Below, piece after piece: positions 1 through 64,000 of a DNA stretch of 64,000 bases (position 1 is its first letter; every line of letters starts with the position of its first letter). A program made the translations under genes and the position numbers. The notes under the pieces are model-generated. The model worked only from the letters and a program-made list of their open reading frames with translations. It made no database searches and was not told where the DNA came from. Source of the DNA: Rhizosphaericola mali. GTDB taxonomy: Bacteria; Bacteroidota; Bacteroidia; Chitinophagales; Chitinophagaceae. Location of the stretch: assembly GCF_004337365.2 (NCBI RefSeq), contig NZ_CP044016.1, forward strand, positions 1,240,001 to 1,304,000, given 5' to 3'.

Positions 1-1689
1 ACCAACATCATATTTCCAATTATGACGATCAAAATCATAAGAATGCATTACGTCTCCAAAATTCCAATAGCCAAACCATTTTCTAACTTCCGCTTCTTTT
101 AGATAGAAATTGGTATATAGCTCTAGTTGTTTTTCTATTTTTTCATATTTGGATATATTTGATTTTATCGTCCAATTATTTCCAAATGCACTAGCGTTGT
201 ATAGATGTTGAGAGGGTGCAAGAAGTTGTGTTGGATTTTGAATTTGTTCTGCATATTGGATTAATGTATTATTAGACGGAATATTTGATTCTAGTTTTAG
301 CCAAAGTTCACTTGTTCGAGCTACACCATATGGAGTACCAAAACCTGGTTCATAGTCTTCGTAAGTAATATCTAAAGCATCTCTTTGTTTTTCATACGCG
401 TCTTCTCCTAAACCATTATGATAAAATCTTAAATCCATGGGTTGTGCATCTGGTGACCAAAACCAGAGTTTAATTGTGCTACTTTCTTTATGCAAATTTT
501 CTAATGCAATTCCCGATGGAAAACTTTTCCGAAAATTTCTTATGCCAAAGGTGACTCCTTGATGTGTATCGCCTACAAAACCAACGCCATATGCTTGATT
601 ACTATAGTGAGCGCTCAACCAACTATAGCCCTCTTCTGTTCTTTTTTCTATTGTATATGCATCTGGCAATAGTTGATTTAATCTATAACTGCCCCATAAT
701 GGAACGTATTGTAGATTTTTTAAAACAGAATCTGATATGTCAGATCTTTTAATATACTCACCATTGATCTGCTGTTTTCTTACTTGTTCTGATGGATCAC
801 GCCTCAGACCTGTAAGGTTTTGTATAGGTTCGGAAAAGATACCATTCGTTGCAATGTCTGCAAATTTAATATGTCGATTATAATTTTCTTCCTTTAGATT
901 TATGTTGAATTGTAGTCCTAGCCCACTAATAAAATCTTTTTGTTCATTTCCATCAAAGGTAATTGTATGCAAAATTTTAATAGCAGAACTATTATTATAA
1001 AAATAGAATCTAAGCGTAAAGGGTAACCAATTTCTATTCTCGGTTGAATGTGTGCCTTCCGCCTTAATCAGTACCCTTGCGTTACCAGTCTTTTCAATTT
1101 TTATAGTATTTATTTGACTTTGGTAATTGATTGGCTGATTATTTTCTTTGTTAATCAAAATCAATTTTCCATTTTCTATTGTTTTATTTTGTTGTGTATT
1201 ATCGGTTATATATTGAATTAAATCGTTACCTTTTTTGTTAAATACACAGACTATTTTGCCTGTATTTACCTCAATCGTATTGTTATTTTCTATAATTTTA
1301 ATACCGTCTATTGAGCTTTGAGAAGAGGTCTCTTTAATTTGTACTATTATTTTTTGAGATTTTTTTTGAGATATAGGCAAACTATGCGCTGTCCATTTTA
1401 AACTTCCGTCTGGCCAGTAGGCTAGAGGCCAATTGTCATTTAGTATAACATTTTCGTTCTCAGAAAAATGTATTGTTTCAATTTTTGTAATCTGACCTTG
1501 TCTCCAGGGTAATCCGAAAGTCGTCCCAGTATCGAAACCATTCGCTTTATCTAACCAATTTAATTGAAATGGTTGTATTTTATGATTTTCTGAACTATGA
1601 GAAATTATATTTTTCTTTAACAAAGGACTTCCAATGCTGATGATGGAAGCATTCTTAAGGAAATTTCTTCTAGAAATATTCTTGCGCAT
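1..1689 (-). CDS. PL26-like exo-rhamnogalacturonan lyase (PcRGLX/YetA-like), C-terminus cut by window edge
   Basis: Reading down the minus strand from the ATG at 1689 gives 563 open codons that run off the window, so only the N-terminal part is visible. The protein opens with a twin-arginine-like RRNFLKNAS stretch (residues 7-15), so export to the periplasm, perhaps by Tat, is likely. Around residue 100 it has a WPDGSLKW segment, typical of the N-terminal RIFT-barrel domain of the PcRGLX/YetA family. Known members remove unsaturated disaccharides from chain ends of rhamnogalacturonan I. The start lies two bases after the stop of the upstream gene, so it is co-transcribed as the last visible gene of the locus. 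Family placement is from remembered motif similarity. The catalytic region is mostly outside the window, so activity cannot be judged here. Confidence 0.72.
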   Translation of the reverse strand, partial: MRKNISRRNFLKNASIISIGSPLLKKNIISHSSENHKIQPFQLNWLDKANGFDTGTTFGLPWRQGQITKIETIHFSENENVILNDNWPLAYWPDGSLKWTAHSLPISQKKSQKIIVQIKETSSQSSIDGIKIIENNNTIEVNTGKIVCVFNKKGNDLIQYITDNTQQNKTIENGKLILINKENNQPINYQSQINTIKIEKTGNARVLIKAEGTHSTENRNWLPFTLRFYFYNNSSAIKILHTITFDGNEQKDFISGLGLQFNINLKEENYNRHIKFADIATNGIFSEPIQNLTGLRRDPSEQVRKQQINGEYIKRSDISDSVLKNLQYVPLWGSYRLNQLLPDAYTIEKRTEEGYSWLSAHYSNQAYGVGFVGDTHQGVTFGIRNFRKSFPSGIALENLHKESSTIKLWFWSPDAQPMDLRFYHNGLGEDAYEKQRDALDITYEDYEPGFGTPYGVARTSELWLKLESNIPSNNTLIQYAEQIQNPTQLLAPSQHLYNASAFGNNWTIKSNISKYEKIEKQLELYTNFYLKEAEVRKWFGYWNFGDVMHSYDFDRHNWKYDVG

Positions 1690-1691
1690 AA

Positions 1692-2345
1692 TTAGAACTT
1701 TGTAATCTTAAAATTGGAAATAGTTTGGGATGACCAAGTCATTCTTAGTCCAAAATAACCCGAGTTTAACTTGGTGCTAGAATCTTGAAAATAAAGTACA
1801 TTGTTTATCCAGACTGAGGTTTGATTTTTGTTAACTTCTGTCTTGATATGATAGATTTTAGTACTATTTATCAAATGTTGTTTATCTAGATATTCTTTTA
1901 ATAAAACTCTTTCACCTTGTCCATTGTAATATCTAAAACGAGTAGTTTTATTAGAATTACCTCCAAATCCGAAATACATCATTTGAAAATTGTCGTAATT
2001 GGAAAATCTACCATTTGTATTAAAACTATAATCGTTGGATAGTTGTGCATTCCAAAACTGATTGATATCACTAATTCTTGGAAAATAGGAATCTGTTAAA
2101 TTTATTTTTCGATCATACTCAATGATATAATGACCTTTTAGCTTTTGGTTTAGCCATAATGTTACGCCACCTTTACTATCCATTTTTACTTTCTTATTAT
2201 TCCAATTAAAAAAGGTAGAATCTGGAAATTCTGCTTCTATTTTCCAATATTCTTGATTCAATAAATTAGTCTCAATTTTTTGTCCGTTTATCTTAACTAG
2301 GAATAAAAATGAAAATAGAATTATCCCACTCATTACTTTCTTCAT
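1692..2345 (-). CDS. Secreted DUF6250-like protein of the rhamnogalacturonan locus
   Basis: 217 aa with a cleavable signal peptide (hydrophobic residues 8-20, then NGQ). The rest looks like a concanavalin-type beta-sandwich. It has a central YFGFGGNSNKTTRFRYYNGQGER segment (about residues 125-147, quoted here only as its family landmark) and a C-terminal GYFGLRMTWS motif. Both are features I associate with DUF6250, which is frequent in Bacteroidota pectin loci. No catalytic residues can be assigned. It sits between the PL4-like and PL26-like lyases with gaps of 16 and 2 bases, so it is almost certainly in the same transcript. It may bind or cleave the polysaccharide. A true function is not known to me. 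Confidence 0.7.
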   Translation of the reverse strand: MKKVMSGIILFSFLFLVKINGQKIETNLLNQEYWKIEAEFPDSTFFNWNNKKVKMDSKGGVTLWLNQKLKGHYIIEYDRKINLTDSYFPRISDINQFWNAQLSNDYSFNTNGRFSNYDNFQMMYFGFGGNSNKTTRFRYYNGQGERVLLKEYLDKQHLINSTKIYHIKTEVNKNQTSVWINNVLYFQDSSTKLNSGYFGLRMTWSSQTISNFKITKF

Positions 2346-2361
2346 ATTAACTATTTAACCG

Positions 2362-4071
2362 TTAATTTAATTTAGATAATCTAATGGCATCGTACATATA
2401 GCCGCCACCTCTAGGTACTTTTTCTAATTTTAACTCCAGGGTATTATCGGAATTAATCAAATTTATCGGAATTTTAAATTTCTTCAAGATATAATATCCG
2501 CCTAGAATAGCTGAACGATAAATCGAATGATCATTTCCTAAATTATTCAAATCTCCTATAGGTTGATCATTTAGTAAAATAGTCAATTTAGGATTTCTCG
2601 CCACACCAGCGATGGCAATTTCTAGCTCTATAGAATCTTTATTACTTATATTTTTATTCGTAAAATGTATTTTCCAATTACCGACTTTCGTTTGTGCATA
2701 ATACCAATTTTGTATAATACTTTTTCCTATTGTATAATCCAAATTTTCAGGAATACTATCAAACAAACCGTAAGCTCGTTTATGATCAGCATATTTGAAA
2801 CCTCTAGTTGTCCTATCTGCGTCGCCAATTTGCCAAATTGTCGTTTTGTCTTCAGTGGGCATTATTACAGATACGTTTTTAGACTCATTTTTTACTATGA
2901 TAATATTTTGCTTTTTCCCTTCTTTTAATCTATTTGCCCCATACGCATAAAGGGTGTATACTCCTGGTCTAATATTTTTTATAGTTGAATATCCATTTTT
3001 ATTGGTGTGAGTCCAATAGATGTAACTTTTAGTTTGAGCTTGCCAATCATAGCCGCTATCAGCTAATACCAATGTTACATTATATAAGTTTTTATTGAAT
3101 TCGTCCTTAGCATTAAGTACTAATGTACCTCTTTCAAGTGGATAGTATTTATTTTGTAACCAAGCGTATGGCCATTGTTTTTTCTGTAAACCCGTTTCTT
3201 GTTTAGCTATATTCCATAATTCAGATACTGATTTTTCTTTGTCTACATATAATAAAAATGGTCCATTTAACTTAGTCCAATCTCCACTGATTGTATCGTC
3301 TGTAACTCTATTGTCATTTAAAAAATGTGTACAATTAAACATATTGATCAAATATGGATTGGAATGAACAGTTTGATATTGTTTAGTTGGTCCTCCATTT
3401 AAGTATTCATGACTTGCTTGAATAACAAATATCCCAACATGAGACTGTGTTCCTGCCATACCGTGCACATATCTATTGTCAATATAGTCTGCATAATTGT
3501 ATTTTGTATAAATGATTCCATTGCTCATTTTATATGTCCAATCTTGCAATTTTTTTCCCGATTCTAATGAATCCATACTATACATGGGGCCTTGTATAGT
3601 ATCTCTAACTAAATGATAATTAAATATAGATGGATCAGCTCTTAATCCCCAGCGTGTTTGTTCATATATACTAGCGGGATCATTTTTACTATGGTTTTCA
3701 ACTAAATAAACATAGATTCCTTTTGTGTCAGATTTTATTACATAGTGTAAATCATAATTAAAATATTTTTTTGCCGTATGCTTAAATGAAATATCTATTA
3801 AAGTATCATTCTGACTAGTTATACTAAATGTGGACGGTGTCATTGTCCAATTGGGGCCACTAAGATAGGCGGAACCTTTATCTCCCAATAAATTATTATA
3901 GTTTTCATAAGATATAGATTTAAGATCCGCTGTTTTTTTGTCAAATTCGAAACTAGCATATTTATTGGAAAGTGAAACCGATGAATCTGTTTCCTTTATT
4001 TTGACTTGCGCATTAACCTTATTAATAGTGAAAAAGTATAAAAAGATGTATGGAAAGAAGAATTTATGCAT
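2362..4071 (-). CDS. Rhamnogalacturonan lyase, PL4-like
   Basis: 569 aa with an N-terminal signal peptide (ends near NAQ, residue 22). The layout matches the three-part PL4 family: an N-terminal beta-sandwich catalytic domain (about 25-300), a central fibronectin-III-like domain (about 315-400, around YIYWTHTNKNGYS and IRPGVYTLYAYG), and a C-terminal carbohydrate-binding-like sandwich (about 410-569, starting WQIGDADRTTRGF). PL4 enzymes cleave rhamnose-galacturonate bonds in the rhamnogalacturonan I backbone by beta-elimination. The gene lies 10 bases after the acetylesterase gene, which fits stepwise deacetylation and cleavage. Length is normal for the family and no disruption is seen. Confidence 0.85.
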   Translation of the reverse strand: MHKFFFPYIFLYFFTINKVNAQVKIKETDSSVSLSNKYASFEFDKKTADLKSISYENYNNLLGDKGSAYLSGPNWTMTPSTFSITSQNDTLIDISFKHTAKKYFNYDLHYVIKSDTKGIYVYLVENHSKNDPASIYEQTRWGLRADPSIFNYHLVRDTIQGPMYSMDSLESGKKLQDWTYKMSNGIIYTKYNYADYIDNRYVHGMAGTQSHVGIFVIQASHEYLNGGPTKQYQTVHSNPYLINMFNCTHFLNDNRVTDDTISGDWTKLNGPFLLYVDKEKSVSELWNIAKQETGLQKKQWPYAWLQNKYYPLERGTLVLNAKDEFNKNLYNVTLVLADSGYDWQAQTKSYIYWTHTNKNGYSTIKNIRPGVYTLYAYGANRLKEGKKQNIIIVKNESKNVSVIMPTEDKTTIWQIGDADRTTRGFKYADHKRAYGLFDSIPENLDYTIGKSIIQNWYYAQTKVGNWKIHFTNKNISNKDSIELEIAIAGVARNPKLTILLNDQPIGDLNNLGNDHSIYRSAILGGYYILKKFKIPINLINSDNTLELKLEKVPRGGGYMYDAIRLSKLN

Positions 4072-4081
4072 AATGTAATTT

Positions 4082-4852
4082 TTAGTATAAATATTTTCTC
4101 AATGGAGTAAGATCTGGTTGCGTTTTTATACTATGGATGATTTGATTGGCATTGATACGAGCGCCTTCAAGATTGGTATGCGTGTGATCTTTTGGAAAAA
4201 ATTTATAAGTATATTCAAATCCTAATGAATCATATATTTTAGCTACTTTTTCGTTCAAATCAATTAAAGGAATATTATTTTTAGTGGCGATTTCTTTCGA
4301 CCACTTTCCATAGTCCAAATTATTTCTATCAACTTTGCCATTGGTAAAAATATGTCTAGGGATAGGTGTAATTATAATTGGATATGCTCCTTTATGTTTT
4401 GCTTCAGTTACAATTTTATTTAAATACCAACCATAACTATGTACATATTCTTTTCTCTTAAACACATTGTTATAGACTTGAGTGGAATCCTCTCCGATAC
4501 CTTTAATGCTGCCTCTTGGTTTGAGTGTATCAGCAATATTTGCAGGGTCATTATGTCCGAATTGTATCAATAAATAGTCGCCTGCTTTAATTTTTGCTAA
4601 TACGTTATTCCAATGGTTTTCTGTAATGTATGTTCTACTACTACGACCGGGAATCGCTTCATTATCAATAGATATTTTTGTAGAGTCAAATGAATCTTGT
4701 AATAACTCACCCCAACCAACTATTTTTTGTCCATTAAAAATTTTTCCATTCTTAACTGTAGAATCTCCAATTATATAAATAGTCGGTCTTTCTTTCAAAG
4801 AAAAGCTAACTAAACTGATGAATAATGCAAGTAGGATATATTTTTTTTTCAT
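4082..4852 (-). CDS. Rhamnogalacturonan acetylesterase, CE12-like SGNH hydrolase
   Basis: 256 aa with a signal peptide (about residues 1-20). SGNH-hydrolase landmarks are in order: block I GDSTV with the nucleophile Ser31, the oxyanion-hole Gly (around 69, IPGRSSRT), block III GHND (99-102), and block V DHTH with Asp222 and His225. This arrangement is that of rhamnogalacturonan acetylesterases, which remove acetyl groups from galacturonate residues so that lyases can reach the backbone. It is spaced 10 bases from the PL4-like lyase and 15 from the sulfatase gene, in one operon. Confidence 0.88.
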   Translation of the reverse strand: MKKKYILLALFISLVSFSLKERPTIYIIGDSTVKNGKIFNGQKIVGWGELLQDSFDSTKISIDNEAIPGRSSRTYITENHWNNVLAKIKAGDYLLIQFGHNDPANIADTLKPRGSIKGIGEDSTQVYNNVFKRKEYVHSYGWYLNKIVTEAKHKGAYPIIITPIPRHIFTNGKVDRNNLDYGKWSKEIATKNNIPLIDLNEKVAKIYDSLGFEYTYKFFPKDHTHTNLEGARINANQIIHSIKTQPDLTPLRKYLY

Positions 4853-4867
4853 GTTGGAACCTTTAAT

Positions 4868-6277
4868 TTATTTTGAATATTTACCTGCAGGGATAGGTAG
4901 CGGTAAAAAATCTTGATTTAATATCATCCATTCTTGTAACTGATACTTAAATATATCTATTTCATTTTTATATTTAGGATCCTGAATTAAATTATTGAAT
5001 TCATGTGGATCTTTTTTCAAATCATAAAATTCAAACATTGGTCTAGGCGTTGTAAATAGTAGCTTTTGAAATGTTGGTGTCAATTCATTGTGTCTGTTTT
5101 CAGCAATCAATTCATTCCATAATGGACTGTTGTCAAAATCCACTGGAGTGTAAGGAAGCTGCCAAAGTGCATTGTAAATTAACTTATAGTATTTGTTGAA
5201 GACCGTGCGACTTTCATCATAATCAAAGGTTGAATTCGGTAACTTTGTTCCGTGAGCTCCTCTTTCTGCAAAAATATAACTATGAATTTCTGCACTATCC
5301 TTACTCCATGTGTTTTTTATACTTTTTCCCGTAATTTCTTTAGGTATTTTTACTCCGGCAATATCCAAAATAGTAGGAGCTATATCTTCTCCTGAAATTA
5401 ATATATCGGACTGAATGGAAGGTTCTATTTTTCCATACCAACTAATGATTAATGGTACGTGTAATCCCATATCATAAAGTGTTCCCTTTCCTCGCAAGAT
5501 AGCGCTACCATTGTCTCCCATGAAAATAATTAGCGTATTCTTTTCTAAATTTCTTTTTTTAAGTTCCCCGAGAACTAAACCAACTAAAGAATCCATACGC
5601 CCGATTTCACCATAATGACGTGCAAGGAAATTTCTACCTTCTTTTATATTGGGTAAATAATTGGGATAATTTATGCTGTCTGCATTAGGGGTAAATGATG
5701 TTTGATCCCATGGATAGTGCGGGTCGTTATAGGATATTTGACAAAAGAAAGGTTTTTCTTTGGGTCTCTGATTTAAGAATTCTTTCAATTGTGGATATGC
5801 TGTGTTGTTACCTCCAATTCTCAAATGATCTACTCTGTTTTTAAATGTTCTTAACTGATACTTATTGAAAATTGAATCCGTTTCTTTTGTTGTTCCAGAT
5901 CCATCCATATGATAATTTCGTCCAAATATTCCAGTATAGTAGCCACTTTTTCTTAATAATTCTGGATAGGTAATTATCTCTTTAGGTAATGTGGCTGCAA
6001 ATCTAGTCATCCGAATATCTAAAGGGTTACGCCCAGTAAATAAAGTAGCTCTTGAAGGCGTACATTGTGGCGAGGATACAAATGTATTTGTATATCTAAT
6101 ACCATTTTTAGCTAAACTATCAATGTGCGTAGTGTGTACATCATTATTGCCATATATTCCTAAAAAAGGATAACTATGATCATCTGATAAAATCAATATA
6201 ATATTTGGGCGTTTTGTTTGCCCAAATATTTTAAAGCTAATTACACTAGATAAAACGAAAAATATTATGTATTTCAT
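4868..6277 (-). CDS. Sulfatase (formylglycine type), heparan-N-sulfatase-like group
   Basis: 469 aa with a signal peptide ending near FGQ (residue 20). It has the metal-binding SDDH segment (31-34) and the active-site motif CTPSR with Cys72, which would be converted to formylglycine. Later segments (DPHYPWD around 187, GDNGS around 255) add further active-site residues. It is a periplasmic sulfate ester or sulfamate hydrolase. No sulfatase-maturing radical SAM enzyme is in this window, so one must be encoded elsewhere. It lies 8 bases from SusD. Plant rhamnogalacturonan is not normally sulfated, so the true substrate of this locus is open. Confidence 0.88.
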   Translation of the reverse strand: MKYIIFFVLSSVISFKIFGQTKRPNIILILSDDHSYPFLGIYGNNDVHTTHIDSLAKNGIRYTNTFVSSPQCTPSRATLFTGRNPLDIRMTRFAATLPKEIITYPELLRKSGYYTGIFGRNYHMDGSGTTKETDSIFNKYQLRTFKNRVDHLRIGGNNTAYPQLKEFLNQRPKEKPFFCQISYNDPHYPWDQTSFTPNADSINYPNYLPNIKEGRNFLARHYGEIGRMDSLVGLVLGELKKRNLEKNTLIIFMGDNGSAILRGKGTLYDMGLHVPLIISWYGKIEPSIQSDILISGEDIAPTILDIAGVKIPKEITGKSIKNTWSKDSAEIHSYIFAERGAHGTKLPNSTFDYDESRTVFNKYYKLIYNALWQLPYTPVDFDNSPLWNELIAENRHNELTPTFQKLLFTTPRPMFEFYDLKKDPHEFNNLIQDPKYKNEIDIFKYQLQEWMILNQDFLPLPIPAGKYSK

Positions 6278-6285
6278 TTTTTGAA

Positions 6286-7782
6286 TTAATATCCAGGATT
6301 TTGAGTGTATAGTCCGTTTGATGTGGAGATTTGTGCTGTTGGAATAGGGTATAAGATACTATTATTTGTTGCATTAGATATCTGCGAGCTCAATCCATCG
6401 CTTGCTATCCAACTGTTAATCGTTGTTACCGCTTGTCCTTCTCTTATTAAATCATTCCATCGTAAACCTTCACCTGCAAATTCTCTTCTTCGTTCTTCTA
6501 ATAAACTACTAATAGTAAGAGATGTTAATGCTGATAGTCCGGCTCTTGCTCTTATTTGATTTACATATCCAAGTGCTTCAGCAGTTGAGCCAGTACCTCC
6601 ATTTAAAATACTTTCGGCCTTCATCAATAGAATATCTGCATATCTTAATACTATAAAATTAATAGGCCAATCTTTTCCATTACTTCCTTTATAGTTAATG
6701 TTTATATATTTTTTGAAAAATGTGGATACTTTGTAAGTGTAATTTATATTGAATGTATCTCTAATATCCTGTACTGTGCCAGAAGGTTCGTAGCTTGTTT
6801 TAAGATTATTAGTAATATTGAATACACTAGTACCATAACCATTTCCATAAGAATTTGAGATACCCAAACTTACCCAATAAGCGACAGGAACAAGATAACT
6901 TGGAAAGGCTGATCCATTTGTTCCACTTTTTGCTTGTACATCAAATATTACTTCGCTATTATTTTCATTTGTATATGAAAAAATATCTGTGTAATTATTT
7001 TGCAAACTATAAGTTCCGGAGTTAATTACTTGGTCGAAATAATAGGAAGCACTATCATATTGATTTGCATTTATCCCAGGTCCATTTATATCATAAGTAG
7101 GGCCAGATTTAGTCAGGTATACCTGTCCCGCTAACGCGTTGGCGGCACCTAATGTAGCTCTCCCAATATCAGCAGCATCATAAGTTGCAGGTAATATATT
7201 AATTGCCTGCTTTAAATCAGATACAATTAGATTATATACATCACTGACCTCACTTCTGGGTATTTGCGTAATTTCACTCACAGTAACAGGAGTAGTGACA
7301 ATAGGAACTTGCCCAAATTCTTTTACTAATTGGAAATAATAAAATGCTCGTAAAAAATATAATTCGCCATAATAACGTGTTTTTAGACTGGTATTTGTAA
7401 GTATTGAACCTTTTTCGTCTAAGGCTTCTAGTACAGAATTGACATTGTAAATGCCATTGAAGTTATCCTGCCATGCATCTGAAATAAATGTCGTACTGCC
7501 GATACTAGTGGAGAAATTATTAATCCCGTCCCAATCTCTATTTCCATCAGAGACCGCGTTAATATTATCACTGCGCATTTCTCCTAACCATAATGCTTGC
7601 TCGGGAAAATTGTTTAATTGCGCATAAGCACCAGTAACTGCTTGTTTGAAATCATTGGCATTGCTATAAAAATTTCCTGTCGTAGTACTAGATACAGGAG
7701 TTTGATCCAATTGTTTAGAGCAAGAAATTATTGATTGACTTAATATAGCAATAAAAAATATATTTAAAAAAATCTTTCGCAT
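6286..7782 (-). CDS. SusD/RagB-family glycan-binding outer-membrane lipoprotein
   Basis: 498 aa with a lipoprotein signal (SIISC, lipidated Cys near residue 21). The TPR-like helical core is typical of SusD (FLRAFYYFQLVKEFGQVPI around 145-163). The C-terminus carries the usual RYADILLMKAE and EERRREFAGEGLRWNDLIR motifs (about 377-447). It captures oligosaccharide at the cell surface and closes over the SusC pore. It follows SusC by 9 bases as in nearly all such loci, and length is ordinary. Confidence 0.95.
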   Translation of the reverse strand: MRKIFLNIFFIAILSQSIISCSKQLDQTPVSSTTTGNFYSNANDFKQAVTGAYAQLNNFPEQALWLGEMRSDNINAVSDGNRDWDGINNFSTSIGSTTFISDAWQDNFNGIYNVNSVLEALDEKGSILTNTSLKTRYYGELYFLRAFYYFQLVKEFGQVPIVTTPVTVSEITQIPRSEVSDVYNLIVSDLKQAINILPATYDAADIGRATLGAANALAGQVYLTKSGPTYDINGPGINANQYDSASYYFDQVINSGTYSLQNNYTDIFSYTNENNSEVIFDVQAKSGTNGSAFPSYLVPVAYWVSLGISNSYGNGYGTSVFNITNNLKTSYEPSGTVQDIRDTFNINYTYKVSTFFKKYININYKGSNGKDWPINFIVLRYADILLMKAESILNGGTGSTAEALGYVNQIRARAGLSALTSLTISSLLEERRREFAGEGLRWNDLIREGQAVTTINSWIASDGLSSQISNATNNSILYPIPTAQISTSNGLYTQNPGY

Positions 7783-7791
7783 GATGTTGAT

Positions 7792-10700
7792 TTAAAATGT
7801 AAGATTAAAGCCAAGAGTGATTGTTTTACTTAATGGTGCCGCGCCATAATCTCCAGGAAGAGGGTAGGAGCTATTACCACTATTGTTAGTATTTTGCGCT
7901 TCTGGATTTACACCTCCATCGTAATGATCTTTGGTAAAGATATTTTGTAGTGCTACATAAGCTCTCGCTTGTTTCAATACGCCTGTGGAGATTAATTTTC
8001 TAAAACTATATCCCAAGGTTACATTTTGAATACGCCAAAAATCAGAAGAATATAACCAATTAGAAGTTACATAGGGAACGGAGGCACTAGAATTTAATTT
8101 TCCTCTAGGTGCATTATAATTGGGATTGCTTGTAGACCAAGCATCTTTCCAAACCGCTAAATAATTGGCTGTTGTACTTCCTGGAAAATCAATAGCTCTA
8201 CCAAGGTAAGATAATATCTTTCCGCCTTGCTGACCATATGCTTGCACTGATAAATCCCATTCCCCATATTGAAACGTATTGGTTAGCCCCCAAGTATAAT
8301 TTGGATTGGGGTGTCCAGCAATAATACGATCATCGGCGGTAATTTTTCCATCACCATTTGCATCATAATATTTGGGATCTCCAACAGTTTCTTTGGATGT
8401 AGTTGCAACTTTATTATCGATATCTTGTTGAGTTAATATTCCATCCATTTTAGTTACAAGAAAGCTAAAAATAGGTTTACCCACTTGTAATAGATAGGGA
8501 GCATTACTACCACTATATGCAGAAGAAATCTCTATACGGTCTTGATTAGGACCTAAAGAGGTAACTTTATTTCCATTAAATGCTATGTTGGCATTGGTAT
8601 TCCAAGTGAATTTTCCGCTTTTAATAGTAATAGTATTTAACCCAATTTCCAAACCTTGAGTCTGCATACTGCCAATATTTTGTAAGGAAGTTGAAAAACC
8701 ACTCGCTGCCAACACTGGTAAATTCATCAATAAGTCTTTACTATTCTTTCTATATACATCAAAGGTTAAATTGACTCTGTGTGAAAATGCAGTTAAGTCA
8801 AATCCTAAATCATAGGTGTTGGAAGTTTCCCATTTGAGATTTGGATTTGCAATCCCCGAAACAACCATTCCTGGTGCTGCAGTTGATGAATTGCCACCAA
8901 AACTGTATGGATCTGAGGTATAGGTTTCTACGTTATTATAGTTTCCGATACTATTATTTCCTGCTTTACCCCAAGATGCCCTAAATTTTAAATCATTGAT
9001 GAAATGAATGTTGTTCTTAAAGAAATTTTCATCTGATATACGCCAACCGAAGGACAAGGATGGAAAAGTTCCCCATTTATTATTGCTTCCGAATCTTGAT
9101 GATCCATCTTTACGAATGCTTGCAGAGAACAAATATTTTGAATTAAAACTATACTGAGCTCTACCATAATACGATATTAAAACTGAATTACTTTCGGTAG
9201 TTGATCCAGAAAATGTTTCGCCTGATGCGCTTACAATTGCATTGTTGAGTGTTTGAACAATATCATTCGCATATCCGCCAAGGGTAGATAATCCAAAGGT
9301 TTCTGCATGAACTTTATTATAAGATTCCCCAGCAATAAACGATATCGCATGTCCACCATTGAAAGATTTATTATAATTTATAGTATTTTCATTTACTAAA
9401 TTTTGAATTGTCGCACCACTATAACCACCACTGGAATAATAACCGGGTTGAGAACTCCTGGCAGATAATGCACCAACAACTACTTGATCCGAAACATAGG
9501 TTTTTAAAGTTCTATTGATACCATCATAATTAATTGTAGATCTAGCAACCAAACCTGGAAGGATGGTATATTCTGTGTAGAAAGAAGCGATATTTCTAGT
9601 TATCTTATTTAAATTAGTTGACGTTTTTAAATAAGCATATGGATTGATTAATTTGACACTCCCCCAGGCATACCCATCGTTGGAATATGCATTGGTAAAT
9701 AATCCTGCAGAATCTTCTACAACCGGAGTATATTGAGCTGCATGCATTAAAACGTTATCTTTTCCTTCCAATGGTGGGGCATTGTTTAGAGAAAAAGACG
9801 GTGCAAGATTAATTCCTATTTTCAACTTTTTACTCACATTAGCCTCAACATTGGCTCTTAAACTATACGATTTATAATTTGTTTCGATAACTGTACCATC
9901 TTGATTTAGGTAATTACCTGCAATGAAGTAATGCACATTGTCATTACCTCCAGATGCACTCAAACTATAATTTTGAAATAGCGCTTTTCTATAAATAGCA
10001 TTTTGCCAATCAACTAATTGAATGCCCGGGTGACCTGGTTCAGCCCAACGATCATCCTTTACCAAACTTGTATTTAATGTACCTAATATAGCAATTCTTT
10101 CTGCTTCGGTTTGACTTGCAGAACGACCAGGTGCTGAATTTACCCAATTAGAGTCAGCAATTGCAGATGCTTGCTTTATCCAATCCTCAGGACTAAGAAC
10201 ATCGAGCTTTTTGGCTACACTACTTATGCCCGTATTTGAATTAAACGAAATTTGCGCTTTTCCACTTTTGCCTCTTTTGGTAGTAATTAAAACAACGCCA
10301 TTTGCGGCTCTTGATCCATAAATAGCACCTGCAGCGGCATCTTTTAATACTTGAATGCTTTCAATATCATTAGGACTTAAATTATTCAAAGGACTATTTG
10401 AGATGGATCCATTTGTACCTTGGCTAACAACATCTAATGGAAATCCATCAATAACATATAACGGTTCTGTTCCTGCAGATAAGGAGCCACTTCCTCTAAC
10501 AAGTATACTCAAACCTGCCCCTGGCATTCCAGATTGTTGTCTAACTTGTACGCCTGGCAATTGCCCGATTAAGGCTTGTTCGACCCTACTAATGGGTTTT
10601 TCTTCAATATTTTTGGCGTCAAATGTCGATTGTGCTCCTAGAAGATTTTTTCGCTTTTGCGTACCATAGCCAATGACTACAACATCGTTGGAAGAATCGA

Positions 10701-11025
10701 CTTTTTGTTGTAGTGTAATAGTGGTACTCGTATCATATATTTCTAAATGTTTAGTTGTGTAACCTACTAATTCAACACGAACTTTATAAGGTAATTTTTG
10801 ACCTGTTTTTATAAGGAATTGACCTTTGTTATCTGTAAATGTTTGATTGGTCGTCCCTTCTATATTAATCAATGCACCTTCTAAAGGTACTTGACTTGCA
10901 CTATCAACTATATTTCCTTTCAGAATCGATTGTATGTTGATATGATCTTGCTGGGCTTTGGATTGTATAGACAATAAAGCACCACTACTCACAAGCGTGA
11001 GCATCAAAATGTGTTTTATTTTCAT
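7792..11025 (-). CDS. SusC/RagA-family TonB-linked outer-membrane transporter
   Basis: 1077 aa with a signal peptide (about 1-24), then a carboxypeptidase-regulatory-like domain (GNIVDSASQVPLEGALINIEG, about 38-58, cited only as its start), a TonB box region (DVVVIGYGTQKR), a plug domain (SRVEQALIGQLPGVQV onward, with LYVIDGFPLD), and a beta-barrel ending in an aromatic-rich LGFNLTF. It has no N-terminal STN domain, so it is not expected to signal to an anti-sigma factor. It imports the polymer fragments caught by the neighbouring SusD. A 20-bp palindrome lies just upstream of its start. Confidence 0.96.
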   Translation of the reverse strand: MKIKHILMLTLVSSGALLSIQSKAQQDHINIQSILKGNIVDSASQVPLEGALINIEGTTNQTFTDNKGQFLIKTGQKLPYKVRVELVGYTTKHLEIYDTSTTITLQQKVDSSNDVVVIGYGTQKRKNLLGAQSTFDAKNIEEKPISRVEQALIGQLPGVQVRQQSGMPGAGLSILVRGSGSLSAGTEPLYVIDGFPLDVVSQGTNGSISNSPLNNLSPNDIESIQVLKDAAAGAIYGSRAANGVVLITTKRGKSGKAQISFNSNTGISSVAKKLDVLSPEDWIKQASAIADSNWVNSAPGRSASQTEAERIAILGTLNTSLVKDDRWAEPGHPGIQLVDWQNAIYRKALFQNYSLSASGGNDNVHYFIAGNYLNQDGTVIETNYKSYSLRANVEANVSKKLKIGINLAPSFSLNNAPPLEGKDNVLMHAAQYTPVVEDSAGLFTNAYSNDGYAWGSVKLINPYAYLKTSTNLNKITRNIASFYTEYTILPGLVARSTINYDGINRTLKTYVSDQVVVGALSARSSQPGYYSSGGYSGATIQNLVNENTINYNKSFNGGHAISFIAGESYNKVHAETFGLSTLGGYANDIVQTLNNAIVSASGETFSGSTTESNSVLISYYGRAQYSFNSKYLFSASIRKDGSSRFGSNNKWGTFPSLSFGWRISDENFFKNNIHFINDLKFRASWGKAGNNSIGNYNNVETYTSDPYSFGGNSSTAAPGMVVSGIANPNLKWETSNTYDLGFDLTAFSHRVNLTFDVYRKNSKDLLMNLPVLAASGFSTSLQNIGSMQTQGLEIGLNTITIKSGKFTWNTNANIAFNGNKVTSLGPNQDRIEISSAYSGSNAPYLLQVGKPIFSFLVTKMDGILTQQDIDNKVATTSKETVGDPKYYDANGDGKITADDRIIAGHPNPNYTWGLTNTFQYGEWDLSVQAYGQQGGKILSYLGRAIDFPGSTTANYLAVWKDAWSTSNPNYNAPRGKLNSSASVPYVTSNWLYSSDFWRIQNVTLGYSFRKLISTGVLKQARAYVALQNIFTKDHYDGGVNPEAQNTNNSGNSSYPLPGDYGAAPLSKTITLGFNLTF

Positions 11026-11233
11026 AAAAAAATAAAATTCCTATATCATCTTAAAAGATGATACGATTGTTAAAAATGTGTGTGATTGCTAAGTGTGTAT
11101 GTTGGAAATTATTTGTTAATTCAACACGATTGAATGTGGTTTGTGCAGTTTTGCATATTTTCGTAAAGATTTTTAAATGAACAGATTATTTAAGATCGGA
11201 GAGGGGATAAGTTGCCGCTTATTTCCTCTCATT
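11026..11233. other. Leader region between first sulfatase and SusC
   Basis: This is the only large gap (208 bp) inside the polysaccharide locus, so SusC probably has its own promoter or a processed leader here. I could not find an exact TAnnTTTG element on the minus strand. The clearest structure is the palindrome at 11044-11063. Confidence 0.4.
11044..11063. promoter_or_regulatory. Palindrome upstream of SusC
   Basis: A perfect 9-bp inverted repeat (TATCATCTT / AAGATGATA) with a 2-base centre, 19 bases before the SusC start codon. It could be an operator or an mRNA leader hairpin that separates the expression of the sulfatase and SusC. The symmetry is visible; the function is inferred. Confidence 0.4.
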
Positions 11234-12634
11234 TTATGAAGATTCTTTTGTTGGCCAGTAAGGCGATTCTTCTCTACTATGTAGTAAGATATCTTTTATT
11301 TTTTGAATGATTTTTGGGTTTTGTGATGCAATATTATGGTCTTCATGTATGTCTTTGGATAGATCATATAGTTCTATATTATTATTTTTTATAATAGCTT
11401 TCCAATTTTTATATCTAATGGCTTGTACAAATCCACCTTCAAAAAATTCCCAATATAAAGGTCGCTCTGACAGCTTTTTATTTTCACGTTTAGAAAATAT
11501 TAAACTAGAGAAATCAGTACCTTCTGTTTTATAACTTTTAGTATTTGCATAGTTTGCAATACCGCCCAAGGTCGGTAGTATGTCTGGGAAATATAGTGGA
11601 GTATTGATTTGCTTTCTTTTTTCAACATTTTTATTATTGGACCATAAAATGAATGGCTCTCTAATTCCACCTTCCGTTAAATCTCTTTTATAACCTCTTA
11701 ATGGTCCACTAGAGTTAAAAAATTCTGCTATTGCTGTTAATTGTTTCGTCGGTTCGGATCTTGGTCCATTATCAGAAGTGAAAATAACAATCGTATTTTT
11801 ATCCAAACCAGAGGATACTAAGTAATCTGTGATTTTTTTGACGGAAGCATCTACGTTACTCACCATCGAAGCATAGGTTTTTTCTTCATTTGTCCATACA
11901 CTATCCTTATAAATTGGGGCGACTGGCGCATCAAGTGGAGAGTGAGGATTGGAATGATTAACCATTAAAAAGAAAGGTTTTTGATCTTGTTTTCTCTCTT
12001 TTAAATAGGAAATAGCATCATCTGTTATAATATCACAGGTGTAATAACCTTTACTATTATTTTGATTTTGTGGTATATCTATTAATGTAGTTTGATGTAT
12101 CCATTTAGCGGGCCAGTAAGTACTTGCATACGTTTCTGGCTGATTGATTAACCATCCTTTAAATGTCTGAAAACCATGTTGGATGGGTGTAGCTAAAGAA
12201 TCATAACCTCCAATATGCCATTTCCCCATTAATGCCGTCATATATCCCGCGGACTGCATAATGTTGCCAATGGTTGAGTCTTGAGGTAAAATATTTGCAC
12301 GCTTAACTATAGAATTTCCTTTATAACCTATTGTGCCACCTTGAATCGTTGCATTTCCCCTAATCGTTGCATGCCCTGCATTTCTACCTGTGATTAACAT
12401 AAATCTTGAAGGTGAGCATACTGGCGCGCCTGCATAAAAGTCATTAAATAAAATTCCTTGTTTGGATAGAGAGTCAAGAAAAGGCGTTTGTATCTTTTTT
12501 TGACCAGTGAATCCAACGTCTCCATAGCCCATATCATCTGCGAGAACAAAAACAATATTTATTTTTTGAGCCGAAACCTTATTGTAAACTAACGAGCTTA
12601 AAATGTACGTAGTAATTATAACAATTTTTTTCAA
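11234..12634 (-). CDS. Arylsulfatase, N-acetylgalactosamine-sulfatase-like group
   Basis: 466 aa with a signal peptide ending SAQ (residue 23). It has the metal site ADDMGYGD (32-39), the modification motif CSPSR with Cys73, GKWHIGG (about 138-144) and SDNGP (about 289). These mark a complete type I sulfatase. It lies 208 bp upstream of SusC in the same direction, with its own good promoter at 12657-12686, and is probably the first gene of the locus. It differs clearly in sequence from the other sulfatase, so the two likely act on different sulfate positions or sugars. Confidence 0.9.
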   Translation of the reverse strand: MKKIVIITTYILSSLVYNKVSAQKINIVFVLADDMGYGDVGFTGQKKIQTPFLDSLSKQGILFNDFYAGAPVCSPSRFMLITGRNAGHATIRGNATIQGGTIGYKGNSIVKRANILPQDSTIGNIMQSAGYMTALMGKWHIGGYDSLATPIQHGFQTFKGWLINQPETYASTYWPAKWIHQTTLIDIPQNQNNSKGYYTCDIITDDAISYLKERKQDQKPFFLMVNHSNPHSPLDAPVAPIYKDSVWTNEEKTYASMVSNVDASVKKITDYLVSSGLDKNTIVIFTSDNGPRSEPTKQLTAIAEFFNSSGPLRGYKRDLTEGGIREPFILWSNNKNVEKRKQINTPLYFPDILPTLGGIANYANTKSYKTEGTDFSSLIFSKRENKKLSERPLYWEFFEGGFVQAIRYKNWKAIIKNNNIELYDLSKDIHEDHNIASQNPKIIQKIKDILLHSREESPYWPTKESS

Positions 12635-12656
12635 AAGTGTCTCTTTTAATTGTCTA

Positions 12657-12686
12657 CAAAAGTAGTAGACTTTTTTAATTTAACAA
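12657..12686 (-). promoter_or_regulatory. Bacteroidota-type promoter of the sulfatase gene
   Basis: On the minus strand there is a -33 TTG (12686-12684), a 19-base spacer, and the -7 element TACTTTTG (12664-12657), which matches TAnnTTTG. The start codon follows 22 bases later. The -7 element lies inside a short inverted repeat (GTCTAC ... GTAGAC), which could be a repressor site. Confidence 0.65.
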
Positions 12687-12743
12687 TTATTTTTTCCACA
12701 CTTATTATTTTTTAATGAATTTTAATTCATAAATGCAACTAAG

Positions 12744-12772
12744 TTGCGGTTAATAGTTTTTCTTTATCTTTG
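12744..12772 (+). promoter_or_regulatory. Promoter of the flavoprotein gene
   Basis: A -33 TTG at 12744-12746, an 18-base spacer and a -7 TATCTTTG at 12765-12772 match the Bacteroidota consensus closely. The ATG of the gene is at 12797. Confidence 0.6.
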
Positions 12773-12796
12773 CAAAAGATTGGAAAAATTTAAACG

Positions 12797-13702
12797 ATGA
12801 ATAAAAACAATTTTGACGTAATTATTATTGGTGGGAGTTATGCGGGTTTATCTGCAGCGATGGCATTGGGACGTTCATTGAGAAAGGTATTGATTTTAGA
12901 TACGAATAAACCTTGCAATAGACAAACGCCGCATTCTCATAATTTTATCACACATGATGGAGATGCGCCTATGAAAATTGCAAGTTTGGCAAAAGAGCAA
13001 GTTTTGAAATATGCAACTGTAACACTGAAATATGAAGAGGCTATTACTGCTCAAAAAAATGAGTTCGGCTTTGAAGTTCAAACGACTATTGGTAATATTT
13101 ATAGTTGTAAAAAACTTATTTTGGCCTCAGGTATTAAAGATGTAATGCCTGATATTCGAGGATTTTCCGATTGTTGGGGTATTTCTGTTATTCATTGCCC
13201 TTATTGTCATGGTTACGAGGTGAAAGGTGAAAAAACTGGAATTATAGCGAATGGAGATCGTGGTTTTCATGTGGCTAGTTTAGTAAATAATTTGACAGGC
13301 AATATCACTATATTGACGAATGGAAAATCCAATTTTACGAATGAACAATTATCCAAACTAGCAGTACATAATATAACTATAGTTGAAAATGAAATAGTAG
13401 AAATTGAACATGAGAATGGACAAGTAAAAAACGTTATTTTTAATGATGGTTCACTAATAGCATTTAAAGCGGTCTATGCTGCAATTCCATTCGAACAAAA
13501 TTCAAATATACCATTGCTATTAGGTTGCGACTTTACAGAAATAGGACATATAAAAGTGGATACATCATATAAAACCAATATTCCAGGCGTCTTTGCTTGT
13601 GGCGATTGTGCTTCTATGGCTAGAACTGTAGCGAATGCTGTAGGTTCTGGTAATTTGGTTGGCGCTATGGTAAATATGGAATTAACAACGGAAAGTTTTT
13701 AG
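12797..13702 (+). CDS. NAD(P)/FAD-dependent oxidoreductase, thioredoxin-reductase-like
   Basis: 301 aa with no signal peptide, so cytoplasmic. It has an N-terminal FAD-binding GGSYAG (12-17), a redox CPYC pair (Cys134, Cys137) in the position used by thioredoxin reductases, and a C-terminal GVFACGDCA FAD-contact motif near residue 265. The central NADPH-binding region reads GEKTGIIANGDRG rather than the usual GxGxxA, so nucleotide preference is uncertain. Many Bacteroidota carry such stand-alone proteins that are not the main TrxB. They reduce small disulfides or unknown partners. It is monocistronic and divergent from the sulfatase. Confidence 0.85.
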   Translation: MNKNNFDVIIIGGSYAGLSAAMALGRSLRKVLILDTNKPCNRQTPHSHNFITHDGDAPMKIASLAKEQVLKYATVTLKYEEAITAQKNEFGFEVQTTIGNIYSCKKLILASGIKDVMPDIRGFSDCWGISVIHCPYCHGYEVKGEKTGIIANGDRGFHVASLVNNLTGNITILTNGKSNFTNEQLSKLAVHNITIVENEIVEIEHENGQVKNVIFNDGSLIAFKAVYAAIPFEQNSNIPLLLGCDFTEIGHIKVDTSYKTNIPGVFACGDCASMARTVANAVGSGNLVGAMVNMELTTESF

Positions 13703-14017
13703 TAAGGAAAAGGTACTCTTATTTCTTATTTTAAATTGTAGTCAGGGGTTATTTAAATAATTTTTTAACGTATTTATAGTTCTTAGTGCAAGTTATTTTG
13801 CCGTTGATTGCTTTATATTTCATTGCTTATTTTTGGGCTTGATATAGAGTATAGGTATATGAATAATGGAAGCCTAAATATATTTAATTTTGCCAATGTG
13901 CTGCCCGCCTAGATTTTGATGATCATTATTTCACTTTTTTGGGCAGTCAATTTTTGGATAGTGATCTCCATTTCACCAATAGAACATAGTAAATATTTAG
14001 ATTTTTAAAGATAATAT
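13703..14017. other. AT-rich gap, no clear gene
   Basis: I see only a weak CTGCCC / GGGCAG inverted repeat (13901-13906 and 13941-13946, 34-base loop) and a short minus-strand open stretch ending near 13910 whose translation begins MEITIQKLTAQKSE. Nothing supports a functional gene. It may be residue of an older gene. Confidence 0.3.
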
Positions 14018-14314
14018 ATGCTTAATTGTACCGTCTTTTTTCCAGAAAATGGGTTGTATAAAATTGCATTTTTTGCTTTAATAATTGTTACAGTAGGTTG
14101 TGGATCTCAAAAGAAAGCAACTTTCGATTTCGTGAAAAAGTTAAGAAGATGTATCACTCAATTGTATTTGCGATATATTAATCATGTTAATGGGTATCGG
14201 AAAAATTCTGCTGAATTAAATTACACAGATATTGAAGTTTTTCAGACAAATAAATATTTTTTAACCGAATGGCAGAGACTTTTCTTTTCATATCTAAGCC
14301 TTCAATTGGAATAG
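14018..14314 (+). CDS. Doubtful 98-aa ORF, possible truncated lipoprotein gene
   Basis: The first half has a hydrophobic segment followed by VGCGSQKK (about residues 29-36), which looks like a lipoprotein signal. The second half is simply the antisense of the last 128 bases of the LysR gene. A real gene would not normally run through its neighbour like this, so either the 5' end is a decayed lipoprotein gene or the ORF is spurious. Confidence 0.2.
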   Translation: MLNCTVFFPENGLYKIAFFALIIVTVGCGSQKKATFDFVKKLRRCITQLYLRYINHVNGYRKNSAELNYTDIEVFQTNKYFLTEWQRLFFSYLSLQLE

Positions 14315-15071
14315 CAATTAAATATTCCTCCTTTTCAATAGCAGTTTGTGCCATTATCCCAAAGCCAATATCATTTTTTATTAATTCTAACAACGTTGGA
14401 TTATCATTGACTTCCATGATAAAATTAGGGCAAAGATTTTGTTGTCTAAAACTTTGATGGACAAAATCCCATGTATGAAAATTTTTACTTTGCACTATTA
14501 ACTTCTCATTAGCCAATTCGCGCAAACTAATGTCTTTCCTTTTTGATAACATGTGTGTTTTTGGAACCACTAAACAAATTGGGGTTTCAAATAAAACTTG
14601 TTTATCAAATTGAATACTATCCAAGCTAAAGTCAAACGTAATTAGAATATCTACCAAATCGCGACTCAATTTTTCTAACATTTCATTTGAAGAACCAAAA
14701 TGAACTATGATTTTAATATTGGGGTATTTTTTATAAAAGGCAATGAGCGCATTTGCAATAACTTTTCTAAATGCATAAGTCACTCCTATTCTTATTTCTC
14801 CTGTATTGTTTTTCTTCAACTCCTCCAAAATGGTAATTGCATCTTTTGTCTTTTGGATGCAATCCTTTGCATAAGGATAAAAATAACGTCCCTCTTCAGT
14901 AAGCGAGATATGTTTGCCATTTCGATTAAATAACTTCACTGCCAATTCATCTTCCAGTTGAATTATTTGCTGAGAAAGTGTACTTTGTGATATATAAAGT
15001 TGTTTGGATGCCATTGTAAAACTCATAGTGTCCACTATATTTACAAAATATCTCAACTGTCTTAATTCCAT
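14187..15071 (-). CDS. LysR-family transcriptional regulator
   Basis: 294 aa. It has an N-terminal winged helix-turn-helix (1-60, MELRQLRYFV then SQSTLSQQIIQLEDEL) and a periplasmic-binding-like effector domain (about 90-290, GEIRIGVTYAFRKV). The overall sequence resembles the CynR/CysL-like branch. It is transcribed away from the amidohydrolase operon, with 117 bp between the two start codons. That gap holds a T-N11-A palindrome, the classic site for this family. So it most likely controls that operon and itself. The inducer is unknown. Confidence 0.92.
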   Translation of the reverse strand: MELRQLRYFVNIVDTMSFTMASKQLYISQSTLSQQIIQLEDELAVKLFNRNGKHISLTEEGRYFYPYAKDCIQKTKDAITILEELKKNNTGEIRIGVTYAFRKVIANALIAFYKKYPNIKIIVHFGSSNEMLEKLSRDLVDILITFDFSLDSIQFDKQVLFETPICLVVPKTHMLSKRKDISLRELANEKLIVQSKNFHTWDFVHQSFRQQNLCPNFIMEVNDNPTLLELIKNDIGFGIMAQTAIEKEEYLIAIPIEGLDMKRKVSAIRLKNIYLSEKLQYLCNLIQQNFSDTH

Positions 15072-15102
15072 TTTGTTGTTATTTGTGATAAAGATAGTTT
15101 AT

Positions 15103-15119
15103 TATCGGTTTTAACGATA
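15103..15119. promoter_or_regulatory. LysR-type T-N11-A operator
   Basis: The interrupted palindrome TATCG-N7-CGATA sits between the divergent LysR and amidohydrolase genes and contains T(15105)-N11-A(15117). Its position, 32 bases before the regulator start and 70 before the target, is what is expected of a LysR recognition site. Confidence 0.55.
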
Positions 15120-15188
15120 GATATTATACAAACAAAGAATAGATAACTATAATAAAATATCATGACCTTTGAAAAATAAATAAAATAT

Positions 15189-16529
15189 ATGAAACATTTA
15201 CCCTTTTTCGTATCCATTTTCCTAAGCGCTAGTCAACTTGTACATGCTCAGGATAATGTAATCCTAAAACACGCAACTATCATTGATGGAAAGGGAGGTG
15301 TCGAGAAGAATGCTGATATCCTTATAGAGGGTAAGAAGATTATTAAAATTGGTACGAATTTGACGGCCGCTGGCGTTAAAGAAATCGATTTGAAAGGAAA
15401 AACTATCATGCCTTCATTAATTTCAGATCACGTACATATTGGAAATGTAGAAGGTACAGAGTCCAATGCGAAATTTTATACAAGAGATCACATTCTATAT
15501 CAGTTAGAAAAATATACTAATTACGGCGTTAACAATATTATGGTCATGGGTACTGATCGTCCATTTTTATTTGACTCTGGTATTCGTGATTCAAGTGCAG
15601 CCGGGCTTTTGCCGGGCGCGCGCATACATACTGCTGCTATTGGGTTTGGTGCGGTGAATGGTGCACCTCCCTTACCTATGGCTATGGATCAAGTTTTCAG
15701 ACCTACTGCAATAGATCAGATACCTCGCGAGTTGGATAGTATAAAAGCTTATAAGCCAGAATTGGTAAAGATGTGGCTAGATGACTTTAACGGTACTTAT
15801 AAGATTAAAATGAAACCTGAAATATATAAGGCTATCATTGCGGAAGCACATAAACGGAATTTAAGAGTCGCTGCCCATGTATATTATTTATCCGACGCAC
15901 ATAGACTTGTACAAGATGGTGTAGATATCTTAGGACATAGTATTAGAGACTCCATTATTGATGATCAGTTGATACAAGAAATGAAGCAAAAAGGTGTAAT
16001 TTATATTCCGACATTATCGTTAGATGAATTCGCTTTCATATATGCTAAAAAAACTGAATGGCAAAATGATCCATTTTTCAAAGCCTCATTGGAGCCTGGT
16101 GTGTATGAATTGATCACTTCGCAAGCTTATCAAGATAAGATAAAGAATGATCCTCTATTTAATACAAAAGTAAAAGCATTAGAAATTGCAATGAAAAATT
16201 TGAAGAAGTTGTATGATGCCGGTATATTAATAGCATTGGGAACAGACTCTGGAGCAATGTTTGTAAGAGCACAGGGTTTTTCAGAACATTTGGAATTACA
16301 ATTAATGACAGAAGCAGGATTAACACCTATGGAAGCAATAGAAGTGGCTACAGGCAATGCGGCAAAAGCCATTCATATTGACCAAGATTTCGGAACGATT
16401 GAAGCCGGAAAGGTGGCCGATTTGCTAATTTTAAATGCCAATCCTCTTGATAATATTAAAAATACTAGAAAAATATATCAAGTTTGGAAAGATGGTAAGA
16501 AAGTCAGTGATGGTCCTATTAAAAAATAA
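15189..16529 (+). CDS. Exported metal-dependent amidohydrolase
   Basis: 446 aa with a signal peptide (about 1-20, ending VHAQ). The amidohydrolase-superfamily fold is clear: an N-terminal beta-domain (LKHATIIDGKGG, 25-36), a metal site in the SDHVHIG segment (about 79-85, replacing the usual HxH with DHVH), further histidines in AAHVYY (about 233) and GHSIRD (about 252), and the late catalytic Asp in LGTDSGA (about 348). The C-terminus GTIEAGKVADLLILNANPL is typical of the imidazolonepropionase/prolidase-like group. It is the first gene of an operon with ABM, YCII and PPC-domain proteins. The substrate is unknown. Confidence 0.88.
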   Translation: MKHLPFFVSIFLSASQLVHAQDNVILKHATIIDGKGGVEKNADILIEGKKIIKIGTNLTAAGVKEIDLKGKTIMPSLISDHVHIGNVEGTESNAKFYTRDHILYQLEKYTNYGVNNIMVMGTDRPFLFDSGIRDSSAAGLLPGARIHTAAIGFGAVNGAPPLPMAMDQVFRPTAIDQIPRELDSIKAYKPELVKMWLDDFNGTYKIKMKPEIYKAIIAEAHKRNLRVAAHVYYLSDAHRLVQDGVDILGHSIRDSIIDDQLIQEMKQKGVIYIPTLSLDEFAFIYAKKTEWQNDPFFKASLEPGVYELITSQAYQDKIKNDPLFNTKVKALEIAMKNLKKLYDAGILIALGTDSGAMFVRAQGFSEHLELQLMTEAGLTPMEAIEVATGNAAKAIHIDQDFGTIEAGKVADLLILNANPLDNIKNTRKIYQVWKDGKKVSDGPIKK

Positions 16530-16552
16530 ATTTAATCTTTAAAATCAATAAT

Positions 16553-16840
16553 ATGAAAACATTAAAAATTGTAGCAAAATTTGTAGTAACACCAGAAACG
16601 AAACAAACCATAATTGATGCTGTACTAAAATGTCAAGGACCCTCTCGGGCAGAAGAAGGTAATAATTACTATGACTTGACTGAAAGTGTCGAAGATGAAA
16701 ATGTCGTAGTTATCTTAGAAGAATGGAAATCACAAGAAGCTATTGATTTTCACAATTCCACTGAGCATTTCAAAGAATTGATCGCCTCTGTTACTGGTAA
16801 AGCCGATGTTACTATCGATGTGTTGAAAATTTTAAATTAA
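16553..16840 (+). CDS. ABM (antibiotic biosynthesis monooxygenase) family protein, YgiN-like
   Basis: 95 aa, cytoplasmic. The single ferredoxin-like ABM domain fills the protein: VAKFVVTPETKQTI at the start, the EGNNYYDL strand, EEWKSQEAIDFHNSTEHF in the middle (about 56-73). Relatives act as cofactor-independent quinol or aromatic monooxygenases, or as heme-handling proteins. It lies 23 bases after the amidohydrolase. Context suggests a role in turnover of a small, perhaps aromatic, molecule. Confidence 0.85.
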   Translation: MKTLKIVAKFVVTPETKQTIIDAVLKCQGPSRAEEGNNYYDLTESVEDENVVVILEEWKSQEAIDFHNSTEHFKELIASVTGKADVTIDVLKILN

Positions 16841-16845
16841 TCTAT

Positions 16846-17142
16846 ATGTTTTTTATAGTCAGAAGCCAAGATCATGCAGATAAATTAGCGGTTCGCCAAG
16901 AATTTACTGCTGATCATAAAGCTTTTTTAGCTAAATATACAGATCAAATTTTAATCCCAGGAACCTTATTTTTAGAAGAAGGTGGTGCTGCTCAAGGTTC
17001 TATTTGGATAATAAAAGCAGACTCAAAAGAAGAAGTAGAAAAAATTTGTTTACAAGATCCATTTAGGATAAATGGTTTACGTAAATCGGTGGAAATTTTC
17101 ATATGGAGTCGTGTATTTCCTGATAAGCAAGTGACGATTTAG
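16846..17142 (+). CDS. YCII-related protein
   Basis: 98 aa. It matches the YCII fold, a small ferredoxin-like domain related to muconolactone isomerase and ABM proteins: RSQDHADKLAVRQEF at the start (about 5-19), then HKAFLAKY and the IWIIKADSKEEVEKI strand-helix with DPFRINGL (about 72-79). The His/Asp pair common in this family is visible (His10, Asp71 region). It starts 5 bases after the ABM gene. Activity is unknown; some relatives are dehydrochlorinases or isomerases. Confidence 0.85.
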   Translation: MFFIVRSQDHADKLAVRQEFTADHKAFLAKYTDQILIPGTLFLEEGGAAQGSIWIIKADSKEEVEKICLQDPFRINGLRKSVEIFIWSRVFPDKQVTI

Positions 17143-17173
17143 CGTCAGATTATTCATCAATAATTTTAATATT

Positions 17174-17683
17174 ATGAAACTAAGAACATTTATCACTATT
17201 TTAATTCTAACGATTATGACACAAGTAAATGCACAATCCTTTATAAAAGGAAATGGTTGGACTGCTAGAAAAGTAGGAACAACTTATATAGTTAGTCTTA
17301 ATGATAAAACGAGTATACTAGAAGATTTAACGGATTTTGTAAAAAGTGAGAAAATTACAGCAGGAAGTATTGTCGGTATCGGAGCTATAAATGAAGCAAC
17401 ACTTCGCTTTTTTGATCCTACAACAAAAAATTATGTAGACAAAAAATTTTCCGAACAAATGGAAGTGAGCAATATAACAGGTAATATTTCTGAAGTTTTA
17501 GACAAACCAATGTTACACTTACATGTTACTCTTGGTAGAAGTGATTATTCCGCATTAGCAGGACATTTGTTAGATGGGAAAATACGTGGCGCTGGTGAAT
17601 TATATGTTTACCCTGTAGATAGTAAAATTATTAAAGTTAAAAACGAAAATGTAGGTTTGAATTTCTACGATTTCGAAAAATAG
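17174..17683 (+). CDS. Exported PPC/DUF296-domain protein
   Basis: 169 aa. A signal peptide (about 1-21, ending VNAQ) precedes one PPC domain: GSIVGIGAINEATLRFFD (about 63-80) and the metal-site region MLHLHVTLG ... AGHLLDGKIRGAGE (about 112-140). PPC domains are known from plant AT-hook proteins and bacterial cytoplasmic proteins. An exported form is unusual and argues against DNA binding. It is the last gene of the operon, followed 17 bases later by a strong terminator. Confidence 0.82.
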   Translation: MKLRTFITILILTIMTQVNAQSFIKGNGWTARKVGTTYIVSLNDKTSILEDLTDFVKSEKITAGSIVGIGAINEATLRFFDPTTKNYVDKKFSEQMEVSNITGNISEVLDKPMLHLHVTLGRSDYSALAGHLLDGKIRGAGELYVYPVDSKIIKVKNENVGLNFYDFEK

Positions 17684-17699
17684 TATTACTAAATTTTGT

Positions 17700-17740
17700 A
17701 AAAAGCGTCAACAATTTGTTTCAAATTGTTGACGCTTTTT
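17700..17740 (+). terminator. Strong intrinsic terminator of the amidohydrolase operon
   Basis: A perfect 19-bp stem (17700-17718 with 17722-17740), three-base loop, and T-run at the 3' end. The complementary A-run makes it potentially bidirectional. Confidence 0.92.
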
Positions 17741-17831
17741 ATATGTAGTCTCTTAGATACTATGAATTATACATATTTTAAGCTTATTTGTACTATTTTA
17801 TTAACTTAATTAGGTAGAATTTTGTATTTAT

Positions 17832-17847
17832 CTGAAAATGTTTTCAG
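17832..17847. promoter_or_regulatory. Palindrome upstream of the MRJP-family gene
   Basis: CTGAAAA-TG-TTTTCAG is a perfect 7-bp inverted repeat, 18 bases before the next ATG. It is a candidate operator. I see no clear -7 element here. Confidence 0.35.
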
Positions 17848-17865
17848 TTTAAATTAGTAATCATT

Positions 17866-18978
17866 ATGAGAAAAAAAATAATTTATAATTCAAAAACAGC
17901 TCTATTTTCACTCATATTTGGAATGGTATTTTTGACTACCATTCAAGCGCAAACAGATCCTCCTAAATTAAATCTCATTGCAGAAACATATAAAAATAAT
18001 TGGAATGGTGTTGCGATATCCAATGATGGTCGATTATTTGCCGAATTTCCAAGATTTGACAAAGGGGATTATCCGTCGATTGTAGAAATTAAGAAAGACG
18101 GCAGTCAAGTGCCCTATCCAAATAAAGAATGGAATAGTTGGAAAAAAGGAAATGATCCACTGAAGGCATTTGTTTCGTTGAATGCCATTTATATCAATAA
18201 GGAAGACAACCATTTGTGGGCGGTTGATCCCGGAGATCCTAATTTCGGTGCGAATATTAAAGGTGCGGAGAAATTGGTAGAAATGGATGTGAATACCAAC
18301 AAAGTCATCCAAACTTATATCGTACCAACGGAAATGGTGCCCGGAAATACGCATTTTAATGACATTCGCATCAAAGGAGATTGGGTGTATATTACAGAAT
18401 CTACACAAGGCTCTATTTTTGTTTTGAATAAAAAAACAAAGAAATTTAGACGACTATTATTGGATTCTAAACTGACAAAAGCAGATACCAGTATTCACCC
18501 AGAATATTTTGGTAGAATATTGGAAGCAAGTCCTGGTAAAGCACCTGTACTTAATGCAGATCAAGTAGAACTGAACCCAGCAGGTGATACTTTATATTTT
18601 AGTAGTCCATTTGGTCCTAATTTATATCAAGTTGCGACTGCCGATTTGCGTAATGAAACGCTTACTACACCCGAACTAGAAAAGCGTATTTCTGTTTATA
18701 TAACTATGAATCCGATTGGCGGATTGATCATGGATAAAAAAGGAAATTTATATTTGGGTGAAGTTAAAAATGGTTCTATTCGTTGTGTCGGACAGGACAA
18801 AAAGACCAAATGGATTTTACAGGATGATCGGATTAAATGGCCTGATGCGTTGAGTATCTCCGAAGATGGAACATTTTACATTGCGATTGCGCAGGTGGGA
18901 AGTCTACCAATGATGTCTAACGGAAAAGACTTGAGAAATCCTCCATTTTACATATTTAGTTTTAAACCAAAGGAATAG
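17866..18978 (+). CDS. Secreted yellow/MRJP-family (L-dopachrome-tautomerase-related) beta-propeller protein
   Basis: 370 aa with a signal peptide (about 1-29, ending IQAQ). The propeller-like sequence has NWNGVAISNDGRLFAEFPRF near the start (about 45-64), LWAVDPGDP (about 118-126), FNDIRI, and the late WPDALSISEDGTFYIAI (about 325-341). These are landmarks of the major royal jelly protein / insect yellow family found in many bacteria. Enzymatic activity in bacteria is not known; gluconolactonase-like hydrolysis is another option. It stands alone between two terminator-like hairpins. Confidence 0.85.
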   Translation: MRKKIIYNSKTALFSLIFGMVFLTTIQAQTDPPKLNLIAETYKNNWNGVAISNDGRLFAEFPRFDKGDYPSIVEIKKDGSQVPYPNKEWNSWKKGNDPLKAFVSLNAIYINKEDNHLWAVDPGDPNFGANIKGAEKLVEMDVNTNKVIQTYIVPTEMVPGNTHFNDIRIKGDWVYITESTQGSIFVLNKKTKKFRRLLLDSKLTKADTSIHPEYFGRILEASPGKAPVLNADQVELNPAGDTLYFSSPFGPNLYQVATADLRNETLTTPELEKRISVYITMNPIGGLIMDKKGNLYLGEVKNGSIRCVGQDKKTKWILQDDRIKWPDALSISEDGTFYIAIAQVGSLPMMSNGKDLRNPPFYIFSFKPKE

Positions 18979-18985
18979 AATCTTA

Positions 18986-19046
18986 AAATCCAATATAAAA
19001 CGAATCGCAGATGGATTAAATCAAGGAATTGTTTTATATTGGATTT
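18986..19046 (+). terminator. Terminator-like inverted repeat after the MRJP-family gene
   Basis: A perfect 16-bp inverted repeat (18986-19001 and 19031-19046) with a 29-base loop begins 8 bases after the stop. The 3' arm ends in TTT. The stem is AT-rich, so termination is likely but moderate. Confidence 0.6.
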
Positions 19047-19080
19047 ATTGAAATTCTTTATTGCATATTTAAGCTGAACG

Positions 19081-19941
19081 ATGGATATTATATATCAACT
19101 CCCAGAAGATTTTATAAAAGATACGTTGCATGCTCCAGATGAAATCATCATTCGAAGGTATACATCTGATATTGCTCATATAAATAGCAAAATATCACTG
19201 AATAAAAATATGCTGCAAATGATTATTTCTGGTAGTAAGTCGATTAAATGTAGTGATGGAGAGATGATTGTTCATTCAGATGAATTATTTGTCCTACATC
19301 ATGGTCATATATTGACATCTGATATTATTACAGATAAAACTTCTTTTGAAAGTATAATATTATATTTTTCAGATAGTACGTACAATAATTTTTTTGCTCG
19401 CTATATAGAAAATGACTATGTTATTCCAGAAAAAAAAACTTTTACAGTTTTAAAGCAGGACTTAATTTTAAAAAGTATTAGCCAGTCCATTCAGTTATTA
19501 TTGAGTAATGATATCTATTTTTCGAAAGAAGTTAAACAAATAAAGTTTGATGAATTATTTCTCCATTTATTCCAAATATATCCTCAAACAATGTTGGCAT
19601 TTAATATTCAAACTAGAATAAATAAGGCTCAAGATTTAGTAAAAATAGTTGAACTATACACTTTTAGAAATATAACTTTAACTGAGATGGCTTTCCTATG
19701 TCACATGAGTATGTCAACATTTAAACGAAAATTTATTGAATATTACCATATGACACCTCAAAAATGGATACTCAAAAAGCGATTGGAAAAAGCCAAAATA
19801 CTTTTACAATTAAGTAGAGAGAATCTGTCTACTATATTTGAACAAATTGGATATGAATCCTTGTCAAGTTTCTCCAATGCATTTAAGAAAGAATATGGTA
19901 TTTCTCCGCGTAAATACAAAGACTCAATCCAATGTATTTGA
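19081..19941 (+). CDS. AraC-family transcriptional regulator
   Basis: 286 aa. The N-terminal part (about 1-170) is a beta-rich sensing domain. The C-terminal AraC DNA-binding domain (about 185-285) has both helix-turn-helices: LTEMAFLCHMSMSTFKRKF and IFEQIGYESLSSFSNAFKKEYGISPRKYK. No metabolic gene is directly coupled to it. Its 3' end overlaps the convergent SnoaL-like gene by 18 bp, and the MRJP-family gene upstream is a possible target. Confidence 0.92.
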   Translation: MDIIYQLPEDFIKDTLHAPDEIIIRRYTSDIAHINSKISLNKNMLQMIISGSKSIKCSDGEMIVHSDELFVLHHGHILTSDIITDKTSFESIILYFSDSTYNNFFARYIENDYVIPEKKTFTVLKQDLILKSISQSIQLLLSNDIYFSKEVKQIKFDELFLHLFQIYPQTMLAFNIQTRINKAQDLVKIVELYTFRNITLTEMAFLCHMSMSTFKRKFIEYYHMTPQKWILKKRLEKAKILLQLSRENLSTIFEQIGYESLSSFSNAFKKEYGISPRKYKDSIQCI

Positions 19942-20349
19942 TTTTTGTATATCTTTTAATTGTGCAACTATTGATGATAGGGTATTTAATCCCCAATGTT
20001 CAAAATACCTACCGTCTTTTATTCTTACAATATCGATAATATCAATCTTGATAGGTTGATTAGTTGGCTGTACATCGAATAATTGCCCTGTTAAAATGCC
20101 ATTTATTTGTTTTCTAGTTGTAACGAGGTCTTCTTCTTCAATTTGTTGTAAAATAGTCACGGTTAGTTGAGAAATGGCAGGACGAAGAATATGATTAAAG
20201 GTATAAATCATACCCTCTGGCCCTTGAGAATTTAAAGGTGCTGAGTGATTTATAAAATTAGGATCTATTAATTCACTAAAAGAATTATGATTTCCCGCTT
20301 CAATTACTTCTTTATTGAATCGTATTACGATCTCTTTTAACTTACTCAT
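19924..20349 (-). CDS. SnoaL-like / NTF2-fold ester cyclase-type protein
   Basis: 141 aa, no signal peptide. It follows the SnoaL-like polyketide cyclase pattern: FNKEVIEAGNHNSFSELIDPNFINHSAP (about 10-37), GPEGMIYTFN, and the late DGRYFEHWGLNTL (about 113-125) with the paired His/Asp residues of that pocket. In bacteria such proteins often handle small hydrophobic molecules; the substrate cannot be read. Convergent with the AraC gene, overlapping by 18 bp. Confidence 0.82.
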   Translation of the reverse strand: MSKLKEIVIRFNKEVIEAGNHNSFSELIDPNFINHSAPLNSQGPEGMIYTFNHILRPAISQLTVTILQQIEEEDLVTTRKQINGILTGQLFDVQPTNQPIKIDIIDIVRIKDGRYFEHWGLNTLSSIVAQLKDIQKSNTLD

Positions 20350-20500
20350 ATAATTTTTTACAAAACTAAAATACTTTGTTAGTTACCTTGTTGAGCAAAA
20401 CAATCATTTTGTTGTTCTAATCAGTCAATTTTTTTAATAGGTACAGTTGTTTTTCTATAATCTCATAAATTGATCTTTACCTTTCTAGTTGAAGTTTTTG

Positions 20501-20508
20501 TAATTTTG
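20501..20508 (+). promoter_or_regulatory. -7 element of the SulP operon
   Basis: TAATTTTG matches TAnnTTTG, 24 bases before the ATG at 20533. It lies inside the longer TTG-initiated reading frame, so it supports the ATG as the real start. Confidence 0.45.
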
Positions 20509-20532
20509 GCGATTTCAATCTATATAAATATA

Positions 20533-22029
20533 ATGTCAGGAATCCGGTTATTTGATTTTACACAAAAAATTAATTATAAGAATGAATTATTTTCTGGATT
20601 TGCAGTCGCTATGACTATGATTCCAGAGTCTCTTTCTTTCGCCATTTTAGCGGGGTTTCCACCTTTAATGGGTGTGTATGCAGCATTTATTATGGGGTTA
20701 ATTACTTCGATATTAGGTGGTCGACCTGGAATGATTTCTGGAGGTGCTGGTTCAACAACGATTGTCTTAATCGCATTAATGCAAAAAAGTGGATTGGAAT
20801 ATGTTTTTGCTGCAATAGTTCTAGCTGGATTGATACAATTATTTATAGGTATAATGAAATGGGGTAAATTTATATGCCTTGTTCCAAAATCTGTGATGTA
20901 TGGTTTTGTAAATGGGTTAGCAATTGTAATCTTCATGGCCCAAATACATCAGTTTAAAATAAATGTGGATGGACATTCGCAGTGGATGCATGGTAATGAA
21001 TTATGGCTAATGATGACATTGGTGATATTGACTATATTGGTAGTGTGGATTTTTCCCAAAATCACTAAAAAATTTCCACCAACATTAGTTGCCATTTTTG
21101 CGGTATTTGCAATTGTATATATATTTCACATTCCAACTAAGACCGTGGGTGATATTGCGTCAGTTGCTGGCGGATTTCCCCCCTTTCATATTCCTAAAAT
21201 TTCGTTTAATTGGCAAAGTTTGCAATTAATTTTCCCTTATTCTTTAGTAATGGCCTGTGTTGGACTTACTGAAGGCTTGTTAACTCTGAATGTTGTGGAC
21301 GAAATAACTGCATCAAAGGGAAATAGTAATAGAGAATGCATTGCTCAAGGTATTGCAAATATGACCAATGGCTTTTTTTATGGTATGGGAGGATGTTCAA
21401 TGATTGCACAGACATTGGTCAATCTTAACTCTGGATCTAGAGCTCGACTTTCTGGTATAATAGCATCGTTAACAATTTTAATCATTATATTAGTAGGAGC
21501 TCCATTTATAAGCAAAGTTCCTATGGCAGCATTAACTGGAGTAATGATTATGGTTGCTATCGAAACTTTTGAATGGACAAGTTTTAAAATTATTGGAAAA
21601 ATGCCATTCGCAGATATATTCATCGGAATTCTCGTTGCGTTGATTACTGTTTTGTTTAGTAATCTAGCTCTAGCAGTTTTGATTGGAGTTATCTTATCTG
21701 CATTAGTATTTGCATGGCAAAATGCAAAAAAAATAAGGGTGTCAAGTTTTATAAATACGTCAAACGAGAAAAAATATACAATTTCAGGTCCTTTATTCTT
21801 CGGCTCGACCATGGCATTTCTAGAAGCTTTTACAATTGAATCAGATCCAGTAAGTATTATAATTGATTTTAAATCGAGTAGGATAGCGGATATGTCTGGA
21901 ATAGATGCAATACAAAATATATTGAATAAATATGCATCGGTAAATAAAGAGGTTCATTTACTAAATTTGGATGATGAAAGCCGTTTAGTTTTGGAAAAGT
22001 CTGGAGTATTGATTACTTTATCAAATTAA
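20533..22029 (+). CDS. SulP-family anion transporter with STAS domain
   Basis: 498 aa from the chosen ATG. An in-frame TTG at 20470 would add 21 hydrophobic residues, but the -7 element at 20501 and the usual SulP N-terminus favour the ATG. It has 10-12 membrane segments, the early GFAVAMTMIPESLSFAIL signature (about 22-39), and a C-terminal STAS domain (about 420-498, IIIDFKSSRIADMSGIDAI). Family members carry sulfate, bicarbonate or other anions; the cargo is not readable. It heads an operon with a MazG-like protein and a nucleosidase. Confidence 0.9.
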   Translation: MSGIRLFDFTQKINYKNELFSGFAVAMTMIPESLSFAILAGFPPLMGVYAAFIMGLITSILGGRPGMISGGAGSTTIVLIALMQKSGLEYVFAAIVLAGLIQLFIGIMKWGKFICLVPKSVMYGFVNGLAIVIFMAQIHQFKINVDGHSQWMHGNELWLMMTLVILTILVVWIFPKITKKFPPTLVAIFAVFAIVYIFHIPTKTVGDIASVAGGFPPFHIPKISFNWQSLQLIFPYSLVMACVGLTEGLLTLNVVDEITASKGNSNRECIAQGIANMTNGFFYGMGGCSMIAQTLVNLNSGSRARLSGIIASLTILIIILVGAPFISKVPMAALTGVMIMVAIETFEWTSFKIIGKMPFADIFIGILVALITVLFSNLALAVLIGVILSALVFAWQNAKKIRVSSFINTSNEKKYTISGPLFFGSTMAFLEAFTIESDPVSIIIDFKSSRIADMSGIDAIQNILNKYASVNKEVHLLNLDDESRLVLEKSGVLITLSN

Positions 22030-22039
22030 AATATATACA

Positions 22040-22360
22040 ATGAGTAGTAATAATTTGGATGAAATAGTTAAACGATCTTTAGAAATAAGGAAAAAATATC
22101 ATGAATTAGAAATACTACATCATAAAAGTGAATGGAGTATAGAAGAAGATGCGTTGGCTTACTTAACAGATGCTGGTTTGGTTGGTAGAAATATAATGTC
22201 TCAGCAAAAGCGTTGGCCAAAAGAGAATTCCGAAAATGAATTGATCCATAAAATAGGTGAAAATTTTTGGTGGTTAACAATACTATCTGAAAGATCTGGT
22301 ATTAATATAAAAGATGCCATTGATAAATTTTTAGACAAAACAGAACAACTTTTAAAATAA
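22040..22360 (+). CDS. MazG-like nucleotide pyrophosphohydrolase-fold protein
   Basis: 106 aa, all-helical. It has the MazG-like pattern: LEILHHKSEWSIEEDALAYLTDAGLVGRNIM (about 23-53 region) followed by IGENFWWLTILSERSGINIKDAI (about 71-93). The usual EExxE metal cluster is partly seen (EEDA, GENFWW), so catalysis is plausible but unproven. It lies 10 bases after the transporter gene and 19 before the nucleosidase gene. Confidence 0.72.
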   Translation: MSSNNLDEIVKRSLEIRKKYHELEILHHKSEWSIEEDALAYLTDAGLVGRNIMSQQKRWPKENSENELIHKIGENFWWLTILSERSGINIKDAIDKFLDKTEQLLK

Positions 22361-22379
22361 TCTAAATAAAAAGAAACAC

Positions 22380-22961
22380 GTGATTCATATAAATGCAGAA
22401 AATCAATTTCCCGTTGATAATATCCTATTTTCATTTGCACTAGCGACAGAAGCCGCGGACGTTTTTGATCAATATAATACACTCATAACAGGAATCGGAA
22501 AAGTGAATGCTACCTATGAATTGACAAAATTGATTCAATTAAAAAAGCCATCACTAATTATCAATTTGGGGTCTGCGGGTAGTGATTTTTTTAAAAAAGG
22601 AGAAGTTGTTTGCTGTACAAAATTTGTCCAAAGGGATATGGATGTGCGAGGCTTAGGTTATACACAATACGAAACGCCGCTTTCTGGATTGCCTATAGTG
22701 ATTGAATATGGTCTTGCTTTCGCAGGATTGCCTATAGGGATCTGTGGAACTGGAGATAGTTTTGAAATGGGACATGAACCAACAATTTACAATGTCGTTG
22801 ATATGGAATCTTATGCTCTAGCAATGATTGCTATGAAAGAAAATATTCCATTTTTGTGCTTGAAATATATTTCAGATGGAGCAGATGATAATGCAGCTGA
22901 AGATTGGAATATACAAGTTCATAAAGCCGCATTAGCTTATGGAAAAATTCTACAATTATAA
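22380..22961 (+). CDS. Nucleoside phosphorylase / MTAN-like nucleosidase
   Basis: 193 aa from a GTG at 22380; no ATG in frame precedes the conserved core. Features of the PNP/UDP superfamily are ITGIGKVNATYEL (about 36-48), INLGSAGS (about 60-67), VVDMESYALA (about 139-148) with the ribose-contacting Met-Glu, and SDGADDNAAEDW (about 165-176) with the catalytic Asp. It is shorter than typical MTAN (about 230 aa). It may cleave 5'-methylthioadenosine, S-adenosylhomocysteine or a futalosine-type compound. Confidence 0.8.
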   Translation: MIHINAENQFPVDNILFSFALATEAADVFDQYNTLITGIGKVNATYELTKLIQLKKPSLIINLGSAGSDFFKKGEVVCCTKFVQRDMDVRGLGYTQYETPLSGLPIVIEYGLAFAGLPIGICGTGDSFEMGHEPTIYNVVDMESYALAMIAMKENIPFLCLKYISDGADDNAAEDWNIQVHKAALAYGKILQL

Positions 22962-22975
22962 TAGGGGAAACTCTA

Positions 22976-23386
22976 TTATAGTTTTTTAGTAGATTGCCAA
23001 GAATACATTACCCATTGATTGTTTTCCAATTTCCATATCATAGTGAAAAGATTGTCGAGCTTGGTATAACTACCTTCTAATAGAGCTTCAATCTGTACCT
23101 GTCCATATAATAAGACTATTTTATTTTCATTGATGTTTATAATTCTAGAAATTTCAATCTCTAGTACATCATAACGCACTTTTTTAGCTAATATTGGGGC
23201 TATATAAGATTGAGTATTGTCTACTTTAGCCGAAGAGTGAATGTAAATTGCATCCTCCGCCAATAATTTTTGTAGTACCTCAACATTTCCTGTTATCATT
23301 GCTGCTTCTCGTTCTTTCTCAGCCTCAAATAAGTCTTTATATATATCTAATATTTCGTCTGAGATATTTTTAAATTTTAAAGCCAT
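22976..23386 (-). CDS. NTF2-like DUF4440 protein
   Basis: 136 aa. The DUF4440/SnoaL fold is indicated by EKEREAAMITGNVEVLQKLLAEDAIYIHSSAKVDN (about 22-56, cited as landmark positions) and the late FTMIWKLENNQWVMYSWQST (about 113-132). Ketosteroid-isomerase-like proteins of this size have diverse roles and none can be assigned. It is convergent with the nucleosidase gene with 14 bp between stops. Confidence 0.8.
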   Translation of the reverse strand: MALKFKNISDEILDIYKDLFEAEKEREAAMITGNVEVLQKLLAEDAIYIHSSAKVDNTQSYIAPILAKKVRYDVLEIEISRIININENKIVLLYGQVQIEALLEGSYTKLDNLFTMIWKLENNQWVMYSWQSTKKL

Positions 23387-23833
23387 AGTCTATTCATTTC
23401 GAACAAAAATATCTAAATAAGGATCTATTTAACACTAAAATAATGTTAAATAGAATAAATGAAAGCAGTTAGTTTTTTAAAGGTTTAGGGTTATATAATC
23501 AGGTTAGTCAACGACTATTAATATTTTTCTAATTGCTAAATTAAGACAGGTTTTTTACTTAATATTACGGAAAACCGTAAACTGAATTTTAATCATAAAA
23601 AGAGGCCAGAGTTAGAAAACTCTAGCCGTATATAGATTAAGATAAAAGATTAAATACGCCGTTGCTATTCTTTTATTTAGTCTAAATAATTTTTAAAAGC
23701 CAGTATTCTATTTATCATTTTTTAATACTAAAAAATAAATTTCTGATGAAAATGTAATCATAGAAATATTGACTATATGTATAATCTTATAAGAGATTAT
23801 TTATCTATTCAATGATTATAAAGCTTTAAAAAA
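23387..23833. other. 447-bp AT-rich intergenic region
   Basis: It holds the promoter side of the DUF4440 gene, a TTACGG-AAAA-CCGTAA palindrome (23565-23580), and a hairpin at 23604-23627 that works as a minus-strand terminator. No coding potential was seen. Confidence 0.45.
23592..23627 (-). terminator. Probable terminator downstream of the orphan AraC-domain gene
   Basis: Stem 23604-23613 with 23618-23627, one mismatch, 4-base loop AGAA. Read on the minus strand it is followed by a T-run. It lies about 205 bp after the stop of the gene at 23834. Confidence 0.6.
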
Positions 23834-24241
23834 TTAGTATTTTATTATATTTTGAAATGGTGCAAAAAAATTCTTTACACGTTTTTTTTGATAATTAGTA
23901 GGAGATAAACCAAATAATTCGCCGAAACACTTAGAATAGTAGGATGGGCTTTCAAATCCAACTTTGAAAGCAACTTCTGAACTATTATAACCTTCTTCTA
24001 AAAAAGAAATCGACTTTTTTAATTTAAATATTTTTATAAAATCAGTAGTAGATATTCCTACTTTATCTTTAATTTTTCTATGTAATTGGGTACGACTTAA
24101 ATGTATATCTTTTATGAGTCTTTCTATAGTATAATCAGGGTTTTCTATATTAATTTCTAATAACTGAATTGTCATTTTGAAGAACATTTCAGTTTCTATT
24201 TCATTAATATGATAGTTAAATTTTACGAGTTTTTCGTTCAT
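23834..24241 (-). CDS. Orphan AraC-type DNA-binding domain protein
   Basis: 135 aa, almost wholly a DNA-binding domain: YTIERLIKDIHLSRTQLHRKIKDKVG (about 37-62) is the first helix-turn-helix and SSEVAFKVGFESPSYYSKCFGELFGLSPTNY the second (about 87-117). There is no sensing domain. The sequence is closest in style to the C-terminal output module of hybrid two-component (HTCS) proteins. It could be a free-standing regulator or a remnant of a longer hybrid gene, but the upstream 625 bp shows no kinase sequence. Confidence 0.82.
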   Translation of the reverse strand: MNEKLVKFNYHINEIETEMFFKMTIQLLEINIENPDYTIERLIKDIHLSRTQLHRKIKDKVGISTTDFIKIFKLKKSISFLEEGYNSSEVAFKVGFESPSYYSKCFGELFGLSPTNYQKKRVKNFFAPFQNIIKY

Positions 24242-24545
24242 AAATATGGCAATTAGATTTGTTAAAATTAATAAAACATATTTAATATAAAAAGTATTAA
24301 GAATAAAGTAATTCCTAACTGAATTTAATATTGCATAATATTTTGGGCAAATTTTTTATTTGTTTTTCCTTCTGAGTTGCAAGTAAATTTCCGAAATTTC
24401 GCGCACGTAAATTCTAGTTCAAAAAATGCACCTTTATGCTTTTCCCAAAATTGTATTCTTATAAAATGGTATAACAATAAACTAAAAAGTAGTAAATAAG
24501 AAAATGGTGAATTTGTATGAACTAAGGCTATTGATAAAATACACC

Positions 24546-24572
24546 TTAAAAAATTAAATTTTAATTTTTTAA
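24546..24572. repeat. 27-bp AT palindrome
   Basis: 13-bp arms (TTAAAAAATTAAA and its complement) around one central base. It lies between an orphan AraC-domain gene and a response regulator gene, so it may be a binding site for either. In such AT-rich DNA chance is possible. Confidence 0.4.
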
Positions 24573-24820
24573 CCTTATTCCAAATGTATTAAAAATTAAA
24601 AGATGCCAGACAATACTTCCAATACTAAAGTATTATAATGATAAATATTATCAGCATTTTTACTATGTAAATCATTTGGAATTAATAAAAATTATAAAGA
24701 CAATATTTCATAATCGTTTAATTTTTCATTTGTTAACCTAAAACAGCGGTATCTAATTATTGATTCCATATATCAACGGTATTTTGAATTTTAGATAGGA
24801 TAAATCTCCTTTATATTAAA

Positions 24821-24828
24821 TATCTTTG
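24821..24828 (+). promoter_or_regulatory. -7 element of the response regulator gene
   Basis: TATCTTTG matches TAnnTTTG and is 38 bases before the ATG. No TTG is found at the ideal -33 spacing. Confidence 0.45.
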
Positions 24829-24866
24829 ATTGTCAAGTTAAACTTTATATATTTTTTATTAATAAT

Positions 24867-25502
24867 ATGACTTCAAACATTCTTATTGCGGATGATCACT
24901 TTCCAGTTCGGATTGGCCTTGATATATTGGTAAATGAAATATTACAGTCAAATCCCAATATCGAATTTGCCTCAAATGGGTATGAAATTTTAACTAAAAT
25001 GGAAAATCAAAATTTCGACTTACTTATTACAGATATCAATATGCCAATGACGGATGGCTTTGAATTAATTAAGCAAATCGTTGACAAATACCCACAAACA
25101 AAAATTCTAGTTGTTAGTGTAAACCCTGCTGAGATTTTTGCTCCTAGACTCAGAGAAATTGGCATTTGTGATTACATTTCAAAATCTGAATCTGATGAAG
25201 AATTAAAAAAAGCAATTTTAAATATTGTATCTGGAGTTTCTTCTAATGCGGATAAAATTGAAACTACGGAGATGGAAGAAAACCTTTTTATTCAATTATC
25301 CTCTCGTGAATTTGAAGTCATGATTTATTTATTAAAGGGATTAGGAAATTTAGAGATATGTAATAAGTTAAATATTACTAAAACAACAGCGAGTACATAC
25401 AAAAACAGAATATTTTCTAAATTGAATGTTACTAGTTTAATGGAGTTGAGTCACCTTGCACGTAAATATCATATTGTCGATGATGATTTATTGTTATATT
25501 AA
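24867..25502 (+). CDS. LuxR-type response regulator
   Basis: 211 aa. The receiver domain (1-120) has acidic pair Asp9-Asp10, phospho-acceptor Asp56 in ITDINMP, and Lys in YISKSES (about 110). The GerE/LuxR helix-turn-helix is at 145-205 (LSSREFEVMIYLLKGL then TKTTASTYKNRIFSKL). Its 3' end overlaps the convergent YXY sensor kinase gene by 71 bp. That position makes the kinase its likely partner. Confidence 0.93.
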   Translation: MTSNILIADDHFPVRIGLDILVNEILQSNPNIEFASNGYEILTKMENQNFDLLITDINMPMTDGFELIKQIVDKYPQTKILVVSVNPAEIFAPRLREIGICDYISKSESDEELKKAILNIVSGVSSNADKIETTEMEENLFIQLSSREFEVMIYLLKGLGNLEICNKLNITKTTASTYKNRIFSKLNVTSLMELSHLARKYHIVDDDLLLY

Positions 25503-28500
25503 ATTTAGTTCCTTTAGTTGTTGTTTCAAGATCTAGAGTTGCTTGTATTTTAGGTAACAAGTCTATTATTATAGAGTGTCCCATTCCTTTTTTACTATTT
25601 GTAAAATCATTATTATAATATTTTTTTAATTCCATCTTGTTAATTCCAGGTCCTGTATCTTCAATTATTATATGAAATTTATTTTCGAATATTTCAGCTG
25701 ATAAATATACAACCCCAGCTTTCATATTTTTATTTGCATTATCAATTAAATTGCGAATAATAATGGATAAAATAAAACGATCACTATAGACCATTAAGCC
25801 CGTGTGCGGGATGATTAACTCATTATTTTGTACCATTAAAATTTCCTTGTATAAGTTTTCGATTTCTTTAAATAATCCATAAATAGAAAAGAAACTATAA
25901 TTTACATGAAAATCATCTTGCTGACTTTTTGCCCAAGAAAAAAATTGCAATGAATATTCCTCTAAAGAAATAAGACTTTTGTTCAATGCATCCATATTAT
26001 TCCTAATATTTGGAGGAAAGGAATCTTTTTGTTGGTTTATTTTTTTCAATAAATCCTTACTTATTATAGAAATAAATCGAATTGGAGAACGTAGGTCATG
26101 AAGTACAATTGCAATAGTTCTTTCTTTCACATTATTAGAAACTCTAAGCTTTTCTTTAGTTTTTTCTAATGTAAATATATTATTTCTTAATTCTGAAGTT
26201 TTCTCTTCAACAGTAAGTTCTATTTTTTTATTGATTCTTTTTAATTTAAGTATTCTTATTCTAATAAATATTAAAAATATTAAAATTATAGTTATTGTAC
26301 AAAGCATCCTAAACCACCATGTCTCATAAAAATAAGGAAGTACTGATATTTTTATATCTATTTCATATTTCAAAGCATCGATAGATGTTGCCTTTCTTAT
26401 TTTCAATGTATAATTACCTGTTGGTAGTGTATTGATATGAATTATACCGTTTCGGTCGACAGGCTCCCATTTTTTAGAAAGCCCTTCAATGAAATATTGT
26501 ATTGGGTTATTTTCAAAATTTCCAAAATATGGACTAGATAGGGTAAAACTTAAATTATAAAAATCTGGGGCAATCTCTAGTTTATCTTTTATACTAAGAT
26601 AGCTAGTATCATTAACAATAATATTATCAATGTATATTTTGTTTTTAGGCAAATTTGGTTGGATATTATTCGCGTCAAAATGTACTAATCCGTTGATTGT
26701 TGGCAATATTAATTCTCCATTATTAGCCCATAAATAAGCAGGATTGCCAGATCCATTAAATTCATCACTTTTTAATCCATCCTTGTAACTATAATGAAAA
26801 AAATATAAATTTTTATTATGTACTAGACCTTCATACAATACTTGCTTATTGATAACATAAAGTCCATTATTAGTAGGAAGCCAATAATTTCCTTTTTTGT
26901 CTTCAATAAATGAATGAATGGAATTAAAGGAATTATCTAAATAATTAGAAAAAGGTATGATATTATTATTATCGAATAAAAATGCGCCAAAGCCATCTGT
27001 TGCTATCCACCATCTATGTTTATCTTCTAAATGTATTGTTCTTATAGGTAGATTTTTTAGCCAACCTTTATACATTTTCCCATTTACTAAATTGAATTTG
27101 TAGAATCCTGTTGTAGTAAATAATATTGCAGTGTCTCCGTTGTATGGTATCATTCCATTTGCATCAATATTATTTGGTAAGTGATACTGCTCAACAATTT
27201 TGTCATATTTTAAAATAAAAACTCGATGGCTTTCAAGAAAATAAAGGATGTTATTTCGTACTATGGAAGCTTTTAAACGACCTTTTAAAATGTCAATTTC
27301 TATATTTTGTTTATCCCGAATATTTATTTTATTTAATCTAAAATCAGCATCATAGTATATTACATCATTTTTACTCACATATGCATGTAAATATCTAATA
27401 TTATCAAATTTTATTTTGCTTGCGTTTCCATTCGGACTAAAAATATTATTGTTTGCGATTATCGAACCATTTGAAGTCTTAACTATCGTATTATAATTTT
27501 CATAATTATTATCATTTTTTGATAGGTAGTAATTGAATTTATTAGGGGTAACAATAAACAATCCATTGGTTGACGATCCTACAAAATATTTATTTTCTTT
27601 ACTTAAATAATTAAAAGAAGTTATATGAGGAATTTGTAAATTTTCTAGTATGAGTTTAGAAAAAATGGAATCATTTTTTGTATAAATTTCGTAGACATTA
27701 TTTTTAGAAATTATATAGTTGTTTTGAGCTGTCCAAAATATTTTAAACCGGCCATTCAAAAAGTGCTTGTTTATTGAAATCGGCCCATATATTTTTTGTT
27801 TTCTGTTTTCTAATTTTCCATTTTTCCAAAGTAGAATTCTATTCGATTTGAATATTTGGATAAAATAAGTATCGTTAAGAGCTGTTTCACTACTAAATTC
27901 TTTATCATCAATGGGTATTTTCTTGTATTTATTTTTGTATAAATAAAATAAATTGTTGTTATTATGAAAATAAATCTGTCCATTGGATAATGTGATTATA
28001 CTATGTAAAAATGGCTTTTCATCTTTGGGTTTTTCATCGATCAATATAGAGTCTAAATATGGATTCTGAGGTATACTATAACCGTTATCGGAATAGATTC
28101 TTGGTCTTTCGGAACTTTTAATTGGAAATGAACTCCTTATTTGGGTATTGTTATTTATTATATAAGATTCTTTGTTTGTATTGGAAAAATATAATGCACC
28201 TGCCTTGCTTGGAACAATAAATCTTATTCGATTGGACGATAAACCCTTTATTTCTTTGGATGTATAAGTTTGAAATTTCTGATTATCAAAACGCACAATT
28301 CCTGCTTCTGTTGCCAACCAGCAATATCCGAATACATCAAATTGTATTGCCAAAACACTATTTTGAGGAAGACCATCTTTAGATGTATAGTTCTGAATTA
28401 AATACTTTGTATTTTGGGCAGCAACATTCATGCTTTTACAAAATAAAAATATTAAGAATAATAATTTTACAAGAAAAGTTCTGATATCTTCTGTATGACG

Positions 28501-28503
28501 CAA
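25432..28503 (-). CDS. YXY/Reg_prop sensor histidine kinase
   Basis: 1023 aa. It has a signal or first membrane segment (about 8-28), a large periplasmic two-propeller region (about 30-640; KDGLPQNSVLAIQFDVFGYCWLATEAGIVRFD at the start is a classic Reg_prop), a Y_Y_Y domain (about 650-735), one membrane helix (about 740-760), a short coiled coil, a HisKA-like dimer domain with His802 (LHDLRSP), and an HATPase domain with N box (NLIDNANKN) and G1 (DTGPGIN). Unlike HTCS proteins it lacks receiver and AraC modules. It pairs with the convergent LuxR-type regulator. In the last 22 codons the two genes share both strands. Confidence 0.93.
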   Translation of the reverse strand: MRHTEDIRTFLVKLLFLIFLFCKSMNVAAQNTKYLIQNYTSKDGLPQNSVLAIQFDVFGYCWLATEAGIVRFDNQKFQTYTSKEIKGLSSNRIRFIVPSKAGALYFSNTNKESYIINNNTQIRSSFPIKSSERPRIYSDNGYSIPQNPYLDSILIDEKPKDEKPFLHSIITLSNGQIYFHNNNNLFYLYKNKYKKIPIDDKEFSSETALNDTYFIQIFKSNRILLWKNGKLENRKQKIYGPISINKHFLNGRFKIFWTAQNNYIISKNNVYEIYTKNDSIFSKLILENLQIPHITSFNYLSKENKYFVGSSTNGLFIVTPNKFNYYLSKNDNNYENYNTIVKTSNGSIIANNNIFSPNGNASKIKFDNIRYLHAYVSKNDVIYYDADFRLNKINIRDKQNIEIDILKGRLKASIVRNNILYFLESHRVFILKYDKIVEQYHLPNNIDANGMIPYNGDTAILFTTTGFYKFNLVNGKMYKGWLKNLPIRTIHLEDKHRWWIATDGFGAFLFDNNNIIPFSNYLDNSFNSIHSFIEDKKGNYWLPTNNGLYVINKQVLYEGLVHNKNLYFFHYSYKDGLKSDEFNGSGNPAYLWANNGELILPTINGLVHFDANNIQPNLPKNKIYIDNIIVNDTSYLSIKDKLEIAPDFYNLSFTLSSPYFGNFENNPIQYFIEGLSKKWEPVDRNGIIHINTLPTGNYTLKIRKATSIDALKYEIDIKISVLPYFYETWWFRMLCTITIILIFLIFIRIRILKLKRINKKIELTVEEKTSELRNNIFTLEKTKEKLRVSNNVKERTIAIVLHDLRSPIRFISIISKDLLKKINQQKDSFPPNIRNNMDALNKSLISLEEYSLQFFSWAKSQQDDFHVNYSFFSIYGLFKEIENLYKEILMVQNNELIIPHTGLMVYSDRFILSIIIRNLIDNANKNMKAGVVYLSAEIFENKFHIIIEDTGPGINKMELKKYYNNDFTNSKKGMGHSIIIDLLPKIQATLDLETTTKGTKFNITINHHRQYDIYVQGDSTPLN

Positions 28504-28615
28504 GATTGGTTCTTAAAATTTATAAATTTGGTTTATTCTGCTGCGTTTCCTATTTAATTATTTTGACTAAGTTAAGATATTTATTAATATTTAAATTATC
28601 GTATTTTAATTCTAC

Positions 28616-28655
28616 ACAAAATCCTGATTATCTATGTAAATAATCAGGATTTTGT
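28616..28655 (-). terminator. Terminator of the SprB-repeat gene
   Basis: A perfect 15-bp stem (28616-28630 and 28641-28655) with a 10-base loop, starting 22 bases past the stop at 28677. Both sides have T-runs on the respective strand, so it may work both ways. Confidence 0.8.
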
Positions 28656-28676
28656 ATTTATTTATTTTGATAAATA

Positions 28677-31349
28677 TTATTTTTTTATTGCGTTGAAGGT
28701 TGCTATTGGATTATTTGACTGGTCAATTATTTTAATGATATAAACTCCAGATGGTATATTTGAAAGATTTGTCAATTCAAAATTTTGTACTCCACTTGCT
28801 AATTGAATACCTTTTGTTTGAATTATGCTTCCATTCATATTATATATTATAACATTCACAGATTGTGACTTTGTATTATTAACATTGATGATTAATTTAT
28901 CATTGAATGGGTTTGGATACAGTTTATTTGTGCTATTTGCACCATTTAATCCAAAATAAACAGACACAATATCTGATAGTTGATAATTACCATCAAAGTC
29001 ATAGTTTTTTAATCGATATTGGTAAGTACCTGCAAATCTTGGGTAATCAATAAATTGATATGTACTACCACTTGAATTATTAGTAGCTTTAACAGTACCT
29101 ACGGTATTAAAATCCGAACTATCTTGATATTTGCGTAAGATTTCAAAACGATCTGTATTTATTTCTGTTGCTGTTTGCCAATTTAAAGTTATATTATTGG
29201 AATAAGCTGTCGCTATAAATGATTTTAATACAATAGGCAGAGCCGTTGCTACAGTTCTATAATTACTCATAACAATTGCGGGATTAGCACATGTGGCACT
29301 AGAAGTAACTCTCAAAGAATAAATATCTCCACTTGAAGTTGTCGTAGAAGTAGTATAAGTTGTTGAGGTCGCTCCTGTAATCGAATCATTATTTAAAAAC
29401 CATTGGTATTTTGGATTTGTTCCCAAATTAGAAGATGATGCAATTGCATAAGTAATTGGAATGGATGCATTCGTATTTGAAATAGTTATAGTAGGTGTTG
29501 GTGATGTATTAACTGTAGTATTAATTGTAGATATGATAGGATTATTGGACGCACAACTAATGCTGCTCAACATTTTTACTTGTATTTGATGTGTCCCGCT
29601 TGTTAAATTATTGATATTTAAGCTTGTTCCAGTTCCTACGCTAGTTGAGCCGTCATACCAAGTAAATGAAGGACTGTTACCTCCATTTGTAGTATTAACA
29701 ACCGTGTAATTAGCATTTGTCCCCTGACAAATAGTCGTTGGTCCATTAGAAGTAACAGTTGGGCTTATTGCATGTTGAGTGACGGTGTAAATGGTTTGGT
29801 TACTTGTTGTGTTAGTTAAACAACCTGCATCTGAACTTGCCGTTGCCGTAACTCTAATTGAAAAAGTTGTTGTGGTGTCAGCTGGAGTGTAAGAATATGT
29901 ATTGCTTGTAGCATTAGAAGCAACTTGAGTATAAGCCCTCCCATTTATTGACTGCTCTAGCAAATACGTTGGTGCTGTTCCTCCATGAACTGTTGTCGCT
30001 GTGAATGTTATGGATTGTCCTTTACAATAATAATTGGTACTAGAGTCTAATGTGGAACTTATAGTAACTGACGGTTGTGTAACTCCGCTAGCTGCATATC
30101 CAACAATTGCAGATGTTGCATTTGCTTTGAAGCCAGAGAGTGCAAAAATATTTCCTCTAGCAGAGGTATTACTAGATGTATTAGTTAGGGTGATGGAATT
30201 TATTGTTTTATTAAAATAAGAAGGAGGAAGAATGATAGGCGCTTCAAAAATTGAATAATTATTGCCAGTTTGCTTGGTAGCATCTAATCTTACCCTATTT
30301 AGATTTCTAAGCGATATATCTGATCCAGTTGATGAATACCAATCTCTGTAATTTATGGCATTATTATTCAATGTGCCAACGTATGAGGTATTGTCATTGA
30401 AATTAATTGAATAACTATAGGTTGAACTCCCACTTCCAGAAGTACCTAATATAAGCAACTTGCCATATGCTGCGGGAGTAGCTAATTGAAGTGTTGATGA
30501 GCCTCCATTTGATGTTCGTGCAGAATTATTTGCACTATATGATTGAAGTGTATATGTTAACGAATTATCTTGTGTACTTGTAATTGTATTATTTTGAGGT
30601 AGTCCATCTGTATTAGAACCATTACTCGGATAGCCAGATTCAAAAAAAACATAGCCTGTACCATCATTATCTAATTTTGAAGTAACATTATAAGCATTAT
30701 TTCCATTTTTAATTACTGGGAAGGCCGCCGATTTTTCAACCACAACATCTTGGTTAAAACTTGCAGATGTTAAAGGAATTGTACTTGCGTTATAATATTT
30801 AACAGCACCACTACAACTATTTTTATCCGTTACAGATATGGTATATGTTCCTGAAGGTCCTGTAATGGTAGATGTATTATAATTTTTAAATCTTGTATCT
30901 GTAGAACTAATAGGGGTGCCACCGTAACTCCAAGAATAATTATAAGAGCCCGCTCCTCCAGATGCAGTTACTGTTAAGGTTGCATCATTTGTGGCTTGAC
31001 ATGATGCAGTTGTCGAAGTTACATTAGCAGTGACTGCAGTAGGGTCTGTTAGTGTAACATAGATAGTTTTATAATTATTGTTTGCATCTTTGACACTTAC
31101 AGGATAGGTGCCCGCGATTAAATTATTGAATGTACCACTTTTTTGCCAGCCTCCGGCATTTGATTCATTTAATTCGTATTGGTAAATACCAGAGCCTCCA
31201 GAAGCGGTCACAACAATTGATCCAGATGCAGTTCCATTACAATTAGGATTGGTTAAAGTCGTAGAAATAGTAATATCTGATTGTCCAAAACAATTATTAA
31301 TAAAACTTAATAAAAAAATGATAAATGCAATTTTTTTTACAAAATACAT
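28677..31349 (-). CDS. Large secreted SprB-repeat protein with T9SS type A C-terminal signal
   Basis: 890 aa. A signal peptide (about 1-22) is followed by two SprB-like repeats (about 25-100 and 105-185; NPNCNGTASGSIVVTASGGSG, cited as landmark), a unique middle region (about 190-430), several Ig/PKD-like modules with Ser/Thr-rich sequence (about 430-700), and a type IX sorting domain (about 800-890: LYPNPFNDKL, SGVYIIKI). Such proteins are moved by the T9SS and anchored at or released from the cell surface. Adhesion or gliding is plausible; no enzyme domain is seen. The gene is alone in its transcript, with a terminator. Confidence 0.92.
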   Translation of the reverse strand: MYFVKKIAFIIFLLSFINNCFGQSDITISTTLTNPNCNGTASGSIVVTASGGSGIYQYELNESNAGGWQKSGTFNNLIAGTYPVSVKDANNNYKTIYVTLTDPTAVTANVTSTTASCQATNDATLTVTASGGAGSYNYSWSYGGTPISSTDTRFKNYNTSTITGPSGTYTISVTDKNSCSGAVKYYNASTIPLTSASFNQDVVVEKSAAFPVIKNGNNAYNVTSKLDNDGTGYVFFESGYPSNGSNTDGLPQNNTITSTQDNSLTYTLQSYSANNSARTSNGGSSTLQLATPAAYGKLLILGTSGSGSSTYSYSINFNDNTSYVGTLNNNAINYRDWYSSTGSDISLRNLNRVRLDATKQTGNNYSIFEAPIILPPSYFNKTINSITLTNTSSNTSARGNIFALSGFKANATSAIVGYAASGVTQPSVTISSTLDSSTNYYCKGQSITFTATTVHGGTAPTYLLEQSINGRAYTQVASNATSNTYSYTPADTTTTFSIRVTATASSDAGCLTNTTSNQTIYTVTQHAISPTVTSNGPTTICQGTNANYTVVNTTNGGNSPSFTWYDGSTSVGTGTSLNINNLTSGTHQIQVKMLSSISCASNNPIISTINTTVNTSPTPTITISNTNASIPITYAIASSSNLGTNPKYQWFLNNDSITGATSTTYTTSTTTSSGDIYSLRVTSSATCANPAIVMSNYRTVATALPIVLKSFIATAYSNNITLNWQTATEINTDRFEILRKYQDSSDFNTVGTVKATNNSSGSTYQFIDYPRFAGTYQYRLKNYDFDGNYQLSDIVSVYFGLNGANSTNKLYPNPFNDKLIINVNNTKSQSVNVIIYNMNGSIIQTKGIQLASGVQNFELTNLSNIPSGVYIIKIIDQSNNPIATFNAIKK

Positions 31350-31825
31350 GATACAAGTGTAAAATTTAGAAGTATAATAGTATGTTTAAGAATGATTTCG
31401 TATTACGAAATATTTTGATTGATTTACTGGCAAAATTAGAATCGAATTTTTATTTATTATGTAGAATGAGTTCTACAAGAATATAGCGGAAATACAAAAA
31501 AAAGAAGCTATTAGTTTGATAGATTTGGAGAGTTTGCAATTGTGATTATTAATATTGTGATAAGCAACATTTACATAATTTATAGGAGATATTTTTAAGT
31601 AATAATAGAATTTAGCAACTTTTCAAATAATTGGCTTTTATTAAATATTGGTCATTATTGTTCTCCAATATTATAAAATAAAAAATGCAAAAATTCAACG
31701 ATTAAATAGGGCTATAATCCATTCTAAAAGTATTTTTTAACTTACAAGCATATTCATGAAATATTATTTTTTAGTATTAATTGCTAAAAATATTAGTATT
31801 TTTATATTTCGAAACAAGAATTAAT
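31350..31825. other. Divergent intergenic region, 476 bp
   Basis: It carries a minus-strand -7 element (31431-31438), a 17-bp palindrome (31395-31411), and a short GTAGAA-TGAG-TTCTAC repeat (31461-31476). A 26-codon open stretch here has no start codon. I see no gene. Confidence 0.45.
31395..31411. promoter_or_regulatory. Palindromic site upstream of the SprB-repeat gene
   Basis: ATTTCGTA-T-TACGAAAT is a perfect 8-bp inverted repeat. It lies between the candidate -7 TAATTTTG (31438-31431 on the minus strand) and the start codon, a position suited to a repressor. Confidence 0.4.
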
Positions 31826-33082
31826 ATGGAACGAATCGAAGAAAAGCTAAAAATATTGGCAGATGCGGCAAAGTATGATGTTAGTTGTAGTTCCAGCGGT
31901 AGCAAACGTAAAAATAATGGCAGTATAGGCGATGCATCTTTCTCAGGTATTTGCCACAGTTATACGGAAGATGGGCGTTGTGTCTCGTTGTTGAAGATTT
32001 TGTTGACGAACCATTGTATTTACGATTGTGCATTTTGTGTAAGTCGCAAAAGTAACGATGTTAGGCGTGCGGCATTTACGGTGCAAGAGGTTGTTGATTT
32101 GACGATGAATTTTTACCGCCGGAATTATATTGAAGGTTTGTTTTTGAGTTCAGGTATTTTCAAAAATGCCGACTACACAATGGAACGCCTACTCAGAATC
32201 GTCAAAAAACTCAGGACGGAAGAGCGTTACAATGGCTATATTCATCTAAAAACAATTCCTGGTGCGAGCGGAGAATTAATCCAAGACGCAGGATTGTATG
32301 TGGATCGCATGAGTATCAATCTCGAAATTCCAACTGAGGAAGGTTTAAAAATGGTCGCACCCGAAAAAGACCATGCATCCGTAAGAAAACCGCTTGCTTT
32401 TGTGCAAAACCAAATTAGCAATTTCAAATCTGAATCAAAATTAATCAAGCACAAACCTTTATTTGTTCCAGCTGGACAAAGTACACAAATGGTCGTCGGT
32501 GCTACACCAGAATCAGATCTGGAAATATTGAAAGTTGCAGATGATTTTTACCAAAACTATAAATTAAAACGCGTCTATTACAGCGGATATATTCCGATAT
32601 CCAGCGATAATAATCTCTTACCAGCAATCGGTACACGACCGCCATTGATCCGCGAAAACAGATTGTACCAAGCGGATTGGCTGATGCGTTTTTATGATTT
32701 CAAAGTGGACGAGATCGTCCATGAGAGCAAGCACCAATTGGATTTGGAAATTGATCCGAAACTTGCCTGGGCTTTACGGCATCCAGAATTGTTTCCTATT
32801 GACATTAATACGGCGAATTTTCGTACTATTATTAGGATTCCAGGTATTGGACGTCAATCCGCGATGAAAATTATCAAGGCAAGACAATTTGGTCGCCTAC
32901 ACGAATATCAATTACGTAAAATGGGCATAGCCTACAATCGTGCGCAATACTTTATCACTTGTGCAGATTCTATTATTAACATCGGGCACACATCCATGGA
33001 TTGGGTCAGAGCACAAATATTGCAACAGTCAAAGGCCAGTCAGAAATATCTTCCACAACAACAACTGTCATTATTTGTATGA
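31826..33082 (+). CDS. Putative DNA modification/repair radical SAM protein (TIGR03916-like)
   Basis: 418 aa from ATG 31826; an in-frame upstream start at 31781 would add only 15 unlike residues. The radical SAM cluster motif is CxxxCxxC (Cys64, Cys68, Cys71). After the TIM-barrel, a C-terminal helix-hairpin-helix (about 324-368, INTANFRTIIRIPGIG) suggests nucleic-acid contact. The first 30 residues have an extra Cys-rich patch. Its stop overlaps the start of the next gene (ATGA), so the two are made in fixed ratio. The family is known by name and genomic pairing. Its reaction is, to my knowledge, unproven. Confidence 0.9.
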   Translation: MERIEEKLKILADAAKYDVSCSSSGSKRKNNGSIGDASFSGICHSYTEDGRCVSLLKILLTNHCIYDCAFCVSRKSNDVRRAAFTVQEVVDLTMNFYRRNYIEGLFLSSGIFKNADYTMERLLRIVKKLRTEERYNGYIHLKTIPGASGELIQDAGLYVDRMSINLEIPTEEGLKMVAPEKDHASVRKPLAFVQNQISNFKSESKLIKHKPLFVPAGQSTQMVVGATPESDLEILKVADDFYQNYKLKRVYYSGYIPISSDNNLLPAIGTRPPLIRENRLYQADWLMRFYDFKVDEIVHESKHQLDLEIDPKLAWALRHPELFPIDINTANFRTIIRIPGIGRQSAMKIIKARQFGRLHEYQLRKMGIAYNRAQYFITCADSIINIGHTSMDWVRAQILQQSKASQKYLPQQQLSLFV

Positions 33083-33843
33083 TACAGTATATATACGACG
33101 GCAGCTTTGGAGGGTTCTTATGTTGTGTGTTTGAATGTTTTGAAAGAAGAGAGTTTGATGTACAATTGATTACTGAAAAAGTATTTGCACCTGACTTTTT
33201 TGCCTTATCCAAAACAATAGTCTCGGATAAAGCAAAAGCAAAACGTGTATTGGATGGCTTGACCAAAAGTTTGGACGCAAGTCGTGCAAAAGATTTTTTT
33301 CGTGTCTTTCTTTCCGAAGACCCAATTGCGATTCAAAATGCATTGGGTCTTATCATTCAAATATTTCAAAAAAAAGAAAATATTTTGGAAAATTATGGAG
33401 AGGAAAAAGCGCTTTATTTTTCCCAAACGTTGAAAAAAGTAGGACGAGAAAGACACCGAATGAAAGCCTTTATACGGTTTGAAAAAAGCTCGAACGGAAT
33501 GTTTTTTGCGGTTATTGCGCCTGATTTCAACGTATTGCCTTTAATTATAGATTTCTTCACCAAAAGATATACGGATCAAACTTGGCTTATATATGATGAA
33601 AAAAGACATTATGGGATCTTGTATGATAAGACGGGAATTTCAGAAATAGAAATTTCAGAGCTTGATGCAAACGCTATAATTCCGTCCAATGAAGTGGTGG
33701 TGTTAGATCTTGAAGAACAAAAATATCAACAACTTTGGAAATCTTATTTTAAAAGCACCAATATTGAAGCTCGGAAAAACATGAAGTTACACTTACGTCA
33801 TGTACCCAAGAGGTATTGGCGCTACTTGACGGAGAAGAAATAA
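33079..33843 (+). CDS. TIGR03915/DUF4130-like DNA metabolism protein, partner of the radical SAM protein
   Basis: 254 aa from ATG 33079, preferred to an upstream start at 33001 because it gives the ATGA overlap and the conserved N-terminus IYDGSFGGFLCCVFE (about 3-17). A central helical part is followed by RMKAFIRFEKSSNGMFFAVIAPDFNVLPLI (about 133-162) and the C-terminal RHVPKRYWRYLTE (about 239-251), typical of DUF4130. In other bacteria this domain is fused to UdgX-type uracil-DNA proteins; here no UdgX is nearby. Coupled to the radical SAM gene, so joint action on DNA is the best inference. Confidence 0.88.
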   Translation: MIQYIYDGSFGGFLCCVFECFERREFDVQLITEKVFAPDFFALSKTIVSDKAKAKRVLDGLTKSLDASRAKDFFRVFLSEDPIAIQNALGLIIQIFQKKENILENYGEEKALYFSQTLKKVGRERHRMKAFIRFEKSSNGMFFAVIAPDFNVLPLIIDFFTKRYTDQTWLIYDEKRHYGILYDKTGISEIEISELDANAIIPSNEVVVLDLEEQKYQQLWKSYFKSTNIEARKNMKLHLRHVPKRYWRYLTEKK

Positions 33844-33956
33844 AATTAATCAGATAGGTATAAATTTACAATCTCTATTTCTAATTAAGGCTTAAAATAA
33901 TTTTAAATATTTTAAGAAAAGCTACATTTTAATTTATATTCAGTACATTCGATTTA

Positions 33957-34079
33957 GCTTTAGGGGTATTCTGAAAAGAATTGAGAGAGTCCCTTAGAAC
34001 CTGATTCGGTTGATACCGACGTAGGGAAAAGTAAATTAGGTCAGTTTTTGTACCTCTTTGTTTGGAATTCTCCTAAAGC
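33957..34079 (+). ncRNA. TPP riboswitch (thi box) with candidate expression platform
   Basis: The core at 33963-34032 holds the thi-box landmarks: GGGGT, a variant CTGAGA region (TTGAGAGA), CCTGATTCGG and the ACGTAGGGAAAAGT tail. It lies 25-140 bases before thiM. An 8-bp arm GCTTTAGG (33957-33964) is complementary to CCTAAAGC (34072-34079); the left arm overlaps the 5' side of helix P1, so pairing there would compete with the aptamer. The aptamer is recognised from sequence; the switching scheme is inferred. Confidence 0.92.
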
Positions 34080-34103
34080 CATTATTCACAAAATTCTTGA
34101 TTA

Positions 34104-34898
34104 ATGGATAAAAAAATTTGGGAGTTGATTTCTTCCGTAAGGCAATCTTCGCCGCTTATCTTAAATATTACGAACTATGTAGTGATGAATAATTCCGCGA
34201 ATGCATTATTATCCATAGGAGCTTCGCCTATTATGTCTCATGCCATTACTGAAATGGAAGAAATGCTTCGGATTGCCAATGCATTAGTTATTAATATTGG
34301 CACTTTAGATGAAAATTGGAGCAAATCAATGTTATTAGGTGCAGAGCTTGCAATGCAGATGGATAAGCCTTGGATACTAGATCCAGTTGGTGCAGGATCT
34401 ACTACTTACAGGAGCAATATTTCGGATCAATTATTACAATTTAACCCCACTATTATTAGAGGTAATGCGTCAGAAATTATGGCACTTGCAAAATACCATA
34501 ATGGAAATACAAAAGGTGTAGATAGTTGTAATAATAGTTTGGATGCTATTTCGGCTGCACAGTATTTAAATAATAAGTATAGTTCAATAGTTTGTATTTC
34601 GGGAGAAGTTGATATTATAGTTTCAATGAATGATATTTATTATTTGAAGAATGGTCATGCTTTAATGACAAAAGTAACAGGTTTGGGATGTAGTCAATCT
34701 GCTATCCTCGGAGGAATGATAGCAATATCCAAAGATGTAATTTTAGCGGCTTTAGCGGGAATGGCACTGTTGGGAGTAGCAGGAGAGCTAGCCGCAGCCA
34801 AATCTGCTGGTCCGGGATCGTTACAATTGAATCTTTTAGACAAATTATATAATCTAACAGAGTCAGAGTTTATTCAAACTATTCAATTATCCAAATGA
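34104..34898 (+). CDS. thiM: Hydroxyethylthiazole kinase
   Basis: 264 aa, cytoplasmic. It phosphorylates 4-methyl-5-(2-hydroxyethyl)thiazole for thiamine salvage. Family features are ITNYVVMNNSANALLSIGASPIM (about 20-42, as landmark), DPVGAG (about 92-97), IRGNASEI (about 117-124) and the VTGLGCSQSA catalytic segment (about 192-201), where the key Cys is present. First gene after the TPP riboswitch; its stop overlaps the thiE start by 4 bases. Confidence 0.96.
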   Translation: MDKKIWELISSVRQSSPLILNITNYVVMNNSANALLSIGASPIMSHAITEMEEMLRIANALVINIGTLDENWSKSMLLGAELAMQMDKPWILDPVGAGSTTYRSNISDQLLQFNPTIIRGNASEIMALAKYHNGNTKGVDSCNNSLDAISAAQYLNNKYSSIVCISGEVDIIVSMNDIYYLKNGHALMTKVTGLGCSQSAILGGMIAISKDVILAALAGMALLGVAGELAAAKSAGPGSLQLNLLDKLYNLTESEFIQTIQLSK

Positions 34899-35536
34899 CC
34901 AGAAAAGAAAAAACATTCCCTTATCAACTATATCTTGTGATATCTAAAAATGATTGTAAAAACAAAAATATGTTGCATGTCGCTGAGCAAGCAATTTTAG
35001 GTGGCGTTGATCTTATCCAAATAAGAGAAAAAAAATTATCTTATGAATTATTTTTAGAAGAAGCTGCAAGATTATTAGAAATAACGACGAAGTATGGAGT
35101 TCCCCTTATAATTAATGATAATATTAATATTGCAATTCAATTGGACACGGCTGGTGTGCATGTTGGTAACAATGATATTGCACCAACTCAAATACGCAAA
35201 ATATGGAATGAGCCATCTAAATTAATAGGATACTCGATTGAATATATGGATCAACTGAAAAGTGATGATTGCATAGTGTCAGATTATTTGGGGATCAGTC
35301 CTGTATTCCTTACTCCAACTAAAAAAGATACTGTTACAGAGTGGGGACTTTCCGGTATTACAAAAATTAGAAAGAATACAGATCTACCATTGATTGCTAT
35401 TGGAAATATACATAAAGAAAATATTCGATCCGTTATAAAAGCTGGCGCCGATTGTATAGCAGTAGTTTCTGCTATTTGCAGTGCTATTGAACCTCAAAAA
35501 GCCGCATTTGAATTAAAAAATGAAATTTTAAAATGA
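34895..35536 (+). CDS. thiE: Thiamine phosphate synthase
   Basis: 213 aa TIM barrel. It joins the pyrimidine pyrophosphate and thiazole phosphate to form thiamine monophosphate. Landmarks are VDLIQIREKKLS (about 39-50), PLIINDNINIA (about 70-80) with the Mg-binding Asp, GVHVGNNDI (about 87-95), LGISPVFLTPTKKD (about 128-141) and IAIGNI (about 168-173). Overlaps thiM and thiD by 4 bases each (ATGA), so translation is coupled. Confidence 0.95.
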   Translation: MTRKEKTFPYQLYLVISKNDCKNKNMLHVAEQAILGGVDLIQIREKKLSYELFLEEAARLLEITTKYGVPLIINDNINIAIQLDTAGVHVGNNDIAPTQIRKIWNEPSKLIGYSIEYMDQLKSDDCIVSDYLGISPVFLTPTKKDTVTEWGLSGITKIRKNTDLPLIAIGNIHKENIRSVIKAGADCIAVVSAICSAIEPQKAAFELKNEILK

Positions 35537-36369
35537 AAAAATATACTTACCCGTCGGTTATGACGATTGCAGGGTTTGATGGGAGCGGAGGCGCTGGGAT
35601 ACAAGCAGATATCAAGACCATCTCTGCACTTGGATGTTTTGCGACCTCTGTATTGACGGCTCTTCCTGTACAAAATACAACTGGTGTTAAACACATTTTT
35701 CCTATTCCGATTGAGGCCGTAAAACTACAAATAGAAACTATAATGGAAGATATCATGCCTGATTCTATCAAAATAGGTATGGTACACACTTCTGAATTAG
35801 CTATAACAATAGTGGATACACTTAAAAAATTTAAAAAAGTACCAATAGTATTTGACCCTGTTATGGTTGCCACTAGTGGTCACCGATTAATAGAAGATGA
35901 TACAATTGAAGTAATGATTGAGAAATTATTTCCAATAGCGGATATTATAACGCCTAATATGGATGAAATTGCCATACTTGCCAATTGTAAAGTTGATAAT
36001 TTGGAAGAAATGATCCTTGCTGGAGAATATATTAAAAAACTTGGTTGTAAAAATATTTTACTAAAAGGAGGACATCTACCAACTGAAAAACTAACTTCTA
36101 TATTACTCACTCCAGAAGAGATTAAATTTTATAGTTATGATAAAGTACTAACGAATAATACTCATGGTTCTGGATGTACCTTGTCATCGGCTATTGCATC
36201 CTATTTAGCTTTAGGATATCCAACTAATGAAGCTGTTTATCTTGGACAGGAATATGTATTTAATGCAATAAGCAATGGCGCAGATGTATTGATTGGAAAA
36301 GGAAATGGTCCTTTAAATCACTTTTATAAACCTCAGAAATTAGTAAAAAATGAAATGGTCAGATCATAG
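35533..36369 (+). CDS. thiD: Hydroxymethylpyrimidine / phosphomethylpyrimidine kinase
   Basis: 278 aa ribokinase-fold enzyme giving hydroxymethylpyrimidine pyrophosphate for ThiE. Seen are IAGFDGSGGAGIQADIKT at the start (about 12-29), DPVMVATSGHRL (about 108-119), the TPNMDE segment (about 137-142) and the catalytic THGSGCTLSSAIA loop (about 209-221). Overlaps the upstream gene by 4 bases and tenA by 20. Confidence 0.96.
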   Translation: MKKYTYPSVMTIAGFDGSGGAGIQADIKTISALGCFATSVLTALPVQNTTGVKHIFPIPIEAVKLQIETIMEDIMPDSIKIGMVHTSELAITIVDTLKKFKKVPIVFDPVMVATSGHRLIEDDTIEVMIEKLFPIADIITPNMDEIAILANCKVDNLEEMILAGEYIKKLGCKNILLKGGHLPTEKLTSILLTPEEIKFYSYDKVLTNNTHGSGCTLSSAIASYLALGYPTNEAVYLGQEYVFNAISNGADVLIGKGNGPLNHFYKPQKLVKNEMVRS

Positions 36370-37003
36370 TTGGAATGCAATAGAACCAATTTATAATAAA
36401 ATAACCACCATGCCATTTATACAAGAATTGGCGAATGGAAAACTAGCAACTGAAAAATTTAAATATTATATTGGTCAAGATGCCTTGTATTTAGAGCAGT
36501 TCGGACGTGTTTTAGCAATGATTGCAGCAAAAGCACCTAATACAGAAATTGCATTGGCATTTATTCAATTTAGTCAAAATGCGATGGTAGTTGAAAATAC
36601 ACTACATGCTTCCTATTTTTTAGATTATAATATTACAAATAATTTTATTTTACAACCAGCTTGTCATCATTATACGCATTTCTTAAAAAGTATAGTTTCT
36701 TTTGATTCAATTGAAATTGCCATGGCCGCCGTTTTACCTTGTTTCTGGATTTACAAAAAAGTGGGAGATTATCTACTTAATCTCAAAACTGTAAATAATA
36801 ATCCCTATCAAAAATGGATAAATACCTATGGAGGTGAAGATTTTGCTATTTCTGTAACAAAAGCTATTCGTCTTTGTGATGAAGTCGCTGATATTTCTAA
36901 TAAAAAAATTAAAGATCAGATGACTTCTGTATTTTATCGTGCCTCTATTATGGAATTTGAATTTTGGGATGCCGCTTATTTTATGAAACAATGGAGTTAT
37001 TAG
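36350..37003 (+). CDS. tenA: Thiaminase II / aminopyrimidine aminohydrolase
   Basis: 217 aa all-helical TenA fold. It releases the pyrimidine from degraded thiamine for reuse by ThiD. Key parts are FKYYIGQDALYLEQFGRVLA (about 37-56), the conserved Cys in AAVLPCFWIYKKVG (about 125-138, Cys about 130), and the C-terminal EFEFWDAAY (about 203-211) with the catalytic Glu. Last gene of the salvage operon. Its stop is 7 bp from that of the convergent phosphoethanolamine transferase, with no terminator hairpin seen. Confidence 0.94.
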   Translation: MKWSDHSWNAIEPIYNKITTMPFIQELANGKLATEKFKYYIGQDALYLEQFGRVLAMIAAKAPNTEIALAFIQFSQNAMVVENTLHASYFLDYNITNNFILQPACHHYTHFLKSIVSFDSIEIAMAAVLPCFWIYKKVGDYLLNLKTVNNNPYQKWINTYGGEDFAISVTKAIRLCDEVADISNKKIKDQMTSVFYRASIMEFEFWDAAYFMKQWSY

Positions 37004-37010
37004 TCCATCA

Positions 37011-38540
37011 CTAATTCTTAAAAATATTTAGCTCTTCATTGTAAATAGGACTTTGTATTCCTAGAAAATATAACACACTATGAAAAACATTCGCTTGAGT
37101 TAAATCTATTTTTTGTTTCAATTGTTCTGAATTGTCAGAGGTCCAGACTATAAATGGAATTTCATATTGTTCTTTGGGGGCAATACTTTTGGGCATACCA
37201 TGCATATATAAATTGTTTTCTCCAAGGGATTCTCCATGATCTGATACAAAAAACATGGTGCTTTTATATTCTGTTAATTGTGATAAATCCTCTATTACTT
37301 TATGCAAAATAAAATCGGTATATACAATTGTGTTATCATACGCATTAATCAATTCCTCTTTAGAACATTCTCCTAACTCCACACTATTGCATACGGGTTT
37401 AAAATTTTCAAATTGTGGAGGATACTTTTTGCTATAAGTAGGGCCATGACTAGTACTTGTATGTAGTACGATAAAGATTTTATTTTTAGTACTTGCTAAT
37501 ATTTGTTCTTTTAATCCAGTTAATAAGACTTCATCATAACTACAATCAGGGCCTTTGCATTCTTTTTCCAATGCCTCTTTATTAAGATAATTTTTTATGT
37601 GCACTGGAGGTTCGCCCCAGTTAGTGGTTCGCCATATAACTTCAACACCAGAACGATTTAAATAATTGGGTAATATTTCATATAAATCACTAGATTCTCT
37701 ATCTTCCAAGATTGCTTTGACCCCTGCTGTAGTATAAGTAGCACTAGAAGTTGCATCAAACCAATGGAGGTTTGTTGTTTTAGAAAGGTAAGGATTCGTA
37801 TTTTTTTTATATCCATATAAAGAAAAATTGGCTCTTCTTGCAGATTCTCCAATAACTAAAATAAATATTTCTTTTTTATTGTCTTTTAAGCTTGCGTTAG
37901 GCAAAAGTATCTCTTTTTCATTTTTTTGATGCTTGTGTACATAGAAAAGAGTTATATTAACTGTGTATGACCAAGGCATTGCAAGTCCGCCGAGTTGCTT
38001 AGAATGCTTATCTATCCAAGTCCAGTTTTTGGCATTTAAGAAAGCAACTACAACCAAAAATAATAGAGTGATTGAGGCTCGTATGAAAAAAGTTTTTGGT
38101 TTTTCCTTACGGATTTTTGCTTTGATAACAAGGATTGCAGGTAAGAGACCTAAGAATAAAATATATAAAATTAATTTGAATGAGAAAAAGCTACTTGATT
38201 CTGCATAATTGGTATTTAATACATTTCCAATCATGCTTTCATCTATAATTACACTATAGGTGTTAACAAAATAAACGCAGCTCGCATTCAATATAAAAAA
38301 AATAGGAATCAATATCTTTCCTGCTATTCTAGATAGAAAAAAAACTAAATAAAAAGCAAAAAAATTGGCAGCCAACATTATTACTATCAAACTTAGTATG
38401 ATGATAATGCCACCAAATGTTGCAGCATCAACATTTTTACGTACGAATGAAAAAAAAGGTAAATGATATAAGAAAAAATTGATAACACTTAAAATAATCG
38501 CAAAGCGTGTTACTGAAAAATCATTTTTGAATTTGAACAT
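37011..38540 (-). CDS. Lipid A-type phosphoethanolamine transferase (EptA/CptA-like)
   Basis: 509 aa. About five N-terminal membrane helices (1-190), then a periplasmic sulfatase-fold domain: VIGESARRANFSLYGY (about 228-243) with the zinc-binding Glu, the SSATYTTAGV segment (about 261-270) where the threonine nucleophile is expected, and SDHGESLGENNLYMHG (about 437-452). Cysteines in KECKGPDCS and VCNSVELGEC suggest disulfides as in EptA. Transfers phosphoethanolamine to lipid A or core sugars, lowering negative charge. It lies 200 bp after a PAP2 phosphatase gene in the same direction. Confidence 0.88.
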   Translation of the reverse strand: MFKFKNDFSVTRFAIILSVINFFLYHLPFFSFVRKNVDAATFGGIIIILSLIVIMLAANFFAFYLVFFLSRIAGKILIPIFFILNASCVYFVNTYSVIIDESMIGNVLNTNYAESSSFFSFKLILYILFLGLLPAILVIKAKIRKEKPKTFFIRASITLLFLVVVAFLNAKNWTWIDKHSKQLGGLAMPWSYTVNITLFYVHKHQKNEKEILLPNASLKDNKKEIFILVIGESARRANFSLYGYKKNTNPYLSKTTNLHWFDATSSATYTTAGVKAILEDRESSDLYEILPNYLNRSGVEVIWRTTNWGEPPVHIKNYLNKEALEKECKGPDCSYDEVLLTGLKEQILASTKNKIFIVLHTSTSHGPTYSKKYPPQFENFKPVCNSVELGECSKEELINAYDNTIVYTDFILHKVIEDLSQLTEYKSTMFFVSDHGESLGENNLYMHGMPKSIAPKEQYEIPFIVWTSDNSEQLKQKIDLTQANVFHSVLYFLGIQSPIYNEELNIFKN

Positions 38541-38740
38541 TTGTATAAAGACGATTAAAGAAAAATAATTTTATGTATCGGACCTATATTTCCAATAAAT
38601 GTTCAAAAATAATAAAATATATCATCTAGTATTATGAATTATTCGTTTTACAAGGGGATGTAAATTGAATAAAGCTATATCATTGCTCTATATAGAGTGG
38701 ATATATGGATATAATTGCCGAAAAAAGCGTGTGTAATTTA

Positions 38741-39397
38741 TTAATTTTTAGATAGTTCGGGGATGGTTGCTTTGATTTCCTTTTTCCTTGAGATTAAACT
38801 TATAATCCATTCTTTTATAATAAAATACAAGCAAGCTACTGTAAATCCTAAAATAGAACCGCAACATACATCAATAGGGAAATGTTCTCCTAAATAAACT
38901 CTTGAATACCCAATGCATGCTGCTATAGCAAATGCAAAGAACTGGACTTTACTGTTTTTAAATAGAATCGCAACATAAGTTGCAATCGCAAATGAGAGCG
39001 CCGTATGACCAGAAGGAAAAGAATATTTTTGATACAGTTCTACCCACGGTGCTGTTTGTACTACAGCTTTCCCATAACTCAATAATGGACGAGGTTCATA
39101 GAAATAATGTTTTAGGATTGATACGATCAAAGAATTCATCAATAGAATAATAGTAAAACTTAATATGGCTTTGTAATTTTTTTTAAATAATAAATAAATA
39201 CCTATAGGAATAAGAATATAACCACTTCCTAATTCTGTAAAAAAGGTAAAAATAATATCAGCAGTATAAGAACGATGATGATTGATAAAAGTGAATAATT
39301 GATATTTAGATGTTGAATAAATCAAGATTGATAAAATCATGAGCCATAATCCAAATAATATAAGAAATAAGTTGGCACTTTTAAATTTTAATAGCAT
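38741..39397 (-). CDS. PAP2-family membrane phosphatase
   Basis: 218 aa with about six membrane helices. The three catalytic motifs are complete: KHYFYEPRP (about 103-111), PSGH (about 128-131, cation of catalysis His131) and SRVYLGEHFPID (about 165-176). It may be an undecaprenyl-pyrophosphate phosphatase or an LpxE/LpxF-type lipid A phosphatase. The neighbouring phosphoethanolamine transferase favours lipid A, but this is inference. A 5'-leader hairpin lies just upstream. Confidence 0.9.
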   Translation of the reverse strand: MLLKFKSANLFLILFGLWLMILSILIYSTSKYQLFTFINHHRSYTADIIFTFFTELGSGYILIPIGIYLLFKKNYKAILSFTIILLMNSLIVSILKHYFYEPRPLLSYGKAVVQTAPWVELYQKYSFPSGHTALSFAIATYVAILFKNSKVQFFAFAIAACIGYSRVYLGEHFPIDVCCGSILGFTVACLYFIIKEWIISLISRKKEIKATIPELSKN

Positions 39398-39767
39398 AAA
39401 GTAGATTATTTATATTATATACATCCTATATAAATAATATCCTAGGACATATCACCACGAAATACTTGCATTTATCGCAGTGATACATTTTACAATTGGT
39501 TGGATACTTTTACATTACAATGATATTCCTCAAATCTGAATAAATTCTGAATTTGTTTATATTTTCTTATAAAAAATTAAAAAATTAATAATTGTCTAAA
39601 ATAAATAGATAAAATTGAAATTATTAGCAATTAATATAATTGTTATCAAATTTTCAAGTATATAGACTAGATCAAACATTTAAGGTAAAAACAAATCTTA
39701 AAAAATTCTTTTGTAGTATAAAATTTAGAAATTCGCTATAAATTTGGACTTCTAATTTTAATTTTTT
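39398..39767. other. Divergent intergenic region, 370 bp
   Basis: It contains an 11-bp inverted repeat (39405-39415 and 39428-39438, 12-base loop) next to the PAP2 start codon, a TATCAC/GTGATA pair around 39450-39484, and the -7 element TAAATTTG (39739-39746) of the DUF4198 gene. No gene is seen. Confidence 0.45.
39739..39746 (+). promoter_or_regulatory. -7 element of the DUF4198 gene
   Basis: TAAATTTG matches TAnnTTTG exactly, 21 bases upstream of the ATG. A TTG at 39711 is 25 bases away, longer than ideal. Confidence 0.45.
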
Positions 39768-40490
39768 ATGCGTAATTTTTCTATTCTTTTTCTCTTCTTA
39801 TTGTTTCTATTTTGTCCTATTACAATTTTTGCACATGGTTATTGGATGGAAGTAACAGGTAGGGGGAAAATCAATAGCCCCGTAAAGATTGAAATTTGTT
39901 ATGGCGAAATTGATGATCATAATAATAGACTACGAGAAGCAGGAGATGATTTAAAATATATTGGAAAATTTCAACTTTTTATATTGGATCAAAATGGGAA
40001 AAAAACCAAACTCACTTTAATGCCATTGAAAAACTCATGGTATGCAACATTTATACCTAAATTGACTGGTTCTTATCCGATTATTGCAGAGAATGACTCA
40101 TTACCGGTGGTTGATCGTTCATCAACAGGAGGTAAAAATGTAAGACCAGTTGAATATTTATATAGTCAGTATAATGTTGGTACTAATAAGGATGGAAAAT
40201 TAACTAGTCAATTTTTAAATATTTTAATTTCCCACAAAAAGGATATGATTGAAGTACGACCAATGCAAGATGGAAAAGCGGTAACTAATACGAAATTAAG
40301 AGTATTTAATCCTGAAAATTGGGAAAAGACTTTGGATATAAATAAAGATGGTAAAGCTCTGTTTTACCCCAACCAAAAAGGAATGTATATTATTAGAATG
40401 GATTGGTACGATAATCAACCTGGAAATTGGAAGGGGCTAAGTTACACATCAACAAGACATAGGTGCAATTATTGTTTGACTATTAAATAA
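39768..40490 (+). CDS. Periplasmic DUF4198-like protein
   Basis: 240 aa with a signal peptide (1-22, ending FAHG). The mature N-terminus begins AHGYWMEV, a His near the new N-terminus that is typical of DUF4198 proteins (NikM-like), which bind metal or are linked to nickel/cobalt uptake. It ends in RHRCNYCLTIK with a CxxC pair and flanking His, a possible metal site. Two Ig-like halves are likely. No transporter is next to it. Family placement is by overall pattern. Confidence 0.7.
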   Translation: MRNFSILFLFLLFLFCPITIFAHGYWMEVTGRGKINSPVKIEICYGEIDDHNNRLREAGDDLKYIGKFQLFILDQNGKKTKLTLMPLKNSWYATFIPKLTGSYPIIAENDSLPVVDRSSTGGKNVRPVEYLYSQYNVGTNKDGKLTSQFLNILISHKKDMIEVRPMQDGKAVTNTKLRVFNPENWEKTLDINKDGKALFYPNQKGMYIIRMDWYDNQPGNWKGLSYTSTRHRCNYCLTIK

Positions 40491-40835
40491 TCTATTTACA
40501 TAAGACATATTTATTCAACTAAGAAATTAGAATAATCAATACTTGATGAGATTTTTTATTAATATTTATTAGGTATCTGTATCTTCAGTTTTGCGTAAAA
40601 AAATCTACAATTTTAGATTCTATTTCGGGTATGGTATTAATACCAGTAACTATTAAAACGTATAAGACATCACTTACGCTTCTTAGAAATAGGAATATCT
40701 ACAGAATAAAATAAATAGAACTAGGGTGGTGGCTCATTTATAATTTTCTTTTACATTCAAATACGCGAAAAAATAAATTAACGCAAAACGAAGCGGATAA
40801 AATACATTTGTCTCTTCTAAATTCTGCTATTAAAA
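40491..40835. other. 345-bp intergenic region with possible gene remnants
   Basis: It carries the -7 element of the MFS gene. A minus-strand frame ending near 40600 reads about 34 codons without interruption (SDVLYVLIVTGINTIPEIE inside), but it has no start and I cannot place it. It may be the tail of a lost gene. Confidence 0.35.
40803..40810 (+). promoter_or_regulatory. -7 element of the MFS/fucosidase cluster
   Basis: TACATTTG matches TAnnTTTG exactly, 25 bases before the MFS start codon. No clear TTG at -33. Confidence 0.5.
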
Positions 40836-42101
40836 ATGGAAATAGACAAAAAAGCAAAAGAATACTCTGTATTTAGTATGGTAGTGTGGGTTGCTGCATT
40901 GGGTAATTTTGTAGATACATTCGATTTATTGTTATTTGGTATGATTCGCACCGCGAGTCTAAAAGACATAGGCATTACAAGCAAAGTTGATATCGAAAGA
41001 TTTGGATTGATGTTGGATAATTGTCAAATGCTCGGAATGTTATTTGGTGGATTGTTTTGGGGTATAATGGGAGACAAGAAGGGGCGTATTTCCGTACTTT
41101 TTGGATCAATTATTACTTACACTATTGCTAATATTTTAAATGGATTTGTACAAAATGTAGATCAATATGCGATATTAAGATTTGTCGCAGGATTTGGATT
41201 AGCTGGTGAGTTAGGTGCCGGTGTGACTTTGGTAAATGAAGTATTGACGAAAGAAAAGCGTGGATATGGTACGATGCTGGTGGCTAGTATTGGTATTATG
41301 GGAGCCGTCTTTGGAGGATTTATGGTAAAATGGGTAGGAGCGTGGCGTACTTGTTATTTTATCGGAGGTGGATTTGGTATTATTTTACTCTTGTTACGTT
41401 TTAGCGTAATGGAGTCCGGTATGTTTAATGAATCCAAAGGAGCTAATGTGATGCGTGGCAATTTTAAGTTATTATTTTCCAAAAAGAAAATCTGGCAGAA
41501 ATATATTGGTTTGATTTTGATCGGTATTCCGATGTGGTATATCGTACAGATGTATGCAAAATATTCCCCTGAATTGCTAGAAAGTACGGGAAAATACACG
41601 CTGAGCGGTGACTTAAGAAAACAAATACCTATTAATGGTATTATGCTTACGTATTTCGGGTTGACCGTGGGAGATTTTTTATGTAGTTGGCATTCAGAAA
41701 AAATTCGCAGTCGCAAAAAAGCCGTTTTACGTTCTATGATTACTTCTATTATTGCGATCGGAATCTTTTTTGCTTTAATCTCTACCGGGAATATAACCAA
41801 CTATTATATCGCCATATTTATACTCGGTACATGTGCAGGTTATTGGGCGGTATTTATGAGTGTCGCTGCAGAATCATTTGGAACAAATATTAGATCGACA
41901 GTAACGGGTACAGTCCCTAATTTTGTAAGAGGTGCTGTTGTTTTGGTCAATTTAGGATATTCTTTTTTCAAATTTAATTTACATCAATCAGCAATAGTTG
42001 CCAATCTAGGTATTGGTACAATCGTTTTCATCGCAGCATTTTGGGGTTGGTCTAAATTGGATGAGACCTATGGCAAGGATTTGAATTATATTGAGCAATA
42101 A
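40836..42101 (+). CDS. MFS transporter (sugar-acid/aromatic-acid-like branch)
   Basis: 421 aa with about 12 membrane helices. It has motif A between helices 2 and 3 (GIMGDKKGR, about 76-84) and an acidic residue in helix 1 (NFVDTFDLLLFGM, about 21-33), typical of H+ symporters of the SV2/sialate-shikimate type. It heads a cluster with a GH29 fucosidase (27 bp later) and an FAD-linked dehydrogenase, so fucose or a derived acid is a plausible cargo. Not a FucP-type sequence by eye. Confidence 0.87.
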   Translation: MEIDKKAKEYSVFSMVVWVAALGNFVDTFDLLLFGMIRTASLKDIGITSKVDIERFGLMLDNCQMLGMLFGGLFWGIMGDKKGRISVLFGSIITYTIANILNGFVQNVDQYAILRFVAGFGLAGELGAGVTLVNEVLTKEKRGYGTMLVASIGIMGAVFGGFMVKWVGAWRTCYFIGGGFGIILLLLRFSVMESGMFNESKGANVMRGNFKLLFSKKKIWQKYIGLILIGIPMWYIVQMYAKYSPELLESTGKYTLSGDLRKQIPINGIMLTYFGLTVGDFLCSWHSEKIRSRKKAVLRSMITSIIAIGIFFALISTGNITNYYIAIFILGTCAGYWAVFMSVAAESFGTNIRSTVTGTVPNFVRGAVVLVNLGYSFFKFNLHQSAIVANLGIGTIVFIAAFWGWSKLDETYGKDLNYIEQ

Positions 42102-42128
42102 TTCGATCTATGTTTTAAAACGAAATCT

Positions 42129-43544
42129 ATGAAATTGAAAAATCTAAAAATTAGGTTTTACACTAATGTATTAGTTGGTGCAATGTTGATAGCTAATAAT
42201 ATATCGGCTCAGAATTCAAACTACATGCAATGGTGGAAAGATGCCATATTTGGGTTATTTCTCCACTGGGGACTATACTCCGCTACAGCAGGTGATTGGA
42301 AAGGACACCCTACTAGTCGTGGCGAACAATTCATGATGGTGGAGCGTATCCCAATCAAAGAATATGTAACTATTGCAGATACATTTAATCCTATTCATTT
42401 CAATGCAGATAAATGGGTTAAAATGGCAAAGGATGCAGGAATGAAATATATTATTATAACTTCCAAACATCATGATGGATTTGCAATGTATGATTCAAAA
42501 GTTTCAGATTTTAATATTGTAAAAAAGACGCCTTATGCGCATGATCCGTTAAAGGATTTAATCATTGCATGTCATAAAAATGGATTGAAATTTGGTTTTT
42601 ATTACTCTCTTGGTAGAGATTGGGAAGATCCTGATGCCGCAACAGATTATCCCCAAAAAGGTGGGCGAAGTAATACTTGGGATTTTCCTAATGAAGATGC
42701 AAAAGATGTAACCAAATATCTCAATAGAAAAGCCATTCCTCAAATAAAAGAATTGGTGACAAACTATGGAAAAGTAGATGTCTTGTGGTTTGATACACCA
42801 GAACTCACTCCAAAATCCTATAGTAAACGGATTTTGGATACTATTAGAAAATACCAACCTGATTGTATTGTTAATAGTCGCATCGGAAATGGTTATGGTG
42901 ACTATCTTGTAAATGAACAAAAAATTGAAGATAACGTCAATCCAAAACCTTGGGAATCATGCGTAACTATTAGTCAATATTGGGCATATAATAAACATGA
43001 TACAGCTTGGAAATCTACCAATACGCTTGCAAGACAACTCAGTGAAATTATTAGTAAAGGTGGCAATTATTTATTGAATTTGAGTCCTAAAGCCGATGGT
43101 ACTTTTGCGACACAATCTGAAGTCCGTATGGATTCTTTGGGTAAATGGATAGCTATCAACAAAGAGGCTATTTATGGAACTAAACCTTGGATAATTACGG
43201 GTGAATTAGATTCTAGTTATTTACAGCGTATACCTGAAAGGGCGTTAACGGCTAAAGAAAAAGATATCTTAGACGCGGTGAACGATCGAACCTCTAAAGC
43301 TCTTTACCCAGAATATCGGTTTACGACTTCTGGAAAGACAATTTTTGTATTTGTAAATAATCCTGCATCTCTCCAAATTAGGATTAAATCTTTGGCTGAC
43401 AATATTTCTTCCAGTAGTAAAATTTCATTAATTGGTTATAGTAAAAAAATAAATTTCTCGAAAGAATCGGATGATTGGATGGTGCAATTACCAAAGGATT
43501 TTAAGCCCATTATCCCAATGTATGTTTTGAAAATCATACCATAA
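42129..43544 (+). CDS. GH29 alpha-L-fucosidase
   Basis: 471 aa with a signal peptide (about 1-27, ISAQ). GH29 catalytic domain (about 30-355): FLHWGLYS (44-51), SKHHDGFAMYD (112-122) and the nucleophile Asp222 in DVLWFDTPEL. A C-terminal beta-domain follows (about 365-471). It cleaves terminal alpha-L-fucose in the periplasm. It follows the MFS gene by 27 bp and precedes the dehydrogenase by 78 bp. It belongs to no SusC/D pair, so it may use small fucosides. Confidence 0.93.
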   Translation: MKLKNLKIRFYTNVLVGAMLIANNISAQNSNYMQWWKDAIFGLFLHWGLYSATAGDWKGHPTSRGEQFMMVERIPIKEYVTIADTFNPIHFNADKWVKMAKDAGMKYIIITSKHHDGFAMYDSKVSDFNIVKKTPYAHDPLKDLIIACHKNGLKFGFYYSLGRDWEDPDAATDYPQKGGRSNTWDFPNEDAKDVTKYLNRKAIPQIKELVTNYGKVDVLWFDTPELTPKSYSKRILDTIRKYQPDCIVNSRIGNGYGDYLVNEQKIEDNVNPKPWESCVTISQYWAYNKHDTAWKSTNTLARQLSEIISKGGNYLLNLSPKADGTFATQSEVRMDSLGKWIAINKEAIYGTKPWIITGELDSSYLQRIPERALTAKEKDILDAVNDRTSKALYPEYRFTTSGKTIFVFVNNPASLQIRIKSLADNISSSSKISLIGYSKKINFSKESDDWMVQLPKDFKPIIPMYVLKIIP

Positions 43545-43622
43545 ATTCGCCGCAAATAGTAGATTTTTTTATTTCAAAAACAAACTTAACCTCATAATAA
43601 TTATCCAATAGAAAAAAGAATA

Positions 43623-45011
43623 ATGTCAGACGTTGTAGAAGAATTAATAAAAGTTTTAGGAAAAGACACCGTATTAACAGGAGAGGAGGCGAGCAAACGC
43701 TCTGCTGGGCAATGGAAAAATCCAGGCAATTTGAATTGTTTAGCCTTGATTTTACCTTCGAATACCGAAGAAGTTTCTCAAACATTAAAAATATGCAGTA
43801 AGTATAATCAACCCGTAGTACCTCAAGGAGGTTTGACCAGTGTAACCGAAGCTGCACATTTGAAATCAAATGAAATTGCTATTAGTTTGGAAAGAATGAA
43901 CGCAATTGAAGAGATCAACATAACGAATAAAATTGCGATTGTAGAGGCTGGAGTAGTTCTACTGGATTTGCAACATGCAGCAGAAAAGCAAGATTTATTA
44001 TTTGCCCTAAATCTTGGAGCAAAAGGAAGTTGTATGATCGGAGGAAATATCGCAACGAATGCCGGTGGACTGGAGGCTGTACGTTATGGTGTAATGCGTA
44101 ATTTAGTTTTAGGATTAGAAGTAGTTTTGCCCGACGGAACGATTATTTCTTCTATGAATCAAATGATCAAAAATAATGCAGGTTATGATGTAAAGCAGTT
44201 GTTTATCGGCTCAGAAGGTACTTTGGGAATTATCACAAGAGCTGTGGTCAAATTAGAAGATTTACCTAAAACGACGAATACTGCATTCATTGCTGTGGAT
44301 AGTTTTGAAAAAGCAAGCCAATTATTGCAAAAAGCAAAAAAACATTTGAATCATAATTTGACTTCTTATGAGTTACTTTGGAATAATTATTATAGTTTGA
44401 TGACCTCTTCACCGTCACCTTATATGCCGCCATTACCACAAAATTATCCCTATTATATTTTGATGGAAGTTCGTGGTCAAGATGCAGAAAAAGATACTTA
44501 TGATTTTGAAAATTTCTTAGCCGACAATTTGGAAAATGGTTTAATTGCTGATGCTGCTCCAGCTCAAAATCATAGTGAGTATGAATTATTTTGGGCTATT
44601 AGAGAAAATGTAGAATTGGTATTTTCTGTGTATAAACCTGTATTCTTATTCGATGTGAGTCTTCCTATTTCAGAAATGGAAAACTATATTGCTAAGATTC
44701 ATGCTGATGTAAATAAAGTCTGGCCAGATGCTCCATTTTTCGTTTTTGGTCACATGGCAGATGGTAATTTGCACTTGTATATCAGTTGTGGAGAAGATAA
44801 TGAACAAACGCAAATTGATTTGTACGATATCGTTTTTGCCCCTTTAAAATCCATTGGAGGTTCCGTGACTGCAGAGCATGGTATTGGTTTGGAAAAGAAA
44901 AGATGGTTGGCTACTAGTCGTACGGAAAATGAAATAGCCTTGATGAAGACATTGAAGAAGGCTATTGATCCTTTGAATATTATGAATCCAGGCAAAGTAT
45001 TTGATATATAA
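43623..45011 (+). CDS. FAD-linked 2-hydroxyacid dehydrogenase (GlcD / D-lactate dehydrogenase-like)
   Basis: 462 aa. FAD-binding PCMH domain (about 40-220) with VVPQGGLTSVTEAA (about 61-74) and GSEGTLGIITRAVVKLED (about 199-216), then the FAD-oxidase C domain with GHMADGNLHLYIS (about 376-388) and the ending SVTAEHGIGLEKKRWL (about 418-433). Oxidises a 2-hydroxyacid with electrons going to quinone or flavoprotein. With fucosidase and transporter it could oxidise lactate from fucose breakdown, an inference only. A terminator follows. Confidence 0.88.
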   Translation: MSDVVEELIKVLGKDTVLTGEEASKRSAGQWKNPGNLNCLALILPSNTEEVSQTLKICSKYNQPVVPQGGLTSVTEAAHLKSNEIAISLERMNAIEEINITNKIAIVEAGVVLLDLQHAAEKQDLLFALNLGAKGSCMIGGNIATNAGGLEAVRYGVMRNLVLGLEVVLPDGTIISSMNQMIKNNAGYDVKQLFIGSEGTLGIITRAVVKLEDLPKTTNTAFIAVDSFEKASQLLQKAKKHLNHNLTSYELLWNNYYSLMTSSPSPYMPPLPQNYPYYILMEVRGQDAEKDTYDFENFLADNLENGLIADAAPAQNHSEYELFWAIRENVELVFSVYKPVFLFDVSLPISEMENYIAKIHADVNKVWPDAPFFVFGHMADGNLHLYISCGEDNEQTQIDLYDIVFAPLKSIGGSVTAEHGIGLEKKRWLATSRTENEIALMKTLKKAIDPLNIMNPGKVFDI

Positions 45012-45024
45012 TTTATCAGTATTT

Positions 45025-45066
45025 GAGGTGTTATTAACGATAGAATTTCTTAATAACGCCTCTTTT
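45025..45066 (+). terminator. Terminator after the dehydrogenase gene
   Basis: 13-bp stem (45025-45037 with 45050-45062), one G-U pair, 12-base loop, then TTTT. It lies 13 bases after the stop. Confidence 0.88.
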
Positions 45067-45174
45067 ATTTCTATCAGCATTCTCCCCATTTTGGTTACAA
45101 TTAACCTTTGTTTAGACACTTTCGTTCAAGGAAATCAATAGAAATTTGCATTGTTAAATAAAAATAATTATACA

Positions 45175-45978
45175 ATGTCAAAGACCATCTTTATTACAGG
45201 CGCATCATCAGGTTTGGGAAAAGCCTCCGCAAAACTTTTTCAATCCAAAGGCTGGAATGTCATCGCTACTATGCGTCACCCAGAAAATGAAAGCGAATTA
45301 ACACAACTAGAGCATGTTACGTTATTGCCATTGGATGTGAGCAATGCAAACCAAATAAAAGAAACAGTTACAAAAGCCATAGCATTGCACGACATTGATG
45401 TCGTGTTTAATAACGCAGGATATGGTTTAATGGGAGCACTGGAAACATTGAGCGACGAAAAAATCAATCGTCAAATTAATACAAACCTGCTAGGTGTGAT
45501 ACGAGTCACACAAGCATTTATTCCCTATTTCCGAGAGAAGAAAAATGGCTTATTTATAAGCACAACATCTGTCGGGGGCTTTATGGGATTTCCCTTAAAT
45601 TCCATCTATCATGCTACAAAATTTGCATTGGAAGGTTGGAGCGAAAGTATGGCATTCGAATTAGGTGCCTTTGGTATACGCATCAAAACTGTGGCGCCAG
45701 GAGCAATAGCCACCGACTTTGTAGATCGATCGCTTGATATAAACAAAAGTGCTGATTATGAAGACGTTGAAAATAAATTATTTGAACAAATGGGTGCAAT
45801 GATGCAAAATGCATCTACAGCAGACCAAATAGCGGCAGTTGTTTATCAGGCAGCTACCGATGAAAATGATCAATTAAGATATTTGGCAGGTAGCGATGCT
45901 ACCGAGTTATATGCTCGTCGCACCGAAATCGGGACAGAGGCATCTCAACAGGAATTTCGTAAAATGTTTGCCATATAA
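45175..45978 (+). CDS. Short-chain dehydrogenase/reductase
   Basis: 267 aa from ATG 45175; the start at 45151 adds 8 residues before the usual MSKTIFITG and is less likely. Classical SDR landmarks are TGASSGLG (8-15), NNAGYG (about 79-84), the catalytic Ser (STTSVGG, about 130-136) and YHATK (about 146-150). Probably NADP(H)-dependent, substrate unknown. It is followed by a terminator and then an AraC gene that likely controls it. Confidence 0.92.
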   Translation: MSKTIFITGASSGLGKASAKLFQSKGWNVIATMRHPENESELTQLEHVTLLPLDVSNANQIKETVTKAIALHDIDVVFNNAGYGLMGALETLSDEKINRQINTNLLGVIRVTQAFIPYFREKKNGLFISTTSVGGFMGFPLNSIYHATKFALEGWSESMAFELGAFGIRIKTVAPGAIATDFVDRSLDINKSADYEDVENKLFEQMGAMMQNASTADQIAAVVYQAATDENDQLRYLAGSDATELYARRTEIGTEASQQEFRKMFAI

Positions 45979-45980
45979 TG

Positions 45981-46020
45981 AAATGAAACGACTGCTAAAT
46001 CAAGCAGTCGTTTCATTTTT
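45981..46020 (+). terminator. Terminator of the SDR gene
   Basis: Perfect 16-bp stem (45981-45996 with 46003-46018), 6-base loop and a T-run, starting 2 bases after the stop. Confidence 0.92.
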
Positions 46021-46021
46021 G

Positions 46022-46029
46022 TAAATTTG
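46022..46029 (+). promoter_or_regulatory. -7 element of the AraC gene
   Basis: TAAATTTG matches TAnnTTTG, directly after the terminator T-run and 18 bases before the ATG, so the AraC gene has its own start signal. Confidence 0.5.
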
Positions 46030-46047
46030 TAAAAGAATAAAATCGCC

Positions 46048-46962
46048 ATGTATATTATCAATTCTATATCCGAATTCCATGACCATTTATCCCTACCTGC
46101 ACCGCTACATCCTTTGGTCAGCGTGAATGATGTGTCAAATATTCAACCAAAAGAGAGTAAAATATGGCAACAGTTTTATGGTAACTTTTATTGTATTTCA
46201 CTCAAAAAAGATGTCAAAGCAACTGTTAAGTACGGGCAACAATACTATGATTTCAATAAGGGAACGATGAATTTTATAGCACCAAAGCAAATTCAATCCT
46301 TGTCCGTTTCGGAAATTCAAAAAATGAAAATTGAATGTGGAAAAGGTTATATGTTGCTTTTTCATCCCGACTTTCTAGCGAAAAGCCCTCTTTCATTAAA
46401 GATAAAATCTTGTAGCTTTTTTTCCTATTCCGTCAATGAAGCCTTACATCTTTCAGAAAAAGAAGAGCAAGATATTATTGAAATATTTAGAAAAATAGAA
46501 GCGGAATATCAACACATCGATGCACATACACAAGACATTATTTTGTCACAAATAGAACTAATCCTTAATTATAGCAATAGATTTTATGAGCGTCAATTCA
46601 TTACTCGAAAAGCCGTAAACAATGATTTACTTTTCAAAATGGAACAACTATTAACGGATTATTTTGAAAAGGAAGAATCTTTGAAACGAGGATTACCAAC
46701 GGTGGATTATATTGCCAATAAACTCAACCTATCCGCAAACTATTTAAGTGATATGTTACGCTCGCTTACAGGACAAAATACACAACAACACATCCATGAA
46801 AAACTGATTGAAAAAGCTAAAGAAAAACTTTCCACTACAAACCTTTCCGTTAGCGAAATTGCTTATGAACTTGGATTTGGGCAACCACAATCTTTCAATA
46901 GACTTTTCAAAAAGAGAACCCAGCAAAGCCCATTAGAATTTCGCGAGTCGTTTAATTTATAG
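46048..46962 (+). CDS. AraC-family transcriptional regulator (next to SDR gene)
   Basis: 304 aa. N-terminal beta-rich effector domain (about 1-180) and a C-terminal AraC domain (about 205-302): VDYIANKLNLSANYLSDMLRSLTG and VSEIAYELGFGQPQSFNRLFKKRTQQSP. The SDR-plus-AraC arrangement is common in Bacteroidota, where the regulator senses an electrophile or other small molecule and induces the reductase. The inducer is unknown here. Confidence 0.92.
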   Translation: MYIINSISEFHDHLSLPAPLHPLVSVNDVSNIQPKESKIWQQFYGNFYCISLKKDVKATVKYGQQYYDFNKGTMNFIAPKQIQSLSVSEIQKMKIECGKGYMLLFHPDFLAKSPLSLKIKSCSFFSYSVNEALHLSEKEEQDIIEIFRKIEAEYQHIDAHTQDIILSQIELILNYSNRFYERQFITRKAVNNDLLFKMEQLLTDYFEKEESLKRGLPTVDYIANKLNLSANYLSDMLRSLTGQNTQQHIHEKLIEKAKEKLSTTNLSVSEIAYELGFGQPQSFNRLFKKRTQQSPLEFRESFNL

Positions 46963-47068
46963 GTCTAATCTTTTTTAACAAATAACCAATTATTATTAAT
47001 TACTAATCATATGGACATAAAACCTCATGGAACTTATTATTTCTCTTCTAAAAATGTCTTTTAAAACA

Positions 47069-48424
47069 TCAAATATTAGAGGAATATACTTTTCTGTGAA
47101 TATTATTTTTTTTATTAAGATAATATAGCGCAATTGAGGAAACTGCAAGTGCAATAATTAGCCAAATGGCATGTGTATATTCGTTTGCGATAAATTCCGT
47201 GAGAAAATTAGGCGTTCCGGTGCTCCGTTCTAAAATCCAAGCAATAGACGATGTGATAGCTAAAACTGCACCTGCAATTCTGAAATATTTGTAATGTTTT
47301 GTTCGACTTAGTAAAATTAACCAAGGAAAAACTATGAGAACTACCAATAATTGCATTACTTCAATTCCGATATTGAATCCAAGAATGCTAAGTGCTAAAG
47401 AACTTCCACTAAGATTCATTTCTGATAAAACTGATGCGAATGCCATCCCATGAATGAGTCCAAACCCGCCAGAAATAAAGAATTCTTTCCCCGGAAATAA
47501 AGGTGTAATCGCATGAATGGCAGATATTAAAATAGAAACTGCAATCAAAATTTCTATTATTTGTGATGGCGCTATAAACCATCCTGCAGCACCTAATAAC
47601 AAAGTAATGGAGTGACCAATAGTAAACGCTGTAATGATTTTTAATAAAGCTTTTAAACTAAACGAAACGCCTCCAAATGTGCTCCATTTCTTTTTCCTAA
47701 CTATCAAAGGCGAGGGGAGTAGGAGCACTAACAAAAACATCAAATGGTCTGTACCATCCTTGATATGTCGCATTCCAAGCTCAAATATATTTTTAAAACC
47801 AGTCCAATTACTTCCTTCGTCAAGATTTATTTCGAGTGGATGCACAAGATTGTCGCCTCCTATTCGAATATTCATTGGATTACTTTCTGCAGTCAAGCTA
47901 TCAGAACGTCCTGTTTCCCAATCATTTCGTACCACTACAAAAATAATATGGTTTGCTACCTGATGAACTACACCATCGTAGTGAAGAAAAAAATGTCTTG
48001 TATTCTCTCCAATTGGAGGTATTAATGTTAAATAAGCCTTTAATTCCCAAAATGCCGGTCCACTTGTAACCTGTTCATCTTTTATCAATTCTAAATTATT
48101 CAGATCTACAGACCAGGGTTTAGCACCTTTTATAAATGCTTGCGTATGTTGAAGAATATAGGATTTTAGTTGATCTTTTTTTTCCTCGTATAATGTTTCA
48201 GGATTTTCGGATAAGCGATAGCCTACCGCCAATTCCAATTCAGATAGAGGAATATGCAATTCCATAACAACTTTGTTTGGACTAATATCCAAATAAGCTA
48301 CACTATATGGAGCTTGATGAGCATATGTATTGTTACTACATACAATAGATAATAAACTGAAGAGTATAAATAAACACAATTTGTATGCAAAATTGTGTTT
48401 ATTTATAAAACTGCTTTTAGCCAT
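47069..48424 (-). CDS. HupE/UreJ-family membrane protein
   Basis: 451 aa. Signal peptide (about 15-36, TYAHQ), a periplasmic domain (about 37-210), then a C-terminal HupE/UreJ membrane region (about 220-445) of six to seven helices with GMRHIKDGTDHLMFLLVLLL (about 215-234), where the His and Asp may bind metal. HupE/UreJ proteins are linked to nickel or other metal uptake. It follows the DUF3500 gene by 10 bases, so they act together. Confidence 0.9.
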   Translation of the reverse strand: MAKSSFINKHNFAYKLCLFILFSLLSIVCSNNTYAHQAPYSVAYLDISPNKVVMELHIPLSELELAVGYRLSENPETLYEEKKDQLKSYILQHTQAFIKGAKPWSVDLNNLELIKDEQVTSGPAFWELKAYLTLIPPIGENTRHFFLHYDGVVHQVANHIIFVVVRNDWETGRSDSLTAESNPMNIRIGGDNLVHPLEINLDEGSNWTGFKNIFELGMRHIKDGTDHLMFLLVLLLPSPLIVRKKKWSTFGGVSFSLKALLKIITAFTIGHSITLLLGAAGWFIAPSQIIEILIAVSILISAIHAITPLFPGKEFFISGGFGLIHGMAFASVLSEMNLSGSSLALSILGFNIGIEVMQLLVVLIVFPWLILLSRTKHYKYFRIAGAVLAITSSIAWILERSTGTPNFLTEFIANEYTHAIWLIIALAVSSIALYYLNKKNNIHRKVYSSNI

Positions 48425-48434
48425 AGATAACTAT

Positions 48435-49541
48435 TTATAATCCAATATAATCTCTGGAGTGATCGCGCATAACCGTATGGTAGTGAATTTGACTTGTGAA
48501 TACAACGCCAGTTTGACAGATAAATTCAATCCAAACACTTGGTCCATCTATTCTTACATAGTCCGTATTGGTTGTGAAAAAGGAACTAGCATTTCCCGTA
48601 GTCGCACTTGAATTACTAGCGTAACATACATAAGTACTTGCTAATTCATTATAATAAGTTGCGCGTATCGCTGCAGCTTGAGCCGAGTCAAGGTCATTAA
48701 TCCACGGTTGTATTGCCGCCCAGACCTTGGCTTGTGCTGTAGTACTAAGACTACTAACTTTAATACCTTGTTTAGTTGTTGGCATTGTGTTAGAAGTTGA
48801 TCCTGGAACCATCAAACAATCAGAAAATGTAGAAGATATCTTCGCAGAAGATAGTTCAGAACTGGTGAAAGAACCAAGCATATTTTGTGAAACTGATAAT
48901 TCATCTGCAAGAGGAGTGGAATAGGTCGTACTATTAACAGTGAATGATCCATGTGGTTCAACACCTTCATGTAAAGGCGTTATACTAACTATCGTATCTG
49001 CATCAAAAGTTACATTAGAGGCATAATGATGTCCCCCATATTGCAACATCCATTTACCAGTGGTGCTTGGCGTACCTAAAAATGCGATAACATAGTTTCC
49101 TGATCCGTAAGAACTGCCTCCACCATTAGCATTCAAATAATCGTCTGCTGCACGTATAGTTTGATATTCTTCATAACCATCACCAGAATAGGCGGTACCT
49201 GCAACAGCTTGGATTAGGGCTAAAGCTGCTGTCTGTTGTGCAGTCGTCAAACTACTCATTAAAAGACCATTTCTACAACTTAATCCACAAGGTAAATTTG
49301 ACCAGCGCTTAGCGTTTGTAAGCGTATAATCTAATATAATGCTCGATTGTTGTGATGTCGTAAGTGTCGCCAAAAAAGTATTAGCAAGACACACAACTTT
49401 TGCCGAACCTGTTAATGATGAACAATCACTTGTAGTTGTATCAGTGTCTGTATCAGAACTTTCGTCTTTTGCATTTTTTTTACAAGAAATAACTAATAAA
49501 CTAAGAACAATAGTAACAGAAAATAAAAATTTTCGTTTCAT
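48435..49541 (-). CDS. DUF3500 lipoprotein
   Basis: 368 aa with a lipobox (LLVISC, Cys20) and an Asp/Thr-rich linker. The DUF3500 domain follows: CGLSCRNGLLMSSLTTAQQTAALALIQ in the first half (about 83-109), GGHHYASN (about 169-176), and the closing VWIEFICQ ... HYHTVMRDHSRDYIG (about 334-367). Repeated His residues suggest metal binding, consistent with the HupE partner. Family function is unknown. Confidence 0.88.
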   Translation of the reverse strand: MKRKFLFSVTIVLSLLVISCKKNAKDESSDTDTDTTTSDCSSLTGSAKVVCLANTFLATLTTSQQSSIILDYTLTNAKRWSNLPCGLSCRNGLLMSSLTTAQQTAALALIQAVAGTAYSGDGYEEYQTIRAADDYLNANGGGSSYGSGNYVIAFLGTPSTTGKWMLQYGGHHYASNVTFDADTIVSITPLHEGVEPHGSFTVNSTTYSTPLADELSVSQNMLGSFTSSELSSAKISSTFSDCLMVPGSTSNTMPTTKQGIKVSSLSTTAQAKVWAAIQPWINDLDSAQAAAIRATYYNELASTYVCYASNSSATTGNASSFFTTNTDYVRIDGPSVWIEFICQTGVVFTSQIHYHTVMRDHSRDYIGL

Positions 49542-49653
49542 GAGTTGATTTTTTTGATGAATTATTTAAATCAGTATATGAATTTATTACTATGTATAAT
49601 TAGTTAAGATAAAATGGGGTGAAATGATAATTATTTGTGGTGAAATTTAAAAG

Positions 49654-50361
49654 TCATTTATTCTGAAAAAGATCAAATTGCTGTCTGAAATTTTTATCGA
49701 AGTTCTTCCCGATAGGAATTTCTTCTTTATCTATGATAATACTCTTACTTTTAATTATTTCAATTTTATCTAGAGAAATAAGGAAGGATTTGTGAATTCT
49801 AACAAAACTAGGTTCTTCCAACTTTTCCACCAGTCCCTTCATTGTCAATCGAACAACATGCGAAGTTTGATCTGTTAAAAATATTTTCAAATAATTATCT
49901 AATGATTTGACATACAATATTTTATTTAAATATATCTTAACGTCTCCAGCGTCTAATCGCAAAATTATGAATTGAGAATCAAAACCGTTATTAGCGTGCT
50001 GATTTATTGAAAATTGTTCTTTAACATGCAAAATTGCCTGCATAAATCTCTCCTTCGAAAATGGTTTTAATAGATAGTCAGATGCATGAAGTTCGTAACT
50101 TTCCAAGGCAAATTCACTATAGGAAGTTGTGAAAATAAGAAGTGGCTTATAGGGTAATGATTTATAAAAATCAATACCCGAAATTGCGGGCATATTTATA
50201 TCTAATAAAAGTACATCTACCTTATTTTTAAGTATATATTCAAATGCTAAATCTGTATTGGTGAATACTTTTAAAGAGGTTAAGAAATTGATATTTTGAC
50301 AATAGGTTTCTATTATGTCAAGTGCCAATGGCTCGTCATCTATGGCTATTGCCTTCATCAT
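49654..50361 (-). CDS. LytTR-type response regulator
   Basis: 235 aa. Receiver domain (1-120) with Asp9-Asp10, phospho-acceptor Asp54 (LLLDINMP), and Lys near 101 (LLKPFSK); LytTR DNA-binding domain (about 135-233; ILYVKSLDNYLKIFL, VRIHKSFLISLDKI). A second Met lies immediately after the first, so either may be used. Start overlaps the kinase stop by 4 bases. DUF3500-HupE, 112 bp upstream of it on the map and downstream in transcription, may be its target. Confidence 0.94.
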   Translation of the reverse strand: MMKAIAIDDEPLALDIIETYCQNINFLTSLKVFTNTDLAFEYILKNKVDVLLLDINMPAISGIDFYKSLPYKPLLIFTTSYSEFALESYELHASDYLLKPFSKERFMQAILHVKEQFSINQHANNGFDSQFIILRLDAGDVKIYLNKILYVKSLDNYLKIFLTDQTSHVVRLTMKGLVEKLEEPSFVRIHKSFLISLDKIEIIKSKSIIIDKEEIPIGKNFDKNFRQQFDLFQNK

Positions 50362-51446
50362 ACTAAATCAATTGATAAGGAAACTTTAAATTCGTTGTTT
50401 CTATTTTGAATATTCAAATGATATTGACCAGGATAGATAGATTGTAATCTAGCTTTTGTATTTTCTACACCGATACCATTAGACTCCATTTTTTTATTGG
50501 GAATTTCCATAATTGTATTGGATATATAAAATTCTAGTTTGTTATCTAGGATATTTATTTTAATTATGATTTCTCCCATTTTTATAGTCGGATTGATACC
50601 GTATTTAAAAGCATTTTCGATAAAAGTAATCAATATTAATGGGGCAATTCTATTATGTCTGGGTTTTCCATTTAATTCATAAATAACATTTACAGTATTT
50701 CCTAGTCTAGCTTTTTGCAATTCTATATAGTTGAAAATATAATCTAATTCTTTTTGTAACGGAATTCTTTGTGCACTTACATCTTTTATTAAATAACGCA
50801 TCAAGCCAGAAAGATTTAAAATAGCATTACTTGTGCTTGCATCATTTTTAATTGAAAGTGCATATATACTATTTAGTGTATTGAATAAAAAATGAGGGTT
50901 AATCTGAGCATTGAGTCGTGATAATTCTGCCTGCAAATTGTCTTCTTTTATTTTAGCTAAATTGTCTCTTGTTTTAATCAAAAAGGATATTAGAAATGCA
51001 GTAAAAAACAAGTATATATGCCGTCTTAATTCATGAATGGAAAATAATAAAATAGACCTAGGATTATCTATCTTGGGGGTAATAGGAGCAAGTAATGGAG
51101 AAATTGTATCTTCTCCTGGTGGTGGTCCTGGAGGTTTCCCAACTATATCCTCATTTATAAAATTTCCAAGTAAATGGGGTATAGGGAGGATTATAAATAA
51201 ATAAAGAATGACCACCATAACATACCAGAAAGTTTTATTTAGAAAATAAAGTTTGGGAATAAAAATGTAATAGTTTAGATACAAAAAAGATAAAATAGTA
51301 ATGTTGGCAATCATGTCTTGCACAACTGCACGTGTAAATGTAAAAAATGATTCGCCTGGTAATCGTTCAAAAACAAGCGCAGGCAATACTATAAATAATA
51401 TGAAAAAGAAAAAGTGAATTGCAATTGGCCTACGCTTTGTTTGCAT
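50358..51446 (-). CDS. LytS-type sensor histidine kinase
   Basis: 362 aa. Four membrane helices (about 8-28, 45-65, 72-92, 135-158) with a proline-rich loop (KPPGPPPGEDT, about 104-114), then the His_kinase domain with His185 in NPHFLFNTLNSIY and an HATPase region with FIENAFKYGINP (about 271-282). There is no large sensory domain, so the signal is probably sensed in the membrane or the Pro-rich loop. Paired with the LytTR gene by a 4-base overlap. Confidence 0.93.
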   Translation of the reverse strand: MQTKRRPIAIHFFFFILFIVLPALVFERLPGESFFTFTRAVVQDMIANITILSFLYLNYYIFIPKLYFLNKTFWYVMVVILYLFIILPIPHLLGNFINEDIVGKPPGPPPGEDTISPLLAPITPKIDNPRSILLFSIHELRRHIYLFFTAFLISFLIKTRDNLAKIKEDNLQAELSRLNAQINPHFLFNTLNSIYALSIKNDASTSNAILNLSGLMRYLIKDVSAQRIPLQKELDYIFNYIELQKARLGNTVNVIYELNGKPRHNRIAPLILITFIENAFKYGINPTIKMGEIIIKINILDNKLEFYISNTIMEIPNKKMESNGIGVENTKARLQSIYPGQYHLNIQNRNNEFKVSLSIDLV

Positions 51447-51643
51447 TATTAAAACGCTTTTTGATATAAAAAATGAGTATGAATAAAGATATATGAAATC
51501 TCAATTAGTTCATTTTAATATTTCATCTTAAATTATTTTCGATAAAACACTAATACCAAAAGCAATTTGTTCATGAACATTCGTTGGAGTATAACATACT
51601 TAACATAATATAAATTATAGGAAAATAATATTACCAATTTTTC

Positions 51644-52225
51644 CTAGTATTTCCAACGTAACTTCAACGTTGCCAATAAGTTATTAGAATATAAATTAGT
51701 TTGCATAGAAAGATTCGGGCTAATATCGAAATGTTTTAAATGTGCAGAAACTGCGGCATCTGCAACATTCAATCCCCATAAAATAAAAAACCACAGGGCT
51801 GCGTAATCCTGATTTCTTCGAAATTGATTTCTTTGATTCTGAATTGCACCTAATAATGCATCTCGATTATTTGATTTTTTAAATGCAGTTAAATATGCTG
51901 CATCCAATTGGTTGATTTTTTGAAGATCAATCTGCCCAGAATTGTCAACAGCGTGTAATAAGATTTCGTAATTTTTTTGCGCAGTTTTCCGATCTGACTT
52001 ATTGTCAAAAAATAAAACGGCTGGAATAGTTACAGCGCCAACAGCAATTGGAATTTTCCAATATTGTTTATTGTATGCTTGTCCCCAACCTGGTAAAATC
52101 AACGAGCGTAAAGTTGCTTTTTTCGGGTCTGGAAATTTTGATTTTGTGGTATCTGTTCTCTGAGCGGAAATTGAATTTTGAAATAGAAAATATACAAAAG
52201 TTAAGCTAAGGATTCGGTTAAGCAT
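51644..52225 (-). CDS. DUF5683 membrane protein
   Basis: 193 aa from ATG 52225, chosen because a signal-peptide-like MLNRILSLTFVYFLF follows; the ATG at 52300 would add 25 charged residues. Landmarks are the LPGWGQAYNKQYWKIPI segment (about 43-59), a short membrane hairpin, NQRNQFRRNQDYAALWFFILWGLNVADAAVSAHL (about 130-163). DUF5683 is common in Bacteroidota and of unknown function. Downstream of the LuxR gene in the same direction. Confidence 0.82.
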   Translation of the reverse strand: MLNRILSLTFVYFLFQNSISAQRTDTTKSKFPDPKKATLRSLILPGWGQAYNKQYWKIPIAVGAVTIPAVLFFDNKSDRKTAQKNYEILLHAVDNSGQIDLQKINQLDAAYLTAFKKSNNRDALLGAIQNQRNQFRRNQDYAALWFFILWGLNVADAAVSAHLKHFDISPNLSMQTNLYSNNLLATLKLRWKY

Positions 52226-52308
52226 GTTTGGTGAAATATTTAGAGCAATGTACACGCTCCTAATTTTTCTAACTACTTTTTTCGTGCTAATGTTTTGCAA
52301 AAATTCCT

Positions 52309-53070
52309 TTACAACAATTGCATTTTTTCTGCAACGCGACAGGCTTCCATAGAATTGTCGACGCGCAATTTTTCCAAAATATTCTGACGATGACGATTAA
52401 CCGTATTGTTACTGATAGATAATTGATGTGCGATTTCCTTACTCATTTTTCCTTGACGGATCAGTTGTAAGATTTCAATCTCGCGCGTTGATAATATGGT
52501 GGACGATTGCGTCTTATCTGGAATAATCGCTTTACCAGAAAAGGAATGAATAATCTGGTTAGGAAAATTTTCATTGAACACATTTTCGGGTATTGCATTA
52601 TACAAACATAAGGACAACCAGATGCTGCCATTTTGCAGATTGGCAACATAATACATTCGATGTTGGATCCATATAAATTGATCTGATGCATTACGCATTC
52701 TTATTCGACAAGTCGTGTAGTATTGAGGACGATTTTCTAGAGAAATGGTTTTTAAATATTGGAAAAATTGTAATTCTAATACGTGCTTTTCCAATAAATC
52801 ATCCGAATGCATTTTGGCAAAAATCTCTTCTTCCCAGATCGATTCAATTTCATTTTCTGGATGCTCCAATCCTAGTGCGTGTGCCAATAACCCATGATAA
52901 ATATAACTTTTGTTTTCTTTCATATCGCTCAATACGACAATCGCATTTTCAATATTGGCATAAGTTTGTGCCATTATTTTATATTTATCCAAATCCAAAA
53001 ACATCTCTTTTTCTTCCGAAAAATCTTGCTCCAATAAAGTATCGTTCAATGTGTTTTTGATTTGTTTCAT
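52309..53070 (-). CDS. LuxR-type regulator with PAS-like N-terminus
   Basis: 253 aa. The N-terminal half (about 30-175) looks like a PAS fold (YIYHGLLAHALGL, FIWIQHRMYYVANLQNGS), and a GerE/LuxR helix-turn-helix follows (about 190-250: LSTREIEILQLIRQGKMSKEIAHQLSIS). No phosphorylation site of a receiver is seen, so a ligand or redox state may be sensed. Divergent from the acetyltransferase operon. Confidence 0.9.
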   Translation of the reverse strand: MKQIKNTLNDTLLEQDFSEEKEMFLDLDKYKIMAQTYANIENAIVVLSDMKENKSYIYHGLLAHALGLEHPENEIESIWEEEIFAKMHSDDLLEKHVLELQFFQYLKTISLENRPQYYTTCRIRMRNASDQFIWIQHRMYYVANLQNGSIWLSLCLYNAIPENVFNENFPNQIIHSFSGKAIIPDKTQSSTILSTREIEILQLIRQGKMSKEIAHQLSISNNTVNRHRQNILEKLRVDNSMEACRVAEKMQLL

Positions 53071-53095
53071 ATATACCCATGGTTATTATTCAGTA

Positions 53096-53126
53096 TTGAC
53101 AAGCAATTACGAAGCAAATATATTTG
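53096..53126 (+). promoter_or_regulatory. Promoter of the acetyltransferase operon
   Basis: -33 TTG (53096-53098), a 20-base spacer and -7 TATATTTG (53119-53126), a full match to the Bacteroidota consensus. The ATG is at 53164. Confidence 0.7.
53115..53122 (-). promoter_or_regulatory. Candidate -7 element of the LuxR gene, overlapping the plus-strand one
   Basis: Because CAAATATATTTG is palindromic, the minus strand also reads TATATTTG (53122-53115), 44 bases before the LuxR start. No good -33 TTG was found on this side. Confidence 0.4.
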
Positions 53127-53163
53127 CAATTCATAAATTTCTAATGGTTAATTAAGTAGGAAA

Positions 53164-53718
53164 ATGAAAACGGAAAAAGAAAAAATGCTCCAATCCGAAT
53201 TGTACGATGCAGCGGACAAGGTATTGATGGAGGAAAGAGTACGATGTAAAGACCTTTGTTTTGAATATAATTCTTTGCGTCCTTCTTTGCAAAATGAAAG
53301 ACAAGATTTATTAAAAAAACTATTGGGAAAAACAGGTAATAACTTTTTGATAGAACAGCCATTTTATTGTGATTACGGCTACAATATTGAAATCGGTGAA
53401 AATTTTTACACCAATGTCAATTGTACGATTTTGGATGTGGCCAAAGTGACTTTTGGTGACAATGTTTTGATCGCGCCCAATTGTGGTTTTTACACAGCAG
53501 AGCATCCGATAGATCCAGAAATTCGTAAGTCTGGTTTGGAATCCGCTCGCCCGATTACGGTGGGTAACAATGTGTGGATTGGTGCGCAGTCGATTATTTT
53601 ACCTGGCGTAACGATCGGTGACAATGCGATTATCGGGGCAGGCTCTGTCGTTACGAAAGATATTCCTGCTAATGCTATCGCGGTAGGCAATCCATGTCGT
53701 GTTATTAAAACAACTTAA
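53164..53718 (+). CDS. Sugar O-acetyltransferase (Maa/LacA-like)
   Basis: 184 aa. N-terminal Mac domain (about 5-58, MLQSELYDAADKVLMEERVRCKDL as landmark), then left-handed beta-helix hexapeptide repeats (about 60-180; GDNVLIAPNCGFYTAEHPID with catalytic His about 118, IGAGSVVTKDIPANAIAVGNPCRVI at the end). Transfers acetyl from acetyl-CoA to a sugar hydroxyl in the cytoplasm. 14 bp from the next gene. Confidence 0.92.
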   Translation: MKTEKEKMLQSELYDAADKVLMEERVRCKDLCFEYNSLRPSLQNERQDLLKKLLGKTGNNFLIEQPFYCDYGYNIEIGENFYTNVNCTILDVAKVTFGDNVLIAPNCGFYTAEHPIDPEIRKSGLESARPITVGNNVWIGAQSIILPGVTIGDNAIIGAGSVVTKDIPANAIAVGNPCRVIKTT

Positions 53719-53732
53719 CATAATATAAGAAA

Positions 53733-54380
53733 ATGAAGAAAATCATATTTGCATTGGCTTTTTTTGTCAGTTTGCAACAACTTTCAGCGCAGAAATTGGA
53801 CAAACTCCAATGGTTCAACGAACCTACAAAATGGGAAGTAAAGGACAATAGTTTGTCTATGTTCGTTACTCCTAAAACCGATTATTGGCGTATTTCTCAC
53901 TATGGATTTACCGTGGACGATGGACCTTTCTACTATGGAAATTATGGAGGAGAATTTGAGGCTAAAGTAAAATTGACAGGAGATTATAAAGCAAGATTTG
54001 ACCAAATGGGTTTGATGGTGCGTATTGATGAAAAACATTGGATCAAAGCAGGTGTTGAATTTGTAGATGGAAATATGAATATCAGTGCAGTTGTCACCAA
54101 TGAGAAAAGTGATTGGAGTGTACTTTCTTTAGGCAAAAAAGTTCCATTTGTTTGGGTAAAAGCCGTTCGGCGCTTGGATGCGATTGAGCTTTTTTACTCT
54201 TTGGATGACAAAAATTATATCATGTATCGCAATGCGCCTTTTCAAGACAATACGCCTGTAAAGATTGGGATGATGGCGGCTTGTCCAGATGGAGAAGGTT
54301 TCAATGCTCAATTTGATAATTTTTCCGTGACGCCCCTCCCCGACCAACGCCGCTTGGAATGGTTGGAAAAACATAAATAA
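53733..54380 (+). CDS. Exported DUF1349 (concanavalin-like) protein
   Basis: 215 aa with a signal peptide (1-19, LSAQ). The DUF1349 fold: LQWFNEPTKWEVKDNSLSMF (about 24-43), FDQMGLMVRIDEKHWIKAGVEF (about 89-110), IGMMAACPDGEGFNAQFDNFSV (about 178-199). Beta-jelly-roll proteins of this type probably bind carbohydrate; enzymes are not proven. Likely in one operon with the acetyltransferase. Confidence 0.88.
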   Translation: MKKIIFALAFFVSLQQLSAQKLDKLQWFNEPTKWEVKDNSLSMFVTPKTDYWRISHYGFTVDDGPFYYGNYGGEFEAKVKLTGDYKARFDQMGLMVRIDEKHWIKAGVEFVDGNMNISAVVTNEKSDWSVLSLGKKVPFVWVKAVRRLDAIELFYSLDDKNYIMYRNAPFQDNTPVKIGMMAACPDGEGFNAQFDNFSVTPLPDQRRLEWLEKHK

Positions 54381-54382
54381 AA

Positions 54383-55123
54383 TTAGTTATAGTTTAGATT
54401 TATTTTTTTAGTCCATTTATTTTTAGTGTCATACATAAGTATTCCTTCTGTATGACTATCAAGTTGATCAATAAGCGTTCCATTGTCGTCCCAAACGGAA
54501 GATTTTCCGGCGCATACATATCCTCCAGAATTTCCAATGTAGTTTGCCATAAATACGGTCATGTTATGTTTCTTAGCGATATTAGAGAGTTTATTAATAT
54601 CATCGTCTACGCCATTAACAGAGTTCAACACACTTGCTATATAAATATTGGCATGATTAAGTTTGGCGTTTTGGGAATGTTCTGGATTCGATAATTCATA
54701 GCAAATCGCGGGAGCTATAATACATTCTTTGTCAAAATGTATTACTAAAGGAGCATTTCCAATGGAAAAAATTCCAATCTCGCTTGGGTATAAATGTTGT
54801 TTGGAATAAGTTAAACGTTCTTTATTCGGTTGAAAGATTATCATACTAATAAATACCTCGTTTCCCTTTTTAGTTGGTATTCCACAAGCAATGATTATCT
54901 TATTGTTATTACTTAAATATTGAAATTCATCAAGTCTTTCATCTGATTGCGTAGTTGCCAGTTCTTTTGCTAACTCAGGTTCATAGCCTGTTAATGAGAG
55001 TTCTGGAAACACTATTATATCCGCTTGGAGTTCTGTCGCAGTTTGAATAAATTGTTTATGAACTTTAATGTTTTTGGGAATATTGCCTTTATGAGGATTC
55101 GTTTGTGCAATACAAATTTTCAT
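54383..55123 (-). CDS. Carbon-nitrogen hydrolase (nitrilase superfamily)
   Basis: 246 aa. Catalytic triad is in place: Glu in FPELSLTGYEP (about 40-50), Lys in YSKQHLYP (about 108-115) and Cys in PAICYELSNPEH (about 136-147). Hydrolyses a C-N bond of an amide, carbamoyl compound or nitrile; exact substrate unknown. It lies 22 bp downstream of the next minus-strand gene, with the convergent DUF1349 stop 2 bp away. Confidence 0.9.
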   Translation of the reverse strand: MKICIAQTNPHKGNIPKNIKVHKQFIQTATELQADIIVFPELSLTGYEPELAKELATTQSDERLDEFQYLSNNNKIIIACGIPTKKGNEVFISMIIFQPNKERLTYSKQHLYPSEIGIFSIGNAPLVIHFDKECIIAPAICYELSNPEHSQNAKLNHANIYIASVLNSVNGVDDDINKLSNIAKKHNMTVFMANYIGNSGGYVCAGKSSVWDDNGTLIDQLDSHTEGILMYDTKNKWTKKINLNYN

Positions 55124-55145
55124 TTCCGACGACTTCTATTTTATT

Positions 55146-55778
55146 TTATAATTCTTTTTTGAACTTTTGTTTCACATCTGACAACAACAACCAACCTATA
55201 AATTTACCACCGAAATCAGCAGCTATCCATGTCACATTTTTGATTGGACCATACCTTCTACGCAAGCCATATTTCCATTTTTCTTCAATTTCACTTCCCT
55301 TCCTAAAAAGTATTGTTTTTGTTTTAGATTCAAAACAAGGATATTCATACACTTTTATGAATGCTTTATTAAGATTCTTATAAAAAATTGGGTAGTTAAG
55401 ATGAAATTGGGAAACAATCTGACTTGTGGAATCTTTAATTTTAGGAAAAGGCTTTTCATTTATAATATACGCCATGTATCCTTTTGAAGAAAGTTTTTTT
55501 ACGCTGACAGAATTTTCTTGAAAGAATATTTCAAAAGGAGTAAAATTTCCTTCATTCGTATATTTTAAACTATATGTTGTGTCGTTTTTTCTACTTAAAA
55601 GACCTACTTCAACATTTTCATGAAGAAATCCAGAGGAATAAAATTCAAAATATTTAAGTGTATCATTGATTATAAAAATATTTAATGTAGTATCTCCTCT
55701 TTGATAGGCTTGTGCAATTGAAAAATTACACCAACATATCAAAGAAAATAGCATGAATAAGAAAATTCTAAAATTCAT
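55146..55778 (-). CDS. Exported hypothetical protein
   Basis: 210 aa with a signal peptide (about 1-22, SIAQ). I do not recognise the family. The mature protein is beta-rich with a late basic KWKYGLRRRYGPIKNVTWIAADFGGKFIGWLLLSD region (about 165-200) that could be an SH3-like fold. Probably co-transcribed with the nitrilase-family gene. Confidence 0.72.
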   Translation of the reverse strand: MNFRIFLFMLFSLICWCNFSIAQAYQRGDTTLNIFIINDTLKYFEFYSSGFLHENVEVGLLSRKNDTTYSLKYTNEGNFTPFEIFFQENSVSVKKLSSKGYMAYIINEKPFPKIKDSTSQIVSQFHLNYPIFYKNLNKAFIKVYEYPCFESKTKTILFRKGSEIEEKWKYGLRRRYGPIKNVTWIAADFGGKFIGWLLLSDVKQKFKKEL

Positions 55779-55838
55779 TTTCGATCAGGTCTTTAATAGG
55801 TAATGATCAATTTAAAACTCTCTTGAGGTCAAATTTCA

Positions 55839-56474
55839 TCACGCCCACAACGGCTTAGGTAACAGGGTAGGCAAACCAAATTTTTGGATAAATACTTTGG
55901 AGGTTAACCAGCCAATCCCGTAACCCAAAATCGCTCCACCAATTACATCACCAGGATAATGAACACCGACATATACTTGCGCAATAGAAATTAAGCCAGC
56001 CCAAACAAAGAATAATTTTGCCCAATTTTTCCAATAATCTTTTAAGGTAAAATAAAAATAGGTGCCTAATGCAAAATGATTGGTCGCGTGGGAACTAGTA
56101 AAGCTTCCACTTTGCGGACGATAGCCCAATAAAAATCTTACAGAATCTTTAATCGTTTCATCATTGCAAGGACGTGGACGATTGAAAAAGTTTTTCATAA
56201 AACTACTACTTAATTGATCGCTGATCAAAATAGTCAATCCTACAAAAGCCAACCATTTCCAAGCCTTCCATCCAAAATTTCCAAAAACTGCAATTAATAA
56301 AAAGAAATATAATGGCAAAGAAGCCATTGGCGTCCGGATAATCGGTGCAATCCCATCCAAAAATCCACAAGCAGCGTCACGATTGATTTTGAAGAACAAC
56401 CAAGTGTCCCATTCATTTAATTTGGATAAAAATCCTTCTGCCGCTCCGATGGTCGTTAAAAAATCTATGCACAT
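55839..56474 (-). CDS. PAP2-family membrane phosphatase (second copy)
   Basis: 211 aa with six or so membrane helices. Motif 1 is KNFFNRPRP (about 100-108), motif 2 SSHATNHF with the catalytic His (about 133-140, in place of PSGH) and motif 3 QVYVGVHYPGD (about 178-188). Likely acts on undecaprenyl pyrophosphate or a lipid phosphate. Clearly different in sequence from the copy at 38741. Confidence 0.9.
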   Translation of the reverse strand: MCIDFLTTIGAAEGFLSKLNEWDTWLFFKINRDAACGFLDGIAPIIRTPMASLPLYFFLLIAVFGNFGWKAWKWLAFVGLTILISDQLSSSFMKNFFNRPRPCNDETIKDSVRFLLGYRPQSGSFTSSHATNHFALGTYFYFTLKDYWKNWAKLFFVWAGLISIAQVYVGVHYPGDVIGGAILGYGIGWLTSKVFIQKFGLPTLLPKPLWA

Positions 56475-56607
56475 GTATTTGGAAAATTTTTCTTTGCAAA
56501 TGAACTGAATTTATTTAAATATCAATGAGTTGAAATAATTTTAAAAAAAATATAACCAATCTTACAACTTTTTTTCAATTGCGTACTCTTAACTATATAC
56601 AAACGAA

Positions 56608-57168
56608 TTGGTGGAAATAACAACGGATATACTGACACATTGGGTAAATAAGGCGAAGCAAGGCGACAAAACGTCTTTTGCTCGGCTATACAAGCAATAT
56701 TCCGTTGCGATGTTCAACATTTGTATACGTATGGTGGGCGAGTATAATACGGCGCAAGATCTATTGCAGGAGATATTTATTAAGGTATTCAAAAATCTTC
56801 ATTCGTTGCAACAGCCCGAGCGATTTGGAGGTTGGGTCAAGCAGATCGCCGTACGTGAATGTATCAGCCATACAAGAAAAAAAGGTGCGATAAGCAGCTG
56901 GTTGTCAATGGATGAGCAAGAAGATACAGAGGATGAAATGGAAGAAACGTGGTGGAATGATCGATCGATCGAGGAAATCCATAAAGCCATCAAAAGCTTA
57001 CCAGAAGGTTCGCGGCAGATTTTCAACTTATTCGCTTTGGAAGATTATTCGCACAGACAGATTGCTGAATTACTGGGAATTACGGAAAGTACTAGTAAAA
57101 CACAATATCACAGAGCGAAAAAATTATTAAAAGACAAACTTGTTAAAATATTGGATTTCAATGGATAA
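56608..57168 (+). CDS. ECF-type RNA polymerase sigma factor
   Basis: 186 aa with a non-ATG start: TTG at 56608 is followed by GTG at 56611 and either may be used, as the first in-frame ATG is past region 2. Sigma region 2 (about 20-85; DLLQEIFIKVFKNL) and region 4 (about 120-175; LPEGSRQIFNLFALEDYSHRQIAELLGIT). An acidic DEQEDTEDEMEETWW linker lies between. Its 3' end overlaps the next gene by 8 bases, and that gene is the likely anti-sigma-like partner. Confidence 0.92.
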   Translation: MVEITTDILTHWVNKAKQGDKTSFARLYKQYSVAMFNICIRMVGEYNTAQDLLQEIFIKVFKNLHSLQQPERFGGWVKQIAVRECISHTRKKGAISSWLSMDEQEDTEDEMEETWWNDRSIEEIHKAIKSLPEGSRQIFNLFALEDYSHRQIAELLGITESTSKTQYHRAKKLLKDKLVKILDFNG

Positions 57169-57955
57169 TTTAAAAAAACATATTCAAGCCAATCGGGACC
57201 AAATGGATTTGGATATTCCAGAGGATTTTGTCTGGGAAAATATCCAAAATGCATTGGATTTGGGGGAAAATGATACGGAAAAAAAAGCTGCTCCTATATT
57301 TTCTATCAAACGTATTGCGTGGTTAGCAGCCGCTTGTTTACTTACGATAGTTGGTTATTTCTCTTGGAAAATGATGAATAATACAGAGGAAATAACGAAT
57401 CATCCATCATTAGCAAAAAATGATTTGGATAAAAAAGTAAATACGGACTCTCCTACGCAATCTCAGATGCAAACTTTGGTGATTCAAAAAGATACATCGA
57501 AAATCGAACCGAAGGAAGCGCCTATTTTAGTAAAAAATGAGGAAACTCCAGTTAAGAAAGAATTCAAACTGAAGGAAAAACAAGTTTTACCGACCAAAAA
57601 ATCTTCCAAAGTTTTATATGCAAAAGCGGAAAATATAGAAGTAGGTAATTTCTCTCAATTAATTGATTATCAAAAAGAAATTATCAATACAATTCCAATT
57701 TTGGGTGTGAAACCCTCTTATTTTAACGCATTTAAAACGCAATTAAAATCCATGGATCAAGATGAAAAATCTATTCGAATGGATATTGCTCAAAATGGAA
57801 TAAGTCAAGTCGCGGTTAACCAACTGATCAATATTTACCAACAAAAAATAAATGTATTAAAACAGTTGTCTGATGAAATAAGTCGTACGAATAAAATCTA
57901 CAGTCAACATGAAGTACATCCGACCAAACCCAGCATTCATTATTTAAATCTCTAA
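57161..57955 (+). CDS. Membrane protein in sigma operon, candidate anti-sigma factor
   Basis: 264 aa from ATG 57161 (a TTG at 57140 would add seven residues and lies deeper in the sigma gene). A short cytoplasmic head (1-55) is followed by one membrane helix (about 56-75, IAWLAAACLLTIVGYFSW) and a Lys/Thr-rich periplasmic region with a helical C-terminus. The head lacks the ZAS HxxxCxxC motif. Position and topology fit an anti-sigma factor, but this is inference. Confidence 0.8.
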   Translation: MDNLKKHIQANRDQMDLDIPEDFVWENIQNALDLGENDTEKKAAPIFSIKRIAWLAAACLLTIVGYFSWKMMNNTEEITNHPSLAKNDLDKKVNTDSPTQSQMQTLVIQKDTSKIEPKEAPILVKNEETPVKKEFKLKEKQVLPTKKSSKVLYAKAENIEVGNFSQLIDYQKEIINTIPILGVKPSYFNAFKTQLKSMDQDEKSIRMDIAQNGISQVAVNQLINIYQQKINVLKQLSDEISRTNKIYSQHEVHPTKPSIHYLNL

Positions 57956-57964
57956 TTCATTACC

Positions 57965-59731
57965 ATGATACATTTTTTATATAAATCATTAATATTCATA
58001 TCCGTAGCACAATTAGCTAATAATGGAATATTTGCACAAACGGCAACTACATCACACAGCAGAACAACCCAAAAGTCAACTGTGAAAACAAATGGTGCGG
58101 TGGTAGCCTATTCTTATTCAGATTCTGATAGTTCCTATCAAGAAGAAAACAACAACGGAAAATATGATACCATTGAAAAAAGTTACAGCATTGAACCAGA
58201 TGCGCCTATTTTTATAGAATCTAAAATGCGTAATTTAAAAATAGAATCTTGGGATGGAAATGACGTGAAAATCGTTGCTAAATACAAATATTTCAATGAT
58301 GCAGATCGTCATTTGGATTTAGATTCTATTTTCCAAAAGAACAATATTCAAATAAAAAGTAGTAAAAATGCTTTTCAAATATTAGCATCTTCAAATGATA
58401 AAAATGTATTTACCGTATCCTCAAGTTATCAAGATGATAGTGATGTGGATACAAGTGATTTAGTTCTTGAAAGTGATAAACTTAGAGTGGAAGGCGACAA
58501 GTTAAGAGCCGAAGGTATTAAGTTAAGAGCTCAAGGTGAAAAAATGCGCCAATGGGGATTGAAAGCACAACAAGAAGCCTCCGCTTCTGCTCAAAAAGCA
58601 CAAACTTGGAAAATTTCTAGATCTAAAACAGAAGAAAAAGCAATCACTGCTAAGATTAAAAAATTGAGTGAAGAATTAGCTATAGCTGCTAAAAAAAATG
58701 AATCTGATAAAATTGAAAAGTTAAGTCAAGAAATTGGAAATTTATCTAGCAAATTAGCTGCACAAGCTTTAGCAGGAAGTGTTATTGTATTTGATACCCA
58801 AAATGATATGACTTTACAAGCAGATTCTATTACTATAGATATTGCTCCTCCTACACCACCGGCTCCTCCGACTCCTCCTACAGTATCTAGTTTTTCTTAC
58901 TCAGGCCCATCCAATGCAGTTGGTAAGGGAAGTTGGTTTGGCCCAAGAAATTTTAAAACAAATGAGACAAAAGAATGGACAATTTATATTCCTAAAAATC
59001 ACAAATTAAGTATTGAAAATAAATATGGTAACATTCAGATTTCCAATGATATAGAAAATGTAAAAATTGAAAATAAATACGGCAATGTATCCACAGAAAA
59101 CCTTAAAAATTTTCAATTAGATTTGGAATACGGTAACTACTCTGGCGGCAATATTGAAAATGCTGATTTTACAATCAAAAATGGAAAGATAAAAGCGCAA
59201 AACATCGGAAATCTAAATTTGAATTCTAAATATTCAACAATTGATTTGGAGGATGTAGAAAATGCGAATATCAACAGTGTGAGTGACAATGTGGATGTCA
59301 ACGCTTTTCAAAATGTGCAAGCAGATAAAAATTATGGTTCATTCCGTATCGCGTCTTTGGGTAAAACATTGAAATTAAGTGGAAGTAGTGCAGATTTGAA
59401 AATACGTAACCTCGCTTCTACGGTTACCAATATCGATATCGATAATAAATATGCAAATATTTCCATACCAATGGATGACGCGGAGAATTATTCGGTTATT
59501 GTAAATGGTAGTTTCAATACCTCTAATGACAATTTTACGGATAAAAAGCAAATTGTTTCGGATAAAAATTCCAATGTAAATTTTATTCCATTGAAAAATT
59601 CCTTAACGAATCAAAATACGAAAGTTGCTTTTTCCAGTAAGGATAGCGGTTCGTATGAAGTGAAAAAAGGCAATGCCAGTCAACTAAAAGTAAATTTAAA
59701 TTGTACGAGTTGTACGATTGATTTTAAATAA
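57965..59731 (+). CDS. Secreted coiled-coil and DUF4097-like beta-solenoid protein
   Basis: 588 aa with a signal peptide (about 1-25, IFAQ). Residues 171-198 are four tandem seven-residue repeats of KLRxxG type, then a coiled coil (about 230-270), a Pro-rich spacer (about 298-313), and a C-terminal region (about 340-560) of short repeats around NKYGN, as in DUF4097-like beta-helices. It may be an envelope stress sensor or a cell-surface scaffold. Last gene of the ECF operon, spaced 9 bases from the anti-sigma-like gene. Confidence 0.85.
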   Translation: MIHFLYKSLIFISVAQLANNGIFAQTATTSHSRTTQKSTVKTNGAVVAYSYSDSDSSYQEENNNGKYDTIEKSYSIEPDAPIFIESKMRNLKIESWDGNDVKIVAKYKYFNDADRHLDLDSIFQKNNIQIKSSKNAFQILASSNDKNVFTVSSSYQDDSDVDTSDLVLESDKLRVEGDKLRAEGIKLRAQGEKMRQWGLKAQQEASASAQKAQTWKISRSKTEEKAITAKIKKLSEELAIAAKKNESDKIEKLSQEIGNLSSKLAAQALAGSVIVFDTQNDMTLQADSITIDIAPPTPPAPPTPPTVSSFSYSGPSNAVGKGSWFGPRNFKTNETKEWTIYIPKNHKLSIENKYGNIQISNDIENVKIENKYGNVSTENLKNFQLDLEYGNYSGGNIENADFTIKNGKIKAQNIGNLNLNSKYSTIDLEDVENANINSVSDNVDVNAFQNVQADKNYGSFRIASLGKTLKLSGSSADLKIRNLASTVTNIDIDNKYANISIPMDDAENYSVIVNGSFNTSNDNFTDKKQIVSDKNSNVNFIPLKNSLTNQNTKVAFSSKDSGSYEVKKGNASQLKVNLNCTSCTIDFK

Positions 59732-59750
59732 TTTTCTCATGTGTAAAAGC

Positions 59751-59772
59751 GGGAAATGTTTCTACATTTCCC
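59751..59772 (+). terminator. Hairpin after the ECF operon
   Basis: 9-bp stem (59751-59759 with 59764-59772) and 4-base loop, 19 bases after the stop. No strong T-run, so a weak terminator. Confidence 0.6.
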
Positions 59773-59885
59773 AATATTGCATTTATTACAATCCCGATTT
59801 AATCTTGAAATTACGATGCTAGACAAAAGATTCTAAACCATATTCTTTTAATTTTTCATTATATTTATTTAAAAAATTGTTTACT

Positions 59886-60218
59886 ATGAAAATGATTACA
59901 CTAGGACTTATTAGCATGATTTGTGTCACTAAATTGAATGCCCAAAATTTCAAATTTCCATTTAAACACGATACAATCCCCTCATTAAAATTTGGAGGCA
60001 AAAATTTTATTATTAAATCAATTTCTCCCAAGTTAGTCTTTGTTGAAAGTAAATTCGTTCAAAAACTTCCGAATAATTTAAATAATACCGGAAAGAAAAC
60101 AGCAAACGGTTTTGATATATACGTAGCTGATATTGATAAAATGAGTGTCTTAATGCCAAATAATCAAAATCCCAATTATATTGGAGGTAAATCAAGCAAT
60201 GATTTAGAATTCAAATAG
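59886..60218 (+). CDS. Small exported hypothetical protein
   Basis: 110 aa from ATG 59886 (an upstream in-frame TTG gives only three more residues). Signal peptide about 1-19, ending LNAQ. The mature part is short, Lys-rich and of unknown family. Stops 11 bp from the convergent kinase gene. Confidence 0.6.
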   Translation: MKMITLGLISMICVTKLNAQNFKFPFKHDTIPSLKFGGKNFIIKSISPKLVFVESKFVQKLPNNLNNTGKKTANGFDIYVADIDKMSVLMPNNQNPNYIGGKSSNDLEFK

Positions 60219-60229
60219 ATAGGGAAAAA

Positions 60230-61279
60230 TTATTTATTCGTTGTTGGCAATGTAAATCCAAAAGTCGAACCAACGCCTAATTTACTTCTCAAATGGATGG
60301 ACTCGCCATGTGCTTCCAAAATATGCTTGCAAATCGCTAACCCCAAACCACTACCTCCTACTTTTCGCGTACGTGCTTTGTCGGTTCTATAAAATCTTTC
60401 AAATACGCGTGGTACATGATCTTCCGCAATTCCGATACCATCATCACTAATTTCCACAAGAACTCTCTCTTCATCTAATTTGTACACGCTGGCAACTATA
60501 TGGCCATTTTCTTTGCCATATTTTGCGGCATTAATTACTAAATTTATTAAGACTTGTCTGATCTTTTCCTTATCGGCATATACCGCAATAGGATATTCGC
60601 ATCCTTTTTTTAGGATAGTTTGTATATTCTTTTTGACGGTTTGAATGGATAAACTATCAAAAGTTTCAAAAATTAATTCTTGAATGACAAATTTAGAAAT
60701 ATTCAAATTTTGGGTACCATTTTCCAGATGTTCAATTTCGTCAATATCTGACAAAATATGCGTCATCCGTTCAATGTTTTTATGTACTTTTTTCAATAAT
60801 CTTCTTGCTTCTTCTTCATCATCCAATACATCATCTTCCAAAAGCATATCAACATAACCCTGAATAGCAAAAATGGGCGTTTTGATTTCGTGAGATAGAT
60901 TTTGCATAAAATCTCTACGAAAATTATCGACAACTTTTAAAGATTCAATTTCGGCTTTTCTTTTTTCGGCCCAGCTCATCACATCTTGGCTGACCTCGGT
61001 CATGCTTTTTTGAGGTAAAATATATTGGTAATACATTTCCTCTTTTTTACCTGCTTTTGTATTATTAATAATCTTGTATATCAGTTTGATTTTCCGATAG
61101 ATAAATCTTTCAAATACTTGTTTTATAAGAAAATAACATAATAGAGAAATTACTAAAAAAGCAAGAATTCCAATCTTCCAATTTACAAGAATGAAAACAG
61201 GTAATGACGTAAAAATAGCGATAAATATCGCCGTGAAAAGAGATATTTGATTAGGGGAAAAATTTTTAGTTCCTAGCAT
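60230..61279 (-). CDS. PhoR-like sensor histidine kinase
   Basis: 349 aa. Two membrane helices (about 10-32 and 36-55), no clear periplasmic sensor, a short linker, HisKA with His130 region (NLSHEIKTP), N box NLVINAAKYGKEN (about 246-258), G1 DDGIGI (about 278-283) and G2 GGSGLGL (about 309-315). No response regulator is adjacent. In Bacteroidota similar kinases pair with a separate OmpR-type regulator. Confidence 0.92.
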   Translation of the reverse strand: MLGTKNFSPNQISLFTAIFIAIFTSLPVFILVNWKIGILAFLVISLLCYFLIKQVFERFIYRKIKLIYKIINNTKAGKKEEMYYQYILPQKSMTEVSQDVMSWAEKRKAEIESLKVVDNFRRDFMQNLSHEIKTPIFAIQGYVDMLLEDDVLDDEEEARRLLKKVHKNIERMTHILSDIDEIEHLENGTQNLNISKFVIQELIFETFDSLSIQTVKKNIQTILKKGCEYPIAVYADKEKIRQVLINLVINAAKYGKENGHIVASVYKLDEERVLVEISDDGIGIAEDHVPRVFERFYRTDKARTRKVGGSGLGLAICKHILEAHGESIHLRSKLGVGSTFGFTLPTTNK

Positions 61280-61353
61280 GACGGCGCAATATTATTCTTA
61301 AATAATACAAGATAATCGTTTTTGAAAAAAAATAATTTAAAAATAATAAGGAA

Positions 61354-63789
61354 TTAGAAAGGTAATCCAATTCCTAATTGTAGTGCATAGTTATTGCGAT
61401 AGACTTGTTGATTGGTGATGGGATTAATGATGGTATATTCTTTATTTCTCCAAGAGAATTTACTGAAATCCATCCACCCTCCATTTTCGTCTCGTGCAGG
61501 ATCTTTTACTTTAATACCCAAATCTAAACGGATTAAGAAATAATCAAAATCCAAACGTAACCCAGTACCTACACCAATAGCAATATCATGACCTAAGTTA
61601 TTGATATTGAATACACCTTGCGGGTTACTTGTATTTGTACGCACATCCCAAACGTTACCAGCGTCCACAAACATAGCTCCTTTAACTTTCATACTTCCCA
61701 CAACAAATATTGGATAGCGATATTCTGCATTTACTTCCATTTGCATATCACCGTAGCGGTCTCTAAATGTACTGGATGTATCACTTAACAAAGAGGAGCC
61801 CAAACCAATCTGTCGTAATCCCCATGCTCGCATACTATTGGGTCCTCCTCCAAAAAATTGCTTATAAAAAGGTAATGTACCTCCAAATTTTCCATCTCCA
61901 TTGTAATTGAATGCAACACCAGCCATGGCACGAAATGCCAATTGTGTTTTATGGAAATTTACTTGTTTGCGGTACTCTGCTTGCAATTTTACATATTGGT
62001 AAATATTTCCCTTTAATGGTTTAAAACGGCCTAATAGAGTACCTGACTCTTCGAAACCAACACTTACATAATTGGCATTTTGAGGATGATTTTTATCTGA
62101 ATATGCAATAGCCATATTTAATTGTTGGCTTACAACAGCACCAGTATTAAAAGCATTCCGGATATATGGACTATTTACTAAAGCTTGGTACAAATAGGTC
62201 AATGTATCTAAAGAGTACAATTCAATATTCAATGGCCGATATTGCCAAGTGATATTCTTAGATCTCCATTCATAGCCCCAATTGGCTACTATTGATTTTA
62301 ATTTAAAGTAATCTCTTCTATCTTGGTAAGAACCAGTAACATTTAAAACACTTTTAATACCATCAGAAGTACGATCTCGAATTCTGAAAGGCGTGATGAA
62401 TTTAGGGAAGACATAAGATTGTGTTATGGAACTTTGAATAGTTTGCAAAATACTACTGTAGCCATTAGAATTAGCTAAATTTAGCTCTACCCCATTACGC
62501 AAAGACGTAGAAGATTGAATGGCTCGATGCCAGGTATTGCGATTTTTATGGGTGACATTTACAGCTAAACCCAAGAAATTGGAACCAAAACTAGAGGTAA
62601 TATAATCTCCAGTATTTCTACTTACCTCAAAGTCATAAGACATACTTTGTTTAATGTTGGGAACCAAAAAATAAAATAAATCAAGTGTAGAATCTTGTAT
62701 CGTAATAGCACGGGAATCAACAGATTGCCAAGCGCCTATATTGGAAATATTATTGATAGTTTTAAGATACATACTGTCACTGTATATATCTCCTGGATGG
62801 GTAAATAAATGCTCTAAGATAGGTCTAGGTTTGAATTTTTGTTCATTTGAATAAATATTAATCATACGATTGCGCGTACGAAATATTGAATCAAAATCAC
62901 GTCCATGCTTCATCACCGTATCCGGAATATCCGTTACACTAGTTTCTGGAAAAATGTATACACGGCCAATTTTATATTTTACAAATGCTTCTTTCGAACT
63001 TTCATATTTCAATGAATCAATGGACATACGTTTGGTAAAATCCACGGATGCTTTTAAATAATTCTTCCTACTAGAAGCTGATTGAGCCAATAACATTGCT
63101 TGTTCGAATGGATCAATCGTCATCTTAAGAAGGGTGATATCGTTTGTATCCACAACCGCAATCAAATCTTGCTTTTGCAATCTGTAATAACCATTATTGC
63201 GATATAATTTGATAATTCTGTCCAATTCATTTGAGACAGGAGCGTTGGAAAAATGCGTTTTGCCGACGACGATATTAGGCATTTTTGTCTTTTGCTCAAT
63301 AACTTTTAGGATCGAACTATCTGGCAGATTATAATGAACGGAATCTATAATCGTTGGTTTGTTAGGATTAATATTGACCTGAATAAAAGTACGATCTTGA
63401 CCCGGAAAAGACGTCGAATCAAAATAAAAGGTATCCGTTATAATTGGTTGAAAATAGCCTTTCGTTTGTAGATAGCCTTTCATATATTTTTTCGACTTCG
63501 TAATATTGGACGTGTCAAACTTTGGGGGATTATTGATACGATACAAAAACATATATCGCCTAAATCGGTTGGCGTTAGCACTATCAGACCAATAGTTTGG
63601 AAGATCTAAATTCATCTGTGCGTTTTCATCTCCGCTCAGATGCGAACCATCTAATACAATCTTATTATCAAACACAAACGGCGTATCAACTGGATAATTT
63701 TTTACACTCGTATTATTATACACGGAGCAAGCAGAAAATAATAGCAAAATCCATATAAGGTGTATAAGTTGCTTGCAGTATCGAACCAT
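61354..63789 (-). CDS. TamL-like lipidated BamA/TamA-family outer-membrane protein
   Basis: 811 aa. A lipobox (LLFSAC, Cys near 21) precedes POTRA-like repeats (about 45-330) and a beta-barrel (about 380-811) with the FFGGGPNSMRAWG motif (about 640-652). The final residues (QLGIGLPF) end in Phe, as in Omp85 barrels. TamL is the lipid-anchored Bacteroidota counterpart of TamA. Divergent from the TrmH-family gene, a common layout. Confidence 0.9.
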   Translation of the reverse strand: MVRYCKQLIHLIWILLLFSACSVYNNTSVKNYPVDTPFVFDNKIVLDGSHLSGDENAQMNLDLPNYWSDSANANRFRRYMFLYRINNPPKFDTSNITKSKKYMKGYLQTKGYFQPIITDTFYFDSTSFPGQDRTFIQVNINPNKPTIIDSVHYNLPDSSILKVIEQKTKMPNIVVGKTHFSNAPVSNELDRIIKLYRNNGYYRLQKQDLIAVVDTNDITLLKMTIDPFEQAMLLAQSASSRKNYLKASVDFTKRMSIDSLKYESSKEAFVKYKIGRVYIFPETSVTDIPDTVMKHGRDFDSIFRTRNRMINIYSNEQKFKPRPILEHLFTHPGDIYSDSMYLKTINNISNIGAWQSVDSRAITIQDSTLDLFYFLVPNIKQSMSYDFEVSRNTGDYITSSFGSNFLGLAVNVTHKNRNTWHRAIQSSTSLRNGVELNLANSNGYSSILQTIQSSITQSYVFPKFITPFRIRDRTSDGIKSVLNVTGSYQDRRDYFKLKSIVANWGYEWRSKNITWQYRPLNIELYSLDTLTYLYQALVNSPYIRNAFNTGAVVSQQLNMAIAYSDKNHPQNANYVSVGFEESGTLLGRFKPLKGNIYQYVKLQAEYRKQVNFHKTQLAFRAMAGVAFNYNGDGKFGGTLPFYKQFFGGGPNSMRAWGLRQIGLGSSLLSDTSSTFRDRYGDMQMEVNAEYRYPIFVVGSMKVKGAMFVDAGNVWDVRTNTSNPQGVFNINNLGHDIAIGVGTGLRLDFDYFLIRLDLGIKVKDPARDENGGWMDFSKFSWRNKEYTIINPITNQQVYRNNYALQLGIGLPF

Positions 63790-63933
63790 ATTATTTGAAC
63801 TAGAAATTATATTAATGTTGATTATTTTGGAAAATAATTGAGCTCACGCAAATATCATAAAATTAAATCCAATAACCTACTATTAACAAATTTGATACTA
63901 AAAACCTAATATTGCACCAATTAATCAAAAAAA

Positions 63934-64000
63934 ATGACCAAGAACGAAATAAAACATATTCAATCACTTGCAGACAAGAAAATAAGAAGTCAGGAGAATG
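63934..64000 (+). CDS. TrmH/SpoU-family RNA methyltransferase, N-terminus only
   Basis: The last 67 bases give 22 codons starting MTKNEIKHIQSLADKKIR, which match the typical N-terminus of Bacteroidota TrmH-type rRNA methyltransferases (a substrate-binding domain before the SPOUT fold). The rest is outside the window. Identification leans on this short N-terminus and on the TamL neighbour. Confidence 0.7.
   Translation, partial: MTKNEIKHIQSLADKKIRSQEN

Follow-up and report, generated by a model that had tools for sequence, protein, structure and literature searches.

The locus raises the question of what a radical SAM protein and the DUF4130 protein encoded directly behind it do together, and whether their common target is DNA. 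We addressed it from the 64-kb stretch of DNA analysed here (the window), the rest of its genome, related loci and structure models.

Gene Layout and Family Assignment

The preliminary description had read the two genes as an ATGA-joined pair resembling TIGR03916 and TIGR03915/DUF4130, and the coordinates and profiles bear this out. The radical SAM gene runs from the ATG at 31826 to the TGA at 33080-33082, while the ATG of the DUF4130 gene occupies 33079-33081, giving the ATGA overlap. Both family matches far exceed chance, with E-values of 6.3e-202 for TIGR03916 (cut-off 343.5 bits) and 2.4e-74 for TIGR03915 (cut-off 112.25 bits), and Pfam concurs for Radical_SAM (36.6 bits, cut-off 29.5) and for DUF4130 (PF13566; 168.8 bits, cut-off 27). 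The features discussed below are as follows.

31784..31796, no strand assigned: predicted LexA operator CTAAAAATATTAG, matching CTAA-N5-TTAG
31826..33082, + strand: radical SAM protein of family TIGR03916, 418 aa, 671.2 bits
31886..31981, + strand: N-terminal loop with C21, C43, C52 and H44, a candidate (inferred) auxiliary Fe-S site
32015..32038, + strand: CX3CX2C radical SAM cluster motif, residues 64-71, in 88/88 alignment rows and within Pfam Radical_SAM
32798..32887, + strand: helix-hairpin-helix, residues 325-354, by Pfam HHH_3 and a profile match to 2duy
33062..33076, + strand: QLSLF, putative clamp-binding consensus peptide, residues 413-417 of 418, by consensus and family statistics
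33079..33843, + strand: TIGR03915/DUF4130 protein, 254 aa, 250.1 bits, overlapping the radical SAM gene by ATGA
33346..33834, + strand: Pfam DUF4130 core (PF13566), residues 90-252, with residues invariant in the alignments

A Predicted SOS Operator Upstream of the Pair

The pattern CTAA-N5-TTAG is given as a non-canonical LexA (SOS) operator in the available text of PMC8565304. Its only exact match in the window is the one at 31784..31796, the first base of which lies 42 bp before the radical SAM ATG, with 29 bp between operator and start codon. The same pattern stands upstream of the three umuDC operons of this genome and of the gene L178, which encodes a 253-aa XRE-S24 protein, a putative repressor. 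Judged by operator and XRE-S24 gene, the window operon is a predicted member of a non-canonical LexA SOS regulon.

Comparison with related loci indicates that many of these operons carry predicted LexA sites typical of their own clades, and the counts given here are not independent, since close relatives are numerous among the loci. Among the Bacteroidota (82 rows with the window, grouped by hand from record titles), CTAA-N5-TTAG lies upstream of 21 of 25 sphingobacterial-type operons, the window included, vs. 9 of 375 background stretches, and is found in none of the 12 Chryseobacterium-type, 9 other flavobacterial and 9 Bacteroidales operons. GGA-N5-TCC is present, in three or four copies each, in 10 of the 11 flavobacterial operons that lie next to a divergently oriented XRE-S24 gene, and one Bacteroidales locus has it 211 bp upstream. 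GTTC-N7-GTTC-type boxes occur in 28 of 39 stretches (38 proteobacterial and one IMG/VR contig; L010, L027, L097, L105, and L136 excluded) vs. 60 of 780 random stretches, a background that is too high because random stretches could overlap true boxes. CTGT-N8-ACAG was seen at loci L131 and L134 (background 6/780) and in Caballeronia (L140), and a gut-phage record (L143) carries two GAAC-N4-GTTC boxes. None of the boxes tried was found in the Acinetobacter, Moraxella, Psychrobacter, and Brachymonas loci or in L106 and L127; damage control is therefore not universal in the family.

A Clamp-Type Peptide at the C-Terminus

Bacterial proteins that dock on the sliding clamp do so through a short peptide of consensus QL[S/D]LF or QxxLF, according to the available text of PMC12309361, and just such a sequence closes the radical SAM protein. 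Within 88 aligned rows the peptide is well kept (Q413 in 88, L414 in 77, L416 in 79, and F417 in 80), and the stretch ahead of it is mostly variable. Residues 405-418 have a pLDDT below 50, the C-terminus being disordered in the model. A textbook clamp motif ends 106 of 121 radical SAM relatives (44 with QL[SD]LF, 52 with another QxxLF, and 10 with the hexapeptide form; the other 15 are variants), as opposed to 2 of 1183 background ORFs, non-coding ones included (one QxxLF and one hexapeptide). When looser forms such as QLSLL are counted too, the figures are 113/121 and 4/1183, and eight tails match none of the forms used. These 121 loci comprise 81 from Bacteroidota, the proteobacterial set of 39 (38 plus the IMG/VR contig L135), and L013; loci L001 and L003, which belong to the window itself, were left out of all counts, and L010, L027, L097, L098, L105, and L136 were excluded from the tail counts as duplicates, near-duplicate or truncated. 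Outside this set, similar tails end the proteins of Fusobacterium (QLKLF), Acetoanaerobium (QLSIF), Agrobacterium (QLSLL), Caballeronia (QLSLI), and two gut-phage records (QLSFF and QLSLF), as well as a Gemmatimonadota homologue of 34.5% identity (QLSLW).

This conserved and accessible peptide thus has the sequence hallmarks of sliding-clamp clients, and it may indicate where the enzyme is located, not which reaction it catalyzes. ImuB, Pol IV, and MutS are clamp clients with a short peptide of the QxxLF type, and none of them is a radical SAM enzyme. The same holds for PolC, a client with a likewise short peptide in the available text of PMC12309361.

Architecture of the Radical SAM Protein

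The cluster motif is formed by C64, C68, and C71 and is present throughout the alignment (A4, 88/88 rows). The model (pLDDT 82.2) contains a radical SAM barrel whose nearest solved folds are the cofactor enzymes LipA, HydE, and BioB (Z 16-18, maximum 17.9); spore photoproduct lyase is not among the matches listed in these comparisons, which says nothing either way. C21, C43, C52, and H44 are equally invariant (88/88 rows of A4), although residues 21-52 are modelled with a pLDDT below 50, and this conserved trio may be the site of an auxiliary Fe-S cluster. It is lacking in L139, a homologue that scores below the cut-off. The C-terminal helix-hairpin-helix that had been claimed was recovered by HHH_3 slightly under the Pfam cut-off (25.3 bits against 27, E 1.7e-5) and by a profile (A6) that matches the ComEA-related structure 2duy (E 0.0027).

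The DUF4130 Partner

Twelve residues of the partner are invariant in the 80 rows of alignment A5 (R133, F134, P148, F160, R163, W169, W220, Y223, R232, P243, W247, and E252), nine of which are invariant across A3 (87 rows) as well. No solved homologue was found by sequence with the single protein, and the profile gave insignificant ones only (best E 0.36). The model has a pLDDT of 91.1, and its top fold matches in the PDB and the viral library belong mostly to the DHH superfamily, led by DHH/RecJ/Cdc45/PAP phosphatase. In Foldseek the best match has an E of 2.3e-3, none reaching 0.001, with TM up to 0.43; against BFVD the best E is 1.4e-3 and the leading named rows are DHH-type. VIA gave Z 9.1 (rmsd 5.1 over 195 aligned residues), a small margin over the usual best Z of 7-8. 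The metal motifs of DHH proteins are not conserved, the letters DHH occurring in 2 of 80 rows and DxD within the first 40 residues in 11 of 80. In hhalign, comparison with 10 RecJ and 6 NrnA-type sequences, both shallow sets, gave probabilities of 0.08% and 0.12%, no better than 24 control families, and we therefore do not claim homology between DUF4130 and DHH proteins. Perhaps, then, DUF4130 resembles DHH/RecJ/Cdc45 proteins in its modelled fold, without their catalytic motifs or profile support.

Distribution of the Pair and the Place of UdgX

Among 299 Pseudomonadota genomes sampled, all 53 with TIGR03916 also have TIGR03915. UdgX exceeds its cut-off in 39 of these 53 and is missing from 14, while UdgX is present without the radical SAM gene in 12 genomes. 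In many proteobacterial loci DUF4130 is fused to a C-terminal UDG/UdgX domain (one checked with Pfam), and the fused rows show the UdgX-type motifs GEQPG (24/24) and KRR[IL]H (18/24, the duplicates L097/L098 included). The window stands apart from these: that UdgX is not adjacent, as noted before, extends to the whole genome, which gives no match to TIGR03914 at E ≤ 0.001. Nor does UdgX exceed its cut-off in any of 28 other pair-bearing genomes, five of which have weak matches below it; these were hand-picked (all five other relatives and 23 of 80 species-collection loci). Co-occurrence with UdgX, which the preliminary description had proposed to look for, holds for most Pseudomonadota pairs in the sample, but not for the window genome or the other 28. 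We reject UdgX as an obligate part of the core on these counts. The radical SAM and DUF4130 proteins occur together across phyla and form the core, UdgX being an optional third domain whose absence is usual for the window's form of the pair.

At least 592 stretches of the species-genome collection encode members of the family, of which the best 80 were taken, so that near relatives are over-represented; the Pseudomonadota loci are the best 30 of the 53. Two kinds of neighbor recur, a divergent gene for an XRE-S24 protein (at 11 loci) and one of UvrA type (at 8 loci); the other recurrent neighbors looked like genus- or family-level synteny, and a conserved third gene was not accepted. Matches in 10 of 50,697 phage records (that in 'Acinetobacter phage MD-2021a' has bacterial genes on its flanks), in two confirmed viral contigs, and in 158 of 72,556 plasmid records, some of them chromosome-sized, are few. 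The pair is therefore mainly cellular, and we rejected an origin as a phage or mobile-element gene.

Proposed Function and Alternatives

The apparent damage switch together with the clamp-docking type of tag makes the pair probably a device for DNA-damage repair. We suggest, with a probability of roughly 70%, that it is an SOS-induced system for processing DNA lesions, by repair or tolerance; the predicted operator and the clamp-type peptide lend the DNA-repair role proposed in the preliminary description firmer support than was visible there. After damage, repressor cleavage would turn the operon on, and QLSLF at the C-terminus could tether the radical SAM enzyme to DnaN where forks have stalled or gaps remain. 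The damaged strand would be bound and presented by DUF4130, perhaps a DHH/RecJ/Cdc45-like but catalytically degenerate protein. From this strand the 5'-deoxyadenosyl radical would take a hydrogen at the damaged nucleotide, restoring or remodelling it, and an auxiliary cluster held by C21/C43/C52 might assist. In proteins that join UdgX to DUF4130, the radical step might be coupled to uracil excision and capture of the AP site. Somewhat short of even odds, and thus tentative, is the full elaboration as a clamp-riding radical SAM repair machine, in which the tail delivers the enzyme to forks, a nuclease-dead RecJ/Cdc45-like subunit forms an obligate complex with it, C21/C43/C52 possibly hold an auxiliary cluster, no glycosylase is needed, and UdgX is a Proteobacterial add-on that traps the abasic product.

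The fused UDG domains with their UdgX-type motifs, the 39 of 53 Pseudomonadota pair genomes with UdgX, and the label published in PMC8565304 (available text) would fit base excision repair by a uracil-DNA glycosylase, the partner excising uracil with the help of the radical SAM protein. We consider this unlikely for the window, as its partner matches DUF4130 only in Pfam, with no PF03167 up to E 1, and the genome and its 28 counterparts show no UdgX above cut-off; in Pseudomonadota, moreover, each occurs without the other (14 and 12 genomes). The DHH-type fold matches and the twelve invariant residues, R133, R163, R232, and E252 among them, could instead mean that the catalytic activity lies in DUF4130, as a divergent phosphoesterase or nuclease of the DHH type, with the radical SAM protein acting as its regulator or supplying a cofactor. 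The scarcity of DHH and DxD letters, the lack of profile similarity to RecJ or NrnA, and the finding that stand-alone and fused forms share no conserved position before residue 121 render this distinctly improbable. Least probable of all, in our judgment, is modification of an RNA or cofactor by MiaB/LipA/BioB-like chemistry that is merely co-regulated with SOS; the barrel nearest to LipA, HydE, and BioB and the extra N-terminal cysteine trio, reminiscent of sulfur-inserting enzymes, would suit it, but the clamp-type tail, the helix-hairpin-helix motif, and the SOS boxes of several LexA types point to DNA.

Relation to Known Systems and Significance

COG4277 is presumably the same family as TIGR03916, and the window pair very probably corresponds to the COG1573-COG4277 operon. 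For that two-gene operon, the available text of PMC8565304 predicts SOS regulation in Bacteroidetes under the same LexA motifs as in the window, cites earlier reports from Verrucomicrobia and Alphaproteobacteria, and uses the label 'uracil-DNA glycosylase base excision repair system'. Unlike what this label implies, the COG1573-type partner in the window has no UDG domain, and that text mentions neither a clamp peptide nor the DUF4130 fold. The earlier claim of an undescribed system consequently stands in part: an apparently identical SOS operon is already in PMC8565304 (available text), while our literature search found no reaction for it, in line with the preliminary description. The available text of PMC3765255 associates the same DUF4130 with an SplB-like radical SAM protein and UDG, predicted to be mutagenesis-related, without a clamp peptide or a structural class for DUF4130. 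UdgX (TIGR03914), a cross-linking uracil-DNA glycosylase, is joined to DUF4130 in many Proteobacteria and absent from the window genome.

Spore photoproduct lyase/SplB, which repairs 5-thyminyl-5,6-dihydrothymine, is a radical SAM enzyme for DNA damage of a different family; it is not known to have a clamp peptide or a DUF4130 partner. It is SOS-regulated in several species, as cited in the available text of PMC8565304.

What is added to the published operon is the clamp-type peptide, the predicted operator in this genome, the definition of the core as radical SAM plus DUF4130, and the tentative fold resemblance of DUF4130. With UdgX an optional part that the window genome lacks, 'UDG repair system' is not an apt label for forms without a UDG domain. 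The family is common (53/299 Pseudomonadota genomes and at least 592 stretches of the species-genome collection) yet patchy, with 6 of 59 relatives carrying it, own genome included, and its operons have predicted LexA sites of differing types. The clamp-docking type of peptide makes its function open to direct test, through binding to DnaN and the need for it in survival or mutagenesis. If the tail binds DnaN, this would be, as far as our literature search shows, the first radical SAM enzyme linked to the replication clamp.

The radical SAM-DUF4130 core and the place of UdgX

Re-reading the sequence reproduced exactly the coordinates and the ATGA junction of the preliminary description, and both family assignments proposed there were borne out by scores above the NCBIfam cut-offs: 671.2 bits for the radical SAM protein (TIGR03916, cut-off 343.5) and 250.1 bits for its partner (TIGR03915, cut-off 112.25). 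Pfam matches of the pair were Radical_SAM, DUF4130 and, slightly sub-threshold, HHH_3.

Features of the locus (window positions)
31784-31796: CTAA-N5-TTAG, operator-like site
31826-33082, + strand: radical SAM gene (ATG 31826, TGA 33080-33082), 418 aa
33079-33843, + strand: DUF4130 gene (ATG 33079, ATGA overlap with the radical SAM gene), 254 aa
33952-34044: TPP riboswitch (Rfam RF00059, 75.7 bits), just downstream of the pair
34104-37003: genes behind the riboswitch that look like thiamine genes

The riboswitch and the genes behind it presumably form a separate transcription unit. Among the matches listed, the named one nearest to the radical SAM protein comes from Sphingobacterium faecale (78% identity), and the gene occurs in 6 of 59 relatives, the R. 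mali genome counted. Both families are known, and the window pair is an ordinary representative of them.

When family cut-offs were applied to 299 evenly drawn Pseudomonadota genomes, TIGR03916 was found in 53 and TIGR03915 in 56, the latter accompanying the former in 53/53. Of the 121 radical SAM loci, 115 contained DUF4130, always in the same orientation, with a gap from the radical SAM stop to the first aligned DUF4130 residue of at most 60 nt in 77/115 and more than 300 nt in 14/115. The six other loci are L086, L089, L094, L126, L129 and L135, the last an IMG/VR contig; TIGR03915 lies about 3 kb downstream in the genomes of L126 (G310) and L129 (G322), and its presence elsewhere in the genomes of L086, L089 and L094 strengthens the pairing. 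In Azospirillum, the radical SAM gene and that for DUF4130-UdgX are separated by a TnpB-type gene (L014:7240-8382).

Co-occurrence with UdgX was raised in the preliminary description. UdgX scored over its cut-off in 39 of the 53 Pseudomonadota genomes with TIGR03916 and in 12 others that lack TIGR03916. In a separate search of 32 genomes and records it did so in two alphaproteobacterial plasmids, and in none of the 28 genomes (5 weak matches), the phage record or the Bacillota plasmid. The earlier remark that no UdgX gene is adjacent extends to the whole 4.7-Mb R. mali genome, where TIGR03914 had no match at E <= 0.001. In Proteobacteria the UDG domain follows DUF4130 within one polypeptide (24 fused rows, 2 of them duplicates; one Pfam-checked), and no UDG-like match was seen among the Bacteroidota loci examined for this fusion. 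From these co-occurrence counts and the distribution of fusions, radical SAM plus DUF4130 is the core and UdgX an add-on.

A predicted sliding-clamp peptide

The window radical SAM protein ends in ...QQQLSLFV. PMC12309361 gives the clamp-binding consensus as QL[S/D]LF, more generally QxxLF; there QLSLF is the PolC peptide, with measured binding to B. subtilis DnaN (KD ~3.8 uM), while the hexapeptide QLSLPL binds tightly to the E. coli clamp. Across 88 aligned relatives Q413 is conserved in 88, L414 in 77, L416 in 79 and F417 in 80, residues ~380-412 being mostly variable. The 121 tails comprise QL[SD]LF (44), other QxxLF (52), the hexapeptide Q[LM]x[LIM]x[FL] (10) and 15 other forms (QLSIF, QLKMF, QLSLL x5, QLGFGF x4, QLQLI, QMLLI, QFIIQF, QYSIDW), whereas the last 12 residues of 1183 other ORFs from the same loci held one QxxLF and one hexapeptide. 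With looser pentapeptides included the comparison becomes 113/121 versus 4/1183, a background that takes in non-coding ORFs and a set in which many loci are mutually related.

Beyond the 121 loci, the forms were QLKLF in Fusobacterium, QLSIF in Acetoanaerobium, and QLSFF and QLSLF in two gut-phage records, with extra residues following the peptide in three of these four. Also outside that set, Agrobacterium carries QLSLL and Caballeronia QLSLI. A Gemmatirosa homologue (L139:4500-6098), under the TIGR03916 cut-off at 302.3 bits versus 343.5, keeps CX3CX2C and has QLSLW near its end; the N-terminal cysteines are absent, and no DUF4130 was found in the locus. Residues 405-418 of the R. mali model have pLDDT < 50, as expected for a docking peptide. 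Our literature search found no paper coupling a radical SAM protein with a clamp-binding motif; two papers that it listed deal, judging from their titles and abstracts, with an antibiotic and with DNA repair in cancer therapy. The near-universal predicted clamp peptide of this family is new here.

Structural models

The radical SAM model (pLDDT 82.2) shows the usual barrel, with LipA (Z 17.9), HydE and BioB as nearest folds. Segment 21-52, which lacks a confident fold, holds three invariant cysteines and one invariant histidine (88/88), and we infer that it may carry an auxiliary Fe-S cluster.

For the DUF4130 model (pLDDT 91.1), Foldseek against the PDB placed PggH, PAP phosphatase, a DHH domain and RecJ first (best E 2.3e-3, none <= 0.001). 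VIA-align gave PAP phosphatase a moderate Z of 9.1 (rmsd 5.1, 195 aligned), RecJ, Cdc45 and relatives following down to rank 27 if replisome chains are taken as Cdc45. Among named rows of the viral library, the leading matches are phage exopolyphosphatase, NrnB and DHH proteins (best E 1.4e-3). Comparison by hhalign gave no support for a DUF4130-DHH relationship, and DHH or DxD motifs are not conserved in the DUF4130 rows. In the 80-row DUF4130 alignment the fully conserved residues run from R133 to E252, and R56 is fully conserved solely in stand-alone rows.

Operator-like sites upstream of the operon

The CTAA-N5-TTAG site is the sole copy in the window, where shuffles expect 1.70. The 4.70-Mb genome holds 108 copies versus 228 of the reversed control pattern, and the dyad is therefore not enriched genome-wide; at one per ~43 kb, a chance match no more than 250 bp from any one start has by our own arithmetic a probability of ~0.6%. 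Each of three umuDC operons in R. mali has the dyad ~10 nt before umuD (one Pfam-checked), and a 253-aa XRE-S24 protein (Pfam-checked) has it 46 nt before its ATG. The three umuDC operons (L174, L175, L176) are very similar to each other.

When upstream regions were searched for dyads, CTAA-N5-TTAG was among the top ones of 25 sphingobacterial-type operons including the window (21/25 versus 9/375 in background), as was TGGA-N5-TCCA in 11 flavobacterial operons (10/11 versus 7/165). Both fit the two motifs for which PMC8565304 reports, with EMSA, binding by the non-canonical LexA repressors of Bacteroidetes. In 11 flavobacterial loci (two Pfam-checked) the immediate upstream neighbour of the radical SAM gene is a divergent gene for an XRE-S24 (non-canonical LexA-like) repressor, and GGA-N5-TCC occurs in 10 of them in three or four copies each.

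Loci with divergent XRE-S24
L070, L071, L073-L076, L078, L080, L083, L084, L092

In L066, L070, L071, L073-L075, L084 and L092 the pair is followed, at a distance of a few kb, by a UvrA-type gene (one Pfam-checked), on the same strand in 7/8.

Counting against SOS control throughout the family, CTAA-N5-TTAG was found in 4/8 cytophagal/hymenobacterial and 3/8 other Bacteroidota loci, and in 0/12 Chryseobacterium-type, 0/9 other flavobacterial and 0/9 Bacteroidales loci; according to PMC8565304, Bacteroidales are without either LexA repressor group. An alphaproteobacterial direct repeat occurs in 28 of 39 stretches (38 proteobacterial and an IMG/VR contig) versus 60/780 random ones, most commonly starting 17 nt before the predicted gene start, with CTGT-N8-ACAG in its place in L131 and L134 (background 6/780). 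The Caballeronia operon has CTGTATAAATATACAG upstream; two GAAC-N4-GTTC sites were found in gut-phage record L143 and, by eye, upstream in Bacillota plasmid L013. None of the tried boxes occurred without mismatch in the Acinetobacter, Psychrobacter, Moraxella and Brachymonas loci, L106 or L127, and none was found in Fusobacterium (L137) or Acetoanaerobium (L138). One record named Acinetobacter phage MD-2021a (L010, CAKLQH020000003.1) contains glyQS, aroE and acyl-CoA dehydrogenase genes in a gene order largely that of an A. baumannii record, and is probably bacterial DNA mislabelled as phage.

Proposed function and novelty

We consider it likely, at a probability of roughly 0.7, that the pair acts in SOS-linked, clamp-directed DNA processing. 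Damage would lead to repressor cleavage and induction from the operator-like site; the C-terminal tail would dock on DnaN, with DNA held by HhH and DUF4130, and the 5'-dAdo radical, for which the radical SAM motif is present, might act on a damaged nucleotide. Confidence in any single lesion as substrate is low. Where present, fused UdgX could trap an abasic site, as suggested by UdgX biochemistry in PMC10359453.

The published 'UDG system' label does not fit the window form of the operon. PMC8565304 predicts SOS regulation of a two-gene COG1573-COG4277 operon in Bacteroidetes; if COG4277 is, as we assume, TIGR03916, SOS control of the present operon is already known or predicted in print. The candidate 'undescribed' system of the preliminary description has known families and a previously predicted SOS control; UdgX being optional and DUF4130 having a predicted DHH-like model are, like the clamp peptide, new here, and these three make the locus directly testable.
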